Assembly: GCF_000337795.1 (NCBI RefSeq)
Contig: NZ_AOLP01000001.1
Location: 372,001 to 436,000 of the forward strand
DNA: 64,000 nucleotides
DNA from: Haloferax denitrificans ATCC 35960
GTDB lineage: Archaea > Halobacteriota > Halobacteria > Halobacteriales > Haloferacaceae
Direction of reading: 5' to 3'
Shown here: positions 1-64,000 of the stretch, one piece after another
Layout of the letters: each line of letters begins with the position of its first letter
How positions within the stretch are numbered: position 1 is the stretch's first letter
The notes under the pieces: model-generated
The model's database searches: none
Told to the model about the DNA's origin: nothing
What the model saw: the letters and a program-made list of their open reading frames with translations, nothing else
Made by a program: the position numbers and the translations under genes

Positions 1-891
1 CGCGGCGCGGCCGACATGAAAGCGGGGCTCGCGGCGTGCGTCTTCGCGGCGCTCGACCTCCGCGACGCCGTCGAGGCTGGCGACCTCGCCCTCGACGGGC
101 GGGTCGTCGTCGAGAGCGTCGCCGGCGAGGAAGACGGGGGTATCGGGGCCGCGGCGGCCGCGCTCGACAACCCCTATCCGTTCGAGCGGGACGCCGCGCT
201 CGTCGCCGAGCCGACGCGGCTCAAGCCGGTCGTCGCCACCGAGGGGTCGGTGATGAAGCGACTCCACCTGACCGGGCGGACGGCGCACGCGGCCTCGCGG
301 TGGCGCGGGGTCGACGTCATCGAGAAGTTCGAGGCGATTCGGGAGGCGTTTTTCGACCTCGAAGCGGAGCGGACCGACGCGGTCTCCCACCCGCGTTTCG
401 ACTACCCGATACCGTGGCCGGTCTGCGTCGGCCGCGTCGAGGCGGGGTCGTGGGCGTCGAGCGTCGCGGGGACGCTCACCGCGGAGTGGCGACTCGGCGT
501 CGCGCCGGGCGAGACGGTCGCCGAGGTCGAAGCCGCGTTCGAGGAGCGACTGGCGCGCGTCGTCGCCGACGACGAGTGGCTGTCGGCGCACCCGCCGGCG
601 TTCGAGCGGTTTTCGGTGCAGTTCGAACCGGCGGAAATCGACGCCGACGAGCCGGTCGTGGAAGCGTTGCGGGCGGCGCTTCGGGCCGACGGCCGCGACG
701 ACGACCCGGTCGGCGCGACCTACGGCGCGGACTCGCGGCACTACGTGGAAGCGGGCATTCCGACGGTGCTGTTCGGACCCGGCGACATCGACAACGCGCA
801 CTTTCCGGACGAGACCGTCGAGTGGGCGGAAGTCGAGGTGGCGCGGGACGTGATTGGCGAGACGGCGACGCGGTTCCTTCAGTCGAGGTAG
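1..891 (+). CDS. M20 family metallopeptidase/amidohydrolase, 5' truncated by window edge
   Basis: Frame 1 is open from the first base and reads RGAADMKAGLAA at its start. This matches the M20 (ArgE/DapE/ACY1) motif in which the Asp before Met-Lys bridges the two zinc ions. ESVAGEEDGG follows, carrying the catalytic Glu pair. A dimerisation-type domain with GRTAHAAS comes next, and the C-terminus has the expected GPG and NAHFPDE (last zinc His). About 100 N-terminal residues lie outside the window. The family hydrolyses N-acyl amino acids or small peptides in the cytoplasm; the substrate cannot be told from this fragment. Its stop overlaps the 3' end of the convergent next gene by 13 bp. Confidence 0.85.
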   Translation, partial: RGAADMKAGLAACVFAALDLRDAVEAGDLALDGRVVVESVAGEEDGGIGAAAAALDNPYPFERDAALVAEPTRLKPVVATEGSVMKRLHLTGRTAHAASRWRGVDVIEKFEAIREAFFDLEAERTDAVSHPRFDYPIPWPVCVGRVEAGSWASSVAGTLTAEWRLGVAPGETVAEVEAAFEERLARVVADDEWLSAHPPAFERFSVQFEPAEIDADEPVVEALRAALRADGRDDDPVGATYGADSRHYVEAGIPTVLFGPGDIDNAHFPDETVEWAEVEVARDVIGETATRFLQSR

Positions 892-1553
892 TCGTCGAGG
901 GCGTCGGCGACCACGTCGCCGGGGGGCGCGTCTTCGAGCGAGGCGCGGCGGCGGAGTTCGAGGTAGACGTCGGCCGGGAGCGTCACGTCGAGCGTGCCGA
1001 TATCGACGCCGTGGTCGGCGAGGGCGTCAACGGCCGGCTTGCCGTCGTTGACCTCGCTGGCGAGGCGGCGGACCTCGCGGACGGTCAGTCCGGCGTCGAG
1101 CGTCGCCCACGCGAGGTGGAGCCGGGCGTCGCCGGAGACGCGGGCGATGTGCTTGGCGGCCGTGGGGGCGATGCGGCCGCGAGCGACGTGCCGGCGGACC
1201 GACTGCGGGAGGTCGTGGACGCGGGCCCACTTGCGAATGAAAGAGACGGACACGTCGCCGCCGGCGCGCTCGGCGGCGCGCTTGTAGGAGCCGACGCCGC
1301 GGACGAGCGCGGCGCAGGCGGCCGCGCCGCGGAGCATGAACACGTGGTCGTCGTCGCCGGCGGTGGATTCGGCGAACGAGCGAACCGTTCTGGCGGCCTC
1401 GGCGAGGCTGTCGGGGTCAGTGGGGTCGAAGCCGACGGCCTCGCGGGCGCGGTCGCCCGTGACGGCGGGGTCGCCGCGGACGACGGGTTCACCGACCGGT
1501 TCGCGTCGGTCGGCCGGAACCTCGGTCGTTCGTCGGCGTTCGTCGTTCGTCAT
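879..1553 (-). CDS. ParB-like HTH / ribbon-helix-helix haloarchaeal protein
   Basis: The 224-residue acidic protein has a charged, low-complexity N-terminus (1-45). A helical central part (about 86-168) contains SVSFIRKWARVHDLPQSVRR and IAPTAAKHIARV, which reads like the helix-turn-helix of ParB/KorB proteins. The last 37 residues (TLPADVYLELRRRASLE) resemble a ribbon-helix-helix domain. It may bind DNA, but no target is evident and no ParA-like partner is nearby. The promoter is clear: TTTTTAAG lies about 30 nt before the ATG, so the transcript is probably leaderless. The family looks haloarchaeal (DUF7119 is my best recollection, unverified). Confidence 0.75.
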   Translation of the reverse strand: MTNDERRRTTEVPADRREPVGEPVVRGDPAVTGDRAREAVGFDPTDPDSLAEAARTVRSFAESTAGDDDHVFMLRGAAACAALVRGVGSYKRAAERAGGDVSVSFIRKWARVHDLPQSVRRHVARGRIAPTAAKHIARVSGDARLHLAWATLDAGLTVREVRRLASEVNDGKPAVDALADHGVDIGTLDVTLPADVYLELRRRASLEDAPPGDVVADALDDYLD

Positions 1554-1669
1554 CTACGAATCGGTAACGCGTTGGGGCTTAAAAACGTCTCCCCGAGAGG
1601 CGAGATTCGCGCGAGAGCGGTCGGTCAACGGGGTTCGGACGGGTGGGAGTTCCGGCGGTCGGGGGCGAG

Positions 1670-1828
1670 TTACTCCTCGCGGGACTCAGAGAGGTGCGAC
1701 CAGATTTCGGTACAGCCCGCGCCGTCTTCGAGGTCCTTGAGGTGGGCCGCGGGGTCTTCGTCCTCCACCTCGGGGTCGGCCTCGGCGTCGCGGTCGCGTT
1801 CGGGTTCGAGTTCTGCCTCGCCGGTCAT
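1670..1828 (-). CDS. Small acidic haloarchaeal protein, 52 aa
   Basis: A 52-codon frame begins with ATG at 1828. It is extremely acidic at the N-terminus (MTGEAELEPERDRDAEADPE) and ends in a more ordered stretch, LKDLEDGAGCTEIWSHLSES, with one Cys and a conserved-looking Trp. That tail looks like a real protein rather than a shadow frame, and the region has no competing gene. Its start overlaps the stop of the preceding micro-ORF as ATGA, which suggests translational coupling. Function unknown. Confidence 0.6.
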   Translation of the reverse strand: MTGEAELEPERDRDAEADPEVEDEDPAAHLKDLEDGAGCTEIWSHLSESREE

Positions 1829-1914
1829 GCGTCTCCCTCCGTGGACTGTTCGAACAGCTCTGGGGCGACGTCGGCGGAGGCGTGTTGTCGGACGGCGGTG
1901 CGGTGGTCACTCAT
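1825..1914 (-). CDS. Micro-ORF, 29 aa, overlapping the following small gene
   Basis: ATG at 1914 opens a 29-residue frame (MSDHRTAVRQHASADVAPEL then FEQSTEGDA) whose TGA overlaps the next ATG by 4 nt. CTTATG about 27 nt upstream of the start is an acceptable haloarchaeal TATA element, so this micro-ORF would be the leaderless first gene of a two-gene transcript. It could also be the N-terminal part of the next protein separated by a frameshift. Too short to assign a function. Confidence 0.45.
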   Translation of the reverse strand: MSDHRTAVRQHASADVAPELFEQSTEGDA

Positions 1915-2132
1915 CACCACCACGTATCGGCCGGACCCGCATAAGGGAATCCGCACCTGTAATGTGTACCCCCACTCCCGGCTACCGGAACGGGTTGCCC
2001 CTACCTCTGACGGCCGATTTCGGCCACAATCGCACGACTACGGCGGGCCGACCGGCGAAACGCGCGTCGCGCTCCCCCGCGGGGTTTGCGGACGCCGTCC
2101 CGCATAGGTAGCCGGAGCCCGGAGGGTGAGGT

Positions 2133-2456
2133 ATGAGCGTCTCCCTGCGCGTCCTCGACGACGGGGCGTGGGTCTCCGTGAACGACGCCAGAGAAGTGAG
2201 CGTGAGCGAGCTCTGGCGGCTCGACGACCCGTCATTCTGTGGGTGCGAGCTTCCCGACTTCGTCGTCGAGAACGTCCTCGACGTCGGCGCGGACGGCAGA
2301 ACCGTCTCCGCGAAAGTGTACGGCCAGTGCATCGCCTGCGGCCAGACGGGCGTGCCCGGCTGGGTCCCGGTCGGCAGGCTCCGCGAGGGCGAATTCGTCG
2401 ATATCGACCGCGAGCGGGTCGTCCTCCCGGTTCGACGTGCCGACGACGACGAGTAG
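2133..2456 (+). CDS. Conserved haloarchaeal protein with Cys pairs
   Basis: The 107-residue protein starts at ATG 2133, after GGAGGGTGAGGT, a good ribosome-binding site. It contains two Cys pairs, C36/C38 (FCGCELP) and C66/C69 (GQCIACGQTG), separated by a beta-rich stretch. The arrangement suggests a small zinc- or metal-binding fold. It lies 88 bp before the nitrite/sulfite reductase gene on the same strand, but that gene has its own TATA element, so co-function is not implied. No function recognised. Confidence 0.75.
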   Translation: MSVSLRVLDDGAWVSVNDAREVSVSELWRLDDPSFCGCELPDFVVENVLDVGADGRTVSAKVYGQCIACGQTGVPGWVPVGRLREGEFVDIDRERVVLPVRRADDDE

Positions 2457-2544
2457 GCAACATTCTCCGCTTTTGGCCAGCACCGGGAAGGGTTGACGGT
2501 ACGCTCGGGGCCTTACGTGGGCACGTATATGGATATTCATACGA

Positions 2545-4323
2545 ATGCCCACGGACGTCGAACGCTGGAAGTCGGAGGTCTACGGTAACGAGATACGAGA
2601 GCACCTGCTCGAATTCGCCGAGCAGGGCTGGGACACCATCCCGGAAGACGAGCGAGACGCCTGGTTCGAGCGCTTCAAATGGTGGGGGCTGTACCACCAG
2701 CGCAACGGACAGGAGTCGTACTTCATGATGCGCATCGGGACGCCGAACGGCGTGCTGACGCCCGGTCAGACCGAAGTCGTCGCCGAGGTCGCCGACGAGT
2801 ACGCCCGCGGTCCGGCCGAAAATCCCATCTTCGGCAACGGCTACGTCGACTGGACGACCCGCCAGTCGATTCAGCTCCACTGGATTAAGCTGGAGGACAT
2901 CCCGGAAATCTTCGACAAGCTCGAATCGGTCGGGCTGTCGACCCAGCAGGCCTGCGGTGACTCGTGGCGCAACATCGTCGGCTGTCCCGTCGCCGGCAAG
3001 GACAAACACGAGCACGTCGACGCGCTCCCCGTCGCAATGGAGCTCAACGAGACGTTCAAGGGGAACGACGACCACTCGAACCTCCCGCGCAAGTGGAAGG
3101 TCTCTGTCACCGGGTGCCGCGAGGGCTGTGGTCAGGGCGACATCAACGACCTCGCGCTCGAACCCGCGACCAAGGAGATCGACGGCGAGGAGACGAAGGG
3201 CTTCAACATCCGCATCGGCGGCGGCCTCTCGCGTAACGAGCCGCGGCTCGCCCGCGACATCGACGTGTTCGTGACGCCCGAGCAGGCCCCCGAGGTGTCG
3301 GGAGCCATCTCCGCGCTGTTCCGCGAGAACGGCGACCGCGACAACCGCTACAACGCCCGCATCAAGTTCCTGATGGACGAGTGGGGCGCGGAGAAGTTCC
3401 GCAACGTCCTCCAAGAGGAGTACGTCGACTTCGAACTGGAGACCGCCGGCGACGACCTGCGCTCGGAGTACTCCTACAACTCCGGCTACGCCGACGGCGG
3501 CCACTCCGACCACGTCGGCATCCACGAGCAGGCCGACGGCAACTACTACGTCGGACTCGACGTCCTCGTCGGCCGCATGGGCGTCGACGACACGAAGGAA
3601 CTCGCCCGCGTCGCCGACGAGTACGGCTCCGGCGAGATTCGCATCACCCAGCGCCAGAACGTCATCATCACCGACGTGCCCGAGGAGAAGCTCGACGCGC
3701 TTCAGGACGAGGACCTCCTCGACCACTACTCGCCCGACCCGCACCCGTTCATGCGCGGCTCCATCGCCTGTACGGGCACCGAGTTCTGTTCGCTCTCCAT
3801 CGTGGAGACGAAAAACCGGCAGGTCCGCTACGCCCGCTGGCTCAAGGAGAACGTCGAACTCCCCGCGGGCGTCGAGGACTTCCACATCCACCTCTCGGGC
3901 TGTACGGCCTCCTGCGCCCAGCCGCAGATTGCCGACATCAGCCTCCGCGGCATGAAGACCCGCAAGGACGGCGAGCCGGTCGAGGCGCTCGACATCGGCC
4001 TCGGCGGCGGCCTCGGCGAGAACCCGAACTTCGCCGAGTGGGTCACCCAGCGCGTCCCCGTCGACGAGGTGCCGGGCGCAATCAAGAACCTGCTCGCCAA
4101 CTTCGAGGAGCGCCGCGAGGGCGACGAGACGTTCCGCGAGTTCGTCGCCCGGACGGACGAGGAGGACCTCGCCGAACTGGTCGAACCCGAAGAGACCAGC
4201 TACGAGGACCCGATGATGCACAACACGAAGCGCACGTGGTACCCCTACGCCGACGACGACAGCCTCGACGCGAGCCCCGCGCCGACCCACGGCGACGGCA
4301 CGCCCATCGCGAGCGACGACTGA
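2545..4323 (+). CDS. nirA: Ferredoxin-dependent nitrite/sulfite reductase
   Basis: The 592-residue enzyme has the duplicated NiR/SiR fold. The sirohaem-[4Fe-4S] ligands are in the C-terminal half: C409 and C415 (ACTGTEFC) and C453 and C457 (LSGCTASC). The N-terminal half has the matching TTRQSIQLHWI and GCREGCGQGDIND stretches. It reduces nitrite to ammonia or sulfite to sulfide with ferredoxin electrons in the cytoplasm; sequence alone does not settle which. Family length is normal. GTATATGG lies about 16-20 nt before the ATG. No nitrate reductase, nitrate transporter or cobA-type genes adjoin it here, unlike the assimilatory nas cluster of some Haloferax. Confidence 0.9.
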   Translation: MPTDVERWKSEVYGNEIREHLLEFAEQGWDTIPEDERDAWFERFKWWGLYHQRNGQESYFMMRIGTPNGVLTPGQTEVVAEVADEYARGPAENPIFGNGYVDWTTRQSIQLHWIKLEDIPEIFDKLESVGLSTQQACGDSWRNIVGCPVAGKDKHEHVDALPVAMELNETFKGNDDHSNLPRKWKVSVTGCREGCGQGDINDLALEPATKEIDGEETKGFNIRIGGGLSRNEPRLARDIDVFVTPEQAPEVSGAISALFRENGDRDNRYNARIKFLMDEWGAEKFRNVLQEEYVDFELETAGDDLRSEYSYNSGYADGGHSDHVGIHEQADGNYYVGLDVLVGRMGVDDTKELARVADEYGSGEIRITQRQNVIITDVPEEKLDALQDEDLLDHYSPDPHPFMRGSIACTGTEFCSLSIVETKNRQVRYARWLKENVELPAGVEDFHIHLSGCTASCAQPQIADISLRGMKTRKDGEPVEALDIGLGGGLGENPNFAEWVTQRVPVDEVPGAIKNLLANFEERREGDETFREFVARTDEEDLAELVEPEETSYEDPMMHNTKRTWYPYADDDSLDASPAPTHGDGTPIASDD

Positions 4324-4422
4324 GCGGGCAGACTGCGCTCGTCGCCGGTTCCCGGCGCGGTTCGTACCGGTGACGATTCCGCCGCGCTACCTATTTACGA
4401 CGACACCGAACACTACTCACAG

Positions 4423-4707
4423 ATGCCAGACCGAATCCTGAAGGTCAACGCCTACACGACGCTGGACCTCGTCGACGCGTCGGCGACGGGCCACGACTTC
4501 GAGGAGTCGGCGTTCGCCGTGTGCAACGTCACCTCGCCGCGGAAGCACCCCGACGAGATTACCCTCGAACTCGAACTCGACTGGACGCAACTCGACGCGC
4601 TCGCGCCGCACGCGGACAAGCTGACGCTGTCGCCCGAGGAGGCCCGGAAGCTCGCGGCCGACCTCGAAAAGCACGCCGACCGCGTCGAAGCCGAACAGCG
4701 CGACTGA
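4423..4707 (+). CDS. Small conserved haloarchaeal protein (DUF6360-like)
   Basis: A 94-residue acidic protein with start ATG 4423 and CTATTTACG about 30 nt upstream. The sequence KVNAYTTLDLVDAS, NVTSPRKHP and LSPEEARKLAADLEKHA looks well conserved, and I associate it with DUF6360. No catalytic motif is visible. It follows the nitrite/sulfite reductase by 99 bp on the same strand, with its own promoter. Function unknown. Confidence 0.8.
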   Translation: MPDRILKVNAYTTLDLVDASATGHDFEESAFAVCNVTSPRKHPDEITLELELDWTQLDALAPHADKLTLSPEEARKLAADLEKHADRVEAEQRD

Positions 4708-5026
4708 CCGCAGTCCCTCGATTTTCCGCGGCATCCCGGCGCTCAGAGCGGCGCGATCGGCCGCGCGACTCTCGGCGGGTCGTGACAACACCACCCGTGA
4801 TAACTTCTAACCCGGTTTAGTCAACGAATCGTGGCAAACGGTAACTCGAACTGTCGATTCGTACTGCAACGAGAGTAATCGTTAGACATATGACTTCGAG
4901 GGTCGCAGGATGTGTTGTGATACAGACGACGCCCTTACGCCGTCCACGCACCGAGCGTCGACCGCACTCCACCTCCCGCGCCCGCCCGGCGAATCGAACG
5001 CCGGCCACAGCGCGGGGGGTGGTGGC

Positions 5027-5947
5027 GTGAGCCGTCACCGGACCCTCGTCCTCTTCGTCGCGGCCGCGGTGCTGTTCGGCACCTCCTTCGTCGGCATCAA
5101 GGCCGCCATCGGCTCGGTCCCGCCGGTGCTGTTCGCCGCCTTCCGCGTCGACGTCGCCGCCGTCGTCCTCCTGACGCTCGTCGCCGTCCGCGGCGGCTAC
5201 TGGCTCCCGCGGACCCGCGCCGACGCCCTCGGCATCCTGGCCAGCGCCGCGTTCGTCCTCGGGGCGAACAACGTGTTCCTCTTCCTCGGCCAACAGCACG
5301 CGACGACCGGCGCGGCCGCCGTGATGTACAGCATCATGCCCGTCGCCTCCCCGGTGTTCGCCGTGTTGCTCCTCGACGACGCGCGCATCTCGGCGGTCGA
5401 CGCCGCCGGCATCCTGCTCGGACTCGTCGGCGTCGTCGTCATCGTCGGCCCCCAGAGCGTCCTCGGCGGCGGGAGCGTCGGACAGGCGCTCATCGTCTGT
5501 TCGGCGCTGTCGGTCGCCCTCGGAACCGTCCTGCTCAAGCGCGTCGGGCCCTCCATCGGGACGCTCCCGCAGACCGCGTGGGCGATGGCGGCCGCCGCCG
5601 TCGGCATCCACGCCGCGAGCCTCGGCCTCGGCGAGTCGGTCGCGCAGGTCGCGTGGTCGCCGGAACTCGTCGCCGCGATTCTCTACGTCGGCATGCCCGC
5701 GACCGCCGCGGCCTACCCGGTCTACTTCGCGCTCCTCGCGGAGGCCGGTCCCGTCCGCGGCAACCTCGTCGCCTACGCGATGCCCGTCGTCGCCACCGTC
5801 ACCGGCTGGGCGTTCCTCGGCGAGACCGTCTCGCCGGCGACCGTCCTCGGCTTCGGGGTCATCCTCTCGGGCTTCGTCTTGGTCCAGCGCGAGAGCGTCG
5901 CTCGGGTGGTCGGACTCCGGGGAAGCGTCCCCGCGGAAGCCGAGTGA
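5027..5947 (+). CDS. EamA/DMT-family transporter
   Basis: About 306 residues with ten predicted hydrophobic helices arranged as two EamA repeats; ALFGTSFVGIKAAIG-like and FLGETVSPATVLG are typical of drug/metabolite transporters. I chose the GTG at 5027 because GGGGGGTGGTGGC just upstream is a strong ribosome-binding site and the extra 39 residues from ATG 4910 look unlike protein. A TATA-like ATAGACAT stretch near 4880 would, however, favour the longer form. It sits tail to tail with a second EamA gene, 30 bp away. Substrate unknown. Confidence 0.85.
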   Translation: MSRHRTLVLFVAAAVLFGTSFVGIKAAIGSVPPVLFAAFRVDVAAVVLLTLVAVRGGYWLPRTRADALGILASAAFVLGANNVFLFLGQQHATTGAAAVMYSIMPVASPVFAVLLLDDARISAVDAAGILLGLVGVVVIVGPQSVLGGGSVGQALIVCSALSVALGTVLLKRVGPSIGTLPQTAWAMAAAAVGIHAASLGLGESVAQVAWSPELVAAILYVGMPATAAAYPVYFALLAEAGPVRGNLVAYAMPVVATVTGWAFLGETVSPATVLGFGVILSGFVLVQRESVARVVGLRGSVPAEAE

Positions 5948-5977
5948 GAAAACAGACCTCGAAGCGCGGCCCCGACG

Positions 5978-6925
5978 TCAGGCCGCGACCCGCCGCCGGA
6001 CCGCGACGGCGACGGACACCAGCGTCTCCTTTTTCATCGCCGCGAAGCCGAAGAAGATGGCTCCGAAGCCGACGAGCGCCGTCGCGTCGATGACGTGGCC
6101 GAGGAGCGCCCAGCTCATGAGCGCCGCGACCACGGGCTCGACGTAGCCGATGAGGTTGAGTTCGGTCGGCCCGAGGCGGTCCAAGAGTTCGAAGTAGAGG
6201 AGGAACGCCACCGCGCCGGAGACGAGCGTCAGATAGAGGAACGACGCGATGCCGGCGGGGGCGAACTCGATGGCCGAAAGCGACTCGCCGTTGGCGAGCG
6301 CCCAGCCGTGGAGCAGGACGCCGCCGCCGAGCATCGCCCACGCCTGCATCGACTGGACCGGGAGGTCGGTCCGGAGCGGGCGGGTGAGGACCGCGCCGAG
6401 CGCGAACGACACCGCGGCGAGGAAGATGAGGACGATGCCGAGGCCCTGCGTCGAACCGCCCGACCCGGAGAACGCCGAGACGGGGTCGGCGACGAGGACG
6501 ACGCCGGCGAAGCCGGCGAGGAGTCCGACCGTGCCGGTCCTCCCCAGCGAGCCCTCGGTGAGGACGAACGAGGCGAACACGGCGGTCAGGATGGGCGAGA
6601 GGCTGATGATGATAGAGGCCACCGCGCCGGGGACGTGTTCCTGTCCGAGGTACAGCAGGCCGTGGTGGGCGGCGATGATGAACACCGCGCCGATGGCGGT
6701 CGCGAGCAGTTCGTCTCTCGTCTCCGGCCGCCAGCGGTCGGTCGAGTAGCAGGCGTACGCCAGCATCACGAGACCCGCGAGTTCGTAGCGGAGCGCGGCG
6801 AAAGAGAGCGTCGGGAAGAACTCCAGGCCGACCTCGATGGCGACGAACGAGGTGCCCCACATCGCCGCGAGCGCGACGAAAAGCAGGGGCGTCGTCGGAA
6901 TGTTTCTCCAGGTGGTTCGCGTCAT
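5978..6925 (-). CDS. EamA/DMT-family transporter
   Basis: A 315-residue membrane protein with ten hydrophobic segments and two EamA repeats (MWGTSFVAIEVGLEFFP near the N-terminus, YVEPVVAALMSWALLG in the last repeat). The short basic tail VAVRRRVAA is probably cytoplasmic. It converges with another EamA gene that is clearly related but not a recent copy. The promoter lies in the AT-rich interval shared with the divergent Lrp-type regulator, so the regulator may control it; this is an inference from position only. Confidence 0.88.
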   Translation of the reverse strand: MTRTTWRNIPTTPLLFVALAAMWGTSFVAIEVGLEFFPTLSFAALRYELAGLVMLAYACYSTDRWRPETRDELLATAIGAVFIIAAHHGLLYLGQEHVPGAVASIIISLSPILTAVFASFVLTEGSLGRTGTVGLLAGFAGVVLVADPVSAFSGSGGSTQGLGIVLIFLAAVSFALGAVLTRPLRTDLPVQSMQAWAMLGGGVLLHGWALANGESLSAIEFAPAGIASFLYLTLVSGAVAFLLYFELLDRLGPTELNLIGYVEPVVAALMSWALLGHVIDATALVGFGAIFFGFAAMKKETLVSVAVAVRRRVAA

Positions 6926-7127
6926 AGTCGAATCTGTTTCAGTTCTCAGAGACGCGGCTTGTTAAAGTCTTCTACAAGAGATTCTGATTGAGTTGGAGTT
7001 TAGAATATATTTTCCGTGTTTAGCTGTAGCAGGCGTCATATAATTCGTGATAGTTCGATTGGAGTCGAGAGGTGGCGAAAACGGCGGACAGAACAAGGAC
7101 TTACGTCACCGACCGCAACGGGAGGGT

Positions 7128-7616
7128 ATGGACGAACGCGACGTGCGCCTGTTGAAGGCCATCGCGGACCTCGGGACGGGCAGTCCCGAGAAGCTACACG
7201 AAGCGACGGACATCCCCGTGTCGACCATCCACTACCGCCTGAACAACCTGAAAGACGACGGCGTCATCGAAAACGACCTCTACGACATCGACTTAGAGGC
7301 GTTCGGACTCGGCGTCACCGTGGTCGTGGAAGTGCTGGCGGACTACAGCGGGTCGTACGAGGAAGTCGGGAACAAACTGCTGGAGATAGAGGGCGTCACA
7401 CAGCTCTACTTCACGATGGGTGAGACGGACTTCATCGTCGTCGCCCACCTCGCGGACTCCGACCGCGTGGAGCGCCTCATCAGCGACTTCGAGGCGACGC
7501 CGGAGGTCGAGCGAACGAACTCGACGTTCGTCATCTCCTCGATGCGCGACAGCCACCGGGCGCTCCAGAGCTACACGCTGGAGACGCTCCTCGACGAGTT
7601 GGGTATCGAGGACTGA
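7128..7616 (+). CDS. Lrp/AsnC-family transcriptional regulator
   Basis: A 162-residue protein with an N-terminal winged helix (MDERDVRLLKAIADLG, VSTIHYRLNNLKDDGVI) and a C-terminal RAM/AsnC ligand-binding domain (GVTQLYFTMGETDFIVVAHL). The ATG at 7128 follows GGGAGGGT and gives the usual family length; a longer frame upstream has no protein character. It is divergent to an EamA transporter gene, a common arrangement for a regulator and the exporter it controls. The effector is probably an amino acid, but this is unproven. Confidence 0.88.
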   Translation: MDERDVRLLKAIADLGTGSPEKLHEATDIPVSTIHYRLNNLKDDGVIENDLYDIDLEAFGLGVTVVVEVLADYSGSYEEVGNKLLEIEGVTQLYFTMGETDFIVVAHLADSDRVERLISDFEATPEVERTNSTFVISSMRDSHRALQSYTLETLLDELGIED

Positions 7617-7660
7617 GAATCGGCCGGGAGCGTATCAGTGTTCGGGCCGTACCGTCGACC

Positions 7661-7936
7661 ATGGCGAACGACGTGCGGACGTGGCTTGTCGAACGGACCT
7701 ACTCGGACGACGAACAGAACATCATCATCCTCGTGTACGCGACCACCGACGGGACGCGCTACCATCGGAAGGAGCGCTCGCTGACGAGCTTCGAGTCCGA
7801 CGCGCGCGACACCTACGCCGCCGTCGACGTGCCCGAGGACGAACTGGGCCGCGTCGGCGACGAGGAGACGAGAGAAACCTACGCGGCCGCCGCGAGCGAG
7901 ATGGCCGAGTCCCACGAGCCGACCGACACGGTCTGA
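7661..7936 (+). CDS. Conserved haloarchaeal hypothetical protein, 91 aa
   Basis: A small acidic protein starting at ATG 7661, 44 bp after the Lrp-type gene. The N-terminal part (VRTWLVERTYSDDEQNIIIL, VYATTDGTRYHRKERSLTSF) predicts a compact beta fold; the C-terminus is helical and charged. No cysteines, membrane segments or catalytic motif are seen. It ends 13 bp before the 3' end of the convergent histidine kinase gene. Function unknown. Confidence 0.75.
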   Translation: MANDVRTWLVERTYSDDEQNIIILVYATTDGTRYHRKERSLTSFESDARDTYAAVDVPEDELGRVGDEETRETYAAAASEMAESHEPTDTV

Positions 7937-7949
7937 GCCGGGGGCCGGC

Positions 7950-10064
7950 TCAGGCGACCGCCGCCAGCGGGATGGCGACGACGGCCACCGTCCCCGTCGG
8001 GTCGTTGTCCTCGAAGTGGACCTCGCCGCCGAACGAGTCGACCAGCTGGTGGACGAGGTAGAGCCCGAGGCCGGTGCCGGTGCTCTCCAGTCCCTTCTCG
8101 CCCTTGCCGAAGACGACCGACTTCCGCGCGTCGGGGATGCCCGAGCCGTCGTCGGCGATGCGGACGACCGCCGTCTGGGCGTCGTCGTCCACGGTCGCCG
8201 AGACGGTGACGACGGTGTCGTCGGCGTTGTGCTGGACGGCGTTGTTGAGGAGGTTGCCGAGCACCGACGCGATAAGCGGGTTCGCGCGCACCGCCACGTC
8301 CGGAATCGCGCCGTCGACCTCGAACGTCGCGTGGGGGAACGCCTCGCGGCGGACCGCGAGTTCGCGCTCGACGGCGTTCGAGAGCGACATCGGGCGGGTC
8401 TCGACGCCGCCGCCGCTCATCGTCTCCATGAGGTCGCGGGCGACCTCGGTTATCTCGGTGGTGTGGCGACCCGTCGAGAGGATGCGCGAGAGGATGTCCG
8501 CGCCCTCCTCGTCGACGTGTTCGCGGAGGAGCTCCGCCCAGCCGACGACGACGGCCATGTCGTTGCGGATGTCGTGGCGGACGATTCGGTTCAGCGCCTC
8601 CAGTTCGGCGTTCATCCGTTCGAGTTCGTCCTCCCGGGTCCGGCGGGCGGTCACGTCCTGAATCGTCCCCCTGAGCGCCGCCACTCGGCCGTCGCGGATG
8701 ACCGGCTCGCCGCGGGTGCGGACCCACAGCTCCGACCCCTCGGCGGTGACCAGTCGGAACTCGTCTTCCCACGGGACGCCCGCGGACAGACAGCGGTCCA
8801 ACAGCTCGCGGACCCGGTCTCGCTCCTCCGTGGCGTAGAACTCGACGGCGTCGTCGACCGTCGGCTCGTAGTCGAGCGGCACCTCGTGGATGCGCTTCGT
8901 CTGGTCGGTCCACGCCAGCGCGTCGGTCGCGAGGTCGAGTTCCCAGCCGCCCACCTTCGAGATGCGCTGGGTGCGTTCGAGGAAGTCGCGGCTCCGTTCG
9001 AGCTCGTCCTCGCGGGCCTTCTGCTCGGAGAGGCTCTGGAAGACGATGACGTTCCGGTCGCCTTCGAGCGACGTGATGGAGAACCGAGCCGGAACGAGCA
9101 CGCCGTCGGGCCGGCGAATCGCCACCTCTCCCTGCCACTTCCCGTCGGCTTCGAGCGCGGGCGGCACCGTCTCCCGCAGGCGTTCGAGTTCCGCCTCGTC
9201 GTGGAGGTGGCCCCAGCCGGTCCCGAGCATCGCCTCGGCGTCCGGGTAGCCGCAGATGTCGGCCGCGGCCTCGTTGACGTACACGTGTTCGTCGTGTTCC
9301 GTGATTGCGACGCCGGCGTCGACGGCGTCGACCGCGCCCTTGAACGCTTCGAGGTCGCGCTCTCGGCGGCGCTCTGCGGTCACGTCTTCGACCGTCGAGA
9401 TGAGTCGGTCCCGCCCCGAAATCTCGGCGACGGTGAGGCTCACGCGAATCCAGACGGTGTCGCCGGCGGCGTTCTCGATGGGCCACGTGAAGGCGTTTTC
9501 GCCCTCCTCGCGGGCGGTCTCGACCTCGTCGAAGGCGCGCTCGGTATCGTAGCCGGGGACGTCCGGGGTCACGTACGTCGGACTCGTGTCGAGGACCGAC
9601 TCGCGGTCGATGCCGAGGATGTCCAGGTAGTGTTGGTTGATGTCGACGAGTTCGAGCGTTTCGAGGTTCCGAACCGCGAGCCCGACGTTGACGGCCTCGA
9701 AGAGCGCGCGGTGGTCGAGCGAGCCGACGGAAGTGCGAGCGGCGTCGTAGACAGCGCGGCCGAGCGTGTCGAGGTCGCGGTCGCGGTCGGCGACGGTCGC
9801 CACCTCGTACGAGACGCGCGGAACGCCGTCGACGCGGCGCTTCGAGACGGGCGGTTGCCCCTCCGAGTCCGCGACCTCCGTCGAGACGACGAGACAGTCG
9901 ATGCGGGCGCGTTCGAGTTCCGCGCGGGCTCCGTCGGGGCTGTCGGCGGTCGAGACGCGGACATCGGTCGTCGAGTCGCCGACGAAATCGGGAAGCTCGT
10001 CGGCGAGACGCTCGCGAACGGCGGCGTCCTCGCTGACGACGAGGACGTGCAACCGACCAGGCAT
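7950..10064 (-). CDS. PAS-domain sensor histidine kinase
   Basis: A 704-residue soluble kinase. Order: receiver-like domain 4-110 (LHVLVVSEDAAVRERL), PAS 118-231, PAS 238-350, PAS about 365-475, a HisKA-like dimerisation helix with phospho-acceptor H497 (NRIVRHDIRND), and an HATPase domain from about 600 (NLLNNAVQHN, ADDGSGIP, TGTGLGLYLV). The receiver-like part lacks a clear phospho-acceptor environment, so it may be a pseudo-receiver. No membrane segments are present, so it senses an intracellular signal. No partner response regulator is adjacent, as is usual for haloarchaeal kinases. Confidence 0.92.
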   Translation of the reverse strand: MPGRLHVLVVSEDAAVRERLADELPDFVGDSTTDVRVSTADSPDGARAELERARIDCLVVSTEVADSEGQPPVSKRRVDGVPRVSYEVATVADRDRDLDTLGRAVYDAARTSVGSLDHRALFEAVNVGLAVRNLETLELVDINQHYLDILGIDRESVLDTSPTYVTPDVPGYDTERAFDEVETAREEGENAFTWPIENAAGDTVWIRVSLTVAEISGRDRLISTVEDVTAERRRERDLEAFKGAVDAVDAGVAITEHDEHVYVNEAAADICGYPDAEAMLGTGWGHLHDEAELERLRETVPPALEADGKWQGEVAIRRPDGVLVPARFSITSLEGDRNVIVFQSLSEQKAREDELERSRDFLERTQRISKVGGWELDLATDALAWTDQTKRIHEVPLDYEPTVDDAVEFYATEERDRVRELLDRCLSAGVPWEDEFRLVTAEGSELWVRTRGEPVIRDGRVAALRGTIQDVTARRTREDELERMNAELEALNRIVRHDIRNDMAVVVGWAELLREHVDEEGADILSRILSTGRHTTEITEVARDLMETMSGGGVETRPMSLSNAVERELAVRREAFPHATFEVDGAIPDVAVRANPLIASVLGNLLNNAVQHNADDTVVTVSATVDDDAQTAVVRIADDGSGIPDARKSVVFGKGEKGLESTGTGLGLYLVHQLVDSFGGEVHFEDNDPTGTVAVVAIPLAAVA

Positions 10065-10304
10065 ACCGGCGAGAGGACAGCGAGGTTCAAGTATGAACCG
10101 ACAGCTGTCGGCGGAAAATCACGAAAAGCGGCCCGAGCGAGCGTCGCGCCCGACCGCGCCGGAGATTCTAACCTCCGGGCGTCGAAAAGCGGGGAAATCC
10201 AAACTTTGCCGGCGTCAGAGCCGAAGGATCGAAGCGACAATCGTCCTAAGCGTGGAGCGCGTACTGGTATCTGTGAGGCGGCCACCGCCGCCTCGGTGAA
10301 CACC

Positions 10305-10688
10305 ATGACGACGACAAACGACTCGACGCGACTCGCGGGCATCGTCCTCCTCGCGCTGGCCGCGCTGTTCGCGCTCCCCGCCCTCTTCGGGATGGCCGGC
10401 TTCGGCGGCGGCATGCCGATGGGGTGGGGCGGCGGCTGGATGCACGACACCTGGATGCACGGCGGAACCGGCGGGACCGTCCCGTGGTGGATGTGGGGGA
10501 TGGGAATCCTCGGCCAACTGCTCGTCTTCGCGGTGGTCGTCGCCGGCGGCGTCCTCCTGTTCCGCGCCCTGCGCGACGGGAGCGACGGGAGCGATAGCGC
10601 GCTCGACGAACTCCGCCGGGCCTACGCCCGCGGCGACATCGACGACGACGAGTTCGACCGCCGCCGCGAGCGACTCGAACGCGACTGA
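10305..10688 (+). CDS. SHOCT-domain membrane protein with Met/His/Trp-rich loop
   Basis: A 127-residue protein with hydrophobic helices at 9-32 and 62-87, followed by a C-terminal SHOCT motif at 98-124 (ALDELRRAYARGDIDDDEF). The loop between the helices is unusually rich in Met, His, Trp and Gly (GGGMPMGWGGGWMHDTWMHG), which could bind a soft metal such as copper; this is inferred from composition only. I chose the ATG at 10305; the longer open frame upstream is antisense to the kinase gene. SHOCT domains are usually oligomerisation or targeting modules. Confidence 0.85.
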   Translation: MTTTNDSTRLAGIVLLALAALFALPALFGMAGFGGGMPMGWGGGWMHDTWMHGGTGGTVPWWMWGMGILGQLLVFAVVVAGGVLLFRALRDGSDGSDSALDELRRAYARGDIDDDEFDRRRERLERD

Positions 10689-10805
10689 CGCGTCGGAAAT
10701 CGAGACAGTCAGGGTGTTGCAGGCGAAACGAAGGGGTCCCCGCCGAGCGGCGGTCGCGGGAACCCCCGACACCCGAACGCGCGCCGACCGCAACGACTAT
10801 GTTTA

Positions 10806-10821
10806 TTTAGGCCAACCTAAA
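10806..10821. promoter_or_regulatory. DtxR/IdeR-like inverted repeat over a promoter
   Basis: TTTAGG-CCAA-CCTAAA is a perfect 6-bp inverted repeat with a 4-bp spacer, ending 3 bp before an ATG and overlapping the AT-rich TATGTTTATTTAG element. The TTAGG...CCTAA half-sites match the general form of DtxR-family metal-dependent repressor operators. Binding is inferred. Confidence 0.5.
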
Positions 10822-10824
10822 AGT

Positions 10825-10974
10825 ATGAGCTCGGATTCGTCCGGTGGGAAGTTTCGCTCGTTCGTCGGCCGGTTCCGGTCACAGCGGACCCGGCTCCGCG
10901 TGTCCGCGTGCGTCGCCGCGAGCCGGTCGATAGCGGTGCCCGACGACGACGCCACCGCCGACGACCGCGTCTGA
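10825..10974 (+). CDS. Small ORF (49 aa) downstream of a putative iron box
   Basis: ATG 10825 opens a 49-codon frame. The product is basic in its first 30 residues (FRSFVGRFRSQRTRLRVSAC) and acidic at the end (PDDDATADDRV), with one Cys. I recognise no family. The case for a gene rests on the strong TATA element and the DtxR-like operator directly in front of it, together with the lack of any other gene in the interval. If real it would be a metal-regulated, probably leaderless microprotein; the transcript could instead be a regulatory RNA. Confidence 0.4.
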   Translation: MSSDSSGGKFRSFVGRFRSQRTRLRVSACVAASRSIAVPDDDATADDRV

Positions 10975-11036
10975 GCGTCGAGGGCCGGAGCGCCGTCAGC
11001 CGCCGCGGGGACGATTCGCCCCGACCGCCGCGCGGT

Positions 11037-12269
11037 TCAAACCTCGACCGTCGCCCCGATTTCGGGAGCCGCGGCCTCGTGGCCGTCGGCGCGTAGCTCC
11101 TCGGCGAACGCCGCACAGCGGTCGCCGTGGTTGACGAACACCGGCGCGTCGCGGTAGTCGTCGAGGAACGACAGGAGCCCGTGTCGGTCGGCGTGGGCCG
11201 AAAAGTCGTACATCTCGGCGCGGGCGGCGACCGGAACGACGCCGCCGTTGAGTTCGCACCGACCGCGTTCGACCAGTTCCCTGCCCGGCGTCCCCTCGAC
11301 CTGATAGCCGGTGAGACAGATTTTGTTCGTCGGGTCGCCCCGAATCTCGGGGATGTACGTCATCGCGGGCCCGCCCGAGAGCATCCCGCTCGTCGTCACG
11401 ATGACCGAGTTCCCCCGGGCGATGCGCTTTCGCTGGCCGTCGCGGCCCGAGACGACGCGGGCGTTCGACTTCGCCCGCTTGAGCGCCGCCGCGTCGCGGA
11501 CGTAGTCGGGGTGGTTTCCGAGCATCTTCAGCACGCGGACCCCCATGCCGTCGACGTAGCAGTCGATGTCGTGGGCGTCGAGCACCATGAGAACCTCCTG
11601 CGTGCGGCCGATGGCGAACGCGGGGACGACGACGGTGCCGCCCTCCCAGACGGTCGTCCGCACCGACTCGACGAAGCGCTCTTCGACGGTCGCGCGGTCG
11701 TCGTGTTCCACGTCGGAGTAGGTGGACTCGCAGATGACCACGTCGGCGTCGGGGCGGTCGGTCGTCCCCGAGACCAACCGCTGGTCGTCGGTGTGGAAGT
11801 CGGCGGTGTACAGCAGGCGCGTCTCGCCGTCGTCGACGAGGACGTGTGCGCTCCCGGGGATGTGGCCCGCGTTGTAGAACGTGACCTCGTGGCCGGCGGC
11901 CTCGAACGCCTCGCCGTAGTCGTGGTGTGCCGACTGCTGGGTCATCCGCCGGACGTGCGTCTCGGTGAACGGGCAGTTGTAGCTCCCGCCGTGGAGTTTG
12001 AGCGTGTCGCGCGCGAGGGTCCGGGCGAGTTCGTCGGTCGGCGGCGTCCAGTGGACCGCCGGCCAGTCGTCGCCCGACAGGAGCGAGGGGACCGTCCCGA
12101 CGTGGTCGAGGTGGCCGTGGGAGACGACGACGGCGTCGGGGTCGACGGAGCCGACGGGGAACTGCGGGGGGTTCCCGGTCAGTATCCCGTAGTCGAGCAA
12201 CAGCGAGTCGTTGACGAGAATCGCACTGCGCCCGACCTCCTCGGCCCCGCCGAGGAACTGGAGTTTCAT
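11037..12269 (-). CDS. Metallo-beta-lactamase / beta-CASP ribonuclease
   Basis: A 410-residue protein with the MBL signature H51-G-H53-L-D55-H56 (VSHGHLDHVG), later GHIPGSAHV and ADFHTDD, a beta-CASP insert, and the C-terminal FSAHADRHGLL and VFVNHGD motifs. It lacks the N-terminal KH domains of archaeal CPSF1, so it is closest to the aCPSF2-type RNA-processing nucleases; zinc-dependent cleavage or trimming of RNA in the cytoplasm is expected. The start ATG at 12269 gives the canonical MKLQFLGGAEEVGRS beginning. Confidence 0.88.
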   Translation of the reverse strand: MKLQFLGGAEEVGRSAILVNDSLLLDYGILTGNPPQFPVGSVDPDAVVVSHGHLDHVGTVPSLLSGDDWPAVHWTPPTDELARTLARDTLKLHGGSYNCPFTETHVRRMTQQSAHHDYGEAFEAAGHEVTFYNAGHIPGSAHVLVDDGETRLLYTADFHTDDQRLVSGTTDRPDADVVICESTYSDVEHDDRATVEERFVESVRTTVWEGGTVVVPAFAIGRTQEVLMVLDAHDIDCYVDGMGVRVLKMLGNHPDYVRDAAALKRAKSNARVVSGRDGQRKRIARGNSVIVTTSGMLSGGPAMTYIPEIRGDPTNKICLTGYQVEGTPGRELVERGRCELNGGVVPVAARAEMYDFSAHADRHGLLSFLDDYRDAPVFVNHGDRCAAFAEELRADGHEAAAPEIGATVEV

Positions 12270-12379
12270 TGCCGGCAGTACCGACCGGAGGGGCTTTTGC
12301 TCGTCGGTCCCGCCGGACCGCCGGGCCCGGCGGAATCGCGGACTCGACGCTTTTCAGGCCGGCCGCCGTCTCCCGAGGT

Positions 12380-12763
12380 GTGACCGGCTCCGACTCTGCC
12401 CCCGACGCCGATGCCAGTTCCGACTCCGACGCCGATACCGATGCCGAACCCGACCGCGACGACCTCGACCGACTGGTGACGACGCTCCACGACCGTCTCG
12501 CCGCGACGGCGACCCGGCCCGTCCGCGAGGACGCGAGCCGATGGCTCGGCGAGGCTGAGGCGGTCGCGGGCGACCTCGCGGTCGGCCCGCTCCCGGACGA
12601 CGAGGTGGTCCGGACGCGACTCGGCCACGTCGAACGCCTGCTGTCGAACGTCGATGGAACCGAAGACGAGGCGGCCGACGAACACGTCGCGTCGGCGCGG
12701 GCGGCGCTGGCCGATGCGCTGGCGGCGCTCGGTGACGGCGGCGACGGCGGAGGCGACGGGTGA
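12380..12763 (+). CDS. Conserved haloarchaeal helical protein
   Basis: A 127-residue acidic protein. I chose the GTG at 12380 because GAGGT lies just upstream and the extra residues of the longer frame are arginine-rich shadow sequence. After a Ser/Asp-rich N-terminus (about 1-30), two predicted long helices contain LDRLVTTLHDRLAATATRPV and ASRWLGEAEAVAGDLAVG. The C-terminus is Gly/Asp-rich. It is divergent from the beta-CASP nuclease with about 110 bp between the starts. Function unknown. Confidence 0.75.
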   Translation: MTGSDSAPDADASSDSDADTDAEPDRDDLDRLVTTLHDRLAATATRPVREDASRWLGEAEAVAGDLAVGPLPDDEVVRTRLGHVERLLSNVDGTEDEAADEHVASARAALADALAALGDGGDGGGDG

Positions 12764-12859
12764 GCGAAGGCGAACCGGCCGGTGAGAGACGAGAGATGAG
12801 AGGCGGGCGACGAAGCGCGGAGGCGGAGGCGGAGGGAAACGCGCGTGTCGACCGGCGGC

Positions 12860-14092
12860 TCAGTTCGAGAACCAGTCTTTCGCGGTGGACGCGAGGATGG
12901 AGAGGTCTTCGAACTTGAGCATGCGGAACATGGCGAGCGGACTGCCGCCGTTGGCGGCGTCCAACTGCTCGTTGGGAAGGCGGTGGAGGTCTTCGAGCAG
13001 TTTATCGTAGCGCTCGTTGGAGGCGCGGTAGAGCATCTCCGTCATGAACAGCCGGTTTTTGACCTTCGGCGCGACGCGCTCGTGCCACAGCTGGTCGTAG
13101 ACGGCGAGTTCGGACGCCGAGGTGTCGCGGTCGGAGTTGGTGAGCGCGCGGTCGGCGGTCGCGGCCGCGACCCGGCCCGAGCGCATGCATTTGTCGATGC
13201 CCTCGCCCCACAGCGGGTCGACGGTCGGAACCGTGTCGCCGATGGCCATGAAGTTGTCCGTGCTCATGCGGCCCGGCAGTTGGATGTGCGCGGAGCCGCG
13301 GTGCTGTTTGCCCGCGATGCGCTCTGCGTTCGCGAAGCGCGGGTCGGACTCGGTCCAGTACTGGAGGTAGTCGTCGATGGTGTAGCCCGACTTGGCGTTG
13401 TGGCGGTGGCCCTCGTTTTGGATGTAGCAGACGCCGACCTTCGCGGTGTCGCCGCCGGTGTGGAATATCCACGAGTAGCCGCCGGGCGCGATGTCGTGGT
13501 CGAGGCGGAGCATCATCGCGTCGGTGAGGTCGCCGTAGCCGTCGGGCGCGAGGTCCATGCCCTCGTACTCGAACTCGATGCCGATGGCCTGCTTTTGTCG
13601 GTCGAGGTCGCACACGTCGAGGGCCTTGGCGAGCGGCGCGCTCGGTCCGGTCGCGTCGATAACGATGTCGGCGTACACCTCCTTGTCGCCGTTGTATCGG
13701 ACGCCGACGATTTCGCCGCCCTCCATGACGGGCTTGGAGACGCGCGCGTCGAACAGGTACTCCGCGCCGTCGGCCTCCGCCTCGTCGACGAGCCAGTTCT
13801 TGAAGTCGGCGAATTCGAGGACCGCACCGGGCTGGTGCCGGTGGTAGTGGTGGCTCGGGGACTCCAAGACGACGTCGTCGGTGAAGTTCATCACGACCTC
13901 GTCGGGGATGTTGAACGAGGCCATCGTCGACGGGAACGTCCCGGCGGTCGATTTGTTACTCCTGGAGGGGAACTCATCTTCGGACTCGGTTTCGAGGACG
14001 CACACGTCGTAGCCGCGGGCGGCGAGGTCTCGTGCCGCCTGTCCACCTGCGGGGCCCGCGCCCGCGATAATCACGTCGTAGTTGTCAGTCAT
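12860..14092 (-). CDS. Geranylgeranyl reductase family FAD-dependent oxidoreductase
   Basis: A 410-residue flavoprotein with an N-terminal Rossmann motif (DVIIAGAGPAGGQAARDLAA), a central substrate domain, and the C-terminal FAD-binding FMAIGDTVPTVDPLWGEGI. It belongs to the geranylgeranyl reductase / digeranylgeranylglycerophospholipid reductase family, which saturates isoprenoid chains of archaeal membrane lipids or quinones. I chose ATG 14092 (MTDNYDVII) rather than the in-frame ATG 60 nt upstream because the Rossmann strand then begins directly. Which haloarchaeal paralogue this is cannot be decided from sequence. Confidence 0.85.
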   Translation of the reverse strand: MTDNYDVIIAGAGPAGGQAARDLAARGYDVCVLETESEDEFPSRSNKSTAGTFPSTMASFNIPDEVVMNFTDDVVLESPSHHYHRHQPGAVLEFADFKNWLVDEAEADGAEYLFDARVSKPVMEGGEIVGVRYNGDKEVYADIVIDATGPSAPLAKALDVCDLDRQKQAIGIEFEYEGMDLAPDGYGDLTDAMMLRLDHDIAPGGYSWIFHTGGDTAKVGVCYIQNEGHRHNAKSGYTIDDYLQYWTESDPRFANAERIAGKQHRGSAHIQLPGRMSTDNFMAIGDTVPTVDPLWGEGIDKCMRSGRVAAATADRALTNSDRDTSASELAVYDQLWHERVAPKVKNRLFMTEMLYRASNERYDKLLEDLHRLPNEQLDAANGGSPLAMFRMLKFEDLSILASTAKDWFSN

Positions 14093-14329
14093 TGTAGAGT
14101 AGGCATCACCGGTAGGGTTGGTCGTACGCGTTACACACCTTTTCTGTAACAAGCGTGTAATCTGCTTTGGTTTTGACCGGGGGGAAAGACGGGGCGTTCT
14201 GCGAATTCCGACCGCTTCGAAGCGACAGAAGTCCGCGGGAGACGGTGGGCGAACGGAGAGCGTGTCGCGCCGCCGGAGCGCGGCGAAAACGGCGACCGAC
14301 AGGACCGCAAAACGGGCGACAGGCGACGC

Positions 14330-14640
14330 TCAGGCCTTCGGGATGCGGCGGACTTGGAACTCGCGGTAGCCGCCGTAGGCGGCTTCGAGCGCCCCGAGCC
14401 ACCAGTTCCAGCGCGTCGCGGGGCCCCCTCGGGCGCGTCGCGCATGTTGCGCACGATTTCGTCGCCCGTGAGCGGCGTGCCGCGGTCGGACTCGGCCTGC
14501 CCCGAGTCGGCGAGGTCGCGGGCCTGTCGCGCGACGACCCGGCGCTCGGCGTCGGTGCCGCCGAACTCGGCGAGCGCGTCGCGGAACGACTCCTCGTCGA
14601 ACGCGGGGTGGGCGTCGCCGTGCCTGTCGGTGGGAATCAC
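14330..14640 (-). pseudogene. Small haloarchaeal protein gene split by a -1/+2 frameshift
   Basis: GTG 14640 opens a well-formed protein (IPTDRHGDAHPAFDEESF... LTGDEIVRNMRDAPEG) that loses sense after a GGGGGCCCC run near 14425-14435. The continuation RWNWWLGALEAAYGGYREFQ then VRRIPKA lies in another frame of the same strand and ends at 14330. Joining the two gives about 100 residues with no gap, so a single missing base in the homopolymer run explains it. It may be a real recent mutation, a sequencing error or, less likely, programmed shifting. The intact family is a conserved haloarchaeal protein of unknown function (possibly DUF7108). Confidence 0.7.
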
Positions 14641-14745
14641 GACAACGTCTACGCGGGCCGTACCAAAGAAGGACTCGGCCGATTCGGGTGGGTGAAAACC
14701 GGCGGGTTCGGAAGCGCGCGCCCGACGCGCGGCGCGGCGAGCGCG

Positions 14746-15891
14746 CTACGTCCACCACTCGCTCCGGCGCTCGCCGTACGTCGCGTTCCGGAACGGTTCG
14801 GGCTTGTCCTCGTCGGCCTCCGCGCCGAGATAGTGGGCGGTCCAGTAGCCGACGTGCCAGCCGACGGCCTCGGTGTCGAGGTCGACGAGGACGACCCGGT
14901 AGTCGCTGTAGGTCTCTAAGGCGTCGTCGCCGTCCGGGTCGTAGCCGCCGCCGATGGCGCAGGAGGCCGCGCCCGCGGCGCACGGAGAGGTGTCCGCAAA
15001 GGAGATGCGCACCTCCGCGTCCGCCGGGTCGTCGACGTAGGTGTAGGTGAGGTTGTCGGGCATCCCCGGCGCGCCGGCTTCGAAGTAGTCGAGGGCGTGG
15101 CGAATCTGCTCGCGGGCGGCGTCGGGGTCCGAGGCGTTCGCGTCGTCCACGTAGACCGTGAAGTTCGGGTCGTCCCACGGGAACGCCTTGTCGGTCGCGT
15201 TCGTCCGCGGGAGCGTGTAGAGGATGCCCGTGGCGTTCATCAGCTCCGCGGGCTCGTCGCCGTGGGCGAGCCCGAGGGTGTGGCCGAGTTCGTGTTCGAC
15301 GATGTCGACCGTCGAGTCGTCGCCGAAGCCGGTTCGGATATAGACGGTTTCGGGGCGGTCTATCTGTCTCGCGTCGGTGAGATAGGGCGCACAGCCGACC
15401 GCGTCGGTCTGCCCGCCGCACTCGGGGACGGTGTCGACAAAGTGGACCACGATGTCGGGGTCGCGGGCGTCGGCGTCGACCTCGTAGTCGACTTCGTAGC
15501 CGAGGTAGCGCGCGTCGTTCGTCTCCCAGAACGCCGTCGCTTCGGTCACGAACGCGGCGTAGTCGCGGTCGTCGTCGGGCGTTTCGACGGCGACGACGAC
15601 CGGCTCGGACCCCCACGGGCCGTATCCCGAGGCGGGGGTGAACGTCTCCGTCGGTTCGGGCGTCGGCGACGCGGTGGGTGTGGCAGTCGGGGTCGCGGTC
15701 GCGGCCGTGGTCGCGGTCGTCGACGGAGGCGACGTCGTCGGTATCGCGGTCGCCGTGGTCGCTGAGTCGGTGGTCGGCGAAGCCGCAGACGTGGGGGTCG
15801 TCGCTGTCGTCGCGTCGGTTCCCGGCGACACCGGCGCGGCACAGCCGGCGAGGACAACGAGCGCCGCGACGAGGAGAATCGAACCGCGCAT
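14746..15891 (-). CDS. Secreted lipoprotein metalloprotease (metzincin-like)
   Basis: A 381-residue lipoprotein. Residues 1-17 are a signal peptide with lipobox VLAGC (C17). Residues 25-85 are a Thr/Pro/Ala-rich linker, likely glycosylated. The catalytic domain has H200-E-x2-H204-x5-H210 (VEHELGHTLGLAHG) and a downstream Met-turn (ELMNATG), the metzincin zinc signature. Four cysteines (ECGG, GCAP, SPCAAG, SCAIGG) could form disulfides outside the cell. I used ATG 15891; longer frames run into the RNase P RNA. Expected role: zinc-dependent cleavage of proteins at the cell surface. Confidence 0.88.
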   Translation of the reverse strand: MRGSILLVAALVVLAGCAAPVSPGTDATTATTPTSAASPTTDSATTATAIPTTSPPSTTATTAATATPTATPTASPTPEPTETFTPASGYGPWGSEPVVVAVETPDDDRDYAAFVTEATAFWETNDARYLGYEVDYEVDADARDPDIVVHFVDTVPECGGQTDAVGCAPYLTDARQIDRPETVYIRTGFGDDSTVDIVEHELGHTLGLAHGDEPAELMNATGILYTLPRTNATDKAFPWDDPNFTVYVDDANASDPDAAREQIRHALDYFEAGAPGMPDNLTYTYVDDPADAEVRISFADTSPCAAGAASCAIGGGYDPDGDDALETYSDYRVVLVDLDTEAVGWHVGYWTAHYLGAEADEDKPEPFRNATYGERRSEWWT

Positions 15892-15973
15892 ACCGAGACT
15901 GCGGCGGCGAACGGTCAAGAGCGTTTCCCGACGAGGCGACCGACAGACGGAGCGGTCGCTCGGGCGTTCGAAA

Positions 15974-16412
15974 GCGGCTGAGAGGAGTAAGCCCCCTTCT
16001 GTTCGTCCCAGCATTCGGCTCAGCGTCCGCGTCCTTCTCGGGGCGAGCCCCGAGGGCGCGACGGGCGAACCCGACGCGCCGTCCGAACTACCTTCGCGGC
16101 GCGGACTTGCACCGGTGAGGATTCGCCGTTCCATCCGTTCTCGACCGTCGGCGATGGCGGATGCCATCTCTCCCTCTGCGGGTTAACTCCCTCCCCTTAC
16201 GGGTCGGTTCGCTCGCGGACGGTGAACCCGTCCGCGCCGGCGACGGCGGGGCCGTCGCGCGCGCATCATCGGTCGGGTCGAGCGGTCTCGTTTCTGTTCC
16301 AGCGCCAGCCGTCTCCGACTCCGGGCTTGCGCCCGGTCACCCGTTCGGACGGTGGGGGGACTTTCCTCATGCCCGTCTCGGGCACGGGAACTGGGCTCTC
16401 TCTGCCGACCTA
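15974..16412 (-). ncRNA. rnpB: RNase P RNA
   Basis: On the minus strand the conserved CR-I motif GAGGAAAGTCC appears near the 5' end, directly after the P3-like hairpin CCCGTGCCCGAGACGGG. The CR-IV-like GGTGCAAGTCC is in the middle, and the CR-V-like ACAGAAGGGGGCTTA is near the 3' end. The ends pair as P1 (GGCAGAGAG with CTCTCAGCC, one A-A mismatch) and P2 (AGCCC with GGGGCT). About 435-440 nt is the expected size for haloarchaeal RNase P RNA, which removes 5' leaders from pre-tRNAs. Ends are good to about 5 nt. Confidence 0.95.
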
Positions 16413-16429
16413 CCCTAGTCCGGTCCGTC

Positions 16430-16437
16430 GGATAAGC
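16430..16437 (-). promoter_or_regulatory. TATA element of RNase P RNA
   Basis: GCTTATCC on the minus strand is centred about 24 nt before the predicted RNase P RNA 5' end. The divergent AMMECR1-family gene starts at 16557, so the 144 bp between them hold two back-to-back promoters. Confidence 0.55.
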
Positions 16438-16556
16438 GGTTCGATTAACGGGGTCATACGCGAGTTTAGTCGGCCGTTATGTGGCACCTAACTCACATAA
16501 CAGCCGGATAACACTCGAGGGAAGCGTTGAAGTCACCACAGAACTTGAATGATAGT

Positions 16557-17159
16557 ATGTCCGAGGCGCAGACCGTACACCTCACCTACGATGATGGGGC
16601 GCGGGCGGTCGAACTAGCGCGGGAATCGGTCGAATCGTACGTTCTTCACGGGCAGAGAGAACAACCGGGCAGCATGCGCGACGCGTTTTACGCCCGAACC
16701 GGGGCGTTCGTCCGCATCAAGTCGACACGTGGGCGCGGTCGACTGCGGGGCTGTGCGGGCGCGTATCGGGGGAAAGACCAACTCGGTCACGCCATCGTCG
16801 ACGCGGCCATCAAGGCCGCGTCGGGCGACTCGTGTCAGACCGAAATCGAAGCACCCGAACTCCCGAACCTGAACATCTCTGTTTGTATCGTCAACAACTA
16901 CACGCTGACTAACGACCCAGTCGCAGACATCGAACTCGGCACCCACGGAATCGCCATCGACGCCGGCGGCACCCACGGCTGGATGTATCCGACGCTCCCC
17001 ATCGAACTCGGCTGGTCGAAAGAGGAGTTCCTCACGAACGCCTGTCGCAAAGCCGGCCTGTCGCCGCTGGCGTGGCAGGACGACGACACGATGATTACCC
17101 TGTTCGAAGGGCAGGTCTTCCGCGAGCGCGACGACGGCGGAAGCGTCGAAGCGCTGTAA
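16557..17159 (+). CDS. AMMECR1-domain protein (TIGR00296 family)
   Basis: A 200-residue protein with the AMMECR1 core: RGCAGAYRGKDQLGHAIVDA, then PELPNLNISVCIVNNYTL, IELGTHGIAID and a Leu-Gly-Trp-Ser-Lys-Glu-Glu-Phe-Leu stretch. The family is conserved from archaea to humans and often neighbours MEMO-like genes elsewhere; its biochemical function is not established. ATG 16557 lies near a TATA-like element and gives the expected length. It is divergent from the RNase P RNA. Confidence 0.9.
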   Translation: MSEAQTVHLTYDDGARAVELARESVESYVLHGQREQPGSMRDAFYARTGAFVRIKSTRGRGRLRGCAGAYRGKDQLGHAIVDAAIKAASGDSCQTEIEAPELPNLNISVCIVNNYTLTNDPVADIELGTHGIAIDAGGTHGWMYPTLPIELGWSKEEFLTNACRKAGLSPLAWQDDDTMITLFEGQVFRERDDGGSVEAL

Positions 17160-17249
17160 GTCGTCGCGGCGACGACTCGACTCCTTGGGGGGGAGAGATA
17201 CGACCGGCGAGCGACGGCTCCGAACGCCGTCGAAGAACGAGAGCGCGTC

Positions 17250-18407
17250 TTACTCCTCGCCGAAGCCGACCGACTCGGCGTCTTCTCTGGCCCGCGTCGC
17301 GGCCGCGTCGATGTCGAAGTCGAACTCCGAGACGACCTCGCCGTCGCGGATGAGCGGTTCGAGGAGCGACTCGCCATCGGTCGGGCCGGGCCGCCCGCGG
17401 AGGCCGACGTGGTGGCCGCCGTCGGCCGTGCGGTAGACCTCTTTGACGCCCGAGAGTTTGCCCCGCTTGGCCGCGGGTTCGCCGTCGACCTCGACGATGT
17501 CGAGCGCGAAGTCCACCGGGTTGGCGTTCGAGATGTAGCCGCCGACGCCGAAGCCCTCGACCACGTCGCGGAGGTGCCGGAGTTCCGCCGGGCCGAGGCC
17601 GCCGCTCACGAAGATGCCGACGTCCTCGTGGCCGCGGGCGTCGAGCACCCAGCGGACCTCGCGGACGATGTGGCGGAAGTCGCCGCGGCGCGAGGAGGTG
17701 GTGTCGAGGCGGACGCTGTCGAGGTCGTCGCCGAGCGCCTCGACGGCCTGCAGGACCTCCTCGGTCTCGTCGCCGTAGGTGTCACAGAGGGCGACCCGCG
17801 GCACGTCCTCGGCGACCGCCTCGTCGAAGGCGCGGAACGCCTCGGCCTGATGGCCGCGCCCGAAGGCGATGAGGAGCGCGTGGGGCATCGTCCCCGACGC
17901 CTCCTTCCCGAGAATCTCGCCGGCGGCGACGTGCGAGAAGCCGTCGAGGCCGGCGACGAGGGCGCTTCGCTCGACCATCGCGGCGATGGCGGGGTGGACG
18001 TGTCGCGCGCCGAACGACAGCACCGTCGAGTCGGGGGCCGCCGAGCGGGCTTCGAGGGCGGCCGTCGCACAGCCCGAGGCGTGCGAGAGGAAGCCCAGAA
18101 GCGAGGTTTCGAGCCGGGCGAATTCGAGGTAGTCGCCCTCGATTCGCATCACGGGGCCGCCGTCGAACAGCGTGCCCTCGGGCACGGCGTCGACGTCGAT
18201 ATCGCGGCCGGAGAGCAGTTCCGCGGCGTCTTTCACGCCGGCGAACAGCTCGAACTCGCCGTCGGGGAACTGGTCGGCCGTCACCTCGGCGACGACGCGG
18301 GGGTTCTTGCCCGCGTGTCGGAGGGTCGCCTCGGTCCGCTCGAAGTAGGCGTCGGTCGCGACGCCGTCGCGGATGGCCTCGGGACCGACGATATCGAAGT
18401 CACTCAT
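17250..18407 (-). CDS. pncB: Nicotinate phosphoribosyltransferase
   Basis: A 385-residue enzyme matching archaeal NAPRTases: TDAYFERTEATLRHAGKNP at the N-terminus, FGARHVHPAIAAMVERSAL carrying the phosphorylatable His region, DTTSSRRGDFRHIVREVRW, and GIFVSGGLGPAEL for the phosphoribosyl-binding part. It converts nicotinate plus PRPP to nicotinate mononucleotide in NAD salvage. I chose ATG 18407 (MSDFDIVGP); an in-frame ATG 15 nt upstream is possible. A nicotinamidase-like gene 3.3 kb away would supply its substrate. Confidence 0.9.
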   Translation of the reverse strand: MSDFDIVGPEAIRDGVATDAYFERTEATLRHAGKNPRVVAEVTADQFPDGEFELFAGVKDAAELLSGRDIDVDAVPEGTLFDGGPVMRIEGDYLEFARLETSLLGFLSHASGCATAALEARSAAPDSTVLSFGARHVHPAIAAMVERSALVAGLDGFSHVAAGEILGKEASGTMPHALLIAFGRGHQAEAFRAFDEAVAEDVPRVALCDTYGDETEEVLQAVEALGDDLDSVRLDTTSSRRGDFRHIVREVRWVLDARGHEDVGIFVSGGLGPAELRHLRDVVEGFGVGGYISNANPVDFALDIVEVDGEPAAKRGKLSGVKEVYRTADGGHHVGLRGRPGPTDGESLLEPLIRDGEVVSEFDFDIDAAATRAREDAESVGFGEE

Positions 18408-18484
18408 TGGCGCGGATTCCACCCGGCCGATGAAAAAGGTGTATAATCGGTCACGTGCGTCGAAGACGAATTGTCTTCAACGGC

Positions 18485-18553
18485 TCAGCAGACGGCGACG
18501 AACAGGACGAGCGAGGAGGCGACGAGCGCGAAGCGACCGAGACGCCGGGGCAT
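18485..18553 (-). CDS. Possible 22-aa single-helix microprotein
   Basis: ATG 18553 encodes MPRRLGRFALVASSLVLFVA followed by VC and a stop. Two or three basic residues precede one hydrophobic helix, the layout of a membrane microprotein. It lies 37 bp downstream of the Hvo_1808-type lipoprotein gene on the same strand and could be its last cistron. No ribosome-binding site is obvious. Could be chance. Confidence 0.3.
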   Translation of the reverse strand: MPRRLGRFALVASSLVLFVAVC

Positions 18554-18589
18554 ACGAAACAGCCGTCAGCGATGCTACAAGTGCTTCTC

Positions 18590-20014
18590 CTAGCTTCGCT
18601 CGTGAATCTCGTCTAACTTCGCCACCGTCGGCGCGTTGACGACGGTGACGGTGTCGCCGTCTCTCGTCACCCGGTAGGCGTCGGCGAAGGGGCCGTCGTC
18701 GACGCGGTAGGTGTCCTCGCCCGCGACCGACGCGTTGAGAGAGAGCCGGAGCGTGTCGTTCACGTACGCCCGTTCGAACTGCTCGGCGTCCGCCTCGGTG
18801 TCCCAGACCGTCCGCCAGACGTAGCCGCGCTCGTGGGGGTTCGCCTCGTAGGTCCCGTCCGACGCCGGGCGGTAGGGGACCACCGCGTCGCCGGCCCAGC
18901 CCGCCGAGGGCTCGGCGGTGTAGTTGTACGGCGAGTACGCGCCGGGGTCCTGTTGGAGGCCCGCCCGGTCGACGGCGCGGTGCTTCCAGAACGTCGCGAA
19001 GATGGACGCCTCGCCGACCGCGTCGGCGACGGGGTCGGTGTCGTAGCGCGTCCACGCGGCCGACGAGCGGTCTTCGACCGTCACCGCGACCGGGCGCTCG
19101 TCGGGGTACCGGTTCGGGTGGAGCACCTGCTCGGTCGAGGTGGGGCGGTCGGCGTAGGCCGCGTCGACGGCCGCCCAGCCGCCGCGGTCGCGCAGGTCCG
19201 AGACGAACGTCGGCCCCTCGCTGTAGGGCGTGTAGATGACGAGGAAGACCGGGTAGTCGACCGAGCCGCCGCCCGCTCCACTGCTCGACGGCTGAGGGAC
19301 GCAGTCCCAGTCGGCCTCACAGCGGGCTTCGTACAGGCCGTCGACGTAGCGGGCGTCGCCTTCGACCAGCCCGCCGTGGGCGAGTTGGGCGTCCTGCGTC
19401 GTCGGCGAGCCGTCCAAGCCGAACTGCTGGTCCTGTGCGGCGTGGACCAGCTCGTGGGCGAGCGTCCGGCGGTCGATGGTCGGTTGGTCGTCGTCGCTCA
19501 CGACGACGATGCGGCCCTCGGAGGGGTCGTAGTAGCCGAGCACCACGCCGCCGTACAGTTCGTCGAACACCTCGTCGATGGTCCGGTCCTCGCCGACCAG
19601 TAACAGCGCCTCCCACACCTGGTCGTTCCAGTCGCTGTGGACCGGGTCGGTCGACTCGTCGGACTCGTTTCGGTACTCGGCGCGCGAGACGACCTCGACC
19701 GGCACGGACTCCTCGAACTCCAGTTCGCGGACGACCTCGACGCGGGCCATCGTGCGGGCGACGAACGCCTCCATCTCGGAGTCGTTCAGCCCGTCGGACT
19801 GGTCGACCGCGATGGACTCGTTGTACCAGTAGCCGTTCTCCCAGCCCAGCCGGTCGGTCGGCGGGTCGTCGGGCCACGACCAGTCGGCGGCATCCGCAGT
19901 CCCGCCCGCGGCGTCCGAGTCGTCGCTCGCGGCGCTCGGGTCGGCGACGGGGGCGGCACAGCCGGCGACGACGAGCAGAAGCGCGGAGAAAACGGCGGCG
20001 AGACGGCGGTTCAT
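18590..20014 (-). CDS. Hvo_1808-family surface lipoprotein with HExxH motif
   Basis: A 474-residue lipoprotein with a signal peptide and lipobox at C19 (VVAGC), a short acidic linker, then GWENGYWYNESIAVDQSDGL. The zinc-protease-like motif H187-E-L-V-H191 sits in LAHELVHAAQDQQFG, so a surface metalloprotease activity is plausible; GLVEGDARYVDGLYE downstream could give the third ligand. Cysteines C232 region and CVPQ suggest one disulfide. The next gene upstream is a clear paralogue, about 45 bp away, so this is a tandem duplication and probably one transcript. Confidence 0.85.
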   Translation of the reverse strand: MNRRLAAVFSALLLVVAGCAAPVADPSAASDDSDAAGGTADAADWSWPDDPPTDRLGWENGYWYNESIAVDQSDGLNDSEMEAFVARTMARVEVVRELEFEESVPVEVVSRAEYRNESDESTDPVHSDWNDQVWEALLLVGEDRTIDEVFDELYGGVVLGYYDPSEGRIVVVSDDDQPTIDRRTLAHELVHAAQDQQFGLDGSPTTQDAQLAHGGLVEGDARYVDGLYEARCEADWDCVPQPSSSGAGGGSVDYPVFLVIYTPYSEGPTFVSDLRDRGGWAAVDAAYADRPTSTEQVLHPNRYPDERPVAVTVEDRSSAAWTRYDTDPVADAVGEASIFATFWKHRAVDRAGLQQDPGAYSPYNYTAEPSAGWAGDAVVPYRPASDGTYEANPHERGYVWRTVWDTEADAEQFERAYVNDTLRLSLNASVAGEDTYRVDDGPFADAYRVTRDGDTVTVVNAPTVAKLDEIHERS

Positions 20015-20059
20015 AGCGAGTCCACGGGCGGGAGACGAAAAAGCGTCCCGGCGGGGGGG

Positions 20060-21493
20060 TTACGACGCGAGCCCCGGCCGAATCTCGTCCACGTCGGCGG
20101 GCGTCGGCCCGTTGACGACGACGACGCGGTCGCCCGTGCGGACGACCCGGAAGGCGTCGTTGAACGGGCCGTCCTCGACGACGTAGATGCCGTCGTCCCG
20201 CTGGGTGGCGTCGTGGGCGCTGAGGATGTTCAGGTAGGCGTCGCGGAACTCCCGCGCGTCGCCGTCGGTGTCCCACTCGGTCACCCAGACGTAGCCGTAG
20301 TCGGTCTCCGCGCCGGCCGCGTTGCGGTAGGGGAACAGGCGGTCGTTCGCCCAGCCGTTCGACGGCTCGGCGTCGTAGTTGTACGTGTCGTACCGCGAGT
20401 TCGTGTCAGCGATGGACTCGACGCGGACGGTCTCCGCGCCGGACGTTCGGGCCTGATACCAGAACATCGCGAACATCGACGCCTCGCCGACCGTGTCGGA
20501 ACCCTCGACGCCCTGGTCGGGGAAGGTCGTCCAGCCGTTCGTCCCCTCGTCGGCGAAGGAGATGGGACGCGGCGACTCGTCGGTCACGTGGATGGTCTGT
20601 TCGGTGGACACCGGCGGGTTGCGGAGGGCGTCGTTGACGGCTTCCCAGCCGCCTCGCTCGTAGAGGTCGTGGACGTACACCGGGCCGTCGGAGTACGGCT
20701 GGTAGATGGTAATCAGGACGCCGAGGTTGGGGTCGCCGCCGCGGCTGTTTTGGGTGTCGGGCGTGGCGACGCAGTCCCACGTCCCGGCGGCGCACCGCTC
20801 GCTGTACTGTCGTTCGACGTAGCTGGCGTCGCCCTCGATGACGCCGTCGGTGGCGAGGTCGCCGTCCTGCGTCTCGCTTCGGAAGCGGGCGTCGGTCAGG
20901 TCGAACCGCTGGTCCTGAACGGCGTGGACCAGTTCGTGAATGAGCGTGGCGTTGTCGATGGTCGGCTCGCCCGGGGAGTCGGTGACGATTTTGATTTCGC
21001 CGTCGGACGGCGAGTAGAAGCCGAGGACCGAACTCCCGGTCGTCGCCGAGATGGCGCTCGCGCTCCCGGTCGACTCACCGGCGATGAAAAGCGCCTCCCA
21101 CACCTGGTCGTTCCAGCGGTTGAACTCGGAGTCCGAGGGGGCGGCGCCGCCGGCGCTGGCGCTCCGGTAGTCGTCTCGGGAGACGACGCTGACGGGGACG
21201 CGCTCGTCGAACTCCAGCTGGCGGATGTGCTCGACGCGGGCCATCCCGCGGGCGACGAACGCCTCCATCTCGGAGTCGTTCAGCCCGTCGGACTGGTCGA
21301 CCGCGATGGGCTCGTCGTACCAGTAGCCGTTCTCCCAGCCGAGGACGTCCTGGTCGGGGTCGTCGAAGCCGTCTCTGTCCGGGTGGGGGGTCGCGGGCGA
21401 CGCGTCGCCGCCGGGCGCGGCCGTCGGGGCGGCACAGCCGGCGAGAACCAAGAGTACGGCGGCGAAAACGGCGCGGAGACCGGTGGTTCGCAT
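20060..21493 (-). CDS. Hvo_1808-family surface lipoprotein with HExxH motif (paralogue)
   Basis: A 477-residue lipoprotein with lipobox LAGC at C20. It is strongly similar to the gene just downstream: both have GWENGYWY, then VDQSDGLNDSEMEAFVAR and WNDQVWEAL. The putative zinc motif is H186-E-L-V-H190 (IHELVHAVQDQRFD), with VIEGDASYVERQY as the likely partner helix. It is the promoter-proximal member of the tandem pair. The family is named after a Haloferax surface protein, which is one reason to assign the window to that genus. Substrate unknown. Confidence 0.85.
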   Translation of the reverse strand: MRTTGLRAVFAAVLLVLAGCAAPTAAPGGDASPATPHPDRDGFDDPDQDVLGWENGYWYDEPIAVDQSDGLNDSEMEAFVARGMARVEHIRQLEFDERVPVSVVSRDDYRSASAGGAAPSDSEFNRWNDQVWEALFIAGESTGSASAISATTGSSVLGFYSPSDGEIKIVTDSPGEPTIDNATLIHELVHAVQDQRFDLTDARFRSETQDGDLATDGVIEGDASYVERQYSERCAAGTWDCVATPDTQNSRGGDPNLGVLITIYQPYSDGPVYVHDLYERGGWEAVNDALRNPPVSTEQTIHVTDESPRPISFADEGTNGWTTFPDQGVEGSDTVGEASMFAMFWYQARTSGAETVRVESIADTNSRYDTYNYDAEPSNGWANDRLFPYRNAAGAETDYGYVWVTEWDTDGDAREFRDAYLNILSAHDATQRDDGIYVVEDGPFNDAFRVVRTGDRVVVVNGPTPADVDEIRPGLAS

Positions 21494-21576
21494 ATCGTAC
21501 CCTTAGACTCCGGAGTGAAGTACCTTGTCGGGTTCGGGCGTCGAAACGGCGGACTGCGAGCCGGTTCTGGGTCGGT

Positions 21577-21647
21577 CGAGTCGAAACCGGGGTGGGTCGG
21601 TTAAGTCGAGTCGAATCGAGCGGAGTCGAATCGAGTCGAAACCGGGG
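21577..21647. repeat. 16-bp direct repeat with GAGTCGAATCGAGC-type filler
   Basis: CGAGTCGAAACCGGGG occurs at 21577-21592 and again at 21632-21647, with several degenerate GAGTCGAATC units between. The block lies between the divergent Hvo_1808-type and nicotinamidase-like genes, where promoters or operators are expected. It may be simple slippage. Confidence 0.6.
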
Positions 21648-21688
21648 CGGCGCGTACTGTTTTGGTCGTCCCGGCGCAATCCACGGAC

Positions 21689-22261
21689 ATGGCACTCGAC
21701 CCGAACCGAACCGCGGTGGTCGTCGTCGATATGCAGAACGGCTTTTGTCACCCCGACGGGAGCCTGTTCGCGCCGGGGAGCGAATCCGCTGTCGGCCCCG
21801 TCACGGAGCTCGTCGCCGCCGCCCGCGACGCCGGCGCGCGCGTCGTCTACACCCGCGACGTCCACCCGCCGGAGCAGTTCGACGACAACCACTACTACGA
21901 CGAGTTCGAGCGCTGGGGCGAACACGTCGTCGAGGGGACGTGGGACGCCGACCTCCACGGCGACCTCGACGTCCGCGACGAGGACCTCGTCGTCGAGAAG
22001 CACACCTACGACGCGTTCTATCAGACGCAACTGGAGGGCTGGCTCGACAGCCACGGCGTGGACGACCTGCTCGTCTGCGGGACGCTGGCGAACGTCTGCG
22101 TCCTCCACACCGCCGGGAGCGCCGGCCTGCGCGACTACCGGCCGATTCTCGTCACCGACGCGCTCGGCTACATCGAAGAAGAACACAAGGCGTACGCCGT
22201 CGACCACGCCGACTGGCTGTTCGGCGAGACGACGGCGCTCGCGGACGTGTCGTTCGAGTAG
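21689..22261 (+). CDS. Isochorismatase-fold cysteine hydrolase, probable nicotinamidase
   Basis: A 190-residue protein with the family triad D14 (VVVDMQNGFC), K104 (VVEKHTYDAF) and C137 (GTLANVCVLHTA), including the cis-peptide region before the Cys. Metal-ligand positions D58/H59 (TRDVHPP) fit nicotinamidases. I chose ATG 21689 (MALDPNRTAVVVVD). The closeness of nicotinate phosphoribosyltransferase supports nicotinamide to nicotinate hydrolysis, the first step of NAD salvage, but other isochorismatase-fold activities are possible. Confidence 0.8.
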   Translation: MALDPNRTAVVVVDMQNGFCHPDGSLFAPGSESAVGPVTELVAAARDAGARVVYTRDVHPPEQFDDNHYYDEFERWGEHVVEGTWDADLHGDLDVRDEDLVVEKHTYDAFYQTQLEGWLDSHGVDDLLVCGTLANVCVLHTAGSAGLRDYRPILVTDALGYIEEEHKAYAVDHADWLFGETTALADVSFE

Positions 22262-22321
22262 CCGGTCGGTCCCGCCGGACGCGGCCGGTTCCCCGGGGCC
22301 GGCGTCGGTCCCGACCGGGGT

Positions 22322-22807
22322 TCAGTCCCGAAAGAGCCGATACGCGCCCTGTCCGGTGGCGACGGCGTCGTCCCAGTCGCTCGACGGCGACTGCCGGGCG
22401 GCCACGTCGGCGTCCCCCTCGGGGTCGGTGCTGACGACGGTGATGGTGCTCACGCCGACCGACCCGCCCGCGCGGACCACCTCGGCGACCGCCGTCAGGT
22501 CGCCCGACGCCCGCCGCAGGTAGTTCACGTTGAGGTTGATGGTGGCGACGCCTCCGGCGACCGGGTCATCGAGCATCGTTCGGAGGGCGATGCCGCCCGC
22601 GGTGTCGATGAGCGTCGCCGCGATGCCGCCGTGGATGGTGGGCGGTAACACGGTGTTAGTGAGCTTTTCGTCGTACGGAATCGACATCACGATGCGGCCG
22701 CGCTCGATGGCGTCGACGCTGGTGTTGAGCCACGACAGGTAGCCGTGTTCGTCCTCGATGTGTCGCTGGACGATGGCCGCGGCCTCGGCGGGAAAGTCGT
22801 CGGTCAT
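22322..22807 (-). CDS. PaaI-type hotdog-fold thioesterase
   Basis: A 161-residue single hotdog domain with the motif TIHGGIAATLIDTAGGIALRT (catalytic Asp/His-Gly region) and NLNVNYLRRASGDL after it, as in PaaI/YdiI acyl-CoA thioesterases. I chose ATG 22807 (MTDDFPAEA) because the upstream extension overlaps the promoter. It probably hydrolyses a cytoplasmic acyl-CoA. The tail (YRLFRD) follows a Ser/Asp-rich linker. It is divergent from the PAS/GAF kinase. Confidence 0.85.
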   Translation of the reverse strand: MTDDFPAEAAAIVQRHIEDEHGYLSWLNTSVDAIERGRIVMSIPYDEKLTNTVLPPTIHGGIAATLIDTAGGIALRTMLDDPVAGGVATINLNVNYLRRASGDLTAVAEVVRAGGSVGVSTITVVSTDPEGDADVAARQSPSSDWDDAVATGQGAYRLFRD

Positions 22808-22979
22808 ATCACGAACGAGTATGTCAAATAGTATGTAACCGACGGTCGGTGACATCCCCGCCGGGAGTCACGTGAGCGAAGCGAACGGGCCCGACGGGAT
22901 TCCCACGAGCGCGAGCGAGTGGGAAGTCGTCAGGTCGGAATCACGTGAAATATATACACGTTCACGGAGTGGTACGGAT

Positions 22980-25571
22980 ATGAGCGACTCCCGCGTCGTG
23001 CTGGTCGACGAGTGCCCCGAGGGACTCGTCGAGGCCATCGAGCGACGCGGGTTCACGACCGAGACGTGCGCGGACCGCGACGCCGTGTTCGGCGCGCTCG
23101 ACGACGGGGTCGGCGGCGTCGTCGCCCGCGGGGCCGTCGACACCGACTTCGTCTCCCGCGTCCGCGCCCGAATCGGCGTGGTTCCGGTGTTTTTCCTCGG
23201 CGGCGACGGGACCGCGAGCGACGGTGACTCGGCCGCGAGCGCCGGTGCCATCGCCGTCGACGACCCGGAGACGCCGGCGGCGACCGAGGCGGTCGCCGCG
23301 CGGGTCGAACGCGCCATCGAGTTCTCACGGTGGGCGTCGGCGGGGCGGAACTCGGACTCGCTGTACCGCACCGTCGTCGAGCAGAGCCACGACGCCATCT
23401 TCGTCACGCAGGGCGGCGAGTTCCGCTTTTGGAACCGCCGGCTGACCGAGCTCACCGGGCTGAGCGACGGCGAACTCGCCGAGACGCCGGTGTCGAGCGT
23501 CGTCCACCCCGACGACCGCGAGCGGGCCGCCGACATCGCCGCGACGCGGCGGCGGGGCGACGACGCCCCCGTGAGCTACGAGATACGCATCGTCGACGCC
23601 GACGGCGACACCCGCGAGTGTTCGGCGAACGTCAAGGAAATCGAGTATCACGGCTCGTACGGCGTCCTCGTCTCCGTGCGCGACGTGACCGAACAGCGCG
23701 CCACGGAGGCGCAGTTCCGCGGCCTCGTGGAGCTGGCGCGCGACCTCGTGACTCTCGTCGGGACCGACGGGCGAATCAGGTACCAGAGCCCCTCGGTCGC
23801 CGACGTGCTCGGCTTCGAGCCCGACGAGCTGGTCGGAAGCTCCGTCGCGGAGCTGATTCACCCCGACGACTGGGGGCGCGTCGCCGCCGTCTTCGACCAC
23901 GCGCTCCAGACGGACGCCGACGGGACCGACCCCGTCCGGTACCGCCACCGGAACGCCGAGGGGTCGTGGACGTGGCTCGAATCCGTGGGGAGCAATCAGG
24001 CGGACACCTCGGTCGACGGCTTCGTCGTCACCTCGCGGAACGTGACCGAACAGCGGAGCTACGAACAGCGGCTCAAGCGCTACGAGACCGTCGTCGAGAG
24101 CATCGGACAGGGCGCGTACGTGGTCGACGAGTCGGGGGTCGTCCAGTTCATCAACGAGACCGCGCTGTCGCGGACGAGCATTCCCATGTCGTCGTTCGTC
24201 GGCCGGCACGTCTCGGCGCTCCGCGACGCCGGCTATCTCGCCGCCGACCAGTACGAGCGCGTCCGGTCCGCGCTCGACGCCGTCCTCGGCGGCGAGAGCG
24301 AGCGCGAGCGGTTCGAAATCGAGCTGTCGCTCCCGGGAGAGGAGTACGTGGTCGAGTTCACCGTCTCGCCCATCGTCGGCGACGACGGCGAGGTCGTGGG
24401 CGCGGTCGGCGTCTCGACGGACGTGACGGAACGGAAGCGGTACGAACAGCGGCTCAACGCGCTCCACGCCTCGACCCGGCGGCTGACGGGGGCGACCAGC
24501 CGCGAGGAGGTCGCCGACATCGTCCGCGAGGCGGCCACCGAGGTCCTCGACTACGCGATAAGCGGCGTCCTCCTGTACGACGAGTCGCAGGACGCGCTCG
24601 TTCCGACGGCGCTCACCGACGAGGCCCGGGAGGTGTTCGGCGACGTGCCGCCGGTGCCGCGGGGGACCGGCCTGACGTGGGAGGTGTTCGAGCGCGGCGA
24701 GCACAACCTCTACCGGGACGTGGGCTCGAACCCGCGTCGGTTCGTCCTCGACGCCGGGGTCAAAGAGGAGCTCATCGTCCCGATTCCCGACCACGGCGTG
24801 TTCTTCGTCGCCTCGCTCGACGAGGGGGAGCTGGCCGACCAGCGCGTCGCGCTGGCGAAGGTGCTGGCCGCGAACACCCGCGCCGTCTTGGACCGGGTCG
24901 AACGCGAGCGGCTCCTGCGGAGGCGCGAGCGCGAGCTCGCCAGCCAGAACGAACAGCTCGAATCGTTCGCGTCGGTCGTCTCCCACGACCTCAAGAACCC
25001 GCTCAACGCGGCGATGGGCTACCTCGACCTCGCCCGCGAGAAGTACGACGGCGACGAGTTGGACCGCGTGGCCGACGCCCACGAGCGGATGGCCGGCATC
25101 GTCGAGGACGTGCTCGCGCTCGCGCAGAACGGTCAGACGGTCGAAGAGGCCGAGCGGCTGTCGCTCCGTTCCGTCGCCGAGGCGGCGTGGACGACCGCCG
25201 CGGGCGGCGCGCCGAGCCCGACGCTCGCTATCGACGGCGAGGTCACGGTCGACGCCCACCGCGGGCGGCTCAGACAGCTCCTCGAGAACCTCTTTTCGAA
25301 CGCGATTCGACACGGCGGCGACGACGTGACCGTCCGCGTCGGTCCGCTCGGCGACCGCGACGGCTTCTACGTCGAAGACGACGGCCCGGGGATTCCGCCG
25401 GACGAGCGTCCCCGCATCTTCGAGGCGGGCTACACCACGAGCACCGAGGGGACCGGATTCGGACTCAGCGTCGTCATGAGCGTCGTGAACGCCCACGGCT
25501 GGAGCGTCTGGTTCGTCGAGAGCGACGAGGGCGGCGCGCGGTTCGAAATCACGACGGAGAGCGGCCGCTGA
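22980..25571 (+). CDS. PAS/GAF sensor histidine kinase
   Basis: An 863-residue kinase. Order: receiver-like or degenerate N-terminal domain 1-115, PAS 126-240, PAS 245-360, PAS 365-485, GAF about 490-640, HisKA with H669 (VVSHDLKNPLNAAMGYLDLA), HATPase about 750-860 (NLFSNAIRHG, EDDGPGIPPDE, TGFGLSVVMSVV). The start ATG 22980 is 30 nt below AAATATATACA, a strong TATA element, so a leaderless transcript is likely. There are no membrane helices. It probably senses redox, light or a small molecule through the PAS/GAF units and signals to an unlinked regulator. Confidence 0.92.
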   Translation: MSDSRVVLVDECPEGLVEAIERRGFTTETCADRDAVFGALDDGVGGVVARGAVDTDFVSRVRARIGVVPVFFLGGDGTASDGDSAASAGAIAVDDPETPAATEAVAARVERAIEFSRWASAGRNSDSLYRTVVEQSHDAIFVTQGGEFRFWNRRLTELTGLSDGELAETPVSSVVHPDDRERAADIAATRRRGDDAPVSYEIRIVDADGDTRECSANVKEIEYHGSYGVLVSVRDVTEQRATEAQFRGLVELARDLVTLVGTDGRIRYQSPSVADVLGFEPDELVGSSVAELIHPDDWGRVAAVFDHALQTDADGTDPVRYRHRNAEGSWTWLESVGSNQADTSVDGFVVTSRNVTEQRSYEQRLKRYETVVESIGQGAYVVDESGVVQFINETALSRTSIPMSSFVGRHVSALRDAGYLAADQYERVRSALDAVLGGESERERFEIELSLPGEEYVVEFTVSPIVGDDGEVVGAVGVSTDVTERKRYEQRLNALHASTRRLTGATSREEVADIVREAATEVLDYAISGVLLYDESQDALVPTALTDEAREVFGDVPPVPRGTGLTWEVFERGEHNLYRDVGSNPRRFVLDAGVKEELIVPIPDHGVFFVASLDEGELADQRVALAKVLAANTRAVLDRVERERLLRRRERELASQNEQLESFASVVSHDLKNPLNAAMGYLDLAREKYDGDELDRVADAHERMAGIVEDVLALAQNGQTVEEAERLSLRSVAEAAWTTAAGGAPSPTLAIDGEVTVDAHRGRLRQLLENLFSNAIRHGGDDVTVRVGPLGDRDGFYVEDDGPGIPPDERPRIFEAGYTTSTEGTGFGLSVVMSVVNAHGWSVWFVESDEGGARFEITTESGR

Positions 25572-25628
25572 CGGGTCGAAAGCGCCACCGGCGGCAACAC
25601 TAACTGGCGGTCGTCCGAACCGAACGCC

Positions 25629-26756
25629 ATGGAGACGCCAGACGAGGCGACGGTCCGCGCAGTCGAGTCGTGCCGGGAGTCGCTTCCCGAGACCGTCGAC
25701 GGCGGACGGATGCTGTTCGGGTTCGACGGCTACGTCGACCGCGTTCGGGAGTTGGTCTCCGAGCGGCAGTCGGCCGACGCCTACGAGCGGGTGTCGACCC
25801 TCGAAGCGTTCGCCGACCGCGTGAACGACTCGGTCGACGCCGAGAGCTCGCTCAGCTTCGAGTGGATTCAAGCCGGCGTCCGCACCGGCGGCCACGTGAG
25901 CCACCTCGCGCGCGCCTTCGACCGACTGGGGTTCGACCCCGGGGTCGTCGGCTGTCTCGGCGACCCGGTCGAAGCGCCGTTCGCCGAGGAGTTCGGCCAC
26001 CTCCCCTTGGAGACCCTCGGGTCGCCGGGCTACACCGACGCCGTCGAGTTCGGCGACGGGAAGCTGATGCTCACCGAAATCGGCGCGCTGATGACGCTCG
26101 ACTGGGCCGGAATCGAGTCGCGGGTCGGCCTCGACCGACTGGCCGAACTGGTCGACGGGACCGAGCTCGTCGGGATGGGCTACTGGTCGGAGATGCCCGA
26201 GCTACCGGACGTGGCCCGCGGCCTCCGCGAGGAGCTGTGGCCGACGCTGTCGGACCCGCCGGAGACGCTTCTGTTGGACCCCGGCGACCTCAGAAAACGG
26301 GAGCCCGAGGTGGTCGCCGCGGGCGTCGAACAGGTGTCGGCGCTGGACGACGCGGTGCGCGTCGTCGTCTCGGCGAACCGCTACGAGACGCGCTATCTCG
26401 CGCGACTGGCGGGCGTCGAGAGCGGCGACTTCGGCCGCGAGTCGCGGGCGGCGTTCGACCACCTCGGCGTCAGCCGGTTTGCGGGCCACGGCATCGAAGC
26501 GGCGCACCTCGTCGACGACGAGGGGACCGCGACCGTCGGCGTCCCCCGGACGGACGACCCGGTGTTGACGACGAGTTCGGGCGACCACTTCAACGCGGGA
26601 CTCGCGCTCGCGCACGTCCTCGACCTCGGCCGCGCGGAGTCGCTCGTCGTCGGCAACGCGGTCGCGGGCCACTTCGTCAGGAACGGGTCGCCGCCGACGT
26701 ACGACGAACTCCGGGCGTTCGCCTCGGCGTATCTCGATTACTTCGACGCTGTTTAA
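25629..26756 (+). CDS. PfkB-family carbohydrate kinase-like protein
   Basis: A 375-residue protein with a ribokinase-like fold: LFGFDGYVDRVRELV near the N-terminus, TGGHVSHLARAFDRLGFDPG, and the PfkB signature SSGDHFNAGLALAHVL with catalytic Asp D319. The family phosphorylates sugars or nucleosides; no residue pattern here identifies the substrate. It begins 57 bp after the PAS/GAF kinase on the same strand and could be co-transcribed. The length is slightly above a typical PfkB kinase. Confidence 0.8.
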   Translation: METPDEATVRAVESCRESLPETVDGGRMLFGFDGYVDRVRELVSERQSADAYERVSTLEAFADRVNDSVDAESSLSFEWIQAGVRTGGHVSHLARAFDRLGFDPGVVGCLGDPVEAPFAEEFGHLPLETLGSPGYTDAVEFGDGKLMLTEIGALMTLDWAGIESRVGLDRLAELVDGTELVGMGYWSEMPELPDVARGLREELWPTLSDPPETLLLDPGDLRKREPEVVAAGVEQVSALDDAVRVVVSANRYETRYLARLAGVESGDFGRESRAAFDHLGVSRFAGHGIEAAHLVDDEGTATVGVPRTDDPVLTTSSGDHFNAGLALAHVLDLGRAESLVVGNAVAGHFVRNGSPPTYDELRAFASAYLDYFDAV

Positions 26757-26947
26757 ATACCGATTGTCCACACAAGGGTCAGATATATTACTAGAATCGG
26801 CGTACCGATATGCGTCGGTGGCACCCCCCCACGCGGGCGCACCGCCGGAGGGGCCGCAGGTCGCTCCGTTCCGGTGGCGAAATCGACTCCCATCGTGGCA
26901 TCTCGCGCCCGGTTGCCGCGTCCCACCACGGTCCCGTTCTGACGCGT

Positions 26948-26983
26948 CGTCGGCTCTTCACTCATCGTCGGCTCTTCACTCGT
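26948..26983. repeat. 18-bp perfect-core tandem duplication
   Basis: CGTCGGCTCTTCACTCAT is followed at once by CGTCGGCTCTTCACTCGT (17 of 18 identical). The right copy holds the stop codon of the Bat-like gene. The left copy creates a second ATG frame (26753-26965, minus) starting MSEEPTTRQNG that I do not trust as a gene. Confidence 0.85.
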
Positions 26984-27659
26984 ACCGCGAGTCGCGTTCG
27001 AGGTCGTCTATCGCCGACCCGACGAGGTTTCGAAGCGCCCGGCGAAGCCGCTGTGAGAGCGCCTGCTCGGTGATACCCAACCGGCTCGCGATGTCGTCGA
27101 GGCCGGTCTCTTTCGGCGTCTCGAAGTAGCCCCGTTCGAAGGCGAGCCGAAGCGCCGTCAGCTGTTTCTCCGAGAGACCGGTGTTCGGGGGGTGGCGCTC
27201 GTCGAGGCGGGCCGGTTCGACGCGGCGCACGTCGATGTCGATGTCGCGGGCGAGACAGGCGTCGTGGAACCGGGTAGTCAGCTCGTTCGACGGGAAGTAC
27301 ACCGACAGCGACCAGCCGTATCTCGTGCCGACCATCCGCCGGACGATGCCGTCGCACTCGCGGATTGTCGAGATGATGTCGTCGTCGCGGGTCGCCCACT
27401 CACAGCGGTAGAGCCGACCCTCTGGACCGTCGGATATCGGTTCGAAGCGGTCGATGCTCGCGTGGTCGTCGAGCAGGTCGTCGAGCGCCTCGCGGTCGCT
27501 CCCGCGGGCGACGAAGTACGGGACCGGCTCGTCGGTCACCGGGACGCCGCCGACGAACGTGAGCTCGAACTCGGGGTCCTCGAACGTCCCGTCGGGGGAG
27601 GCCCCGGTCAGCGGGTGCCCGAGTTCGACCTCGTACCCACTGGCGTGGTCGTCAGTCAT
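26976..27659 (-). CDS. Bat-like HTH_10 transcriptional regulator
   Basis: A 227-residue protein with an N-terminal haloarchaeal sensor-type domain (SGYEVELGHPLTG, DEPVPYFVARGSDREALDDL) and the C-terminal bacterio-opsin-activator HTH_10: LSEKQLTALRLAFERGYFET, DDIASRLGITEQALSQRL. It probably binds DNA as a regulator; the target is unknown. I chose ATG 27659 because the 41 residues upstream are arginine-rich non-protein sequence. Its promoter region 27660-27830 is AT-rich and contains a perfect inverted repeat. Confidence 0.88.
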   Translation of the reverse strand: MTDDHASGYEVELGHPLTGASPDGTFEDPEFELTFVGGVPVTDEPVPYFVARGSDREALDDLLDDHASIDRFEPISDGPEGRLYRCEWATRDDDIISTIRECDGIVRRMVGTRYGWSLSVYFPSNELTTRFHDACLARDIDIDVRRVEPARLDERHPPNTGLSEKQLTALRLAFERGYFETPKETGLDDIASRLGITEQALSQRLRRALRNLVGSAIDDLERDSRYE

Positions 27660-27805
27660 CGCGGCGCGGCGGCGGCGACGTCGATACCTGAAACGACGGC
27701 ACACGTTCGTCTGTCGAGTCTCACAAACGGGGAAAAATACGGGCGACCGAAGGATATTTTTTGCGGAGACTAATCCTTTCATAGTAAAGGCGTTTAAAAA
27801 AGAGG

Positions 27806-27819
27806 CCTCGAAATCGAGG
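27806..27819. promoter_or_regulatory. Inverted repeat CCTCGA-AA-TCGAGG
   Basis: A perfect 6-bp inverted repeat with a 2-bp spacer stands next to the A-rich run GTTTAAAAAAGAG, between the Bat-like gene and the gene at 27879. It could be an operator or a terminator stem. Nothing else is seen in 27660-27878 apart from TATA-like A/T stretches. Confidence 0.4.
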
Positions 27820-27878
27820 GTTCAGTCAGTCGGCTCCGACCGGCACAATTCTGTCAATTGTAAATTATTTCTGCAGAG

Positions 27879-28790
27879 TCAGTCGAGTCGAATCGGGTCG
27901 GCGCTGGGGCGAACCGCGACCGACACCTCGTCGCCGACGGCGAAGTCGTGGCCGGGGCAGACGAGTTTGGTCCCGAAGTCGACGCGGGACGCGAATAGTG
28001 ACAGCCCAGTGATTCGAACGCCGTCGGCGAGCACGTCGAAGTCGGCCCACGGAACGTCGCGGCCGGCGGCCCGGCCGACTCGCTCGCCGAGGAGCGACAG
28101 CGATTGCCCGTCTTCGACGGACGAGAGCGTGCCCCCGAAGCCGTAGTGGGCGAGACCGCCGTCGAGGACGACGCCCTCGTCGCTGGCGAGGCCGACGAAC
28201 TCGTCGGGTCCGACCCCCGCGTCGGCGCGGTCAGGGGCGTCGAGGACGACGAACGTCTCGGCCGTCTCGACGACGGTTCCCGTCCCGTCCCAGTCGAGCG
28301 GCGAGACGGTCACGTCGGGCGAGACCGGGAGCGACCCGCGGGCGCGGTGATGGTTCGCGTCAGCGGCCCGGAAGCCGAGATGGACGTGGTTCGAGACCCA
28401 CGGGGCGAAAAAGCCGGAGCGGACGAGCCGCCCGAGCGGGGTGCCGACGGCGAGTTCGTCGCCCGCGTCGACGCCGGGGTCGACGTGGAGGATTCGCGCG
28501 ACCAGTCCCTCGCGGGGGTCGTCGTCGGGGTCGCCGAGCCAGTCCAGTCCGGTGGCGTCGGCGTCGACGTCGACGAGAATGAGATACTCGTCGTCGTGGG
28601 CGTAGGGCTTGTCGGGCGCGCGGACGGTCCGCGTCTCGCGGACGGCCCCCGCGACGGGCGAGCGGGCCACCGGGTCGTCGTCGGCGACGTAGAGGTCGAT
28701 CGCACAGCCGCCGTCGTGGGCGGGGTACGGCGAGTTGTAGAGCGAGAAGCGCTCGAAGCGCGCGAGCACCGACCGCGGCAGTCGCAACAT
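27879..28790 (-). CDS. M23-peptidase-like beta-fold protein
   Basis: A 303-residue protein. The N-terminal half reads like the LytM/M23 beta fold: HDGGCAIDLYVADDDPVARS, SPVAGAVRETR, DPGVDAGDELAVGTPLG, and SNHVHLGFR, where the His-x-His pair would be a zinc/catalytic motif. The HxxxD part is spaced differently from classic M23 enzymes, so activity is uncertain. No signal peptide is seen, so it is likely cytoplasmic. The C-terminal half (GLAHYGFGGTLSSVEDGQSL) is unassigned. It is divergent from a lipoate ligase-like gene with 54 bp between starts. Confidence 0.7.
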   Translation of the reverse strand: MLRLPRSVLARFERFSLYNSPYPAHDGGCAIDLYVADDDPVARSPVAGAVRETRTVRAPDKPYAHDDEYLILVDVDADATGLDWLGDPDDDPREGLVARILHVDPGVDAGDELAVGTPLGRLVRSGFFAPWVSNHVHLGFRAADANHHRARGSLPVSPDVTVSPLDWDGTGTVVETAETFVVLDAPDRADAGVGPDEFVGLASDEGVVLDGGLAHYGFGGTLSSVEDGQSLSLLGERVGRAAGRDVPWADFDVLADGVRITGLSLFASRVDFGTKLVCPGHDFAVGDEVSVAVRPSADPIRLD

Positions 28791-28844
28791 GGTCGTCGGG
28801 ACGGGACGGGTGCGCTTAGGTACGTCGGGGTGTTTCTCTCGGGC

Positions 28845-29531
28845 ATGCGCGTCATCCGCGGCCGCGGACCCGACCGGGAGGCGGACCGGGCGGTCACCGC
28901 GGCCATGCTCCGCGAGGCGGGCGAGACGGGCGACCCGGCGTTCCGCGCGTGGACGCCGCACCGACAGCTCGCGTTCGGCCGGCGCGACACCCGCGCCCCG
29001 CGGTACGACGAGGCCGTCACCGCCGCCGAGGAACGCGGGTTTCCGGCCGTCGAGCGGTCGGTCGGCGGCCGGGCCGTCGCCTACACGGGAACGACCGTCG
29101 CGTTCGCCCACGCGCTCCCCCTCGACGACGCTCGGACCGGGCTGGACGCGCGGTACGAGGCCGGAACGACCGCCGTCGTCCGCGCCCTGCGGACCCTCGG
29201 CGTCCCCGCGCGTCGAGGCGAACCGCCGAACTCGTACTGTCCCGGCGACCACTCGGTCCAATCTGGCGGGAAGCTCTGCGGCCTCGCCCAGCGGGTCCGC
29301 AAGGAGAGCGCGCTCGTCTCCGGCGTGGTCGTCGTCGCCGACCGCGACGAGATAGCCGACGTGCTCGCGCCCGTCTACGAGGCCATCGACGTTCCCTTCG
29401 ACCCGGACTCGGTGGGGAGCGTCGCCGACGCCGGCGGCCCGGCGAGTCCGGACGCGGTCTGCGACGCCCTCGAAGCCGTCTTCGTCGGCGACGCGGAGAC
29501 GCGCGTCGAAGCCGCGGCGGACCTCGCGTGA
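28845..29531 (+). CDS. Lipoate-protein ligase A family protein
   Basis: A 228-residue protein of the BPL/LplA fold, with RAWTPHRQLAFGRRDTRAPR, VERSVGGRAVAYTGTTVAFA and QSGGKLCGLAQR. K143 in the GGKLCG motif would contact the lipoyl-adenylate. It attaches lipoate to 2-oxoacid dehydrogenase or glycine-cleavage proteins, or is a relative of octanoyltransferases. The start ATG 28845 matches the family N-terminus. No lipoyl-domain gene is adjacent apart from the divergent M23-like protein. Confidence 0.8.
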   Translation: MRVIRGRGPDREADRAVTAAMLREAGETGDPAFRAWTPHRQLAFGRRDTRAPRYDEAVTAAEERGFPAVERSVGGRAVAYTGTTVAFAHALPLDDARTGLDARYEAGTTAVVRALRTLGVPARRGEPPNSYCPGDHSVQSGGKLCGLAQRVRKESALVSGVVVVADRDEIADVLAPVYEAIDVPFDPDSVGSVADAGGPASPDAVCDALEAVFVGDAETRVEAAADLA

Positions 29532-29669
29532 GCGACTCGGGACGCGGCCGACAGCCGGGCGATGCGGCCGGCCGCGAGCGCTTCACGAACCCCCGCAACT
29601 ACCCGAACCTCCGGACCCCTCACTACCCGAACCGCCGGACTTAGCACCCGGCGCGTCGCACCCCCACGT

Positions 29670-30959
29670 ATGCGAATCGAGAACGCGACGCTGGCCGACG
29701 GCCGCGCCGTCGACGTCCGCGTCGAGGACGGGACCGTCGAGGCGGTCGGCGACCTCGACCCCGTCGCCGACGAGGAGACCGTCGACGCCGAAGGGAACCT
29801 GCTTCTGCCGGGCGCTATCGACGTGCACGTCCACTTCCGCGAGCCGGGCTTCGAGCACAAGGAGACGTGGGAGACGGGCGCGAAAAGCGCCGCCGCCGGG
29901 GGCGTGACGACCGTCGCCGACCAGCCGAACACCGACCCGACGACGACCGACGGCGCGGGCTTCGACGCGAAGGCCGAGCGCGCCGCGAACGCCTGTATCG
30001 ACTACGGCATCAACGGCGGCGTCACCGCCGACTGGGACCCAGACAGCCTGTTCGAGCGCCCGCTTTTCGCCCTCGGCGAGGTGTTCCTCGCCGACTCGAC
30101 CGGCGACATGGGCATCGAGGCCGACCTGTTTGCCGAGGCCGCGGCACGCGCCGGCGAGGCGGGCGTGCCCGTCACGGTCCACGCCGAGGACGCCGACCTG
30201 TTCGACGAGTCCGCAATCGAGGGCGACCTCGGCGGGGTCGGCCGCGACGCCGACGCCGACGCGTGGAGCGCCTACCGGACCGCCGAGGCCGAAGCGGTCG
30301 CCGTCGAGCGGGCCGTCCGCGTCGGCGGCGAGACCGGCGCGCAGATTCACATCGCCCACACGAGCACGCCCGAGGGCGTCGACGCCGCCCGCGACGGCGG
30401 CGCGACCTGCGAGGCGACGCCGCACCACCTGTTTCTGTCCCGCGACGACCTCGACGAACTGGGAACCTACGGCCGGATGAACCCGCCGCTCCGCTCGGAA
30501 GCGCGCCGCGAGGCCATGTTCGAGCGCCTCGCCGACGGCCGCATCGACGTGGTCGCCACGGACCACGCGCCGCACACCCGCGAGGAGAAAGAGCAGACGC
30601 TCCTCGACGCCCCGAGCGGCGTCCCCGGCGTCGAGACGATGGTGCCCCTGCTTCTCGGCGCGGTCGTCGCCGGCGACCTCACCGCCGAGCGCGTCCGCGA
30701 CGTGGTCGCCGCGAACCCCGCCGACGTGTTCGACCTGCCGCGCAAGGGCCGCATCGAGGCGGGCGCGGACGCCGACCTCGCGCTGTACGACCTCGACGCC
30801 GCCCGCGAGATTCGCGGGGCTGACCTCCACTCGAACTGTGATTGGACGCCGTTCGAGGGTCACACCGGGGTCTTCCCCGAATGGACGATGCTCCGCGGCG
30901 AGTTCGTCTGGGACGGCGAGGAGTTCGGCGCGGTCGCGGGCGAGAACGTCCGCGACTGA
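29670..30959 (+). CDS. pyrC: Dihydroorotase
   Basis: A 429-residue cyclic amidohydrolase with zinc ligands H53 and H55 (IDVHVHFREPGFEHKE), later VHAEDADLF, HIAHTSTPEGVD and VVATDHAPHTREEK, which supplies the active-site Asp. Dihydroorotase closes carbamoyl-aspartate to dihydroorotate in pyrimidine synthesis. It stands alone here without other pyr genes. I chose ATG 29670 (MRIENATLADG) because the longer frame upstream is repetitive and non-protein-like. Confidence 0.88.
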   Translation: MRIENATLADGRAVDVRVEDGTVEAVGDLDPVADEETVDAEGNLLLPGAIDVHVHFREPGFEHKETWETGAKSAAAGGVTTVADQPNTDPTTTDGAGFDAKAERAANACIDYGINGGVTADWDPDSLFERPLFALGEVFLADSTGDMGIEADLFAEAAARAGEAGVPVTVHAEDADLFDESAIEGDLGGVGRDADADAWSAYRTAEAEAVAVERAVRVGGETGAQIHIAHTSTPEGVDAARDGGATCEATPHHLFLSRDDLDELGTYGRMNPPLRSEARREAMFERLADGRIDVVATDHAPHTREEKEQTLLDAPSGVPGVETMVPLLLGAVVAGDLTAERVRDVVAANPADVFDLPRKGRIEAGADADLALYDLDAAREIRGADLHSNCDWTPFEGHTGVFPEWTMLRGEFVWDGEEFGAVAGENVRD

Positions 30960-30980
30960 GCGCGACTGCGCCCCGGACCC

Positions 30981-31433
30981 TCAGAGCCGCGCGGCCGCGA
31001 CCTGCGCGCCCCTCCAGCCGACGCCGACGAGCACCGCGAGCGGCGCGGTCAGGGCGACGAGCGAGACCGCCGACCCGGCGAGGCCGCCGAGGCCGCCGAG
31101 GCCGGCCGACAGGACGACGGTCGCGAGGAAGCCGCCCACGGCGAGCGCCGGCGCGACCAGCGCGTAGGCGAACAGCCAGCGCTGTCTGCGAGTGAAGTGG
31201 ACGCCGTACCCCGGTCCGGGCGGGATGAGCAGGCCGCCCGCGAGGAGGACGAAGCCGACGACCCCGAACACGAGGAGGAAAAAGCCCGCGAGCCCGTGGG
31301 CGAAGCCGTCGCTTCCGGGCGGTGGCGGGGGCATCGTGGCGGCGGTCCACCAGACGAACGCGAGGAGGGCGACCCCGGCCCCGGCGACGGGGAGCTGGAG
31401 CGACCCGAGGACTGTGCGGAGTGACCAGCGCAT
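30981..31433 (-). CDS. Small membrane protein, four helices
   Basis: A 150-residue hydrophobic protein with helices at about 14-35, 47-70, 87-110 and 115-140. A proline-rich turn (TMPPPPPGSDG) lies between helices 1 and 2, and HFTRRQRWL before helix 3 is probably cytoplasmic. No family recognised. It converges with the dihydroorotase gene, 21 bp between the stops. Confidence 0.75.
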   Translation of the reverse strand: MRWSLRTVLGSLQLPVAGAGVALLAFVWWTAATMPPPPPGSDGFAHGLAGFFLLVFGVVGFVLLAGGLLIPPGPGYGVHFTRRQRWLFAYALVAPALAVGGFLATVVLSAGLGGLGGLAGSAVSLVALTAPLAVLVGVGWRGAQVAAARL

Positions 31434-31583
31434 CGGGCCGACTGTCGGCAGGCGGACAGATAGCTGTTCCGTCGTCGCCGGGGCGACAGGGTGCCGGGGC
31501 GTCAGAGCGTCGATCGGGAGCCGGACGACGCCCCGATGCAGGCGAATCCTTTTCCCGTCCGACCCCCAGAGTGCGTGACACGC

Positions 31584-32105
31584 ATGACCGACGAGCGGAC
31601 GCCACCCCGAGACCGCGACCCGGACGCGGACGAATCACCCGAACTCACGGGGATGCTGTCGTTCTGGGAGACGGTCGTAGAGGACGCCGAGGCGACCGCG
31701 GCCGAGTACGAAGCCGAGGGCTGGGAGACGCTCGTGGTCCACCCCGGCGACGTGACGGTGTTGCCGCCGGCGAATCTGCCCGAGGCGACGGAGCGCGTCG
31801 GCTTCGACGTACTCGTCCCCGGACGCGAGTTCGACGCGCTGTCGTCGTGGGTCGAATCTGCCGCGTTCGACCGCTACGACGTCTACCGCGCCCGCGAGGA
31901 CGACACCGTGTTCGTCGTCTCGGTCGTGCAGGACGCCGCGTCGTCGAAGGCCGTCGTCGTCCCGCTGTACTACGGACTGGACGAGGTGGCCGCGATGGCG
32001 ACGAAGGCGCGAGAACGGGGCGAACTCCGCCTCTACGTTCGACCGGTCGACGCGGACCGACGCGTCGAGTTAGTCCAGTCGGAGCCAGACCCGCTTTTCC
32101 CCTGA
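31584..32105 (+). CDS. Conserved haloarchaeal protein, 173 aa
   Basis: An acidic protein starting at ATG 31584 (MTDERTPPRDRDPDADESPE). After the charged tail, ELTGMLSFWETVVEDAEATA begins a folded alpha/beta domain with AEGWETLVVHPGDVTVLPP, VLVPGREFDAL and VVVPLYYGLDEVAAMATKAR. It looks like a well-conserved haloarchaeal family (perhaps DUF7529, from memory). No catalytic motif or membrane segment is visible. It converges with the DUF5806-like gene. Confidence 0.8.
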   Translation: MTDERTPPRDRDPDADESPELTGMLSFWETVVEDAEATAAEYEAEGWETLVVHPGDVTVLPPANLPEATERVGFDVLVPGREFDALSSWVESAAFDRYDVYRAREDDTVFVVSVVQDAASSKAVVVPLYYGLDEVAAMATKARERGELRLYVRPVDADRRVELVQSEPDPLFP

Positions 32106-32172
32106 GTTCGAGTCGGCGCGGCGTCGGTCCGGGGAGTCAGCGCCGGTGCGGAGTCACACGGGCCGCGGGGCG

Positions 32173-32970
32173 TCACTCCTCGTCCGACAGCTCTTCTTTC
32201 CGCAGGTCGGTGCTCGCCTCGCGCACCTCGCGCATGACGCTCGAAATGCGCTCTTCGGCTTCGAGTTCCTCTTCGACCGAGAGGTCGACGCCCTCGACTT
32301 CGAGCAGGAACTTGGCGATTTCCGTCACCTCGTACATCATCTCGTCGAGCTCTTCGGCCGTGAAAAAGCCCGACATCGCGCCGTAGAGGAACGTCGCGCC
32401 CGACTTCCGGACCTTGTCGCGGAAGGCGGAGCGGGCCTGATTGACCGCCTGCGGCGTGTAGGTGTCGGTCATGAAGGGGACGAGTTCGGGGAGGTTGTTC
32501 CCGATTTTCGTCATCTCGACGCCCGTCTCGGTCCGGAAGTCGGCGCAGAGTCGCGCGATGGCCCACTCGCGGGCCGTCACGTAGGTCCGCTCGCGGAGGA
32601 AGTCGTTGACGCGGTCGTACTGCGCGCCGTCGACCTTCTTGAACCGGGCGTATTTCTGGACGTCCTCGGGAACCGCGTCTTCGGCGTTCTCAGCGTCTTC
32701 GGCGTCATCGACCGCGGACTCGGTCGAGTCCTCGGCGTCGGCATCGGCGTCGGCTCCGGTCTCAGCGTCGGCATCGGCGTCGGCTCCGGCCCCGTCCGTC
32801 GGTTCCGCGCCGGCTGTCTCCGAATCGGAGGTCGGGTCTGCTGGCTCCGCGTCCCCCGCCGCTTCGTGCGCAACCGCTTCGTCCGCCGCCGCTCGGGAGT
32901 CCGCGTCGGGGCGAGCCGTCTCCGCGGCGTCGCTCGCGCCCGTCTCGAACTCGTCGGACTCGTCTGTCAT
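32173..32970 (-). CDS. DUF5806-like haloarchaeal protein with acidic repeat tail
   Basis: A 265-residue protein. The first 105 residues are a very acidic Ala/Asp/Glu-rich region with short repeats (GADADADAETGADADADAED). The folded remainder contains VQKYARFKKVDGAQYDRVND, YVTAREWAIARLCADFRTET, GNNLPELVPFMTDTYTPQAV and EVREASTDLRKEEL, a sequence I associate with DUF5806. Function unknown; the fold looks all-helical. ATG 32970 is the natural start. Confidence 0.82.
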   Translation of the reverse strand: MTDESDEFETGASDAAETARPDADSRAAADEAVAHEAAGDAEPADPTSDSETAGAEPTDGAGADADADAETGADADADAEDSTESAVDDAEDAENAEDAVPEDVQKYARFKKVDGAQYDRVNDFLRERTYVTAREWAIARLCADFRTETGVEMTKIGNNLPELVPFMTDTYTPQAVNQARSAFRDKVRKSGATFLYGAMSGFFTAEELDEMMYEVTEIAKFLLEVEGVDLSVEEELEAEERISSVMREVREASTDLRKEELSDEE

Positions 32971-33091
32971 ACCGCGGGCTACCGCGGCACGGCCGAAAAG
33001 GGTTCCGCGATGTTCGGTCCCCCCGCCGACGGGGGTGTGGCCCCCCGTTTCCGGGTAAGGGTTTTCTATCGCGCCCGCGAGATTGGGAATC

Positions 33092-33460
33092 ATGAAGGTA
33101 CTGCTCGGAATCGGTGGCAGCGACGATTCCATGCGCGCGCTCGAAACGACGGTCGAACGGACGGCCGAGGTCGGCGACGACCTCACGGTCGCCATCGTCG
33201 ACAACCCGTCCGGCGAGCGCTCGCGCGAGGACATGGAAGCGCGGGTGACGGAACTGCTCGACGAGCGCGGCGTCGACGCGGCCGTCCGCGCGCTCGACGG
33301 CGACCCGGGGAGCGCCCTCGTGGACCTCGCCGAGAACGAGGGGTTCGACCAACTGGTGCTCGGCGGCGGTGAGACGAGCCCGATGGGGAAGATACAGATC
33401 GGCAACATCGCGGAGTTCGTCCTCCTGAACTCCCACGTGACCGTCACTCTGGTACGATGA
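33092..33460 (+). CDS. Universal stress protein-like protein
   Basis: A 122-residue UspA-fold protein: MKVLLGIGGSDDSMRALETT at the N-terminus and VLGGGETSPMGKIQIGNIAE at the position of the ATP motif. The usual GS ending of that motif is GN here, so nucleotide binding may be altered. It is translationally coupled to the next gene (ATGA overlap at 33457-33460). TTTTCTATC lies about 30 nt before the start. Likely stress-related, cytoplasmic. Confidence 0.85.
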   Translation: MKVLLGIGGSDDSMRALETTVERTAEVGDDLTVAIVDNPSGERSREDMEARVTELLDERGVDAAVRALDGDPGSALVDLAENEGFDQLVLGGGETSPMGKIQIGNIAEFVLLNSHVTVTLVR

Positions 33461-34011
33461 GCGACCGAACGTTCTCCGACGCCGTCGCCGACCCCTACGA
33501 CGCGCCGCCGCTGTCGTTCACCGACAGGGAAGACCGCACCATCGAGGTGCGCGCGCACGACGGCTCCGACGAGGAACTGGAGGCGCTCGTCGAGATGTAC
33601 GACGCGTTCGACCCCTCGGACCGCGCGCAGGGCATCCCGCCGGGCCGCGAAGACCGCATCCGCGACTGGCTGGAGAACATCCTCGACGAGGACTGCCTGA
33701 ACGTCATCGCGTGGGACGGCGACGAGGTGGCCGGCCACGCGACGCTCGTCCCCGACGGCGACGCCTACGAACTCGCCATCTTCGTCCACCAGACGTACCA
33801 GCGCGCCGGCATCGGCACGCGGCTCATCAAGGCGCTTCTCGGCTACGGCCGGGAGTCCGGCGTGGAGAAGGTGTGGCTCACCGTCGAGCGGTGGAACCGC
33901 GCGGCGGTCGGCCTCTACCAGACCGTCGGCTTCGAGACGAGCGACGCCGAGAGCTTCGAACTGGAGATGACCATCCGGCTCGCCGAGCCCCCGGACGAGG
34001 AGGGCGGCTGA
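33457..34011 (+). CDS. GNAT-family N-acetyltransferase
   Basis: A 184-residue protein with the GNAT acetyl-CoA motif A (HQTYQRAGIGTRLIKALLGY, pattern Q/R-x-x-G-x-G) and motif B (VWLTVERWNRAAVGLYQTVG). It starts inside the stop of the Usp-like gene, so the two are co-translated. The N-terminal 25 residues (DAVADPYDAPPLSF) resemble those of haloarchaeal GNAT proteins encoded beside Usp genes. Substrate unknown; protein or small-molecule acetylation are both possible. Confidence 0.87.
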   Translation: MSDRTFSDAVADPYDAPPLSFTDREDRTIEVRAHDGSDEELEALVEMYDAFDPSDRAQGIPPGREDRIRDWLENILDEDCLNVIAWDGDEVAGHATLVPDGDAYELAIFVHQTYQRAGIGTRLIKALLGYGRESGVEKVWLTVERWNRAAVGLYQTVGFETSDAESFELEMTIRLAEPPDEEGG

Positions 34012-34044
34012 GGGCGGCGGGTCACGACGACAACGACCGACGAT

Positions 34045-34500
34045 TCAGACCGAAAGCACGGGCTGGCTGGCGTACAGGAGGACGTACTCGGCGGCCTTGG
34101 CGAGCACTTCGACGGGGTCGCCCGAGACCGGCTCTCGGGGCACGACGATGAAGTCCGCGTCGAGTTCTTCTGCGGTGTCGAGGACGACGCTTCCGGGGTG
34201 GCGGAGCTTGCTCGTCCGCGAGAAGCCGTAGGCGACCGACGTGGTGACGGGGACGTCGGCGGTCTCGGCGAGGGCCGAAATCGTGTCGGTGACGGCCTTG
34301 CTGTCCTCGGCGACGGCGTCCTCGTCGACGACGCCCTGCTCTATGGCGCGGACGACGTCCTCGCCGAGGACGTGGACGGCGTGGACCGCGGCGTCGTACT
34401 CGGCCGCGACGGCGGCGGCGTACTCCGCCGCACGCGTCGCCTCCTCGCTTTGGTCGACCGGCACGAGAACGAGGTCGATAGAGAGCGGGCGCGGTGACAT
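34045..34500 (-). CDS. UspA-type universal stress protein, ATP motif absent
   Basis: A 151-residue UspA-fold protein (LVLVPVDQSEEATRAAEYAA, ELDADFIVVPREPVSGDPVE). The G-x2-G-x9-G(S/T) loop expected before the last strand is missing; VPREPVSGDPVEVLAKAAEY takes its place. It therefore belongs to the non-ATP-binding class. I chose ATG 34500 (MSPRPLSID). It is divergent from the next Usp gene with about 100 bp of shared promoter region. Confidence 0.85.
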   Translation of the reverse strand: MSPRPLSIDLVLVPVDQSEEATRAAEYAAAVAAEYDAAVHAVHVLGEDVVRAIEQGVVDEDAVAEDSKAVTDTISALAETADVPVTTSVAYGFSRTSKLRHPGSVVLDTAEELDADFIVVPREPVSGDPVEVLAKAAEYVLLYASQPVLSV

Positions 34501-34601
34501 GTCCCCACCTGCGTCGGGGGACGACAAAAAACTCACCCCACGGTCCCGCCGGCCGGCCGCCCCAGACTGGTTTTATGCCGCCGCGCCGAGAACCCGTGGA
34601 C

Positions 34602-35063
34602 ATGTTCGACACCATCGTCATCGCCACCGACGGCTCGGCGAGCGTCCGCCGGGCGGTCAGCGTCGCCGTCGACCTCGCAGAGCGGTTCGACGCGTCGGTC
34701 CACGCGCTGTACGTCATCGACGCCGGCGACGTGGAGACCGCGCCCGAGCGACTCCGCGACGAGATGCGCGACGCGCTCACCGAACGCGGCGAGGAGGCGC
34801 TCGCCGAGGTCGAGGCCGCGACCGACCGCGAGGTGACCGTCGCGGTGCGGGAGGGCCGCCCCGCGGCCGAGATTTCGAACTACGCCCGCGAGGTGGACGC
34901 CGACGCCGTCGCCATGGGCACCCGCGGCCGACACGGCGAGAACCGCTTTCTCATCGGGAGCGTCGCCGAGCGCGTCGTCCGGACCTGTCCGGTGCCGGTG
35001 CTGACGGTCCGCCAGTTGGAGGAGGGGACGACGGACTCCCTGCTGAGCGACGAGGCCGCCTGA
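34602..35063 (+). CDS. UspA-type universal stress protein, ATP-binding class
   Basis: A 153-residue protein with MFDTIVIATDGSASVRRAVS at the start and an intact ATP loop, GTRGRHGENRFLIGSVAERV (G-x2-G-x9-G-S). GGTTTTATGCC is 27 nt before ATG 34602, so a leaderless transcript is likely. It is the third Usp-fold gene in 2 kb. It probably responds to stress or energy state in the cytoplasm. Confidence 0.9.
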   Translation: MFDTIVIATDGSASVRRAVSVAVDLAERFDASVHALYVIDAGDVETAPERLRDEMRDALTERGEEALAEVEAATDREVTVAVREGRPAAEISNYAREVDADAVAMGTRGRHGENRFLIGSVAERVVRTCPVPVLTVRQLEEGTTDSLLSDEAA

Positions 35064-35118
35064 GCGACGAGGCGACCGAATCGGGAGGAGTTTTCCCCGT
35101 CGCGCCCGAGTTCGGCGT

Positions 35119-36381
35119 ATGGAAGACGAGCTCATCGACAGTTCTCGGCTCTCGCTCCCCCGCAAGTCCGTGCTCCCCGGAGCCGGATTCTTCTACCCCG
35201 ACGAATTCGACGAGGAACGCGCCGAAGAGCGCGCCAAGGAGAAACTCGAAGACGCCTCGGTCGCGGTCGTCACCGACACCGACGCCGACGGCCTCGGCTG
35301 TGTCGCCCTCCTCCGGGAGGCGTACGACGCCGCCCTCGACGTGGCCGATTTCGAGGACCGAATCGAGGAGAAACTCGCAGACGACGAGGGCGACGACGAA
35401 GACGAAGACGACGAACCCGCCCTCGCCGAGGACGACGACGAAGAGCGTCCGAAATCGCCGGTCGCGCTGATGGGGTCGAGCCCGTACTCGCTGGAAGACG
35501 ACCTCCAGCGCGTCGCCGACTACGCCCCCGAGGGCGTCGAGGTGTACGTCTGCGACCTCTGTCCGGACAAGTTCGAGTACGTCGAAGAGGAGCTCGCCGC
35601 GCTCGTCGAGACGGCGGGCGAGATTCACTGGTACGACCACCACCAGTGGAAGCCGGAGGTCGCCGAGGCGGTCCGCGAGGCCGGCGTCGACCTCGTCGTC
35701 GGCGAGTCCGACGAGGAGTGTTCGACCGACGTGACGCTCCGCGAACTCGACTACGAGTTCGACGAGCGGTTTTCGGAGCTCGCGGCGGTCACCCGCGACC
35801 ACGACCTCTGGCTGAACGAAGACGAGCGGAGTCAGGACCTCGCGGACTACGCCTACTGGACCTCGAAAGAGGAGTACGTCGCCGTCGTCGGCGCGTACGG
35901 CGCGGACCTCCCGCCGGTCGTCGAGGAGTACATCGCCCACCGCCGCGTCGAAAAGGAGAACCTCATTCAGGCCGCCGTCGACCGCGCCGACCTGAAGACC
36001 GTCGGCGACTGGACGGTCGGCGTCACCTACGGCCGGTGTTCGCAAAACGAGGTCGCCGACGCCCTCCGCGAGGCGGGCGCGGACGCGGCGGTCGTCGTCA
36101 AGCCCGCCGGGAGCGCCTCCATCCGCGGCTCCGACGACTTCGAGCGCTGTCACGAGGTCGCCGACCTCGTCAACGGCGGCGGCCACCCGAAGGCCGCCGG
36201 CTGTAAGCCCGATATCTACGACGACATGCTCGACTACGCCCACCACTGGACGACGCAGGGCGCGACGACGAAGCGCGTCATCCTCCGAGCGTTCGAACAG
36301 GTCGCCGACGCGGTCGAGAAGGCGGAAGCGGAAGCCGCGGCCGACGACGAGGACGACGAAGGCGTCGAGACCGAGCGCTAA
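35119..36381 (+). CDS. DHH-family phosphoesterase (RecJ-like)
   Basis: A 420-residue protein with D53-x-D55-x-D57 (VVTDTDADGLG), the name motif D173-H174-H175 (WYDHHQW) and a DHHA1 motif near the end (GGGHPKAAGC). An acidic insertion (about 90-120, EDEDDEPALAEDDDEE) and an acidic C-terminal tail are haloarchaeal features. The family includes RecJ exonucleases and small-nucleotide phosphodiesterases; manganese-dependent cleavage of single-stranded nucleic acid is the best guess. ATG 35119. Confidence 0.87.
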   Translation: MEDELIDSSRLSLPRKSVLPGAGFFYPDEFDEERAEERAKEKLEDASVAVVTDTDADGLGCVALLREAYDAALDVADFEDRIEEKLADDEGDDEDEDDEPALAEDDDEERPKSPVALMGSSPYSLEDDLQRVADYAPEGVEVYVCDLCPDKFEYVEEELAALVETAGEIHWYDHHQWKPEVAEAVREAGVDLVVGESDEECSTDVTLRELDYEFDERFSELAAVTRDHDLWLNEDERSQDLADYAYWTSKEEYVAVVGAYGADLPPVVEEYIAHRRVEKENLIQAAVDRADLKTVGDWTVGVTYGRCSQNEVADALREAGADAAVVVKPAGSASIRGSDDFERCHEVADLVNGGGHPKAAGCKPDIYDDMLDYAHHWTTQGATTKRVILRAFEQVADAVEKAEAEAAADDEDDEGVETER

Positions 36382-36426
36382 CGGCGAAACTGAACTCGAA
36401 ACGCGGCGTCGAAAAACGGGGATCGA

Positions 36427-36855
36427 CTACGCGTCGTCGACGACCCAGCGGTCGGAGTACGTCGTGCCGCAGGTACATTTGGCGTAGGCGTGGACCACGT
36501 CGCCCTCCTCGTAGATGCCGCCGACCTCCTCGTTTTGCGCCTCGGCGAACGAGAAGATGAACTTCACCTCGTGGTTCTCCTCGGCGGCCGCCTCGGGGCA
36601 GGTTCCGCCGCTCAGGTCGTCGTCGATGTCGCCGTCGTTGCCCATGGCGGTCTGGGCGAACTCCATGGCGTCCATGCCCGTCCCGGCCGCGAAGGCGCGG
36701 CGGCCGTCGTCGCCGGGGACGACGAGCACGTAGCCGTTTTCGACTTCGACGCCCATGTTCGGGAGTTTACCCTGGCTGTCGAGGTACTCGTGGGTGAGAT
36801 AGAGCGCCACGTCGTCGAGGCGCTCGCCTGCGAGGTACTCCGTTACCTTGCTCAT
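36427..36855 (-). CDS. DUF5807-like haloarchaeal protein
   Basis: A 142-residue acidic protein: MSKVTEYLAGERLDDVALYL, YVLVVPGDDGRRAFAAGTGM, DDDLSGGTCPEAAAEE and a C-terminal HAYAKCTCGTTYSDRWVVDD. The Cys-x-Cys and the single earlier Cys could bind zinc. I associate it with DUF5807. Function unknown. It converges with the DHH phosphoesterase gene. Confidence 0.82.
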   Translation of the reverse strand: MSKVTEYLAGERLDDVALYLTHEYLDSQGKLPNMGVEVENGYVLVVPGDDGRRAFAAGTGMDAMEFAQTAMGNDGDIDDDLSGGTCPEAAAEENHEVKFIFSFAEAQNEEVGGIYEEGDVVHAYAKCTCGTTYSDRWVVDDA

Positions 36856-36909
36856 ACCCCGCCTAGAGCGGTCGGTGCGTAAAAGCGGCGTGTCTCGGAG
36901 TGCGACCGG

Positions 36910-37347
36910 TCACTCGTCGGACAGGCCGAACTTCTCGGCGATGCTCGAAAGCGAGTCGTTCGGGCGCTCGGTGATGCGGTACACCTGTCGAACCCCGGGA
37001 ACCCGGAGGCCGTACTGGTAGCCGTCGTCCAGTTCGTCGAGTTCGACGGCGTCGCCGTCGGCCCGGTCGTGTTCGCGGCACCACTCGACGAGGCGGTTCT
37101 CGCCGTCGTTCGGGGTGCGCGCGAGGCGCTTGTTGTCGTACGCGCCGCGAATCACGAGCCCCGAGGCGTCGGCCGAGAGGCGGGCGTGATAGGCGGTGCC
37201 GTCGAGGTGAAGGCGGACGAAATCGCCGTCTTCGGCGGTCACGCCGTCGGGAACGCGCAGACAGGGGCGACGGGTGCCGCCGCTCCGGGCGATGTTCGCG
37301 CGGAACGTCTGGACCGACGGATGGTCGGAGGGCAGTTGCTCTGGCAC
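36910..37347 (-). CDS. Conserved haloarchaeal protein (possibly DUF7112)
   Basis: A 145-residue protein predicted as mostly beta: SVQTFRANIARSGGTRRPCL, DFVRLHLDGTAYHARLSADA, LVIRGAYDNKRLARTPNDGE, with a final helix. The N-terminal AbrB-like feel (sheet then GDFVRLHL) hints at a swapped-hairpin or OB-type fold, but this is not secure. It lies 24 bp downstream of the S6e gene on the same strand, so it is probably co-transcribed with that ribosomal protein. Confidence 0.78.
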   Translation of the reverse strand: MPEQLPSDHPSVQTFRANIARSGGTRRPCLRVPDGVTAEDGDFVRLHLDGTAYHARLSADASGLVIRGAYDNKRLARTPNDGENRLVEWCREHDRADGDAVELDELDDGYQYGLRVPGVRQVYRITERPNDSLSSIAEKFGLSDE

Positions 37348-37371
37348 GGGGAAGAGAGGAGTGAGACGGCG

Positions 37372-37773
37372 TTATTCGTCCGCTTCTTCGTCGTCGCCCT
37401 CGCCGAAGGCGGCGGCGACGTCGCCCTCGCCGGCGACGACCTTCGCGTTGATCTGGACGGTCTCGCCGGAGATCTCGCGGCCGCGGACGGTGACGCGCTT
37501 GCGCTCGCCGTCGCGGGACGGCTTGTAGCCGATGCCGTCTTTGGCGAGGATTTCCTTGAGCGCGCCGCCGGGGACGTTGGGGTGCATCGGTCGGCCGGCC
37601 TTGTCCGAACCGCCCGTCAGTTCGAGCGTGAAGCCGTCGAGACCGACGGCCGCGCCGTCGACCTCGTCACCGAGGTCGCGGCCGAGGAATCGGTTTGCGT
37701 CCTGTCCTTCGACGTCGACTTGGTAGGTCGCACCGGAGTCGGGGTCGGCGACGACGACCATGAATTCTGCCAT
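37372..37773 (-). CDS. rps6e: Ribosomal protein S6e
   Basis: A 133-residue protein matching archaeal S6e: [70 protein letters not shown]. It is a component of the small ribosomal subunit. CTTTTTATCC stands about 25 nt before ATG 37773, a strong promoter. It heads a transcript that likely includes the next gene. The acidic tail ([10 protein letters not shown]) is a halophile feature. Confidence 0.95.
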
Positions 37774-37927
37774 GCGCGGATGAAAACGGTCGCGGATAAA
37801 AAGTACGTCGAAAGCGCGTCTCGGGACCGAACCCACCGAATCGGGACGAAACGGCCGAATTCGGCGTCGTCAGGGAGAACGGAGCGTGCCGGCAAGAGTT
37901 AACATCCGACACAGCGTACACAGTGAC

Positions 37928-38230
37928 ATGAGCAAGGATATCGACACTCGCGGGCCTGTAGACCTCGTCAAAGCCAAATCGCGGGCGCTGGTCGGCCCCG
38001 AGCCGACGGACCTCGTCGAACGACCCCCGGCGGAGTTGGTCGAGCGCCGGACCGAGGCGCTGGTCGAACGCCGGACGGAGACGCTCGTCGAGGCCGAACC
38101 GACGACGCTCGTCGAGCGCGCGCGGTACGAGTGTGCCGCGTGCGGCTACCGCTCGGGCCACGGCGTCTACGAACAGGTCTGTCCGCGGTGCGGCGGGTCG
38201 CTGAAGAACATCGGCGTGGCTCAGGAGTGA
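37928..38230 (+). CDS. Zinc-ribbon protein with Leu-Val-Glu-Arg repeats
   Basis: A 100-residue protein starting at ATG 37928. Residues 10-70 are a degenerate repeat of about 10 residues built around LVERRTEALVERRTETLVE, with a regular Leu-Val-Glu/Lys spacing that predicts a long helix or a stack of short ones. The C-terminus is a rubredoxin-like zinc ribbon, YECAACGYRSGHGVYEQVCP then RCGG, with two Cys-x2-Cys knuckles. It is divergent from S6e. Zinc binding is likely; the role is unknown. Confidence 0.8.
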   Translation: MSKDIDTRGPVDLVKAKSRALVGPEPTDLVERPPAELVERRTEALVERRTETLVEAEPTTLVERARYECAACGYRSGHGVYEQVCPRCGGSLKNIGVAQE

Positions 38231-38233
38231 ACC

Positions 38234-38758
38234 TCAGACGACAGACGCGGTCTCGCCTCCGTCCTCGCCTTCTTCGGCTTCGGCCTCGGCCTCCTCGATA
38301 GACTCCCAGAGCGAACACCAGTCTTCGGAGCCGATGTAGCCCTCGACCTTGGCGCAGGCACCGAAGCCGTCGCCGTTCTTGTCGGGGATGTACTCCGCGC
38401 AGTTGCCGCAGTTCCGCCCCGCCTCCGTGAGCCCCGCCTCGACGGCGTCGTCCGCCTCTTGGAACTTGACCGCCTCCTTCGTGAACAGGTCGTCAGGGTC
38501 CCGTCGCTCGTTCGCCTGCGAGAGCGCGGTCCGGTAGGGTTCGGGGACCGGGCCGCGTTCGAACTCCTCGGCGGAGACGCCCTCCGGGCGCTCCTCGTCG
38601 TGGTCGTCGTCGGCCGCTTCGGTCGTCGCTTCCGTCTCCGACTCTGTCTCCGTTTCCTGCTGGCCGCCGCCCCCACCGAGACAGCCGGCGATTCCCACCA
38701 CCGCACCACTCCCCGCCAGTTCGAGGAACCGTCGCCTCGTTCGGACGAATCGTGCCAT
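38234..38758 (-). CDS. HiPIP-like iron-sulfur lipoprotein, Tat-exported
   Basis: A 174-residue protein. The N-terminus has a twin-arginine signal (RTRRRFLELAGSGAVVGIAG) ending in a lipobox-like AGC, followed by an acidic linker. The C-terminal domain has NCGNCAEYIPDKNGDGFGAC and EDWCSLWE, four Cys spaced as in high-potential iron-sulfur proteins. It would be a folded, membrane-anchored electron carrier outside the cell. I chose ATG 38758. The stop is 3 bp from the stop of the convergent zinc-ribbon gene. Confidence 0.75.
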   Translation of the reverse strand: MARFVRTRRRFLELAGSGAVVGIAGCLGGGGGQQETETESETEATTEAADDDHDEERPEGVSAEEFERGPVPEPYRTALSQANERRDPDDLFTKEAVKFQEADDAVEAGLTEAGRNCGNCAEYIPDKNGDGFGACAKVEGYIGSEDWCSLWESIEEAEAEAEEGEDGGETASVV

Positions 38759-38874
38759 AGCCGGAGCTACGTCACCACGCGGTTTTAGTAAGCGTAGAGT
38801 TACCACGTGTCATGGTATCTTAATCGTCTCAACCGCCCACCGCGGTCTGCGTCAGAAAACGCCTCAGAGAAGGC

Positions 38875-39969
38875 TCAGAACCCGTCTTCCCACCGGAACG
38901 TGCCGTTCCGCTGGACGACCTCGCCGTCGACCTCGATGCGGGAGTCCTCGCTCATGTCGGTTATCATGTCCGTGTGGACCGCAGATTGGTTCCCGTCTTC
39001 GCCCTCCGGGAGGCACGCGCCGTAGGCCCGGCCGACCGCGAGGTGGACGGTGTCGCCCATCTTCTCGTCGAAGAGGATGCTGTCGGTAAAGCGGTCGATG
39101 CCGCGGTTCATGCCGATGCCGAGTTCGCCGAGCCGGCGCGCGCCCTCGTCGGTGTCGAGGATGCCGGCGAGCGCGTCCTCGCCCGCGCCCGCGGAGAAGT
39201 CCACGACTTCGCCGCCCTCGAACGTCAGGCGGACGTTCTCGACGCGCTGGCCCTCCAGCGTCATCGGCACGTCGAAGAACACCTCGCCCTCGACTGCGTC
39301 TTCGACGGGCGCGGTGAACACCTCGCCCGACGGGAGGTTGTGGGAGTCGTAGGCGACCGAGGCCGCGGAGTTGACGGCGGTCCGGCCCTCGATGGACATC
39401 GTGAGGTCGGTGTCCGCCTTGACGATGCGGACCTCCGAGCCGGCGTCGAGCACGTCTTTCATGTTCGCCATCTCGTCGGCGAGCTCCGACCAGTCGCGGA
39501 GAATCGCGTCGTAGACGAAGTCTGCGTACTCCTCGAAGGACATGCCCGCCTGCTGGGCCGCCGCGCGGGTGGGGTGAACCGTCGAGACCCAGTCGGTGTC
39601 CATGCGCGCCTCTTTGACCTCGCTCGTGGCGCGGCCGTAGGCCTGCCGCGTCGCGGTCGGCACGTCGGCGGTCGCCGCCGTGTTGCGGGTGCCGCCGAGG
39701 AAGAGCACCGAGTCGGCGGCCTCGTAGAGGGCGAGTTCGTGTTCGGGAAGTTCGAAGTCGCCGTCGTGCGCGCGGAGGTACGCCCGCTGGACCTCCTCGG
39801 AGGCGTACGTCGTGACGACGTTCGCGCCGCGCTCGCCGAGGGCGTCGGCGACGGCGACCGCGAGGTCGTGGGCCCCCTCGCCGACGGAGACGACCACGTC
39901 GTCGCCGGCCTCGATTCGCGCGCTCCAGTCGACGAGCACCGCGGCGTGCTCGTGGATGCGTTCGTCCAT
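38875..39969 (-). CDS. M29-family aminopeptidase (aminopeptidase T-like)
   Basis: A 364-residue metallopeptidase of the M29 clan: AAVLVDWSARIEAGDDVVVS, FEGGEVVDFSAGAGED with a metal-binding Glu, LGELGIGMNRGIDR, FDEKMGDTVHLAVGRAYGAC and AVHTDMITDM. Two divalent metals would be held by Glu/His/Asp of these motifs. It removes N-terminal residues from peptides in the cytoplasm. A second M29-related gene lies at the right end of the window and is only distantly similar. Confidence 0.9.
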   Translation of the reverse strand: MDERIHEHAAVLVDWSARIEAGDDVVVSVGEGAHDLAVAVADALGERGANVVTTYASEEVQRAYLRAHDGDFELPEHELALYEAADSVLFLGGTRNTAATADVPTATRQAYGRATSEVKEARMDTDWVSTVHPTRAAAQQAGMSFEEYADFVYDAILRDWSELADEMANMKDVLDAGSEVRIVKADTDLTMSIEGRTAVNSAASVAYDSHNLPSGEVFTAPVEDAVEGEVFFDVPMTLEGQRVENVRLTFEGGEVVDFSAGAGEDALAGILDTDEGARRLGELGIGMNRGIDRFTDSILFDEKMGDTVHLAVGRAYGACLPEGEDGNQSAVHTDMITDMSEDSRIEVDGEVVQRNGTFRWEDGF

Positions 39970-40110
39970 ACGCGACCCTCGCGCGGGGCGGTAAAAACGT
40001 CGGCGTCTGCGGGCGCGAAGCCGACCGACCGCGGCCGCGACGCGGACGGTCGCGGCGGGCGGTCCGAGCGTTACAGAACCCTTATCGCCCGATGTCTATC
40101 ATCCACCGCC

Positions 40111-40983
40111 GTGACTTCCATCGCACTCGCCACCGCCGCGGACCTCCCCGGACTCGTCGACGACGACGCCTCGTTTCTCGCGGCGCTCCGGGAGCGCGGC
40201 GTGACCGCGGAACCGGTCGTCTGGTCCGACGAGTCGGTCGACTGGGACGGCTTCGACGCCGTGGTCGTCCGGTCGATTTGGGACTACTACCGGCGTCCGG
40301 CGGCGTATGCCGCGTGGGTCGACCGACTGTCCGACGCCGACTGCGCGGTGTGGAACCCGACGGCGACGCTCGACTGGAACAGCCACAAGTTCTACCTGCG
40401 TGACCTCGCCGACGCCGGCGTCTCGACCCTTCCGACCGAGTACGTCGAACGCGGCGACGACGTGTCCCTCGAAGCCGTCTTCGAGAGGCGGGGCTGGGAC
40501 GAACTCGTCGTCAAGCCCGCCGCGAGCGCGGGCGCGTTCGAGACGAGACAGCTGAGCCGCGCGGAGGCCGCCGCCGCCCAGCCGTGGGTGGACGACCTCG
40601 TGGCGGAGAAAGACGTGCTGGTTCAGGAGTTCGCGCCGGACATCGAAGACGGCGAGTGGTCGCTCGTCTTCTTCGGCGACGAGTTCAGCCATGCGGTCGT
40701 CAAGCGACCCGAACCCGGCGACTACCGCGTCCAAGAGAAACACGGGGGGAGCGTCCACGTCGAGGTGCCGAGCGAGACGCTCCTCGACAACGCTCGGCGC
40801 GTCGTCGACGCCGTCTCGGCCCACCTCGGCGGCGACCCGCCGCTGTACGCCCGCGTCGACGGCGTGGAGCGCGGCGACGACTTCCTCCTCCTCGAAGTCG
40901 AACTCATCGAGCCGGAACTGTTCTTCCGAACCGACGACGACGCCGGCGACCGGTTGGCCGAGGCGCTCTTGGCACGGCTCTGA
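40111..40983 (+). CDS. ATP-grasp ligase-like protein
   Basis: A 290-residue protein of the RimK/glutathione synthetase type: AVVVRSIWDYYRRPAAYAAW, DELVVKPAASAGAFETR (ATP-binding strand), VLVQEFAPDIEDGEWSLVFF and LLEVELIEPELFF with the metal-binding Glu pair. The GTG start at 40111 is preferred because CCCTTATCGC lies about 30 nt before it and MTSIALATAAD is the natural beginning. It forms a carboxylate-amine bond by an acyl-phosphate intermediate; substrates unknown. Confidence 0.85.
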   Translation: MTSIALATAADLPGLVDDDASFLAALRERGVTAEPVVWSDESVDWDGFDAVVVRSIWDYYRRPAAYAAWVDRLSDADCAVWNPTATLDWNSHKFYLRDLADAGVSTLPTEYVERGDDVSLEAVFERRGWDELVVKPAASAGAFETRQLSRAEAAAAQPWVDDLVAEKDVLVQEFAPDIEDGEWSLVFFGDEFSHAVVKRPEPGDYRVQEKHGGSVHVEVPSETLLDNARRVVDAVSAHLGGDPPLYARVDGVERGDDFLLLEVELIEPELFFRTDDDAGDRLAEALLARL

Positions 40984-41076
40984 ACGCGGGGGCGGCTCTA
41001 GGAGTGCCGCCTCGGCGGACGGCCGCGCACGCGCCAAACCACAACCACTACCACCCCCCGCGGACGATGCCGACGC

Positions 41077-41976
41077 ATGCAACTAGGCGTCATCGGCCTC
41101 GGCCGGATGGGGCGCATCGTAGTCGACCGAGTGCTCGATGCCGGGCACGAGGTCGTGGCCTTCGACCTCTCGGCGGAAGCCGTCGCGGCGGCCGCCGACG
41201 CGGGTGCCGAACCCGCAGAGAGCGTCGCCGACCTCGCCGACCGACTCGGCGACGACAAGCGAATCTGGCTCATGGTCCCCGCGGGCGACGCGGTGGACGC
41301 GACGCTCGACGACCTCGACCCGCACCTCGACGGGGACGACGTGGTCGTCGACGGCGGCAACTCCCACTTCGAGGAGTCCGTGCGGCGCGCGGAAGCGTGC
41401 TCGGCGGCCTACCTCGACTGCGGGACCTCCGGCGGTCCCGCCGGTGCCGACCTCGGCTTCTCGCTCATGGTCGGCGGCCCGCAGTGGGCCTACGACGAAC
41501 TGACCCCCGTCTTCGACGCTGTAGCGACCGGCCCGGACGGCCACGGCCACATGGGCGACTCCGGCTCCGGCCACTACGTGAAGATGGTCCACAACGGCGT
41601 CGAGTACGCGCTGATGCAGGCGTACGGCGAGGGCTTCGAACTGCTCGCCGAGGGCCGCTACGACCTCGACCTCGAATCGGTCGCCAAGACGTGGAACAAC
41701 GGCGCGGTCATCCGCTCGTGGCTCCTCGAACTCTGCGAGGAGGCGTTCCGCGAGGAGGGGAGCGACCTCGGCGACGTGGACGACCACATCGCGGGCGGGT
41801 CGACGGGCACGTGGACGGTCCAAGAGGCGCTCGAACAGGAGGTCCCGGTCCCGCTCATCTATCAGTCGCTCGCCGAGCGGTTCGGCTCCCGCGCCGACGA
41901 CCGGTTCTCCCGCCGCCTCGCTAACCGGCTCCGCTACGGCTTCGGCCGCCACGAGGTCGCGCGGAAAGACGACTGA
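41077..41976 (+). CDS. gndA: 6-phosphogluconate dehydrogenase, decarboxylating
   Basis: A 299-residue short-form 6PGDH. N-terminal Rossmann motif QLGVIGLGRMGRIVVDRVLD, substrate motif DCGTSGGPAGADLGFSLMVG, catalytic Lys region YVKMVHNGVEYALMQAYGEG. The short family without the C-terminal tail is typical of archaea and is mostly NAD-dependent. It converts 6-phosphogluconate to ribulose 5-phosphate in the oxidative pentose phosphate pathway; a Haloferax homologue is known to act there. The NAD preference is inferred from family. Confidence 0.9.
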   Translation: MQLGVIGLGRMGRIVVDRVLDAGHEVVAFDLSAEAVAAAADAGAEPAESVADLADRLGDDKRIWLMVPAGDAVDATLDDLDPHLDGDDVVVDGGNSHFEESVRRAEACSAAYLDCGTSGGPAGADLGFSLMVGGPQWAYDELTPVFDAVATGPDGHGHMGDSGSGHYVKMVHNGVEYALMQAYGEGFELLAEGRYDLDLESVAKTWNNGAVIRSWLLELCEEAFREEGSDLGDVDDHIAGGSTGTWTVQEALEQEVPVPLIYQSLAERFGSRADDRFSRRLANRLRYGFGRHEVARKDD

Positions 41977-41978
41977 CG

Positions 41979-42045
41979 CGGTCGCGAACCGGCCTGCTAC
42001 GGCCGTGAACTGACCCGCTTCTGCGGTCGTGAACTGACGCGGTTG
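41979..42045. repeat. Degenerate 21-24 bp tandem repeat
   Basis: Three units share GGTCGYGAACYG: GTCGCGAAC at 41981, GCCGTGAACTGACCCG at 42002 and GTCGTGAACTGACGCG at 42026. They follow the gndA stop directly. The function is unknown; possibly a slippage remnant. Confidence 0.4.
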
Positions 42046-42205
42046 TCCCCGTCGAACCGCCTTCGGGTCGGCCGTGGCGGACGCCGTGCGCGCCCTCGAT
42101 ATTGTGGGAACCCCCGCGAGACCCGCGTTTCGGGGGCGAAATCGACCGCCCGCGGGTGCCGCCACAATCACAATTTCCTTAACCCCTCCCTCCATATCCG
42201 CCGGT

Positions 42206-42787
42206 ATGGCAGTCATCAGTCTGGTGGGTGTCGGGGCCGGTTTGGTCCTGGTACTCCTCGTCGTCGCCCTGCACTACTCGAAGGGCACCGGCTGGGAGCC
42301 GACCGCCGACATCACACAGGAGGTCCTCGAACGCCGCGCGGCGACCGTCGCAGAGACCGACTTCCCCGAGCCGATGAACCGCTCTATCGGGGGCGGCGGC
42401 GGCGTCGCCGCGGTCGGAGCCGGCGAAGAGGGCGCCGAACTCGAAGGCGAGGAAGCGGAGGAAGAACCAAGCCCCGCCGACATGCCCGAAGACGAAGTCG
42501 AGTACTTCGAAGTCGAGTTCGTCAAGCAGGGCGAGACCATCGAACTGGCGAGCAACGAGACGGTGCTCGACCAGGGCGAAGACGCCGGGATGGACCTCCC
42601 GTACGCCTGCCGGCAGGGTTCGTGCGTCTCCTGTGCCGCGAAGATTACCAACGGCCCGGCCGAAGAGTACATCACGCACCACACCCAGGAGACGCTCTCC
42701 GACGAGGAGATGGACAACGGCTACACGCTCACCTGCGTCGCCTACCCGAAGGCCGACTTCGCCATCGAGACCGGCGAAGCGCCGTAA
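42206..42787 (+). CDS. Membrane-anchored 2Fe-2S ferredoxin
   Basis: A 193-residue protein. Helix 3-22 (VISLVGVGAGLVLVLLVVAL) is a membrane anchor. Residues 70-98 form a very acidic linker. The plant-type ferredoxin domain has cluster ligands C135, C140, C143 (YACRQGSCVSCAAK) and C177 (LTCVAYP). Most haloarchaeal ferredoxins are soluble; this one is tethered and probably passes electrons to or from a membrane enzyme. CCTTAACC about 28 nt before the ATG is a likely TATA element. Confidence 0.88.
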   Translation: MAVISLVGVGAGLVLVLLVVALHYSKGTGWEPTADITQEVLERRAATVAETDFPEPMNRSIGGGGGVAAVGAGEEGAELEGEEAEEEPSPADMPEDEVEYFEVEFVKQGETIELASNETVLDQGEDAGMDLPYACRQGSCVSCAAKITNGPAEEYITHHTQETLSDEEMDNGYTLTCVAYPKADFAIETGEAP

Positions 42788-42975
42788 CGCGCCGAACCGC
42801 AACCACCCACCGTTTCTCGCGACGCCACCCGCTCCGGTGAGCCGCGGTCGCCGCTCGTGCGGACGGCCGCCCCGTCGCGACTCGACCAGTCGCGCTCGTC
42901 CGGTGCCGGGACGCACCCACGTTCGAAGACGCTAATCGACGGTTTCAAACGGTCTCCGCGAGTCTCACCTGTTCA

Positions 42976-44442
42976 GTGTCCCTCCCCGAAGGCGGTTCCC
43001 TCACCGAGGGCGACCTCAAACGCCCGATGTTCGAACTGGCGTGGCCGATTATCGTCACCGAACTCCTCCAGGTGGCGTACAACCTCGCCGACACCGTCTG
43101 GCTCGGCCGGCTCTCGACCGACGCCGTCGCCGCCATCAGCCTCGCGTTTCCGCTCATCTTCCTGCTCATCTCCGTCGGCGGCGGCTTCACCGTCGCGGGG
43201 AGCACGCTCGTCGCCCAGTACACCGGCGCGAAAAGCGAGGGCTCCGCCGGGACCGTCGCCGGACAGACGCTCACGTTCATCACCGTCATCGCCGTCGTCG
43301 TCGGCGTCATCGGCTTTTTCGCCACCGACGCGATGCTCGCCGTCCTCCCGAGCTCGGAGGCGACCGCCGGGCAGGTCATCCCCCTCGCCGGCGACTACAT
43401 GCGCGTGTTCTTCCTCGGCCTGCCGTTCCTCTTCGGCTTCTTCGTCTTCTCCGCGCTCATGCGCGGCTACGGCAACACCCGCGCCCCGATGGTCGTGATG
43501 TTCATCAGCGTCCTCATCAACGTCGTCATCGACCCGGTGTTCATCTTCGGCTTCGACGCCAACCCGCTGTTTTCGATGCTCGGGGCGGAGGGCCTGCAGG
43601 CCAGCCTCTTCGCCGCCACGGGCTTCGACGGCTTCCAAGTCGCCGGCGCGGCGTACGCGACGGTGCTCTCGCGCGCCGTCGCCACCGTCATCGGCATCTA
43701 CGTCATCTTCGGGACGAGCGCCGGCCCCGACGTGCAACTCGCCGACTTCCGCCCGCAGTTCGAGTACATCAAGCAAATCGTCGATATCGGCGTCCCGAGC
43801 GCCATCGAGCAGTCCGCCACCGCCCTCGGCTTCATCACCCTCACCGCGATGGTCGTCACGTTCACCCCCGAAGTCGTCGCCGCGTTCGGCCTCGGCAACC
43901 GCCTCACGTCGCTGGTGTTCCTCCCGGCGCTCGGTCTCGGTCGGGCGACCAACACCATCGTCGGCCAGAACCTCGGCGCGAAGAAACCGGAGCGCGCCGA
44001 GAGCGCCGTCTGGCTCGCCGCCAAAGTCGGCGCGAGCGTCATGCTCGCCACCGGCGTGCTCGCGTACGTCTTCGCCGAACCCGTCGTCGCGTTCTTCCTC
44101 CAGACCGGGACGGCCTCGGCCGCCCAAACCATCGACCTCGGCGTCGAGTACATCCGCATCCGCGCGTTCGAGTTCGGCTTCATCGGCGTCCTCCAGGTCG
44201 TCCTCGGCGCGTACCGCGGCGCTGGGAACACGAAGGCCGCCCTCGGCTTCTCGCTTTTCGCGCTCTGGTTGGGCCGGGTACCCATCGTCTACCTGCTTTC
44301 GTTCCAGTTCGGCTTCGCCGAGACGGGCATCTGGCTCGGGATGGCCGTCGGGCAGATTCTCGGCGCGATTGCGGCCACGGCGTGGTTCACCCGCGGGACG
44401 TGGAAACACAGCGTCGTCGACGCCGACGCGACCGGAACGTAA
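42976..44442 (+). CDS. MATE-family efflux transporter
   Basis: A 488-residue membrane protein with about 12 helices in two MatE repeats. The first repeat contains ELAWPIIVTELLQVAYNLAD, the second IVDIGVPSAIEQSATALGFI. The start is GTG 42976 (MSLPEGGSLTEGDLKRPMFE). It exports drugs or metabolites by sodium or proton antiport. It ends 62 bp before tRNA-Arg and is the last gene before the island. Confidence 0.9.
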   Translation: MSLPEGGSLTEGDLKRPMFELAWPIIVTELLQVAYNLADTVWLGRLSTDAVAAISLAFPLIFLLISVGGGFTVAGSTLVAQYTGAKSEGSAGTVAGQTLTFITVIAVVVGVIGFFATDAMLAVLPSSEATAGQVIPLAGDYMRVFFLGLPFLFGFFVFSALMRGYGNTRAPMVVMFISVLINVVIDPVFIFGFDANPLFSMLGAEGLQASLFAATGFDGFQVAGAAYATVLSRAVATVIGIYVIFGTSAGPDVQLADFRPQFEYIKQIVDIGVPSAIEQSATALGFITLTAMVVTFTPEVVAAFGLGNRLTSLVFLPALGLGRATNTIVGQNLGAKKPERAESAVWLAAKVGASVMLATGVLAYVFAEPVVAFFLQTGTASAAQTIDLGVEYIRIRAFEFGFIGVLQVVLGAYRGAGNTKAALGFSLFALWLGRVPIVYLLSFQFGFAETGIWLGMAVGQILGAIAATAWFTRGTWKHSVVDADATGT

Positions 44443-44504
44443 TCGGCCGCCGGCGCGGGTTCCACAACGGTTTTACGTCGGTGCCGTGTAGCTCTGCCCG
44501 CTGA

Positions 44505-44577
44505 GGGCCCGTAGCTCAGTGGACAGAGTGCTTGGTTCCGGACCAAGATGTCGCGGGTTCAAATCCCGTCGGGTCCG
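44505..44577 (+). tRNA. tRNA-Arg, anticodon CCG
   Basis: GGGCCCG/CGGGTCC acceptor stem (one G-T pair), GTAGCTCAGTGGACAGAG D arm, CTTGG-TTCCGGA-CCAAG anticodon arm with CCG, GCGGG-TTCAAAT-CCCGT T arm, discriminator G. No CCA is encoded. GGTTTTACG about 30 nt upstream is the promoter. Its 3' end is one arm of the island's direct repeat, so the tRNA is the integration site and remains intact. Confidence 0.96.
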
Positions 44578-44580
44578 TCC
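44561..44580 (+). repeat. attL-like direct repeat in the tRNA-Arg 3' end
   Basis: AAATCCCGTCGGGTCCGTCC spans the T arm, acceptor stem and 3 nt beyond. It recurs with one mismatch at 54365-54384 (16 consecutive identical bases plus AAA before the mismatch). This is the pattern left by tRNA-targeting integration. Confidence 0.85.
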
Positions 44581-45681
44581 TGTTGCATTACGGTGTGGAA
44601 ACACAAGACAGCGACGCCTTCCTTTTAAACAAGGGTGCCGTTCCGTCCATCAAGTTCGTAATACCACATCACGGGGGTCGCCCCCGTCTGGCGATTCACA
44701 TAGAACCAAACGCCTGGACAGGTATTAGACATTGGGCGATTGCGGTCGCCGAGTAGAATTATAAAGAATAAACTCAGCGCCAGTAGCCCACACTAACTTC
44801 ACCAACAAAAGAATTATCACGTCATACGCTAACATGCACGGTGGGTCCAAGGTAGCGTTCCCGAGTAACACGTAATAAACAGGAGTCAAAACGGGACGCT
44901 CCGTGGACAGGGAGACAGCGACCCAGCAATAAGCCGATGGGGAAGGATTCCCGCTGGAGGCTTTAGCATCTCCGTGTTGGCACTCAGTCAATACGGTGTG
45001 TCCTTGTCCACGTTCACCGCGGGGATAACTCGTCGGTGAGCGGTTGAAGCAGAGAACACGACGTGCGAAATAGAACGTCGTCAAATCAATCCGCCATGCA
45101 GGCACCCGACTGTATGGCCAGAAACCAACCGCTTGCCCGGGACCGACAGCAATGCGTCGGTCCTACTAACCCGTGGCCAGTCGAGAGCATAGGACCCAAC
45201 GGTCGGACGACGAGCCTACATCCGACCAGACAAATCTCCAGCGATTCATAGACGGTGATGGTCAAGATCCCCGACCGGATCAACTTGGACAGTCCCCTGC
45301 GCCGTCACAGCTATCCATCAGGATAAGGCTATACTACTTACAACTCCTTATCGCGTACTTGCTCAATATTGCTCTAAAGGCAGTTTCTCAGAACCCAATA
45401 ATCCAAGTATTACAGCAACATCGACGTCTCCTATTATTGCTAGTTGGACTTGGTACATTGCTGAATTTAATCGTGAATGCCCTGATGGACTTCCATATTC
45501 TTTGATAAAGAATTTATTTGTGCGAGAAGGGCACCCCCCAGCGTTAAAAACTAGGTCAGCGTGACTGACATACTTGGTAACACAATGCTTTCTCTCCCTC
45601 CACCTGACCATTGCCTCGACCAGATATCAACGCCGAACTCTCCGCACCACTTATGAATCCCAGTTACAACATTTCTCGTAG
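44581..45681. other. Island left end, no convincing gene (about 1.1 kb)
   Basis: All frames were read. A 126-codon minus frame (44725-45105) and a 110-codon plus frame (45173-45505, with a hydrophobic second half LYYLQLLIAYLLNIALKAVS) are open, but neither has a promoter or a recognisable family. Another plus frame around 45290-45565 ends in IAEFNRECPDGLPYSLIKNL and competes with them. The stretch probably contains decayed genes, possibly the lost integrase. CTTATGAA near 45652 is the promoter of the next gene. Confidence 0.6.
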
Positions 45682-48378
45682 ATGGTCGAGAACTTTAGCG
45701 AGAAGGCTGATTTCATTTGGTCTATTGCGGATCTTCTCCGAGGAGACTACAAGCAGTCCGAGTACCAGAAAGTAATCCTGCCGCTGACTGTACTCAGGCG
45801 GCTTGATTGCGTGACTCAGCGGAACAAGGAAGATGTCCTTGAACGGTACGAACAACTTCAGAAACAGGGGATTAAGAACGTAGCACCAGCACTGAAGAAG
45901 GCAGCTGGCGAAAAGGTGTACAACACAAGCGAGTATACTTTCAAGTCGCTGTGCAGCGACCCTGACCAGATTGCGAGCAATCTTCAGTACTATATCAACT
46001 CGTACGATGAAGAAACAAAGGAGATTTTCGAGAAGTTCGACTTCGGGCACCAGATTCAACGACTCGAAGATGCGGACCTCCTATATAAGATCATTCGACA
46101 GTTCGCTGAGCTCGACCTTCATCCAGAGGATGTGCCGAATGAGGAGATGGGATACATCTACGAGGAACTCGTTCGGAAATTCAACGAACTGAGCAACGAG
46201 ACTGCCGGGGAACACTTCACACCCCGAGAGGTCATCGAGCTGATGGTGAACCTTCTATTCGACGAGGACGACAAAGTGCTGACTGAAGAAGGGGTTGTCC
46301 GTACGGTGTACGACCCCGCGTGTGGTACTGGGGGGATGCTGAGCGTTGCGGAGGATCACGTACGTGAACTCAACGGGGGTGCGAAACTCCACGCCTTCGG
46401 GCAAGAACTTAACCCTGAGACCTACGCGGTCTGTAACTCTGATATGCTGATCAAGGGGCAGAACCCAGACAACATTGCGTACGGGAACTCGTTTACTAAC
46501 GACGGGTTTGCTGACCGGAGCTTCGACTATATGCTCTCGAATCCACCGTTCGGAGTCTCGTGGAAGAAGGTGCGGGAGTATATTGAGCAAGAACACGAAG
46601 AGAAAGGTAAGGACGGGCGGTTTGACGCTGGCACCCCCCGTGTGAGTGACGGCTCTCTACTCTTCCTCCAACATATGGCCAGTAAAATGAAACCACCAGA
46701 GGAGGGGGGATCACGTATTGCAATCGTATTTAATGGGTCTCCGCTATTCAATGGAGGCCCAAATAGTGGTGAATCAGCCATTCGTCGCTGGATAATTGAG
46801 AATGATTGGTTGGAGGCGGTTATTGGGTTACCAAACCGATTGTTCTACAACACAGAGATATACACGTACGTTTGGATCCTCTCGAATGCTAAATCTGAGC
46901 GTAGACAGGGCAGAGTCCAACTAATAGATGCCCGAGAGATGTACGTTGAGTTGGAAGAGGGACTCGGAGATAAAAAATACAAGATTTCTAAGAATCATAT
47001 CAGCGAAATTTCCAAGATATTCGGAGAGATGGAAGAATCAAATCGGTCAAAGTTCTATGATAATGATGACTTCGGCTACCGCCGGATAGTCGTTGACCGG
47101 CCCCTCCGGATGAGTTTCCAAGTTACAGATGAGCGAATTCAGAAGCTCAAAAAAGAGAAGGCATTCTCCAACCGTGATGAGGAAACTCAGCAACATGTCA
47201 TTGACGCGTTGAGTTCTCTCGATTCAGATAAGCAGTGGATGAATAAGGACGAATTCCTGAATCAGGTAGAACTCACATTCAATATGCGTAATGTTGACGT
47301 CCGAAAGAGTGTATATAACGCAATTGTAAGGGCATTAGGCGAGCGCAACTCTGACGCGGATATTGTAACGGATAGCAACGGCGACGCAGAATATGATATC
47401 GACCGCCGAGAAAGAGAAAAGATTCCACTCGGGTCTGACCCCTACGAGTACTTCGAACGGAACATCGAACCCTATGCTCCGAATGCGTGGATCAATGATG
47501 ATTCTAAGTATTATGATGAAGATGGTGACTTGGGAATCGTTGGTTATGAAATAAATTTCCTTGAAAAGTTTCTATCATCTGACCCATCAAGCTCTGTCGA
47601 GGAGATAAATGAAGAAATAAGCATAATCAAGTCAGAAATTTCCTCAAAGACTCAAGAGTTACTGAACAAAAAGCATGAGATAATCACGCGTTCGTTAGAG
47701 GATTCGGATGGGCTTAAATCAGGGCCGAGCTGGTTAGTTGGTATTCCAGAGAACTGGGACTCTTCTCCTCTGAAATATAACGTTTCAATTGAAACCGGAT
47801 CTACTCCAAAAACGACCGTAGACCGTTACTGGGATGGTGAAATTCCTTGGTTCAGTCCGAAGGACATGAAATCCGACCTTCTCGAAGACTCACAAGATCA
47901 TATTACAAAAGAGGCACTTGAAGAAACCAGCATCTCTATCCTTCCTCCTAAGACGGTGTTTGTGGTGGTCCGTGGCATGATATTAGATAGAACTCTTCCT
48001 GTGGGCCTCTCGGAAGTTCCTGCTACAATTAATCAAGATATGAAAGCACTGAGGCCCGACGACCATCTCCTCCCAGAGTATCTCGCTCTACTTTTACGGG
48101 CCATCTCACCACTCCTTCTGGAGGTTGTAAAAGAGTCGTCACACGGGACTAAGAGACTCGACACGGAGGACTTGGAAAATATCGAGATCCCAATACCCCC
48201 AGTAGACGAACAAAGGCAGATACTAGAAGATGTTGAGAGACGCACGAACAAAATCGACTCAAAAATTGACGAGATATATAGATTACGGGATGATGTCGAA
48301 GCTTTAGAAGCGGCGGTCGGCAATCAGCGCCAAGCGTTATTAATGTCCGCAGTGACAGGACAGTTAAGCGACAAGTAG
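45682..48378 (+). CDS. hsdM: Type I restriction methylase fused to a half-size specificity subunit (HsdM-HsdS)
   Basis: An 898-residue fusion. HsdM part, about 1-640: N-terminal HsdM helices (FSEKADFIWSIADLLRGDYK), AdoMet motif I D211-P-A-C-G-T-G-G (YDPACGTGGM), catalytic N287-P-P-F (LSNPPFGVSW). Linker helix 640-675. HsdS part, about 680-898: one target-recognition domain opening GIPENWDSSPLKYNVSIETG, IPWFSPKDM, IPIPPVDEQRQILEDVERRT and a final coiled-coil helix. A normal HsdS has two such domains; only one is present. It should methylate adenine in its target and guide HsdR. Leaderless from ATG 45682. Confidence 0.9.
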   Translation: MVENFSEKADFIWSIADLLRGDYKQSEYQKVILPLTVLRRLDCVTQRNKEDVLERYEQLQKQGIKNVAPALKKAAGEKVYNTSEYTFKSLCSDPDQIASNLQYYINSYDEETKEIFEKFDFGHQIQRLEDADLLYKIIRQFAELDLHPEDVPNEEMGYIYEELVRKFNELSNETAGEHFTPREVIELMVNLLFDEDDKVLTEEGVVRTVYDPACGTGGMLSVAEDHVRELNGGAKLHAFGQELNPETYAVCNSDMLIKGQNPDNIAYGNSFTNDGFADRSFDYMLSNPPFGVSWKKVREYIEQEHEEKGKDGRFDAGTPRVSDGSLLFLQHMASKMKPPEEGGSRIAIVFNGSPLFNGGPNSGESAIRRWIIENDWLEAVIGLPNRLFYNTEIYTYVWILSNAKSERRQGRVQLIDAREMYVELEEGLGDKKYKISKNHISEISKIFGEMEESNRSKFYDNDDFGYRRIVVDRPLRMSFQVTDERIQKLKKEKAFSNRDEETQQHVIDALSSLDSDKQWMNKDEFLNQVELTFNMRNVDVRKSVYNAIVRALGERNSDADIVTDSNGDAEYDIDRREREKIPLGSDPYEYFERNIEPYAPNAWINDDSKYYDEDGDLGIVGYEINFLEKFLSSDPSSSVEEINEEISIIKSEISSKTQELLNKKHEIITRSLEDSDGLKSGPSWLVGIPENWDSSPLKYNVSIETGSTPKTTVDRYWDGEIPWFSPKDMKSDLLEDSQDHITKEALEETSISILPPKTVFVVVRGMILDRTLPVGLSEVPATINQDMKALRPDDHLLPEYLALLLRAISPLLLEVVKESSHGTKRLDTEDLENIEIPIPPVDEQRQILEDVERRTNKIDSKIDEIYRLRDDVEALEAAVGNQRQALLMSAVTGQLSDK

Positions 48379-48409
48379 GCGTCACTCCACGTACACCACC
48401 AACCCCCAC

Positions 48410-51376
48410 ATGACTGGAAAATCACACGATGAAGAGGCGTTCGAGGCCTATATTGAACAGGGTCTGCTCGACGGCGAATACGAGCAAGTTGACTCTGACG
48501 AGTTCGACGCCGGACGCGGACTGTTCCCCGATGTTCTCGTCTCGTTCGTCAAGGAGACCCAACCTGAGCGCTGGCAACAACTGGAGACCGCCTACAAGGG
48601 AAACGCCCGTCAGCGGTTTCTGCAAGAACTCACCAGCGCCCTCGAAACACGAGGAACACTTGAACTTCTGCGGCACGGCCTCCGCACCACCGGAACCACA
48701 ATCAAGCTTGCATTCTTCCAACCGAACACCAGAAAAAATCCAGAAGTCCAGAAGCAGTACGAGGCGAATCGTCTTGGGGTCACTAGGCAACTCCACTACT
48801 CTCCGACAGATCCTACGCTTAGTATCGATCTCGTGCTGAGCGTCAATGGCATTCCTGTGGCGACCGCCGAATTGAAAAACCCTGCAACTGGACAGACGGT
48901 TGTAGACGCGAAACAGCAGTATATGCAGGACCGCGATCCCGGCGACCCGGTTCTCAAATTCAAGCGAGGAGCCTTAGTCCACTTCGCAGTCGATACAAAC
49001 GAGGTAGAGTACACCACCGAACTGAACAGGGATGACACATACTTCCTCCCATTCAACAAGGGATACAATGGCGGGGCAGGGAATCCGCCGAACGAGGACG
49101 GCCACCGTACTGCATATCTTTGGGAAGAAGTCTGGGCGAAGGATTCTTGGATGGAGATCCTCCAGCGGTTCATCCATATAGACGAAGAAGAGATTCGAAA
49201 GAACGGCATCAAAGTGGATGAAGAGGAGACGATGATTTTCCCGCGGTACCACCAGCTAGAGTGCGTCCGCCAACTCGTGACTGCGTCAAAAGAGAACGGC
49301 GGTGGCGAAGATTATCTGATTCAGCACTCAACCGGTAGCGGGAAGAGCAAGTCTATTGCGTGGCTCGTCCACCGACTCGTCTCACTCCACAATGACGCCG
49401 ATGAAGCAGTCTACGACGGCGTCGTCGTAGTCACGGACCGCACTATCCTCGACGAGCAGCTTCGGAACACAATCTACGAATTGGACCACAAGACCGGCGT
49501 TGTCCACGCTATCAAGGGTGAGCAAGGTTCGAAGTCCCAAGAACTGGCGGAAGCTATCGAAGCGGGCAAGCCAGTCATCATCACCACGCTTCAGACGTTC
49601 CCCCACGTTATCGAACACGCGAAACGGCTCCCTGAACGGGATTACGCTGTGGTCGTGGACGAGGCTCACAGTAGCCAGTCTGGCGAGATGGCCCATGAGA
49701 TGAAGCAAATCCTCTCCGGTATCGACATCGACGAAGACGACGATACTGAGGACCTCATCTTGAAGAGTGCAGAAACGCGAGGGAATCAGGAGAACCTCAG
49801 CTTCTTCGCGTTCACGGCGACTCCGAAAGGCAAGACGCTGGAAGCGTTCGGAACAATACCCGAGGGCAGCGACAAGCCCGAGCCGTTCCACCTTTACTCG
49901 ATGCGCCAAGCCATCGAGGAAGGGTTCATTCTAGACGTCCTGCAGAATTACACGACCTACGAGACGTTCTATAACATTGCGAAGGTCATCGAGGAAGATC
50001 CACAGGTCCCGCAGAAGAAGGCAGTCAAGGCAGTGTCCAAGTTCCTGAAGCTGCACCCGCACAACATCGCTCAGAAGGTCGAGATCGTCGTCGAGCACTT
50101 CCGCGAACACACACAGAACAAGATCGGCGGGAAGGCGAAGGCGATGATCGTGACGTCCTCACGCGTACACGCAGTTCGTTACAAGAAGGCGATTGACAAG
50201 TACATCGAAAAGAACGGGTACAATCTGAGTGCACTCGTTGCGTTCAGCGGAACCGTCGAGGACGATGGGTTCGAGTACACCGAACCGGGCATGAACGACG
50301 GGATCAAGGAATCTGAACTTCCCAGCAAGTTCGACACCACGGAGTATCAGGTTCTCGTCGTCGCCGACAAGTATCAGACTGGGTTTGACCAGCCGCTTCT
50401 GCACACGATGTACGTGGATAAGAAGCTCTCTGGAATTCAGGCTGTTCAGACCCTGTCAAGACTGAACCGTACCCACCCTGGGAAGGAGGACACGTTCGTA
50501 CTCGACTTCGAGAACGACCGTGAGGATATCTTCGACGCGTTCCAGCCCTACTACGAGAAGACGACCATCGACGAGACGACCGACCCACAGCACATCTACC
50601 AACTGGAGTCCGAGCTGAATGCGTTCCAGATCTACACCAAGCACGAAGTAGATCAGTTTGCAGAGGCGTTCTTCAGCCCCAAGAACAAGGGAACTGAACA
50701 GGCGCACGCGAAGCTGAGCAGCCACATTCAGCCAGCGCGGGATCGATATATGGTCGCCGATGAGGAAACGCAAGACGAGTTCCGCTCGAAGCTTCGTTCG
50801 TTCCTCCGGTTGTACAAGTTCCAGTCGCAGGTCGTCAGCTACGCAGACACCACGTTAGAGAAGCTCTACACCTTTGGCCGCTTCCTCTACAAGGAACTTC
50901 CACGAGACTCTCGGGAATCGCGGGTGGAATTCAACGACGAACTCGCGCTGCAGTACTACCGTCTAGAAAAATCGGATGAGGGTGGTATCGAAATTGGCTC
51001 CGGCGGGGGGAGCGTGTCAGTACCGAATGAAACTGGCACAGGGAGTCAGGAAGATGACGAGGTCGAACTATCCACTATTGTTGAGAAGGTCAATGAGGAG
51101 CTTGGAACAGACTTCACGCAGGCAGACCAACTCTTCCTCGACCAACTGAAAGAGGACGCTCTGGATGACGACCATCTTCGTCGGTCGGCACAAGTCAACA
51201 GTAGAGAAAACTTCGCGTTAGAGTTCGACGACGCCCTGACCGAGATGTTCATTGATCGGATGGACCAGAATCAAGAACTGTTTGCCAAGTTTATGGACAA
51301 CGAGGAAGTCCAAAAAGTGATAACCAACCACTTGCGACAACGGGTATACGAGGAAAGTCAGGCAGCCAACAGCTGA
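48410..51376 (+). CDS. hsdR: Type I restriction endonuclease subunit R
   Basis: A 988-residue protein 31 bp after hsdM. Nuclease domain with D140...E154-x-K156 (IDLVLSVNG, ATAELKNP); helicase with Walker A K312 (HSTGSGKSKS), DEAH box D417-E-A-H420 (VVVDEAHSS), motif III FFAFTATPKG and motif VI region LSRLNRTHPG. ATP-driven translocation followed by cleavage of unmodified DNA. All key residues are present, so the enzyme looks intact. The GC is nearer to the chromosome's than the hsdM 3' half, so the M-S fusion may have been assembled from different sources. Confidence 0.93.
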   Translation: MTGKSHDEEAFEAYIEQGLLDGEYEQVDSDEFDAGRGLFPDVLVSFVKETQPERWQQLETAYKGNARQRFLQELTSALETRGTLELLRHGLRTTGTTIKLAFFQPNTRKNPEVQKQYEANRLGVTRQLHYSPTDPTLSIDLVLSVNGIPVATAELKNPATGQTVVDAKQQYMQDRDPGDPVLKFKRGALVHFAVDTNEVEYTTELNRDDTYFLPFNKGYNGGAGNPPNEDGHRTAYLWEEVWAKDSWMEILQRFIHIDEEEIRKNGIKVDEEETMIFPRYHQLECVRQLVTASKENGGGEDYLIQHSTGSGKSKSIAWLVHRLVSLHNDADEAVYDGVVVVTDRTILDEQLRNTIYELDHKTGVVHAIKGEQGSKSQELAEAIEAGKPVIITTLQTFPHVIEHAKRLPERDYAVVVDEAHSSQSGEMAHEMKQILSGIDIDEDDDTEDLILKSAETRGNQENLSFFAFTATPKGKTLEAFGTIPEGSDKPEPFHLYSMRQAIEEGFILDVLQNYTTYETFYNIAKVIEEDPQVPQKKAVKAVSKFLKLHPHNIAQKVEIVVEHFREHTQNKIGGKAKAMIVTSSRVHAVRYKKAIDKYIEKNGYNLSALVAFSGTVEDDGFEYTEPGMNDGIKESELPSKFDTTEYQVLVVADKYQTGFDQPLLHTMYVDKKLSGIQAVQTLSRLNRTHPGKEDTFVLDFENDREDIFDAFQPYYEKTTIDETTDPQHIYQLESELNAFQIYTKHEVDQFAEAFFSPKNKGTEQAHAKLSSHIQPARDRYMVADEETQDEFRSKLRSFLRLYKFQSQVVSYADTTLEKLYTFGRFLYKELPRDSRESRVEFNDELALQYYRLEKSDEGGIEIGSGGGSVSVPNETGTGSQEDDEVELSTIVEKVNEELGTDFTQADQLFLDQLKEDALDDDHLRRSAQVNSRENFALEFDDALTEMFIDRMDQNQELFAKFMDNEEVQKVITNHLRQRVYEESQAANS

Positions 51377-51433
51377 TTTGATAAACCCGGAGACACTCGC
51401 CCGTGTTCCCGTAGATTCCGATCGTCACCATAT

Positions 51434-51796
51434 CTATCTATTCATTGTTAGTTCCGGAAGGCGTTCCTGAAACAACTTGTCCAGAACTGCCCACAGAATC
51501 TCCGTCGGAATCTGCTTCTCAAACTCAGCCGCGTCGTGATTGGTCTCATCCAATTCTGGGTGGTAATACTGGAAGTGAACATCCCCAAGTTCGGGATGGT
51601 CGTCGTCACGATGCCAGCCACAGTTGAACCCCGTATTTGGGTCGGCGTAGTGGATCCGAAACTGTGACTCGTCCCCGGCGAACCGCCACTCAACGTCGAG
51701 CGTCGGCGACTGGGCCAGAGTCGTCGGCACGACGCGATTGGGGTCAATCTCTGCTTGGATGAACTTCTTGACGATACTGTCCGGTTCGTAAGACAC
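51434..51796 (-). CDS. TumE-like (DUF6516-like) putative toxin
   Basis: A 120-residue protein starting with GTG 51796 (upstream in-frame TGA rules out a longer form). The core DVEWRFAGDESQFRIHYADP, FNCGWHRDDDHPELGDVHFQ and a C-terminal helix match haloarchaeal proteins I associate with TumE/DUF6516 toxins, which often adjoin a DUF7342-type HTH protein. Here that partner is about 1.9 kb away. Conserved His/Asp-rich HRDDDHP could be a catalytic or metal site. Identification is by motif reading only. It converges with hsdR, 57 bp apart. Confidence 0.55.
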   Translation of the reverse strand: MSYEPDSIVKKFIQAEIDPNRVVPTTLAQSPTLDVEWRFAGDESQFRIHYADPNTGFNCGWHRDDDHPELGDVHFQYYHPELDETNHDAAEFEKQIPTEILWAVLDKLFQERLPELTMNR

Positions 51797-51893
51797 CGAC
51801 GTGACCGCAGGGTGTCACTGAACAGTGGAACACGACCTCAAAAAGACTGTAACACCTATACAGGAAAGGTAGTGGAGTATATCAATTCAATAT

Positions 51894-52364
51894 TTACTCG
51901 ACAGACCAACTGTCGAATTCGATTACTTCTCCGATCTTTGCTTGTCGATAAATCTGTATGCTCTTCAATTCACTTAGAATCTCACTGGGAGGCAACTCAC
52001 CAAATTCTTTTGAGGTTTCGCGTACCAACTCATCAATTTCACCTGACAAATTGCACTGCGGCTGTGATTGGACCTTTAGAGTTTTAATTCGGTCTCTACC
52101 GATCTTAACCTCGCCATGTTCAACCCCATCTATTTCGGCAAGTGCCTCTTCAATACTACTGGAAAAGACGCCACTAAGATAAGGTTCATACTCAACTTCC
52201 GTTATCCGGTTCTCATGGCTTTTGAAGTATTCTACTTCGATCAAGAAAATAAGACTATGGATACGCTCAACTGAGACATGGTTAAAATGACGCAGAACAC
52301 ACTTGACCAGGGGAACCACCCCCTTAACTTCCTCCGTTGCCGGGCTCCCGTGTTCAACTGCCAT
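51894..52364 (-). CDS. Panacea/SocA-like (DUF4065-like) protein
   Basis: A 156-residue soluble protein: LVKCVLRHFNHVSVERIHSL, IFLIEVEYFKSHENRITEVE, YEPYLSGVFSSSIEEALAEI, then ETSKEFGELPPSEILSELKS. The order (helix, LIYL-type helix, Tyr-x-Pro-Tyr-x-x-x-hydrophobic-Ser, final helix bundle) is that of Panacea antitoxin domains. Known members neutralise unrelated toxins, including membrane-active ones. It is encoded just downstream of a membrane protein. CTTTATTGTC lies 27 nt before the ATG, so it can be made on its own. The family call is inferred. Confidence 0.5.
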   Translation of the reverse strand: MAVEHGSPATEEVKGVVPLVKCVLRHFNHVSVERIHSLIFLIEVEYFKSHENRITEVEYEPYLSGVFSSSIEEALAEIDGVEHGEVKIGRDRIKTLKVQSQPQCNLSGEIDELVRETSKEFGELPPSEILSELKSIQIYRQAKIGEVIEFDSWSVE

Positions 52365-52476
52365 ACCATGTGAATGGGGATGGAGACAATAAAGTTACCC
52401 TCAGACAAATCACACCCCGATATAAATAACCACTCTGATTAATTCTGTCCACCTGCCAGATCTATTTCCTTCCAAG

Positions 52477-53427
52477 TTATCCAAAATGAACAGAGACGTA
52501 GAACTCTGAGATTAGGTACTCGATATAATTTCGTTTATATTTCCCAGCAGCCCATGCAAAAGTCATTGCGAGTCCAATAAGAAGGAAAGAGACCATCACT
52601 ATTTGTCCATTAGGTATACTTGCTGTAAGATAAGATTCGTATTTAAGAGGTTCGGGAGTTAAATTCGGGGGGTACGCCAATCTAAGAAAATAGAAAAGCG
52701 ATATAAATGAGAGGACAGTCCACATACCTCTACAAAATGCGTACCGCGCTTGAAGCCGAAAAGCACGGCTGGAGTTGTTTTTTGACAAGAAACTAGTAAT
52801 GGCTGGATAGACACTAGACAAGTCTGATGAACTGTCTACTTCGAAATCGTAGATTGCAGTTCTAACCATGAACTCGTGGGTGAACGACAACTCATTTAAT
52901 GACTCGTCAACAGATCGGGGAGAGTTAATTGGTTCTGATAAGAGTTTTTCAAATAAATGTCGATGGCTTAGAAATATGTGTGACAGCTCTTCTTTTCTTT
53001 TTTCGGACCAGTAGTAGCCATTCCGATACCAGCCTGTAGTTATTCGGTCCAAGTAGTTCTCTTCTTCTTTCTGTTCATCTTCAGCACCATCACGTAATTC
53101 CGAGGGGGAGTCTAATTCAGGAGGAGTAAGCGAAACCCAAGACGAAAGGTCGAATAATTCAACCGTATTCCGCACTCTTCTTGCAAACCAATAGAACATA
53201 TGTTCAAAAAACAACGAGATAGTATGGACCGCTTCGCCTAATAGCAATCCAAAAATAACTATGGAGATGAGAGTGATGATGAACACGAAAATATTTTCGA
53301 ATAGCGGTGGGACAGGAATAGAGTGATCAGGTAATAACGGTACAATCCCAATAGCTAATGCAACTCCTGGGAGAGATTTCCCAAAGAAATCATATGAACC
53401 AAACACGGAAATTAATCTAGTCGGCAT
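52477..53427 (-). CDS. Four-helix membrane protein of unknown function
   Basis: A 316-residue protein. Helices at about 15-33 and 42-68 (ENIFVFIITLISIVIFGLLL), a 150-residue charged cytoplasmic domain (contains RITTGWYRNGYYWSEKRKEE), then helices at about 230-252 (WTVLSFISLFYFLRL) and 270-292 (IVMVSFLLIGLAMTFAW), ending RNYIEYLISEFYVSVHFG. I recognise no family. AAATATATTA before the ATG is a strong TATA element. Its place in a defence island beside a Panacea-like gene suggests an effector or toxin of the membrane, but there is no direct evidence. Confidence 0.75.
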   Translation of the reverse strand: MPTRLISVFGSYDFFGKSLPGVALAIGIVPLLPDHSIPVPPLFENIFVFIITLISIVIFGLLLGEAVHTISLFFEHMFYWFARRVRNTVELFDLSSWVSLTPPELDSPSELRDGAEDEQKEEENYLDRITTGWYRNGYYWSEKRKEELSHIFLSHRHLFEKLLSEPINSPRSVDESLNELSFTHEFMVRTAIYDFEVDSSSDLSSVYPAITSFLSKNNSSRAFRLQARYAFCRGMWTVLSFISLFYFLRLAYPPNLTPEPLKYESYLTASIPNGQIVMVSFLLIGLAMTFAWAAGKYKRNYIEYLISEFYVSVHFG

Positions 53428-53668
53428 CGCGAGTATTGATAATATATTTCCATGAATTATTTTAAATTCATCGCTAATGTCTCTTTGTTAGATTTTCCTG
53501 GGATACTTTGCTTTACATCCCCATTATCGCATTTATATTAAACATCTACGAGAAAAGCCAGCTAGAATTTGTTGAATCGGCACCAAGGCAACCACAGGAT
53601 ATCGCTGCAGGCACATCTTTCAGCCCCACGTAGACCGACTGTCGATAGTTCCTGATAACCTCATTTGG

Positions 53669-54184
53669 TCACGCGGAGATGGAGTCACGTTTGGTCGCCC
53701 AGTCGTACTCGTTGAGCGCCGCTCGAACGACTGGGACACGGTCAGCGAGGTGCTCCCATTCGCTGGCAACCTCTCGGCGCGTCTCGACTTCGTCGGTGTC
53801 GTCGAGGTCGGCGATACTCGCTCGGAGCTCACCAGGCGTCTCGAGGTCGTACGACTGCTTCCAGTCTGTAATCTTGCTCCGCATCGAGTCGAGGGCACTC
53901 GTCAACTCCTCGCGGCTGTGTTCTCGCTGGAGTGCCGCGACCTCCCGGTAGGTCGCCATGAGCTGGTCGACACAGTAGAGTATCTGGTCACCCTGTTCGA
54001 CCTTCCGGAGGACGTTGTCCTCGACGAGTTGGTCGAGGTACTTCTGGGCCGTCTTGACGGAGACTTCTGTCTCGTTTGCGACCCACGACGCGGTGCGAGG
54101 CGTCCGAAGCGTCCGGGCGGCGGCACGGACGCGCTCACCTCGGGTCATGGAAACGCGGGAGTCGTTCCGGGTTTCGTCGGGCAT
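53669..54184 (-). CDS. HTH protein, DUF7342-like (possible antitoxin)
   Basis: A 171-residue protein with a winged helix (MTRGERVRAAARTLRTPRTA, SVKTAQKYLDQLVEDNVLRK) and a long helical C-terminus (YREVAALQREHSREELTSAL). It matches the haloarchaeal DUF7342 type, often found beside TumE-like toxins. I chose ATG 54184 because TGGATATATG stands about 28 nt upstream. It is the first leftward gene in the island; 241 bp of AT-rich promoter sequence separates it from the membrane-protein gene. GC is higher than its neighbours', suggesting a separate origin. Confidence 0.75.
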   Translation of the reverse strand: MPDETRNDSRVSMTRGERVRAAARTLRTPRTASWVANETEVSVKTAQKYLDQLVEDNVLRKVEQGDQILYCVDQLMATYREVAALQREHSREELTSALDSMRSKITDWKQSYDLETPGELRASIADLDDTDEVETRREVASEWEHLADRVPVVRAALNEYDWATKRDSISA

Positions 54185-54364
54185 GTTTGTTTCTACGAGG
54201 TGGTGGAACATATATCCACTAGGTTGGAAATATGATAGAGTCGAAGGACAGCGTTCGTCTGGTGAACGAAATGAATCCAAAAATGCAGTCTACTGACCCC
54301 GCTGAAAATGTACCGTATTGACCCTCATCCCCCTGAAATCTAGACCCCGTTCGTCCCTCGCACG

Positions 54365-54384
54365 AAAGCCCGTCGGGTCCGTCC
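54365..54384 (+). repeat. attR-like direct repeat
   Basis: AAAGCCCGTCGGGTCCGTCC repeats the tRNA-Arg 3' end at 44561-44580 with a single mismatch (G for T at the fourth base). It marks the right boundary of the island and lacks the rest of the tRNA gene. Confidence 0.85.
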
Positions 54385-54392
54385 AAATTTTT
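54385..54392 (+). terminator. T-run, probably the original tRNA-Arg terminator
   Basis: AAATTTTT directly follows attR. T-rich runs end archaeal tRNA transcription; tRNA-Arg at 44505 has none directly after it, which fits insertion between gene and terminator. Confidence 0.4.
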
Positions 54393-54394
54393 GG

Positions 54395-54416
54395 CGTTTT
54401 CTATATGTAGAAAACG
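54395..54416. promoter_or_regulatory. Perfect 9-bp inverted repeat with TATG loop
   Basis: CGTTTTCTA-TATG-TAGAAAACG, 11 bp after attR. It could form a hairpin in RNA or be an operator. It is not repeated elsewhere in the window that I could see. Confidence 0.6.
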
Positions 54417-54785
54417 TCTGTCTTACGACTTCTACCGGCAGGTCTCATCGCGAGTATATATACTCGCGAGCGGGGGCGGAAAAAGAGTCCACCACGAAAC
54501 GGAACGCGGGTCGCCGCCGTCTTGCGGTCAGGCGGGACAAGCGGGATGGTCGTTTCTCGAAGTGTACGCGGGCTAGTAATTCCACGTTTGACACCGACCA
54601 CGGCCTGTATTCGTGATTGGTGACTTTGGAGATGGAACTAAGTAGGGTTGGGTGGCCGGTGAGGTGTCAGCAATGGTATTCCGAAAGCTCCGAAACCACG
54701 ACGGCACCCCGCTTGTTGCACTCGACCTCGGCGGCACATCGAAACCGTGCCTCTTCACCGGGGTCCCGAAACGAGCGGGGAGCGC
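54417..54785. other. Gene-poor stretch beyond attR with a possible AbrB-like fragment
   Basis: Apart from the 22-bp palindrome, the only protein-like sequence is a plus-strand frame from ATG 54673, MVFRKLRNHDGTPLVALDLG, resembling the N-terminus of small AbrB-like regulators. After about 20 residues it loses sense and runs antisense into the GIY-YIG gene. I treat it as a possible gene fragment. No other feature is seen. Confidence 0.4.
54448..54469. promoter_or_regulatory. 22-bp perfect palindrome with TATATATA core
   Basis: TCGCGAGTATATATACTCGCGA is fully self-complementary with no spacer. Its TATA-like centre could serve as a promoter for both strands under a dimeric repressor. It may alternatively be a hairpin or cruciform-type site left by a mobile element. 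Confidence 0.7.
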
Positions 54786-55190
54786 TTATGGCCACCAGTT
54801 CTTGCCTTCCCGATACACCGTCTCAATGACACTCTCGAGTACGTCCGTGCGGTGGTCGTTACGCTTCCGGTTCAGTGGGGGAAGTCCACCGAATCGGTCT
54901 TCGTAGAGGGTGAGTTCGGTGTTCTCGATCTTATGGGCCATCCACTTTGGCGATTTCCACGGGTAGTTCACCAAATCGTAACGACCGCAGTACGACTTCA
55001 CGGTGTCATACTGGAATCGCAGAGGGTCTTTCTTGGCGTGCTCAAACAATCTGCGTTGTAGATTATTGCTCTCTCCGATATACGCGACACCGTCACTCGT
55101 TCGAAGCCAGTACACGCCTGCTTCCGCAGGCACACTACCTCGGATGTTCTCCCTCGTGTAGTCGAACGGTCTACCAGGTTGCGGTGGCAT
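54786..55190 (-). CDS. GIY-YIG nuclease family protein
   Basis: A 134-residue single-domain protein. G25-V-Y27 and Y37-I-G39 (GVYWLRTSDGVAYIGESNNL) form the signature, R46/R47 the catalytic arginine, E92 (ENTELTLYED) the metal-binding Glu and N107 (PPLNRKR) the last conserved Asn. The active site is therefore complete. GIY-YIG enzymes cut DNA in homing, restriction, repair or recombination. CTATATTCC lies 25 nt before the ATG, so it is leaderless. It is just outside the island and may belong to an older insertion. Confidence 0.85.
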   Translation of the reverse strand: MPPQPGRPFDYTRENIRGSVPAEAGVYWLRTSDGVAYIGESNNLQRRLFEHAKKDPLRFQYDTVKSYCGRYDLVNYPWKSPKWMAHKIENTELTLYEDRFGGLPPLNRKRNDHRTDVLESVIETVYREGKNWWP

Positions 55191-55235
55191 TTAATGATAT
55201 ACGTTTGACTGGAATATAGCGATTTCTCCGGACTC

Positions 55236-55952
55236 TCACCGGACTCGCCGGAGCGTCTCGTTGGCGGCGATCGCGGACAGTTCGGTGAAAAACAGGAGCG
55301 CCACGACCGCGACCCAGAGGTCTCTCGCGCTCCCCTCGTCGAGAACGACGTAGTTCATCCCCTGAATCAGGTAGGTGAGCGGCATGGCCCGTGCGAGAAC
55401 TTCGAGTGCGAACGGCAGGTCTTCCACGGGCATGAACGTACCGCCGAGGATAATCTGCGGAGAGATGACGATGGGGACGAACTGCATCACTTGGAACTCG
55501 TTTTGGGCGAACAGCGACAGGAGGATACCGATGGCCAGCGCCGACAGTGCGCCGAGCCATTCGACGAGAAAGAAGAGTGCAACCCCGTGTTCGAACTCGA
55601 GTTCGAAGAAGTGAACCGACGCGCCGAGCACCACGAGCGACAGCGCAGTCGCCAGCAACCCGTACCCGAGGACGTATCCCAAGACCAGTTCCAGCCGTGA
55701 GATGGGTGAGACGAGGACGCGTTCGAACGTCCCCGCCTGACGCTCTCGCAGGAACCCGATTGCGGTGAGAATGTAGGTCAGCATGAACACGAACACCGCG
55801 AGCAGTACCGGCGCGACTTCGGTTGGGCGCTCGAACACCTCGCTCAACAAGTAGATGAGGACCACGGGAACGACGAGAATCAATCCGAGTGTCCGTTTGT
55901 CTCCCCGAAGCGTCATCAGGATTCGGAGCGAGACCGCCTGTGCCCCGCTCAT
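55236..55952 (-). CDS. ABC-2 type transporter permease
   Basis: A 238-residue membrane protein with six hydrophobic segments and the ABC-2 pattern ERQAGTFERVLVSPISRLEL, QFVPIVISPQIILGGTFMPV, ARAMPLTYLIQGMNYVVL. Its start overlaps the stop of the ATPase gene by 4 nt (ATGA). Together they form an exporter of the DrrAB/NodIJ type for a lipid, drug or polysaccharide precursor. No substrate clue in the neighbourhood. Confidence 0.9.
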   Translation of the reverse strand: MSGAQAVSLRILMTLRGDKRTLGLILVVPVVLIYLLSEVFERPTEVAPVLLAVFVFMLTYILTAIGFLRERQAGTFERVLVSPISRLELVLGYVLGYGLLATALSLVVLGASVHFFELEFEHGVALFFLVEWLGALSALAIGILLSLFAQNEFQVMQFVPIVISPQIILGGTFMPVEDLPFALEVLARAMPLTYLIQGMNYVVLDEGSARDLWVAVVALLFFTELSAIAANETLRRVR

Positions 55953-56677
55953 CGCTCCCCCAACAGTTCGAGGAAGGCGCTTTCGAGGTCGGCGGCCCCC
56001 GTCGACGCGAGGAACGCGTCGGGCGTGTCGACCGCGAGGGCGCGCCCGTCTCGCAAGAACAACACGCGGTCGCAGTTCGTCGCTTCGCCGAGGTAGTGCG
56101 TCGACACGATGACGATGGCACCGTCGTCACGCCGCTCGCGGAATCCGCGCCACATCGACGCCCGAAGCACCGGGTCGACCCCGACGGTGGGTTCGTCGAG
56201 GACGATGACGTCGGGGTCGTGGACGAGCGTACACGCGAGACTCACTCGGCGAATCAGACCGCCCGAGAGCGTCCGCACACGGTCGTCGGCCCGGTCACCG
56301 AGTTCGACGAACGAGAGCGCCCGTTCGACCGCTTCACGTCGGTTCGAGAGGCCGTACAAGCGCGCGAAGAAGGCAACGTTTTCGCGGACCGTGAGGTCGG
56401 AGTACACGGCTTCTCGCTGTGGCATGAACCCGATTCGCCCGCGCGTCGCAGGCCCGAGTTCGAGTGACGGGACGCCGTTGATGGCACTCGTCCCCGCGGA
56501 GGGGGCGAGCAGTCCGAGCAGACAGCGGATGAGCGTTGTCTTACCGGAACCGTTCGGTCCCGCGAGGCCGAGAATCTCGGGTTCGTCGAGGCGGATATCG
56601 ACACCGTCGAGCGCGACAGTGGGTCCGAACTCACGGGAGAGTCCAACACAGGCGACCGAGACGTCACCGCCGTCCAT
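55949..56677 (-). CDS. ABC transporter ATP-binding protein
   Basis: A 242-residue ATPase with Walker A GPNGSGKT (40-47), Q-loop FMPQREAVYSDLTV, signature RTLSGGLIRRVSLACTL, Walker B VIVLDEPTVGVDP and the switch His (VSTHYLGEA). It energises the ABC-2 permease encoded downstream with a 4-nt overlap. The signature reads LSGGL rather than LSGGQ, which is common in ABC-2 exporters. Confidence 0.93.
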   Translation of the reverse strand: MDGGDVSVACVGLSREFGPTVALDGVDIRLDEPEILGLAGPNGSGKTTLIRCLLGLLAPSAGTSAINGVPSLELGPATRGRIGFMPQREAVYSDLTVRENVAFFARLYGLSNRREAVERALSFVELGDRADDRVRTLSGGLIRRVSLACTLVHDPDVIVLDEPTVGVDPVLRASMWRGFRERRDDGAIVIVSTHYLGEATNCDRVLFLRDGRALAVDTPDAFLASTGAADLESAFLELLGER

Positions 56678-56844
56678 ATCAGTGAGAGGACAGCCAACTG
56701 AAAAAATACGATGGTCCGAGCAGTGCGGTTACCACCGTCGCGTGACCGAGGTTCGCCCGCGCCGCACACGCCCCTGACGAGTCCCACCGGCCGCACGAAA
56801 ACCCGTCAAGCATCAATTAGGTAAACGGAAAGGGAAACGCCGAA

Positions 56845-56864
56845 AACCCCACAATATTGGGGTT
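56845..56864. promoter_or_regulatory. Inverted repeat AACCCCA-N6-TGGGGTT
   Basis: A 7-bp perfect inverted repeat around CAATAT, about 85 bp before the transducer gene and 170 bp before the ABC operon. It could be an operator or a hairpin. The region 56678-56948 otherwise holds only promoters. Confidence 0.45.
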
Positions 56865-56891
56865 CTGGGAGCGGAAATTGCCAGTGGGAGA

Positions 56892-56903
56892 ATCAACGTT
56901 GAT
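56892..56903. promoter_or_regulatory. 12-bp palindrome ATCAACGTTGAT
   Basis: A perfect palindrome 46 bp before the transducer ATG, in the position of an upstream activator or operator site. Function inferred from place only. Confidence 0.4.
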
Positions 56904-56948
56904 AAACGAGCGGCAATTCATTTCACCGCGAAGTCGAAGGGGAGGGGT

Positions 56949-58760
56949 ATGGGAACGCCGACAGCGGACAGACAGCGTCGTCGCGGCGGTGTGGGGCGGT
57001 GGCGACAGGGGCTTCGAGACGCAGTGAGATACGTCCCGCAGGGGGACTCGATTCCGAGCGAGTCGTGGCGGGCGCGGCACCGAAACATCCTCGTCTTCCT
57101 CGTGGCGCACGCGCCGCTTTTGTACTTCCTCGGGAGCTTCACCGGGTCGGAGCCGTACGTCACGGGTGCGAGCTTCACCGCCGCGCCCGCCGAGCACGTC
57201 TTGGTCGGCGTCGGAGCGGTCGCGGTGCTGGCGCTTTTCGCGTGGCTTCCGTGGCTCCCGCGGCGGTTACGAAGCGGGTTCGCGTCGACCGGGTTGCTGA
57301 CGTGTTCGGCCCTGCTCGTCTACTTTTCGGGCGGCTACATCGAGGCGCACTTCCACTTTTTCGTCATCGTGGCCGTCCTCGCGGTGTACGAGGACTGGGT
57401 TCCGTTCGTCGTCGGCATCCTGTACGTCGCCATCCAGCACGGCGTCTTCGGCATGGCCCACCCGGAAGCGGTGTACAACCACCCCGACGCCATCGCCAAC
57501 CCGATGGGGTGGGGGCTCGTCCACGCGGTGTTCCTCCTCGCGCTCGCGGCGGCGTTAGTCACGAACTGGTTCTCCATCGAGCGCTCTCGGGAGGAGACCA
57601 GACAGAAGATGCAGAGCCTCGAAGACAGCGAGGAGGCGAAGGCCGAAGTCGAGCGTCTGAACGAGCAGTTGGTGGTGCAGGCCGACGAACTCGCCGCGGC
57701 CATGGACGCCGTCTCGGAGGGTGACTTCACCGCGGACCCGCCGGAGGGGTCGGACATCGAGGCCATCGAGGCCATCAGCGACGCCTTCGTGGCGATGAAG
57801 CGCGACCTCTCGTCGACCATCGTCGACCTCCGGTCGTTCGCGGCGACCGTCGAGCGGACGACGCGGTCGGTCCACGACGACGCCGAAGCGCTCGAACGGA
57901 CGCAACGACAGCTCGCGGCCGACGTGGGGACGTTCGCCGCGGACGTGCGCGAGCAGGCACGCGACCTCGAATCCACGACCGACGAACTGAGTAGTCTCTC
58001 GGCGACAATCGAGGAAATCGCCGCGAACGCCGACCAGGTCTCGGGCGAGGCCAGCGACGCGGCGGCGGCCGCCGACGAGGGGACCGGAACCGCGGCGGCG
58101 GCCATCGAGGCAATCGAGAACGTCGAACAGAGCGTCGGCGAACTCGCGTCGCTCGTCGAGTCGCTCGACGAGCGGATGGACGACGTCTCGAAGAGCACCG
58201 ACCTCATCGAGTCCATCGCCGAGCAGACGAACACGCTCGCGCTCAACGCGAACATCGAGGCCGCCCGCGCCTCGGACGGAAGCGAGGGGTTCGCCGTCGT
58301 CGCGGAGGAGGTGAAGTCCCTCGCCGACGAGACGCAGAACCACTCGTCGGCCATCGAGCGGACGATATCCGAGACGGTCGACGACGTGGCGCGCGTGCAG
58401 GCGGAGATGAAACAGACGAAGGCACAGCTCGAAACGGGGCGGGCGACGACGACCGACGCCGCCGAGGCGTTCGCGGCGGTCTCGGACATCGTCGAGAGCG
58501 TCGATATGTCGGTCGACGAGGTCGCCACGGCGACCGACGACGGCGCGCGGACGACCGAGGAGGTCGTCGACGCGATTATCGGCATCGCCGACCACTCGCG
58601 GGACATCGCGGAACAGAGCGACGCGCTGGCGAGCCAAGCCGAGTCCCGAGCGGCGACGATTTCGGAGATTCGAGCGCAACTCGACGAACTCAGGGGCCAG
58701 ACCGGCGGCCTCCAAGAGCGACTCGAAACGTTCGACTGCGACGTTCCCGCCGACGACTGA
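56949..58760 (+). CDS. Methyl-accepting-type transducer with multi-helix membrane sensor
   Basis: A 603-residue protein. Residues 45-220 contain about six membrane helices with a His-rich stretch ([40 protein letters not shown]) that could bind a metal or haem. A HAMP-like segment (about 235-285) is followed by the long coiled-coil signalling domain, with the highly conserved hairpin tip [20 protein letters not shown]. It would signal to CheA/CheW for taxis. GGGGAGGGGT directly precedes the ATG. The His-rich sensor resembles other haloarchaeal transducers of unknown ligand. Confidence 0.9.
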
Positions 58761-58886
58761 GGCGGGGGAATCGAATCGGCGCGAGAACGTCAAAAAATCA
58801 GCCCGCGGCGACGACCCCGACCGCAGACATCGCGTCGGGAGCCGACGCCGCGCCTCAGCCGCGACCGAACGCGGCGGGCGGCGCGG

Positions 58887-61121
<2,235 letters not shown>

Positions 61122-61286
61122 TTACTTTATGAATAATTCTCAGAAGAGCCGTCTTGACGAGCACTCGTTCCGCGTCCGAGCCGGCCGCACGGGTCTGCGA
61201 CGTGACCGAGAGCGTCGAAAATCGCTCGCGCGTGACCCCGAGCGCGGCGCGAGCGGCGCGGAATGCCGTCGGGGTGGTCCGGCAAC

Positions 61287-61946
61287 CTACTGCCGTGGTG
61301 GACGCGGCGGCGCGACGGCGGTCGTCGCCACCGCGCCCATCGCCACGACAGGGTCGACGATGGGTATCGGAACGTCGGCCCGCACGTCGGGAATCGCGCC
61401 CGACGAGGAGATGCCGGTACAGCTCGGCGCGACGACGTCACAGCCGGCGTCGACGAGGCGGTCGACCGCCGCGCGAATCGCCGCCCGGCCGTCGTCGGTC
61501 GTGAGGTAGTTCGTCGTCGCCGCGCCCTCGACGACTGCCTCGGCCGCGAGCCGGTCGCCGAGCAGGTCACGAATGGCCGACCCGGCCCCGTTTTCGAGGC
61601 CGAGCGTCCCGACGCGCTCGCCGCGGGCGGACGCGACGGCCGCCACGCTCGCGCCCGCGCCGACGACCGGGATGTCGAGGGCTTCGTCCAGCGCCGCCAC
61701 GCCGGGGTCGAGCGCGCAACTGACGCAGAGCGCGTCGACCTCGGTCGCCAGCTCGCGGCCGAGCGCCTCGATGTACGGGAGCGCGTCGGCCTCGGCGGCC
61801 GCGTCCGGAATCCCGTCGGGGTGGTCGGGGATGCACCGCGACAGCGTCGAGACGTGCGGGTAGTGGCGCTCGACGAGCCGCCCGTGGCGGGCGACCTCCG
61901 CGGGGTCGTCGAGGGTGAGCACGCGGAGGACGCCGAGTTCGACCAT
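61287..61946 (-). CDS. Aspartate/glutamate racemase family protein
   Basis: A 219-residue protein with the two catalytic cysteines of the family: DALCVSCALDPGVAALDEAL and VVAPSCTGISSSGAIPDV. The start ATG 61946 overlaps the nitroreductase stop by one base (TGATG). Relatives include hydantoin racemase, arylmalonate decarboxylase and maleate isomerase; the Ser-Cys-Ala-Leu-Asp-Pro-Gly form is closest to hydantoin-racemase-like enzymes. The proline-rich C-terminus (VAPPRPPRQ) looks unusual and may be slightly altered. Last gene of the operon in the window. Confidence 0.85.
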   Translation of the reverse strand: MVELGVLRVLTLDDPAEVARHGRLVERHYPHVSTLSRCIPDHPDGIPDAAAEADALPYIEALGRELATEVDALCVSCALDPGVAALDEALDIPVVGAGASVAAVASARGERVGTLGLENGAGSAIRDLLGDRLAAEAVVEGAATTNYLTTDDGRAAIRAAVDRLVDAGCDVVAPSCTGISSSGAIPDVRADVPIPIVDPVVAMGAVATTAVAPPRPPRQ

Positions 61947-62926
61947 CAGGCGGCACCCCCGGCGTTTCGCTCGGCGCCCGGGTCCGAGTCTGGCGAGTCC
62001 GAGTCCGCGTCCAGCGCGTCCGAATCCGGGTCCGGCGCGTCCGCGTCCGCCGGCTCGTCGATGCCGCGGGCCTCGAAGAAGCCCTGCTGGCGGAGCGCGT
62101 CGAGCAGTTCGCCCTCGCGGCGGTTCATGAAGCCGTTCGGGCCCCAGTAGCGTTCGAGCGTCTCCTGCCACTCGCGGCGGTCGTCGCCGTAGACGCTGTC
62201 GCCGTACATCTCGTTCATCGCGTCGTAACAGGCGTCGAGTTGCGCCTCGGTGGGGTCGCGGTAGCCGCCCTCGTGGAGCACCGTGTCGAGCGGAACCCGC
62301 GGGGCGTTCTCGGTCGCCTCGCCGTGGCGCGGGACGCCGAGACAGAGGCCGAAAATCGGCAGGACGCCCGCGGGGAGGTCGGCCGTCGCGGCGACCTCGG
62401 TGAGGTTGTTCAGGATGTTGCCGATGGGACAGACGCCGTAGCCGCGGCTCTCGGCGGCCAGCATCACGCCCATCGCGGCCAGCGAGGCGTCTATCGACCC
62501 CTCCAACAGCCCCATCGCGGGCGTCGTCCGGAACTCGCGGTCGCGGTGCTCCAACAGCAGTCGAATCCGGCGGACGTCGATGCAGACGAGGAGGAAGTGA
62601 CTCGCCTCCTCGACCTGCACGGTACCGCGGCTACACAGCTCGTGAATCCGCTCGCGGCGGTCGGGGTCGCGCACCCAGACGAAACTGTACATCTGGGTCG
62701 TCCCGCTGGTCGGGGCCTTCCGCCCGGCGTCGACCATCGCGCGGACCTGGTCGCCGGGAATCTCGGCGTCCGTGTCGAACTGGCGGACCGTCGCGCGGCG
62801 CGCCAGCCACGGGGAGAGGTCCGGAACCTCGGCGGCCGCCGCGGCGAGGGCGGGGCGGTCCGCGTGGTCTGCTTGCTTGTGGTCCGCGCCCGCTCGGTCG
62901 CCGGGCGAGGGCGCGCGGTCGCTCAC
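61946..62926 (-). CDS. Nitroreductase family protein (FMN-dependent)
   Basis: A 326-residue protein with the nitroreductase pattern RRATVRQFDTDAEIPGDQVR, GRKAPTSGTTQMYSFVWVRD, GLLEGSIDASLAAMGVMLAA, GYGVCPIGNILNNL and LCLGVPRHG. It is longer than usual because of a 40-residue charged N-terminus and an Asp/Ser-rich C-terminal repeat (DPDSDALDADSDSPDSDPGA). The GTG start overlaps the upstream TGA by 4 nt. It reduces nitro, quinone or flavin substrates with NAD(P)H. Part of a tight four-gene operon. Confidence 0.85.
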   Translation of the reverse strand: MSDRAPSPGDRAGADHKQADHADRPALAAAAAEVPDLSPWLARRATVRQFDTDAEIPGDQVRAMVDAGRKAPTSGTTQMYSFVWVRDPDRRERIHELCSRGTVQVEEASHFLLVCIDVRRIRLLLEHRDREFRTTPAMGLLEGSIDASLAAMGVMLAAESRGYGVCPIGNILNNLTEVAATADLPAGVLPIFGLCLGVPRHGEATENAPRVPLDTVLHEGGYRDPTEAQLDACYDAMNEMYGDSVYGDDRREWQETLERYWGPNGFMNRREGELLDALRQQGFFEARGIDEPADADAPDPDSDALDADSDSPDSDPGAERNAGGAA

Positions 62927-63870
62927 ACGCGCACCTCGCCGTCGGCGACGACGACCTCGCCGTCGAGCGAGACCGTGGGTTCGAGGATGACGCCGTCGAG
63001 GTGCGAGTCGCAGTCGATGGTCCCGCCGAAGCCGAGGTTGTCGCCGAAGGCGACGTGGCAGGTGCCGTACACCTTCTCGTCTTCGAGGACGGTGCCGATG
63101 ATGCTCGCCGCCGGGTTCGTCCCGAGACCGAGTTCGCACACCCGCCGGGCGCAGTCGTCGCCGCTCGTCGCGTCGAGGAACTCGTCGGCGGCCGCGCCCT
63201 CGACGGACGCGATGCGACCCTCGTCGAGTTCGACCGTCAGCGGCTCGTCGAGGACGCCGACGCCCGCGAGGCCGCCGTCGAAGACGAGCGTGCCGGTGGC
63301 CGTCCCCTCGACCGGCGCGATGTAGCTCTCGCCGGACGGGAGGTTCCCGGAGTCGCCGGGGCCGGCGATGATGCCGTCGCTCGGGATGCCGTCGCGGCCC
63401 GAAAGCGACATCGTCGCCGACGCGCCGCCGGCCTCGATGCGGGCCTCGTCGGCCGCGGTGAGCTTCTCCGTGAGCGCCGCCGTCAGGCGTTCGACCTCCT
63501 CGTAGTCGGCCGTAATCGCGCCCGCGCCGAACATCTGGTCCGTGATGCCGGGCATCGTGGCGACGCGAGCGCCGGCCTCGGTCGCGGCCTCTCGCGCTCG
63601 CGTGTGGGTCAGCGACGCGCTGGTCGGACAGACCACGACGTCGGCCGACGCCATGGCGCGGGCGACCGACTCCGGCGGCTCCATCCCGTTTCGCTCCATC
63701 GGCGGAATCTCGAACAGCCCGGACTCCAAGCCGAGTTCGACGCCCGCCTCGAACAGCGCCCGGCCGATGTGGTTCGTGTCGGTGTCGGTCACGACGAGGA
63801 GCGACTCGCCGGGGTGGGCGTCCATGTTCTCGGCGAGGAGTCGCGTCGCCACGGCGCGGTGATCGGCCAC
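62923..63870 (-). CDS. M29 aminopeptidase / NicX-like metalloenzyme
   Basis: A 315-residue protein of the leucyl aminopeptidase T / 2,5-dihydroxypyridine dioxygenase group: HPGESLLVVTDTDTNHIGRA, GRDGIPSDGIIAGPGDSGNL, PSGESYIAPVEGTATGTLVF, LGLGTNPAASIIGTVLEDEK, GTCHVAFGDNLGFGGTIDCD and SHLDGVILEP. The Glu, His and Asp of these motifs bind metal. The GTG start at 63870 lies 1-2 nt before the preceding stop. Peptidase or ring-cleaving dioxygenase cannot be separated by eye. It lies in a likely catabolic operon. Confidence 0.8.
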   Translation of the reverse strand: MADHRAVATRLLAENMDAHPGESLLVVTDTDTNHIGRALFEAGVELGLESGLFEIPPMERNGMEPPESVARAMASADVVVCPTSASLTHTRAREAATEAGARVATMPGITDQMFGAGAITADYEEVERLTAALTEKLTAADEARIEAGGASATMSLSGRDGIPSDGIIAGPGDSGNLPSGESYIAPVEGTATGTLVFDGGLAGVGVLDEPLTVELDEGRIASVEGAAADEFLDATSGDDCARRVCELGLGTNPAASIIGTVLEDEKVYGTCHVAFGDNLGFGGTIDCDSHLDGVILEPTVSLDGEVVVADGEVRV

Positions 63871-63871
63871 C

Positions 63872-64000
63872 TCAGAGCACCTCCTCGGCGGTCTTCGCCA
63901 GCACCGACCGCCCGAGCAGGACGCTCGTGTCCGTTATCTCGCGGACGGCCGCCTTCATCTCGGGCGTGTAGCCCATGCAGTCCATCACGATGAGGTCGGC
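63872..64000 (-). CDS. AroM family protein, C-terminal part (cut by window edge)
   Basis: Open to the right edge. The visible 42 residues, ADLIVMDCMGYTPEMKAAVR and then SVLLGRSVLAKTAEEVL, match the end of AroM proteins, including the Asp-Cys-Met-Gly-Tyr motif. AroM function is not established. It is the first gene visible of the leftward operon. Confidence 0.75.
   Translation of the reverse strand, partial: ADLIVMDCMGYTPEMKAAVREITDTSVLLGRSVLAKTAEEVL

Follow-up and report, generated by a model that had tools for sequence, protein, structure and literature searches.

A single reading frame in the window (the whole 64,000-nt stretch of Haloferax denitrificans ATCC 35960 DNA analyzed here) encodes the Type I methylase subunit HsdM joined to the C-terminal half of the specificity subunit HsdS, with only one target-recognition domain (TRD). 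We assign a probability of roughly 0.8 to the reading that this gene provides the combined M and S subunit of a complete Type I system, with two chains forming a head-to-tail homodimer that would recognize an interrupted palindrome and assemble with HsdR as R2(MS)2. The homodimer, the palindromic site, and the activity of the fusion itself are inferred by analogy with known enzymes.

The fusion gene occupies positions 45682–48378 on the plus strand, begins with ATG, and is open, encoding 898 amino acids. The original prediction of a complete adenine methylase in one frame with a specificity part was borne out by Pfam, which places HsdM_N at residues 10–141 (88.8 bits), the N6_Mtase catalytic domain at residues 155–454 (206 bits; together 45709–47043, plus strand), and a single Methylase_S at residues 689–858 (64 bits), with DPACGTGG at residue 211 preceding NPPF at residue 287. 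The top PADLOC match was the 661-residue MTase_I model, which covers residues 3–661 (887 bits), followed by Type I specificity models at residues ∼640–896. The nearest haloarchaeal separate HsdMs (mostly 662–664 aa) end at fusion residue ∼662, so the fusion holds the whole of HsdM, including its C-terminal helix. This native end (residues ∼636–662; 47587–47667) aligns with the C termini of separate HsdMs and is part of a predicted helix at residues 639–672. It is followed by a linker of ∼23 residues (∼663–685; 47668–47736) resembling the end of the HsdS central conserved region (the D1 tail, with its “(A)VTKGL..” motif), the single TRD (residues 686–840; 47737–48201), and a C-terminal dimerization helix, D2 (residues 841–891; 48202–48354), all on the plus strand.

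An AlphaFold2 model of the S-half, with 21 alignment rows, had a mean pLDDT of 91 and contained the TRD at residues 686–840 and one 51-residue helix at 841–891. The specificity part foreseen from the DNA (∼220 residues, one TRD, and one helix) was thus essentially right, with the refinement that another helix (∼639–672) lies upstream of the TRD; it is largely HsdM's own C-terminal helix, which separate HsdMs of the family also have. In the full-length model the pLDDT of the S region was <50, and because few alignment rows cover the S part, that model is uninformative there; the AlphaFold2 models are monomers. The top Foldseek matches of the S-half model were HsdS structures, including 1YF2 and 7BST (EcoR124I), and the matches also included a short single-domain protein (8VSQ/8VSR) and the 185-residue protein Esub1. 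By AlphaFold2 and Foldseek, the fusion has the hallmark of a half-HsdS, one TRD and then one dimerization-type helix. A heptad pattern is detectable in that helix (shuffle p = 0.014; p = 0.003 for its first 40 residues).

The hsdR gene starts 31 bases after the fusion gene (48410–51376, plus strand) and is intact, encoding 988 amino acids with HSDR_N, SWI2_SNF2, and T1R_D3-like domains, the D..ELK motif in HSDR_N, Walker A GSGKS, and a DEAH motor. The locus encodes a Type I HsdR, with a PD-(D/E)XK domain and an SF2 motor, and a γ-class N6-adenine HsdM, identified by its domains, motif order, and PADLOC match. In place of the separate two-TRD HsdS of Type I systems there is one TRD, fused to HsdM, and it is the sole Methylase_S of the genome. 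Other classes are organized differently. In Type 1 1/2 methyltransferases (M.AhdI), which serve a Type II system, M and half-S are different chains, and here there is one chain with an adjoining Type I HsdR. Type IIG and IIB enzymes carry the nuclease on the methylase chain; the chain here begins with HsdM_N, and the nuclease is in HsdR. Type ISP enzymes are single chains that include nuclease, translocase, methylase, and TRD, and here two genes encode the M–half-S fusion and HsdR. The system descends from Type I and would be expected to work like it, departing in its fused, one-TRD S.

Exactly one Methylase_S match, one HSDR_N match, and one full HsdM-type N6_Mtase were found in the source genome (3.83 Mb, 99.91% complete, 21-contig assembly); two weaker N6_Mtase matches, in frames of 855 and 1306 aa, were both without Methylase_S. 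The earlier observation that the island has no separate hsdS consequently holds and widens to the whole genome, and supply of a second TRD by another gene was rejected for the same reason.

The system sits in a 9.8-kb low-GC island (44578–54384) inserted at the 3′ end of a tRNA-Arg(CCG) gene (44505–44577, plus strand), and this end forms the left island boundary. An attL-like 20-bp repeat (44561–44580, plus strand) is matched at 19 of 20 positions by an attR-like repeat (54365–54384, plus strand). The island is strain-variable, and at the empty site in a conspecific genome (G152 C21), the flanks overlap by exactly the 20-bp repeat. The island ORFs scanned yielded no integrase-like domain. Beside the restriction–modification genes lie three minus-strand genes (51434–53427; 120, 156, and 316 aa) with no Pfam match; the two larger ones had no PADLOC match, and the 316-aa product looks membrane-spanning. 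These are possibly uncharacterized accessory or defense genes. A DUF7342 protein (Pfam, 191 bits) is encoded near the right end of the island (53669–54280).

Close relatives of the HsdM (66–75% identity in M) are distributed patchily across the haloarchaea. About 27 of them are separate M proteins, nearly always beside a two-TRD S of ∼424–466 aa, in loci organized as separate M, S, and R; the window HsdM is ∼72% identical to such relatives. The search for other archaeal M–S fusions that had been proposed yielded two M–half-S fusions with one TRD, each of 908 aa, from Halobellus inordinatus YC20 (L032) and Natrarchaeobius chitinivorans AArcht7 (L034), and one fusion with two TRDs. Across 391 halobacterial genomes, L032, L034, and the window fusion were the only Methylase_S frames of more than ∼550 aa among the matches listed, and across 393 genomes of the phylum, the matches listed held one further M–S fusion, the two-TRD example. 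The latter (L110:3976–6756, in the archaeal genome G554) is a 926-aa HsdM–HsdS and the natural equivalent of the EcoKI M–S fusion, which was engineered. A 667-aa frame in G468 was considered as an M fusion and rejected, as it proved to be a long two-TRD S. No Methylase_S besides the fusion was found in H. inordinatus (G095). No such fusion was found in the viral contigs searched; in a tblastn search of plasmids, no record covered 80% of the query, and the best-extended match, on a P. aeruginosa plasmid, was without an intact fusion. Separately, the two TRD halves of a full HsdS from Halorubrum salipaludis (L049:8988–10343; the same protein occurs in L013) are 45% identical, and this protein may recognize a nearly symmetric target with no half-S involved.

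In the proposed mechanism, two fusion chains would pair head-to-tail via the C-terminal helix and restore the M2S geometry. Each TRD of the dimer would then read the same half-site on opposite strands, so that the target would be an interrupted palindrome, with one m6A per half-site, and two HsdR subunits would bind the dimer to give R2(MS)2. A homodimer with a symmetric interrupted target, as originally proposed, is the best-supported reading, given the single genomic TRD, the retained helix, the ordinary two-TRD relatives, and an engineered analog described below. The companion proposal, that subunit ratios differ from R2M2S1, stands by chain count and fails by domain ratio: because (M–half-S)2 contains the same domains as M2S, R2(MS)2 has two R, two M, and two TRDs, as R2M2S1 does.

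A single TRD is by itself no proof of a palindrome, because Type ISP enzymes, with one TRD per methylase, read asymmetric sites (PMC3874165). The fusion might likewise act as a monomer at each site in the manner of Type ISP and MmeI enzymes, which share this one-TRD arrangement and asymmetric sites (PMC3874165); one strand of an asymmetric half-site would be methylated, and HsdR would cut when two converging complexes meet. This is unlikely, considering that HsdR is an ordinary Type I subunit on a chain of its own, that the HsdM is ∼72% identical to partners of two-TRD HsdS proteins, that the 51-residue heptad helix typical of dimerizing S subunits has been retained, and that the engineered equivalent dimerizes.

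Within the homodimer reading, the TRD offers a guess at the target. Aligned with the C-terminal TRD of EcoR124I/II, whose half-site is CGAY, it shows 38% identity across 153 residues and 44% across the first 101. In StySKI, a similar TRD occupies the other position and recognizes CGAT (PMC3874165). From these likenesses, we tentatively propose a CGAY half-site and CGAY-Nx-RTCG as the target of the window fusion, which is speculative at a TRD identity of only 38%. Between the PP motif and the “(A)VTG” motif, L032, L034, and the measured full S proteins have almost the same number of residues, about 43–46; the window fusion has exactly seven more than L032. Its helix is exactly one heptad longer than the equivalent helix of the fused relatives and is also longer than those of the measured full S proteins. 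In EcoR124I/II, the gap grows by 1 bp when one helix gains four residues (PMC3874165), and a longer spacer would be expected for the window fusion on this precedent. Speculatively, the extra heptad could produce an unusually long target spacer, by an amount that is a guess.

Both linkers and closest matches indicate which part of HsdS was retained. Full S proteins have, just ahead of their second TRD, the last part of the central helix, with a motif that recurs in the L032 linker; the window linker carries a more diverged version (HEIITRSLEDSDGLKSGPSWLVGIPENW). Seven full S proteins have C-terminal halves that match the L032 half-S at 75–81% identity, with 81% for that of Haloglomus halophilum (L043); the L032 and L034 halves alike match C-terminal halves of full S proteins at this level, and the three best matches of the window half-S (38–40%) are also C-terminal halves. 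Both fusions therefore keep the C-terminal HsdS half. Fusion of an N-terminal half was rejected on two grounds: the junction corresponds to the last part of the central region, and the L032 and L034 halves match C-terminal halves. As read from the junction, TRD1 and D1 appear to have been lost in a deletion that brought the end of hsdM up against the last part of the central region.

In a maximum-likelihood tree of M, the window sequence grouped with separate-M loci (L005, L006, L039, and L010; 99/98), and L032 and L034 were nested together in another group of separate-M loci. The fused or separate state required two changes on the tree. A single shared fusion event was rejected by the AU test of one fused clade (p = 0.0008 and 0.0004), whether distant rows were included or left out. 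Because the tree sets L032 and L034 apart from the window fusion, the M–half-S fusion probably arose twice, with the C-terminal S half kept each time; “twice” is well supported rather than certain, given the long window branch and the possibility of recombination.

L032 and L034, from different families, have in common a 6-kb block of 84% identical DNA containing the M–half-S fusion and R, with dissimilar flanks. By a simple counting method, ω (dN/dS) between them was 0.038 for M, about 0.025 for the S-half with its linker, and 0.009 in the TRD; dS was near saturation, at 1.1–1.8 overall and 1.4–1.8 for the S-half and TRD. The low ω of the S-half indicates that selection keeps the fused half-S. 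This constraint argues that the fused single-TRD architecture works in L032 and L034; for the window copy, which is without a close fused relative, the argument would apply by analogy.

These data also bear on whether the window fusion is a decaying or nonfunctional remnant, in which deletion of TRD1 and D1 abolished modification and restriction. The junction does resemble a deletion that starts at the end of hsdM and stops in the last part of the HsdS central region, and the island is strain-variable and has no recognizable integrase. Such decay is nevertheless very unlikely, with the M and R frames and motifs intact and the same architecture having arisen in a second lineage, in which strong purifying selection acts on it and two families share it as a 6-kb unit. 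That the fusion is active only in hybrid complexes, with a full HsdS or another M from elsewhere, has an almost negligible probability: the full EcoKI M–S fusion is active in vitro only with extra M subunits (PMC3510504), but the source genome has no other Methylase_S or HSDR_N, H. inordinatus has no other Methylase_S, and each fusion chain already supplies one M per TRD.

A published model derives Type IIG and other enzymes from Type I via M–half-S fusions, with engineered proteins as its support. We found no earlier report of a natural M–half-S fusion with its HsdR in the mainly open-access literature searched, and such a fusion was unmentioned in the searched passages of two surveys of archaeal and halobacterial restriction–modification systems. 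We consider it reasonably probable that the haloarchaeal proteins are functional natural Type I HsdM–half-HsdS fusions of at least two origins, which lost TRD1 and the central helix and represent an intermediate between Type I and Type IIG or homodimeric γ-methyltransferases that was previously available only as engineered proteins, the window member having a helix longer by one heptad that shifts the half-site spacing. The natural fusions and their unfused relatives, with the same M family and the same TRD type in a separate S, make both the fusion step and the way helix length affects target spacing directly testable via methylome sequencing in cultivable haloarchaea.

Among the closest known counterparts is an engineered HsdM–half-HsdS, CC398-1 M(1/2)Sfus (Bowen et al. 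2018), which is a dimer by gel filtration, methylates ACCN5GGT (PMC6158711), and together with HsdR restricts phage about as well as wild type (eop 0.10 vs. 0.15; PMC6158711). Like the window fusion, it combines HsdM and a one-TRD half-HsdS in one chain with a separate HsdR; its dimeric state, palindromic target, and activity in modification and restriction are what we predict for the window fusion. It is artificial, however, and uses the N-terminal HsdS half (TRD1 and the central region), whereas the natural fusions use the C-terminal half (the D1 end, TRD2, and D2). Half-HsdS proteins of EcoR124I and EcoDXXI also dimerize, and such proteins read GAAN7TTC, TCAN8TGA, and GAAYN5RTTC (PMC3874165). 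The natural and mutant half-HsdS systems NgoAV, EcoR124I-Δ50, and EcoDXXI-Δ and the Type 1 1/2 methyltransferase M.AhdI all have one TRD and one helix and dimerize on an interrupted palindrome, but their S is a separate polypeptide, and M.AhdI belongs to a Type II system. The homodimeric γ-methyltransferases M.DrdI, M.XmnI, and M.XcmI combine a methylase and one TRD per chain with C-terminal helices and interrupted palindromic targets; they partner Type II endonucleases, whereas the window fusion partners an ATP-driven HsdR. Type ISP enzymes (LlaGI and LlaBIII) resemble it in that the methylase of an ATP-dependent system carries one fused TRD, but their nuclease and translocase are on the same chain and their site is asymmetric. 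The EcoKI M–S fusion (PMC3510504) and the archaeal L110 protein unite HsdM and HsdS in one frame, but with two TRDs per chain. The parts and the working principle are therefore already known, and the design has been made in the laboratory; the natural M–half-S fusion with its HsdR is, as far as the literature searched shows, the new part.
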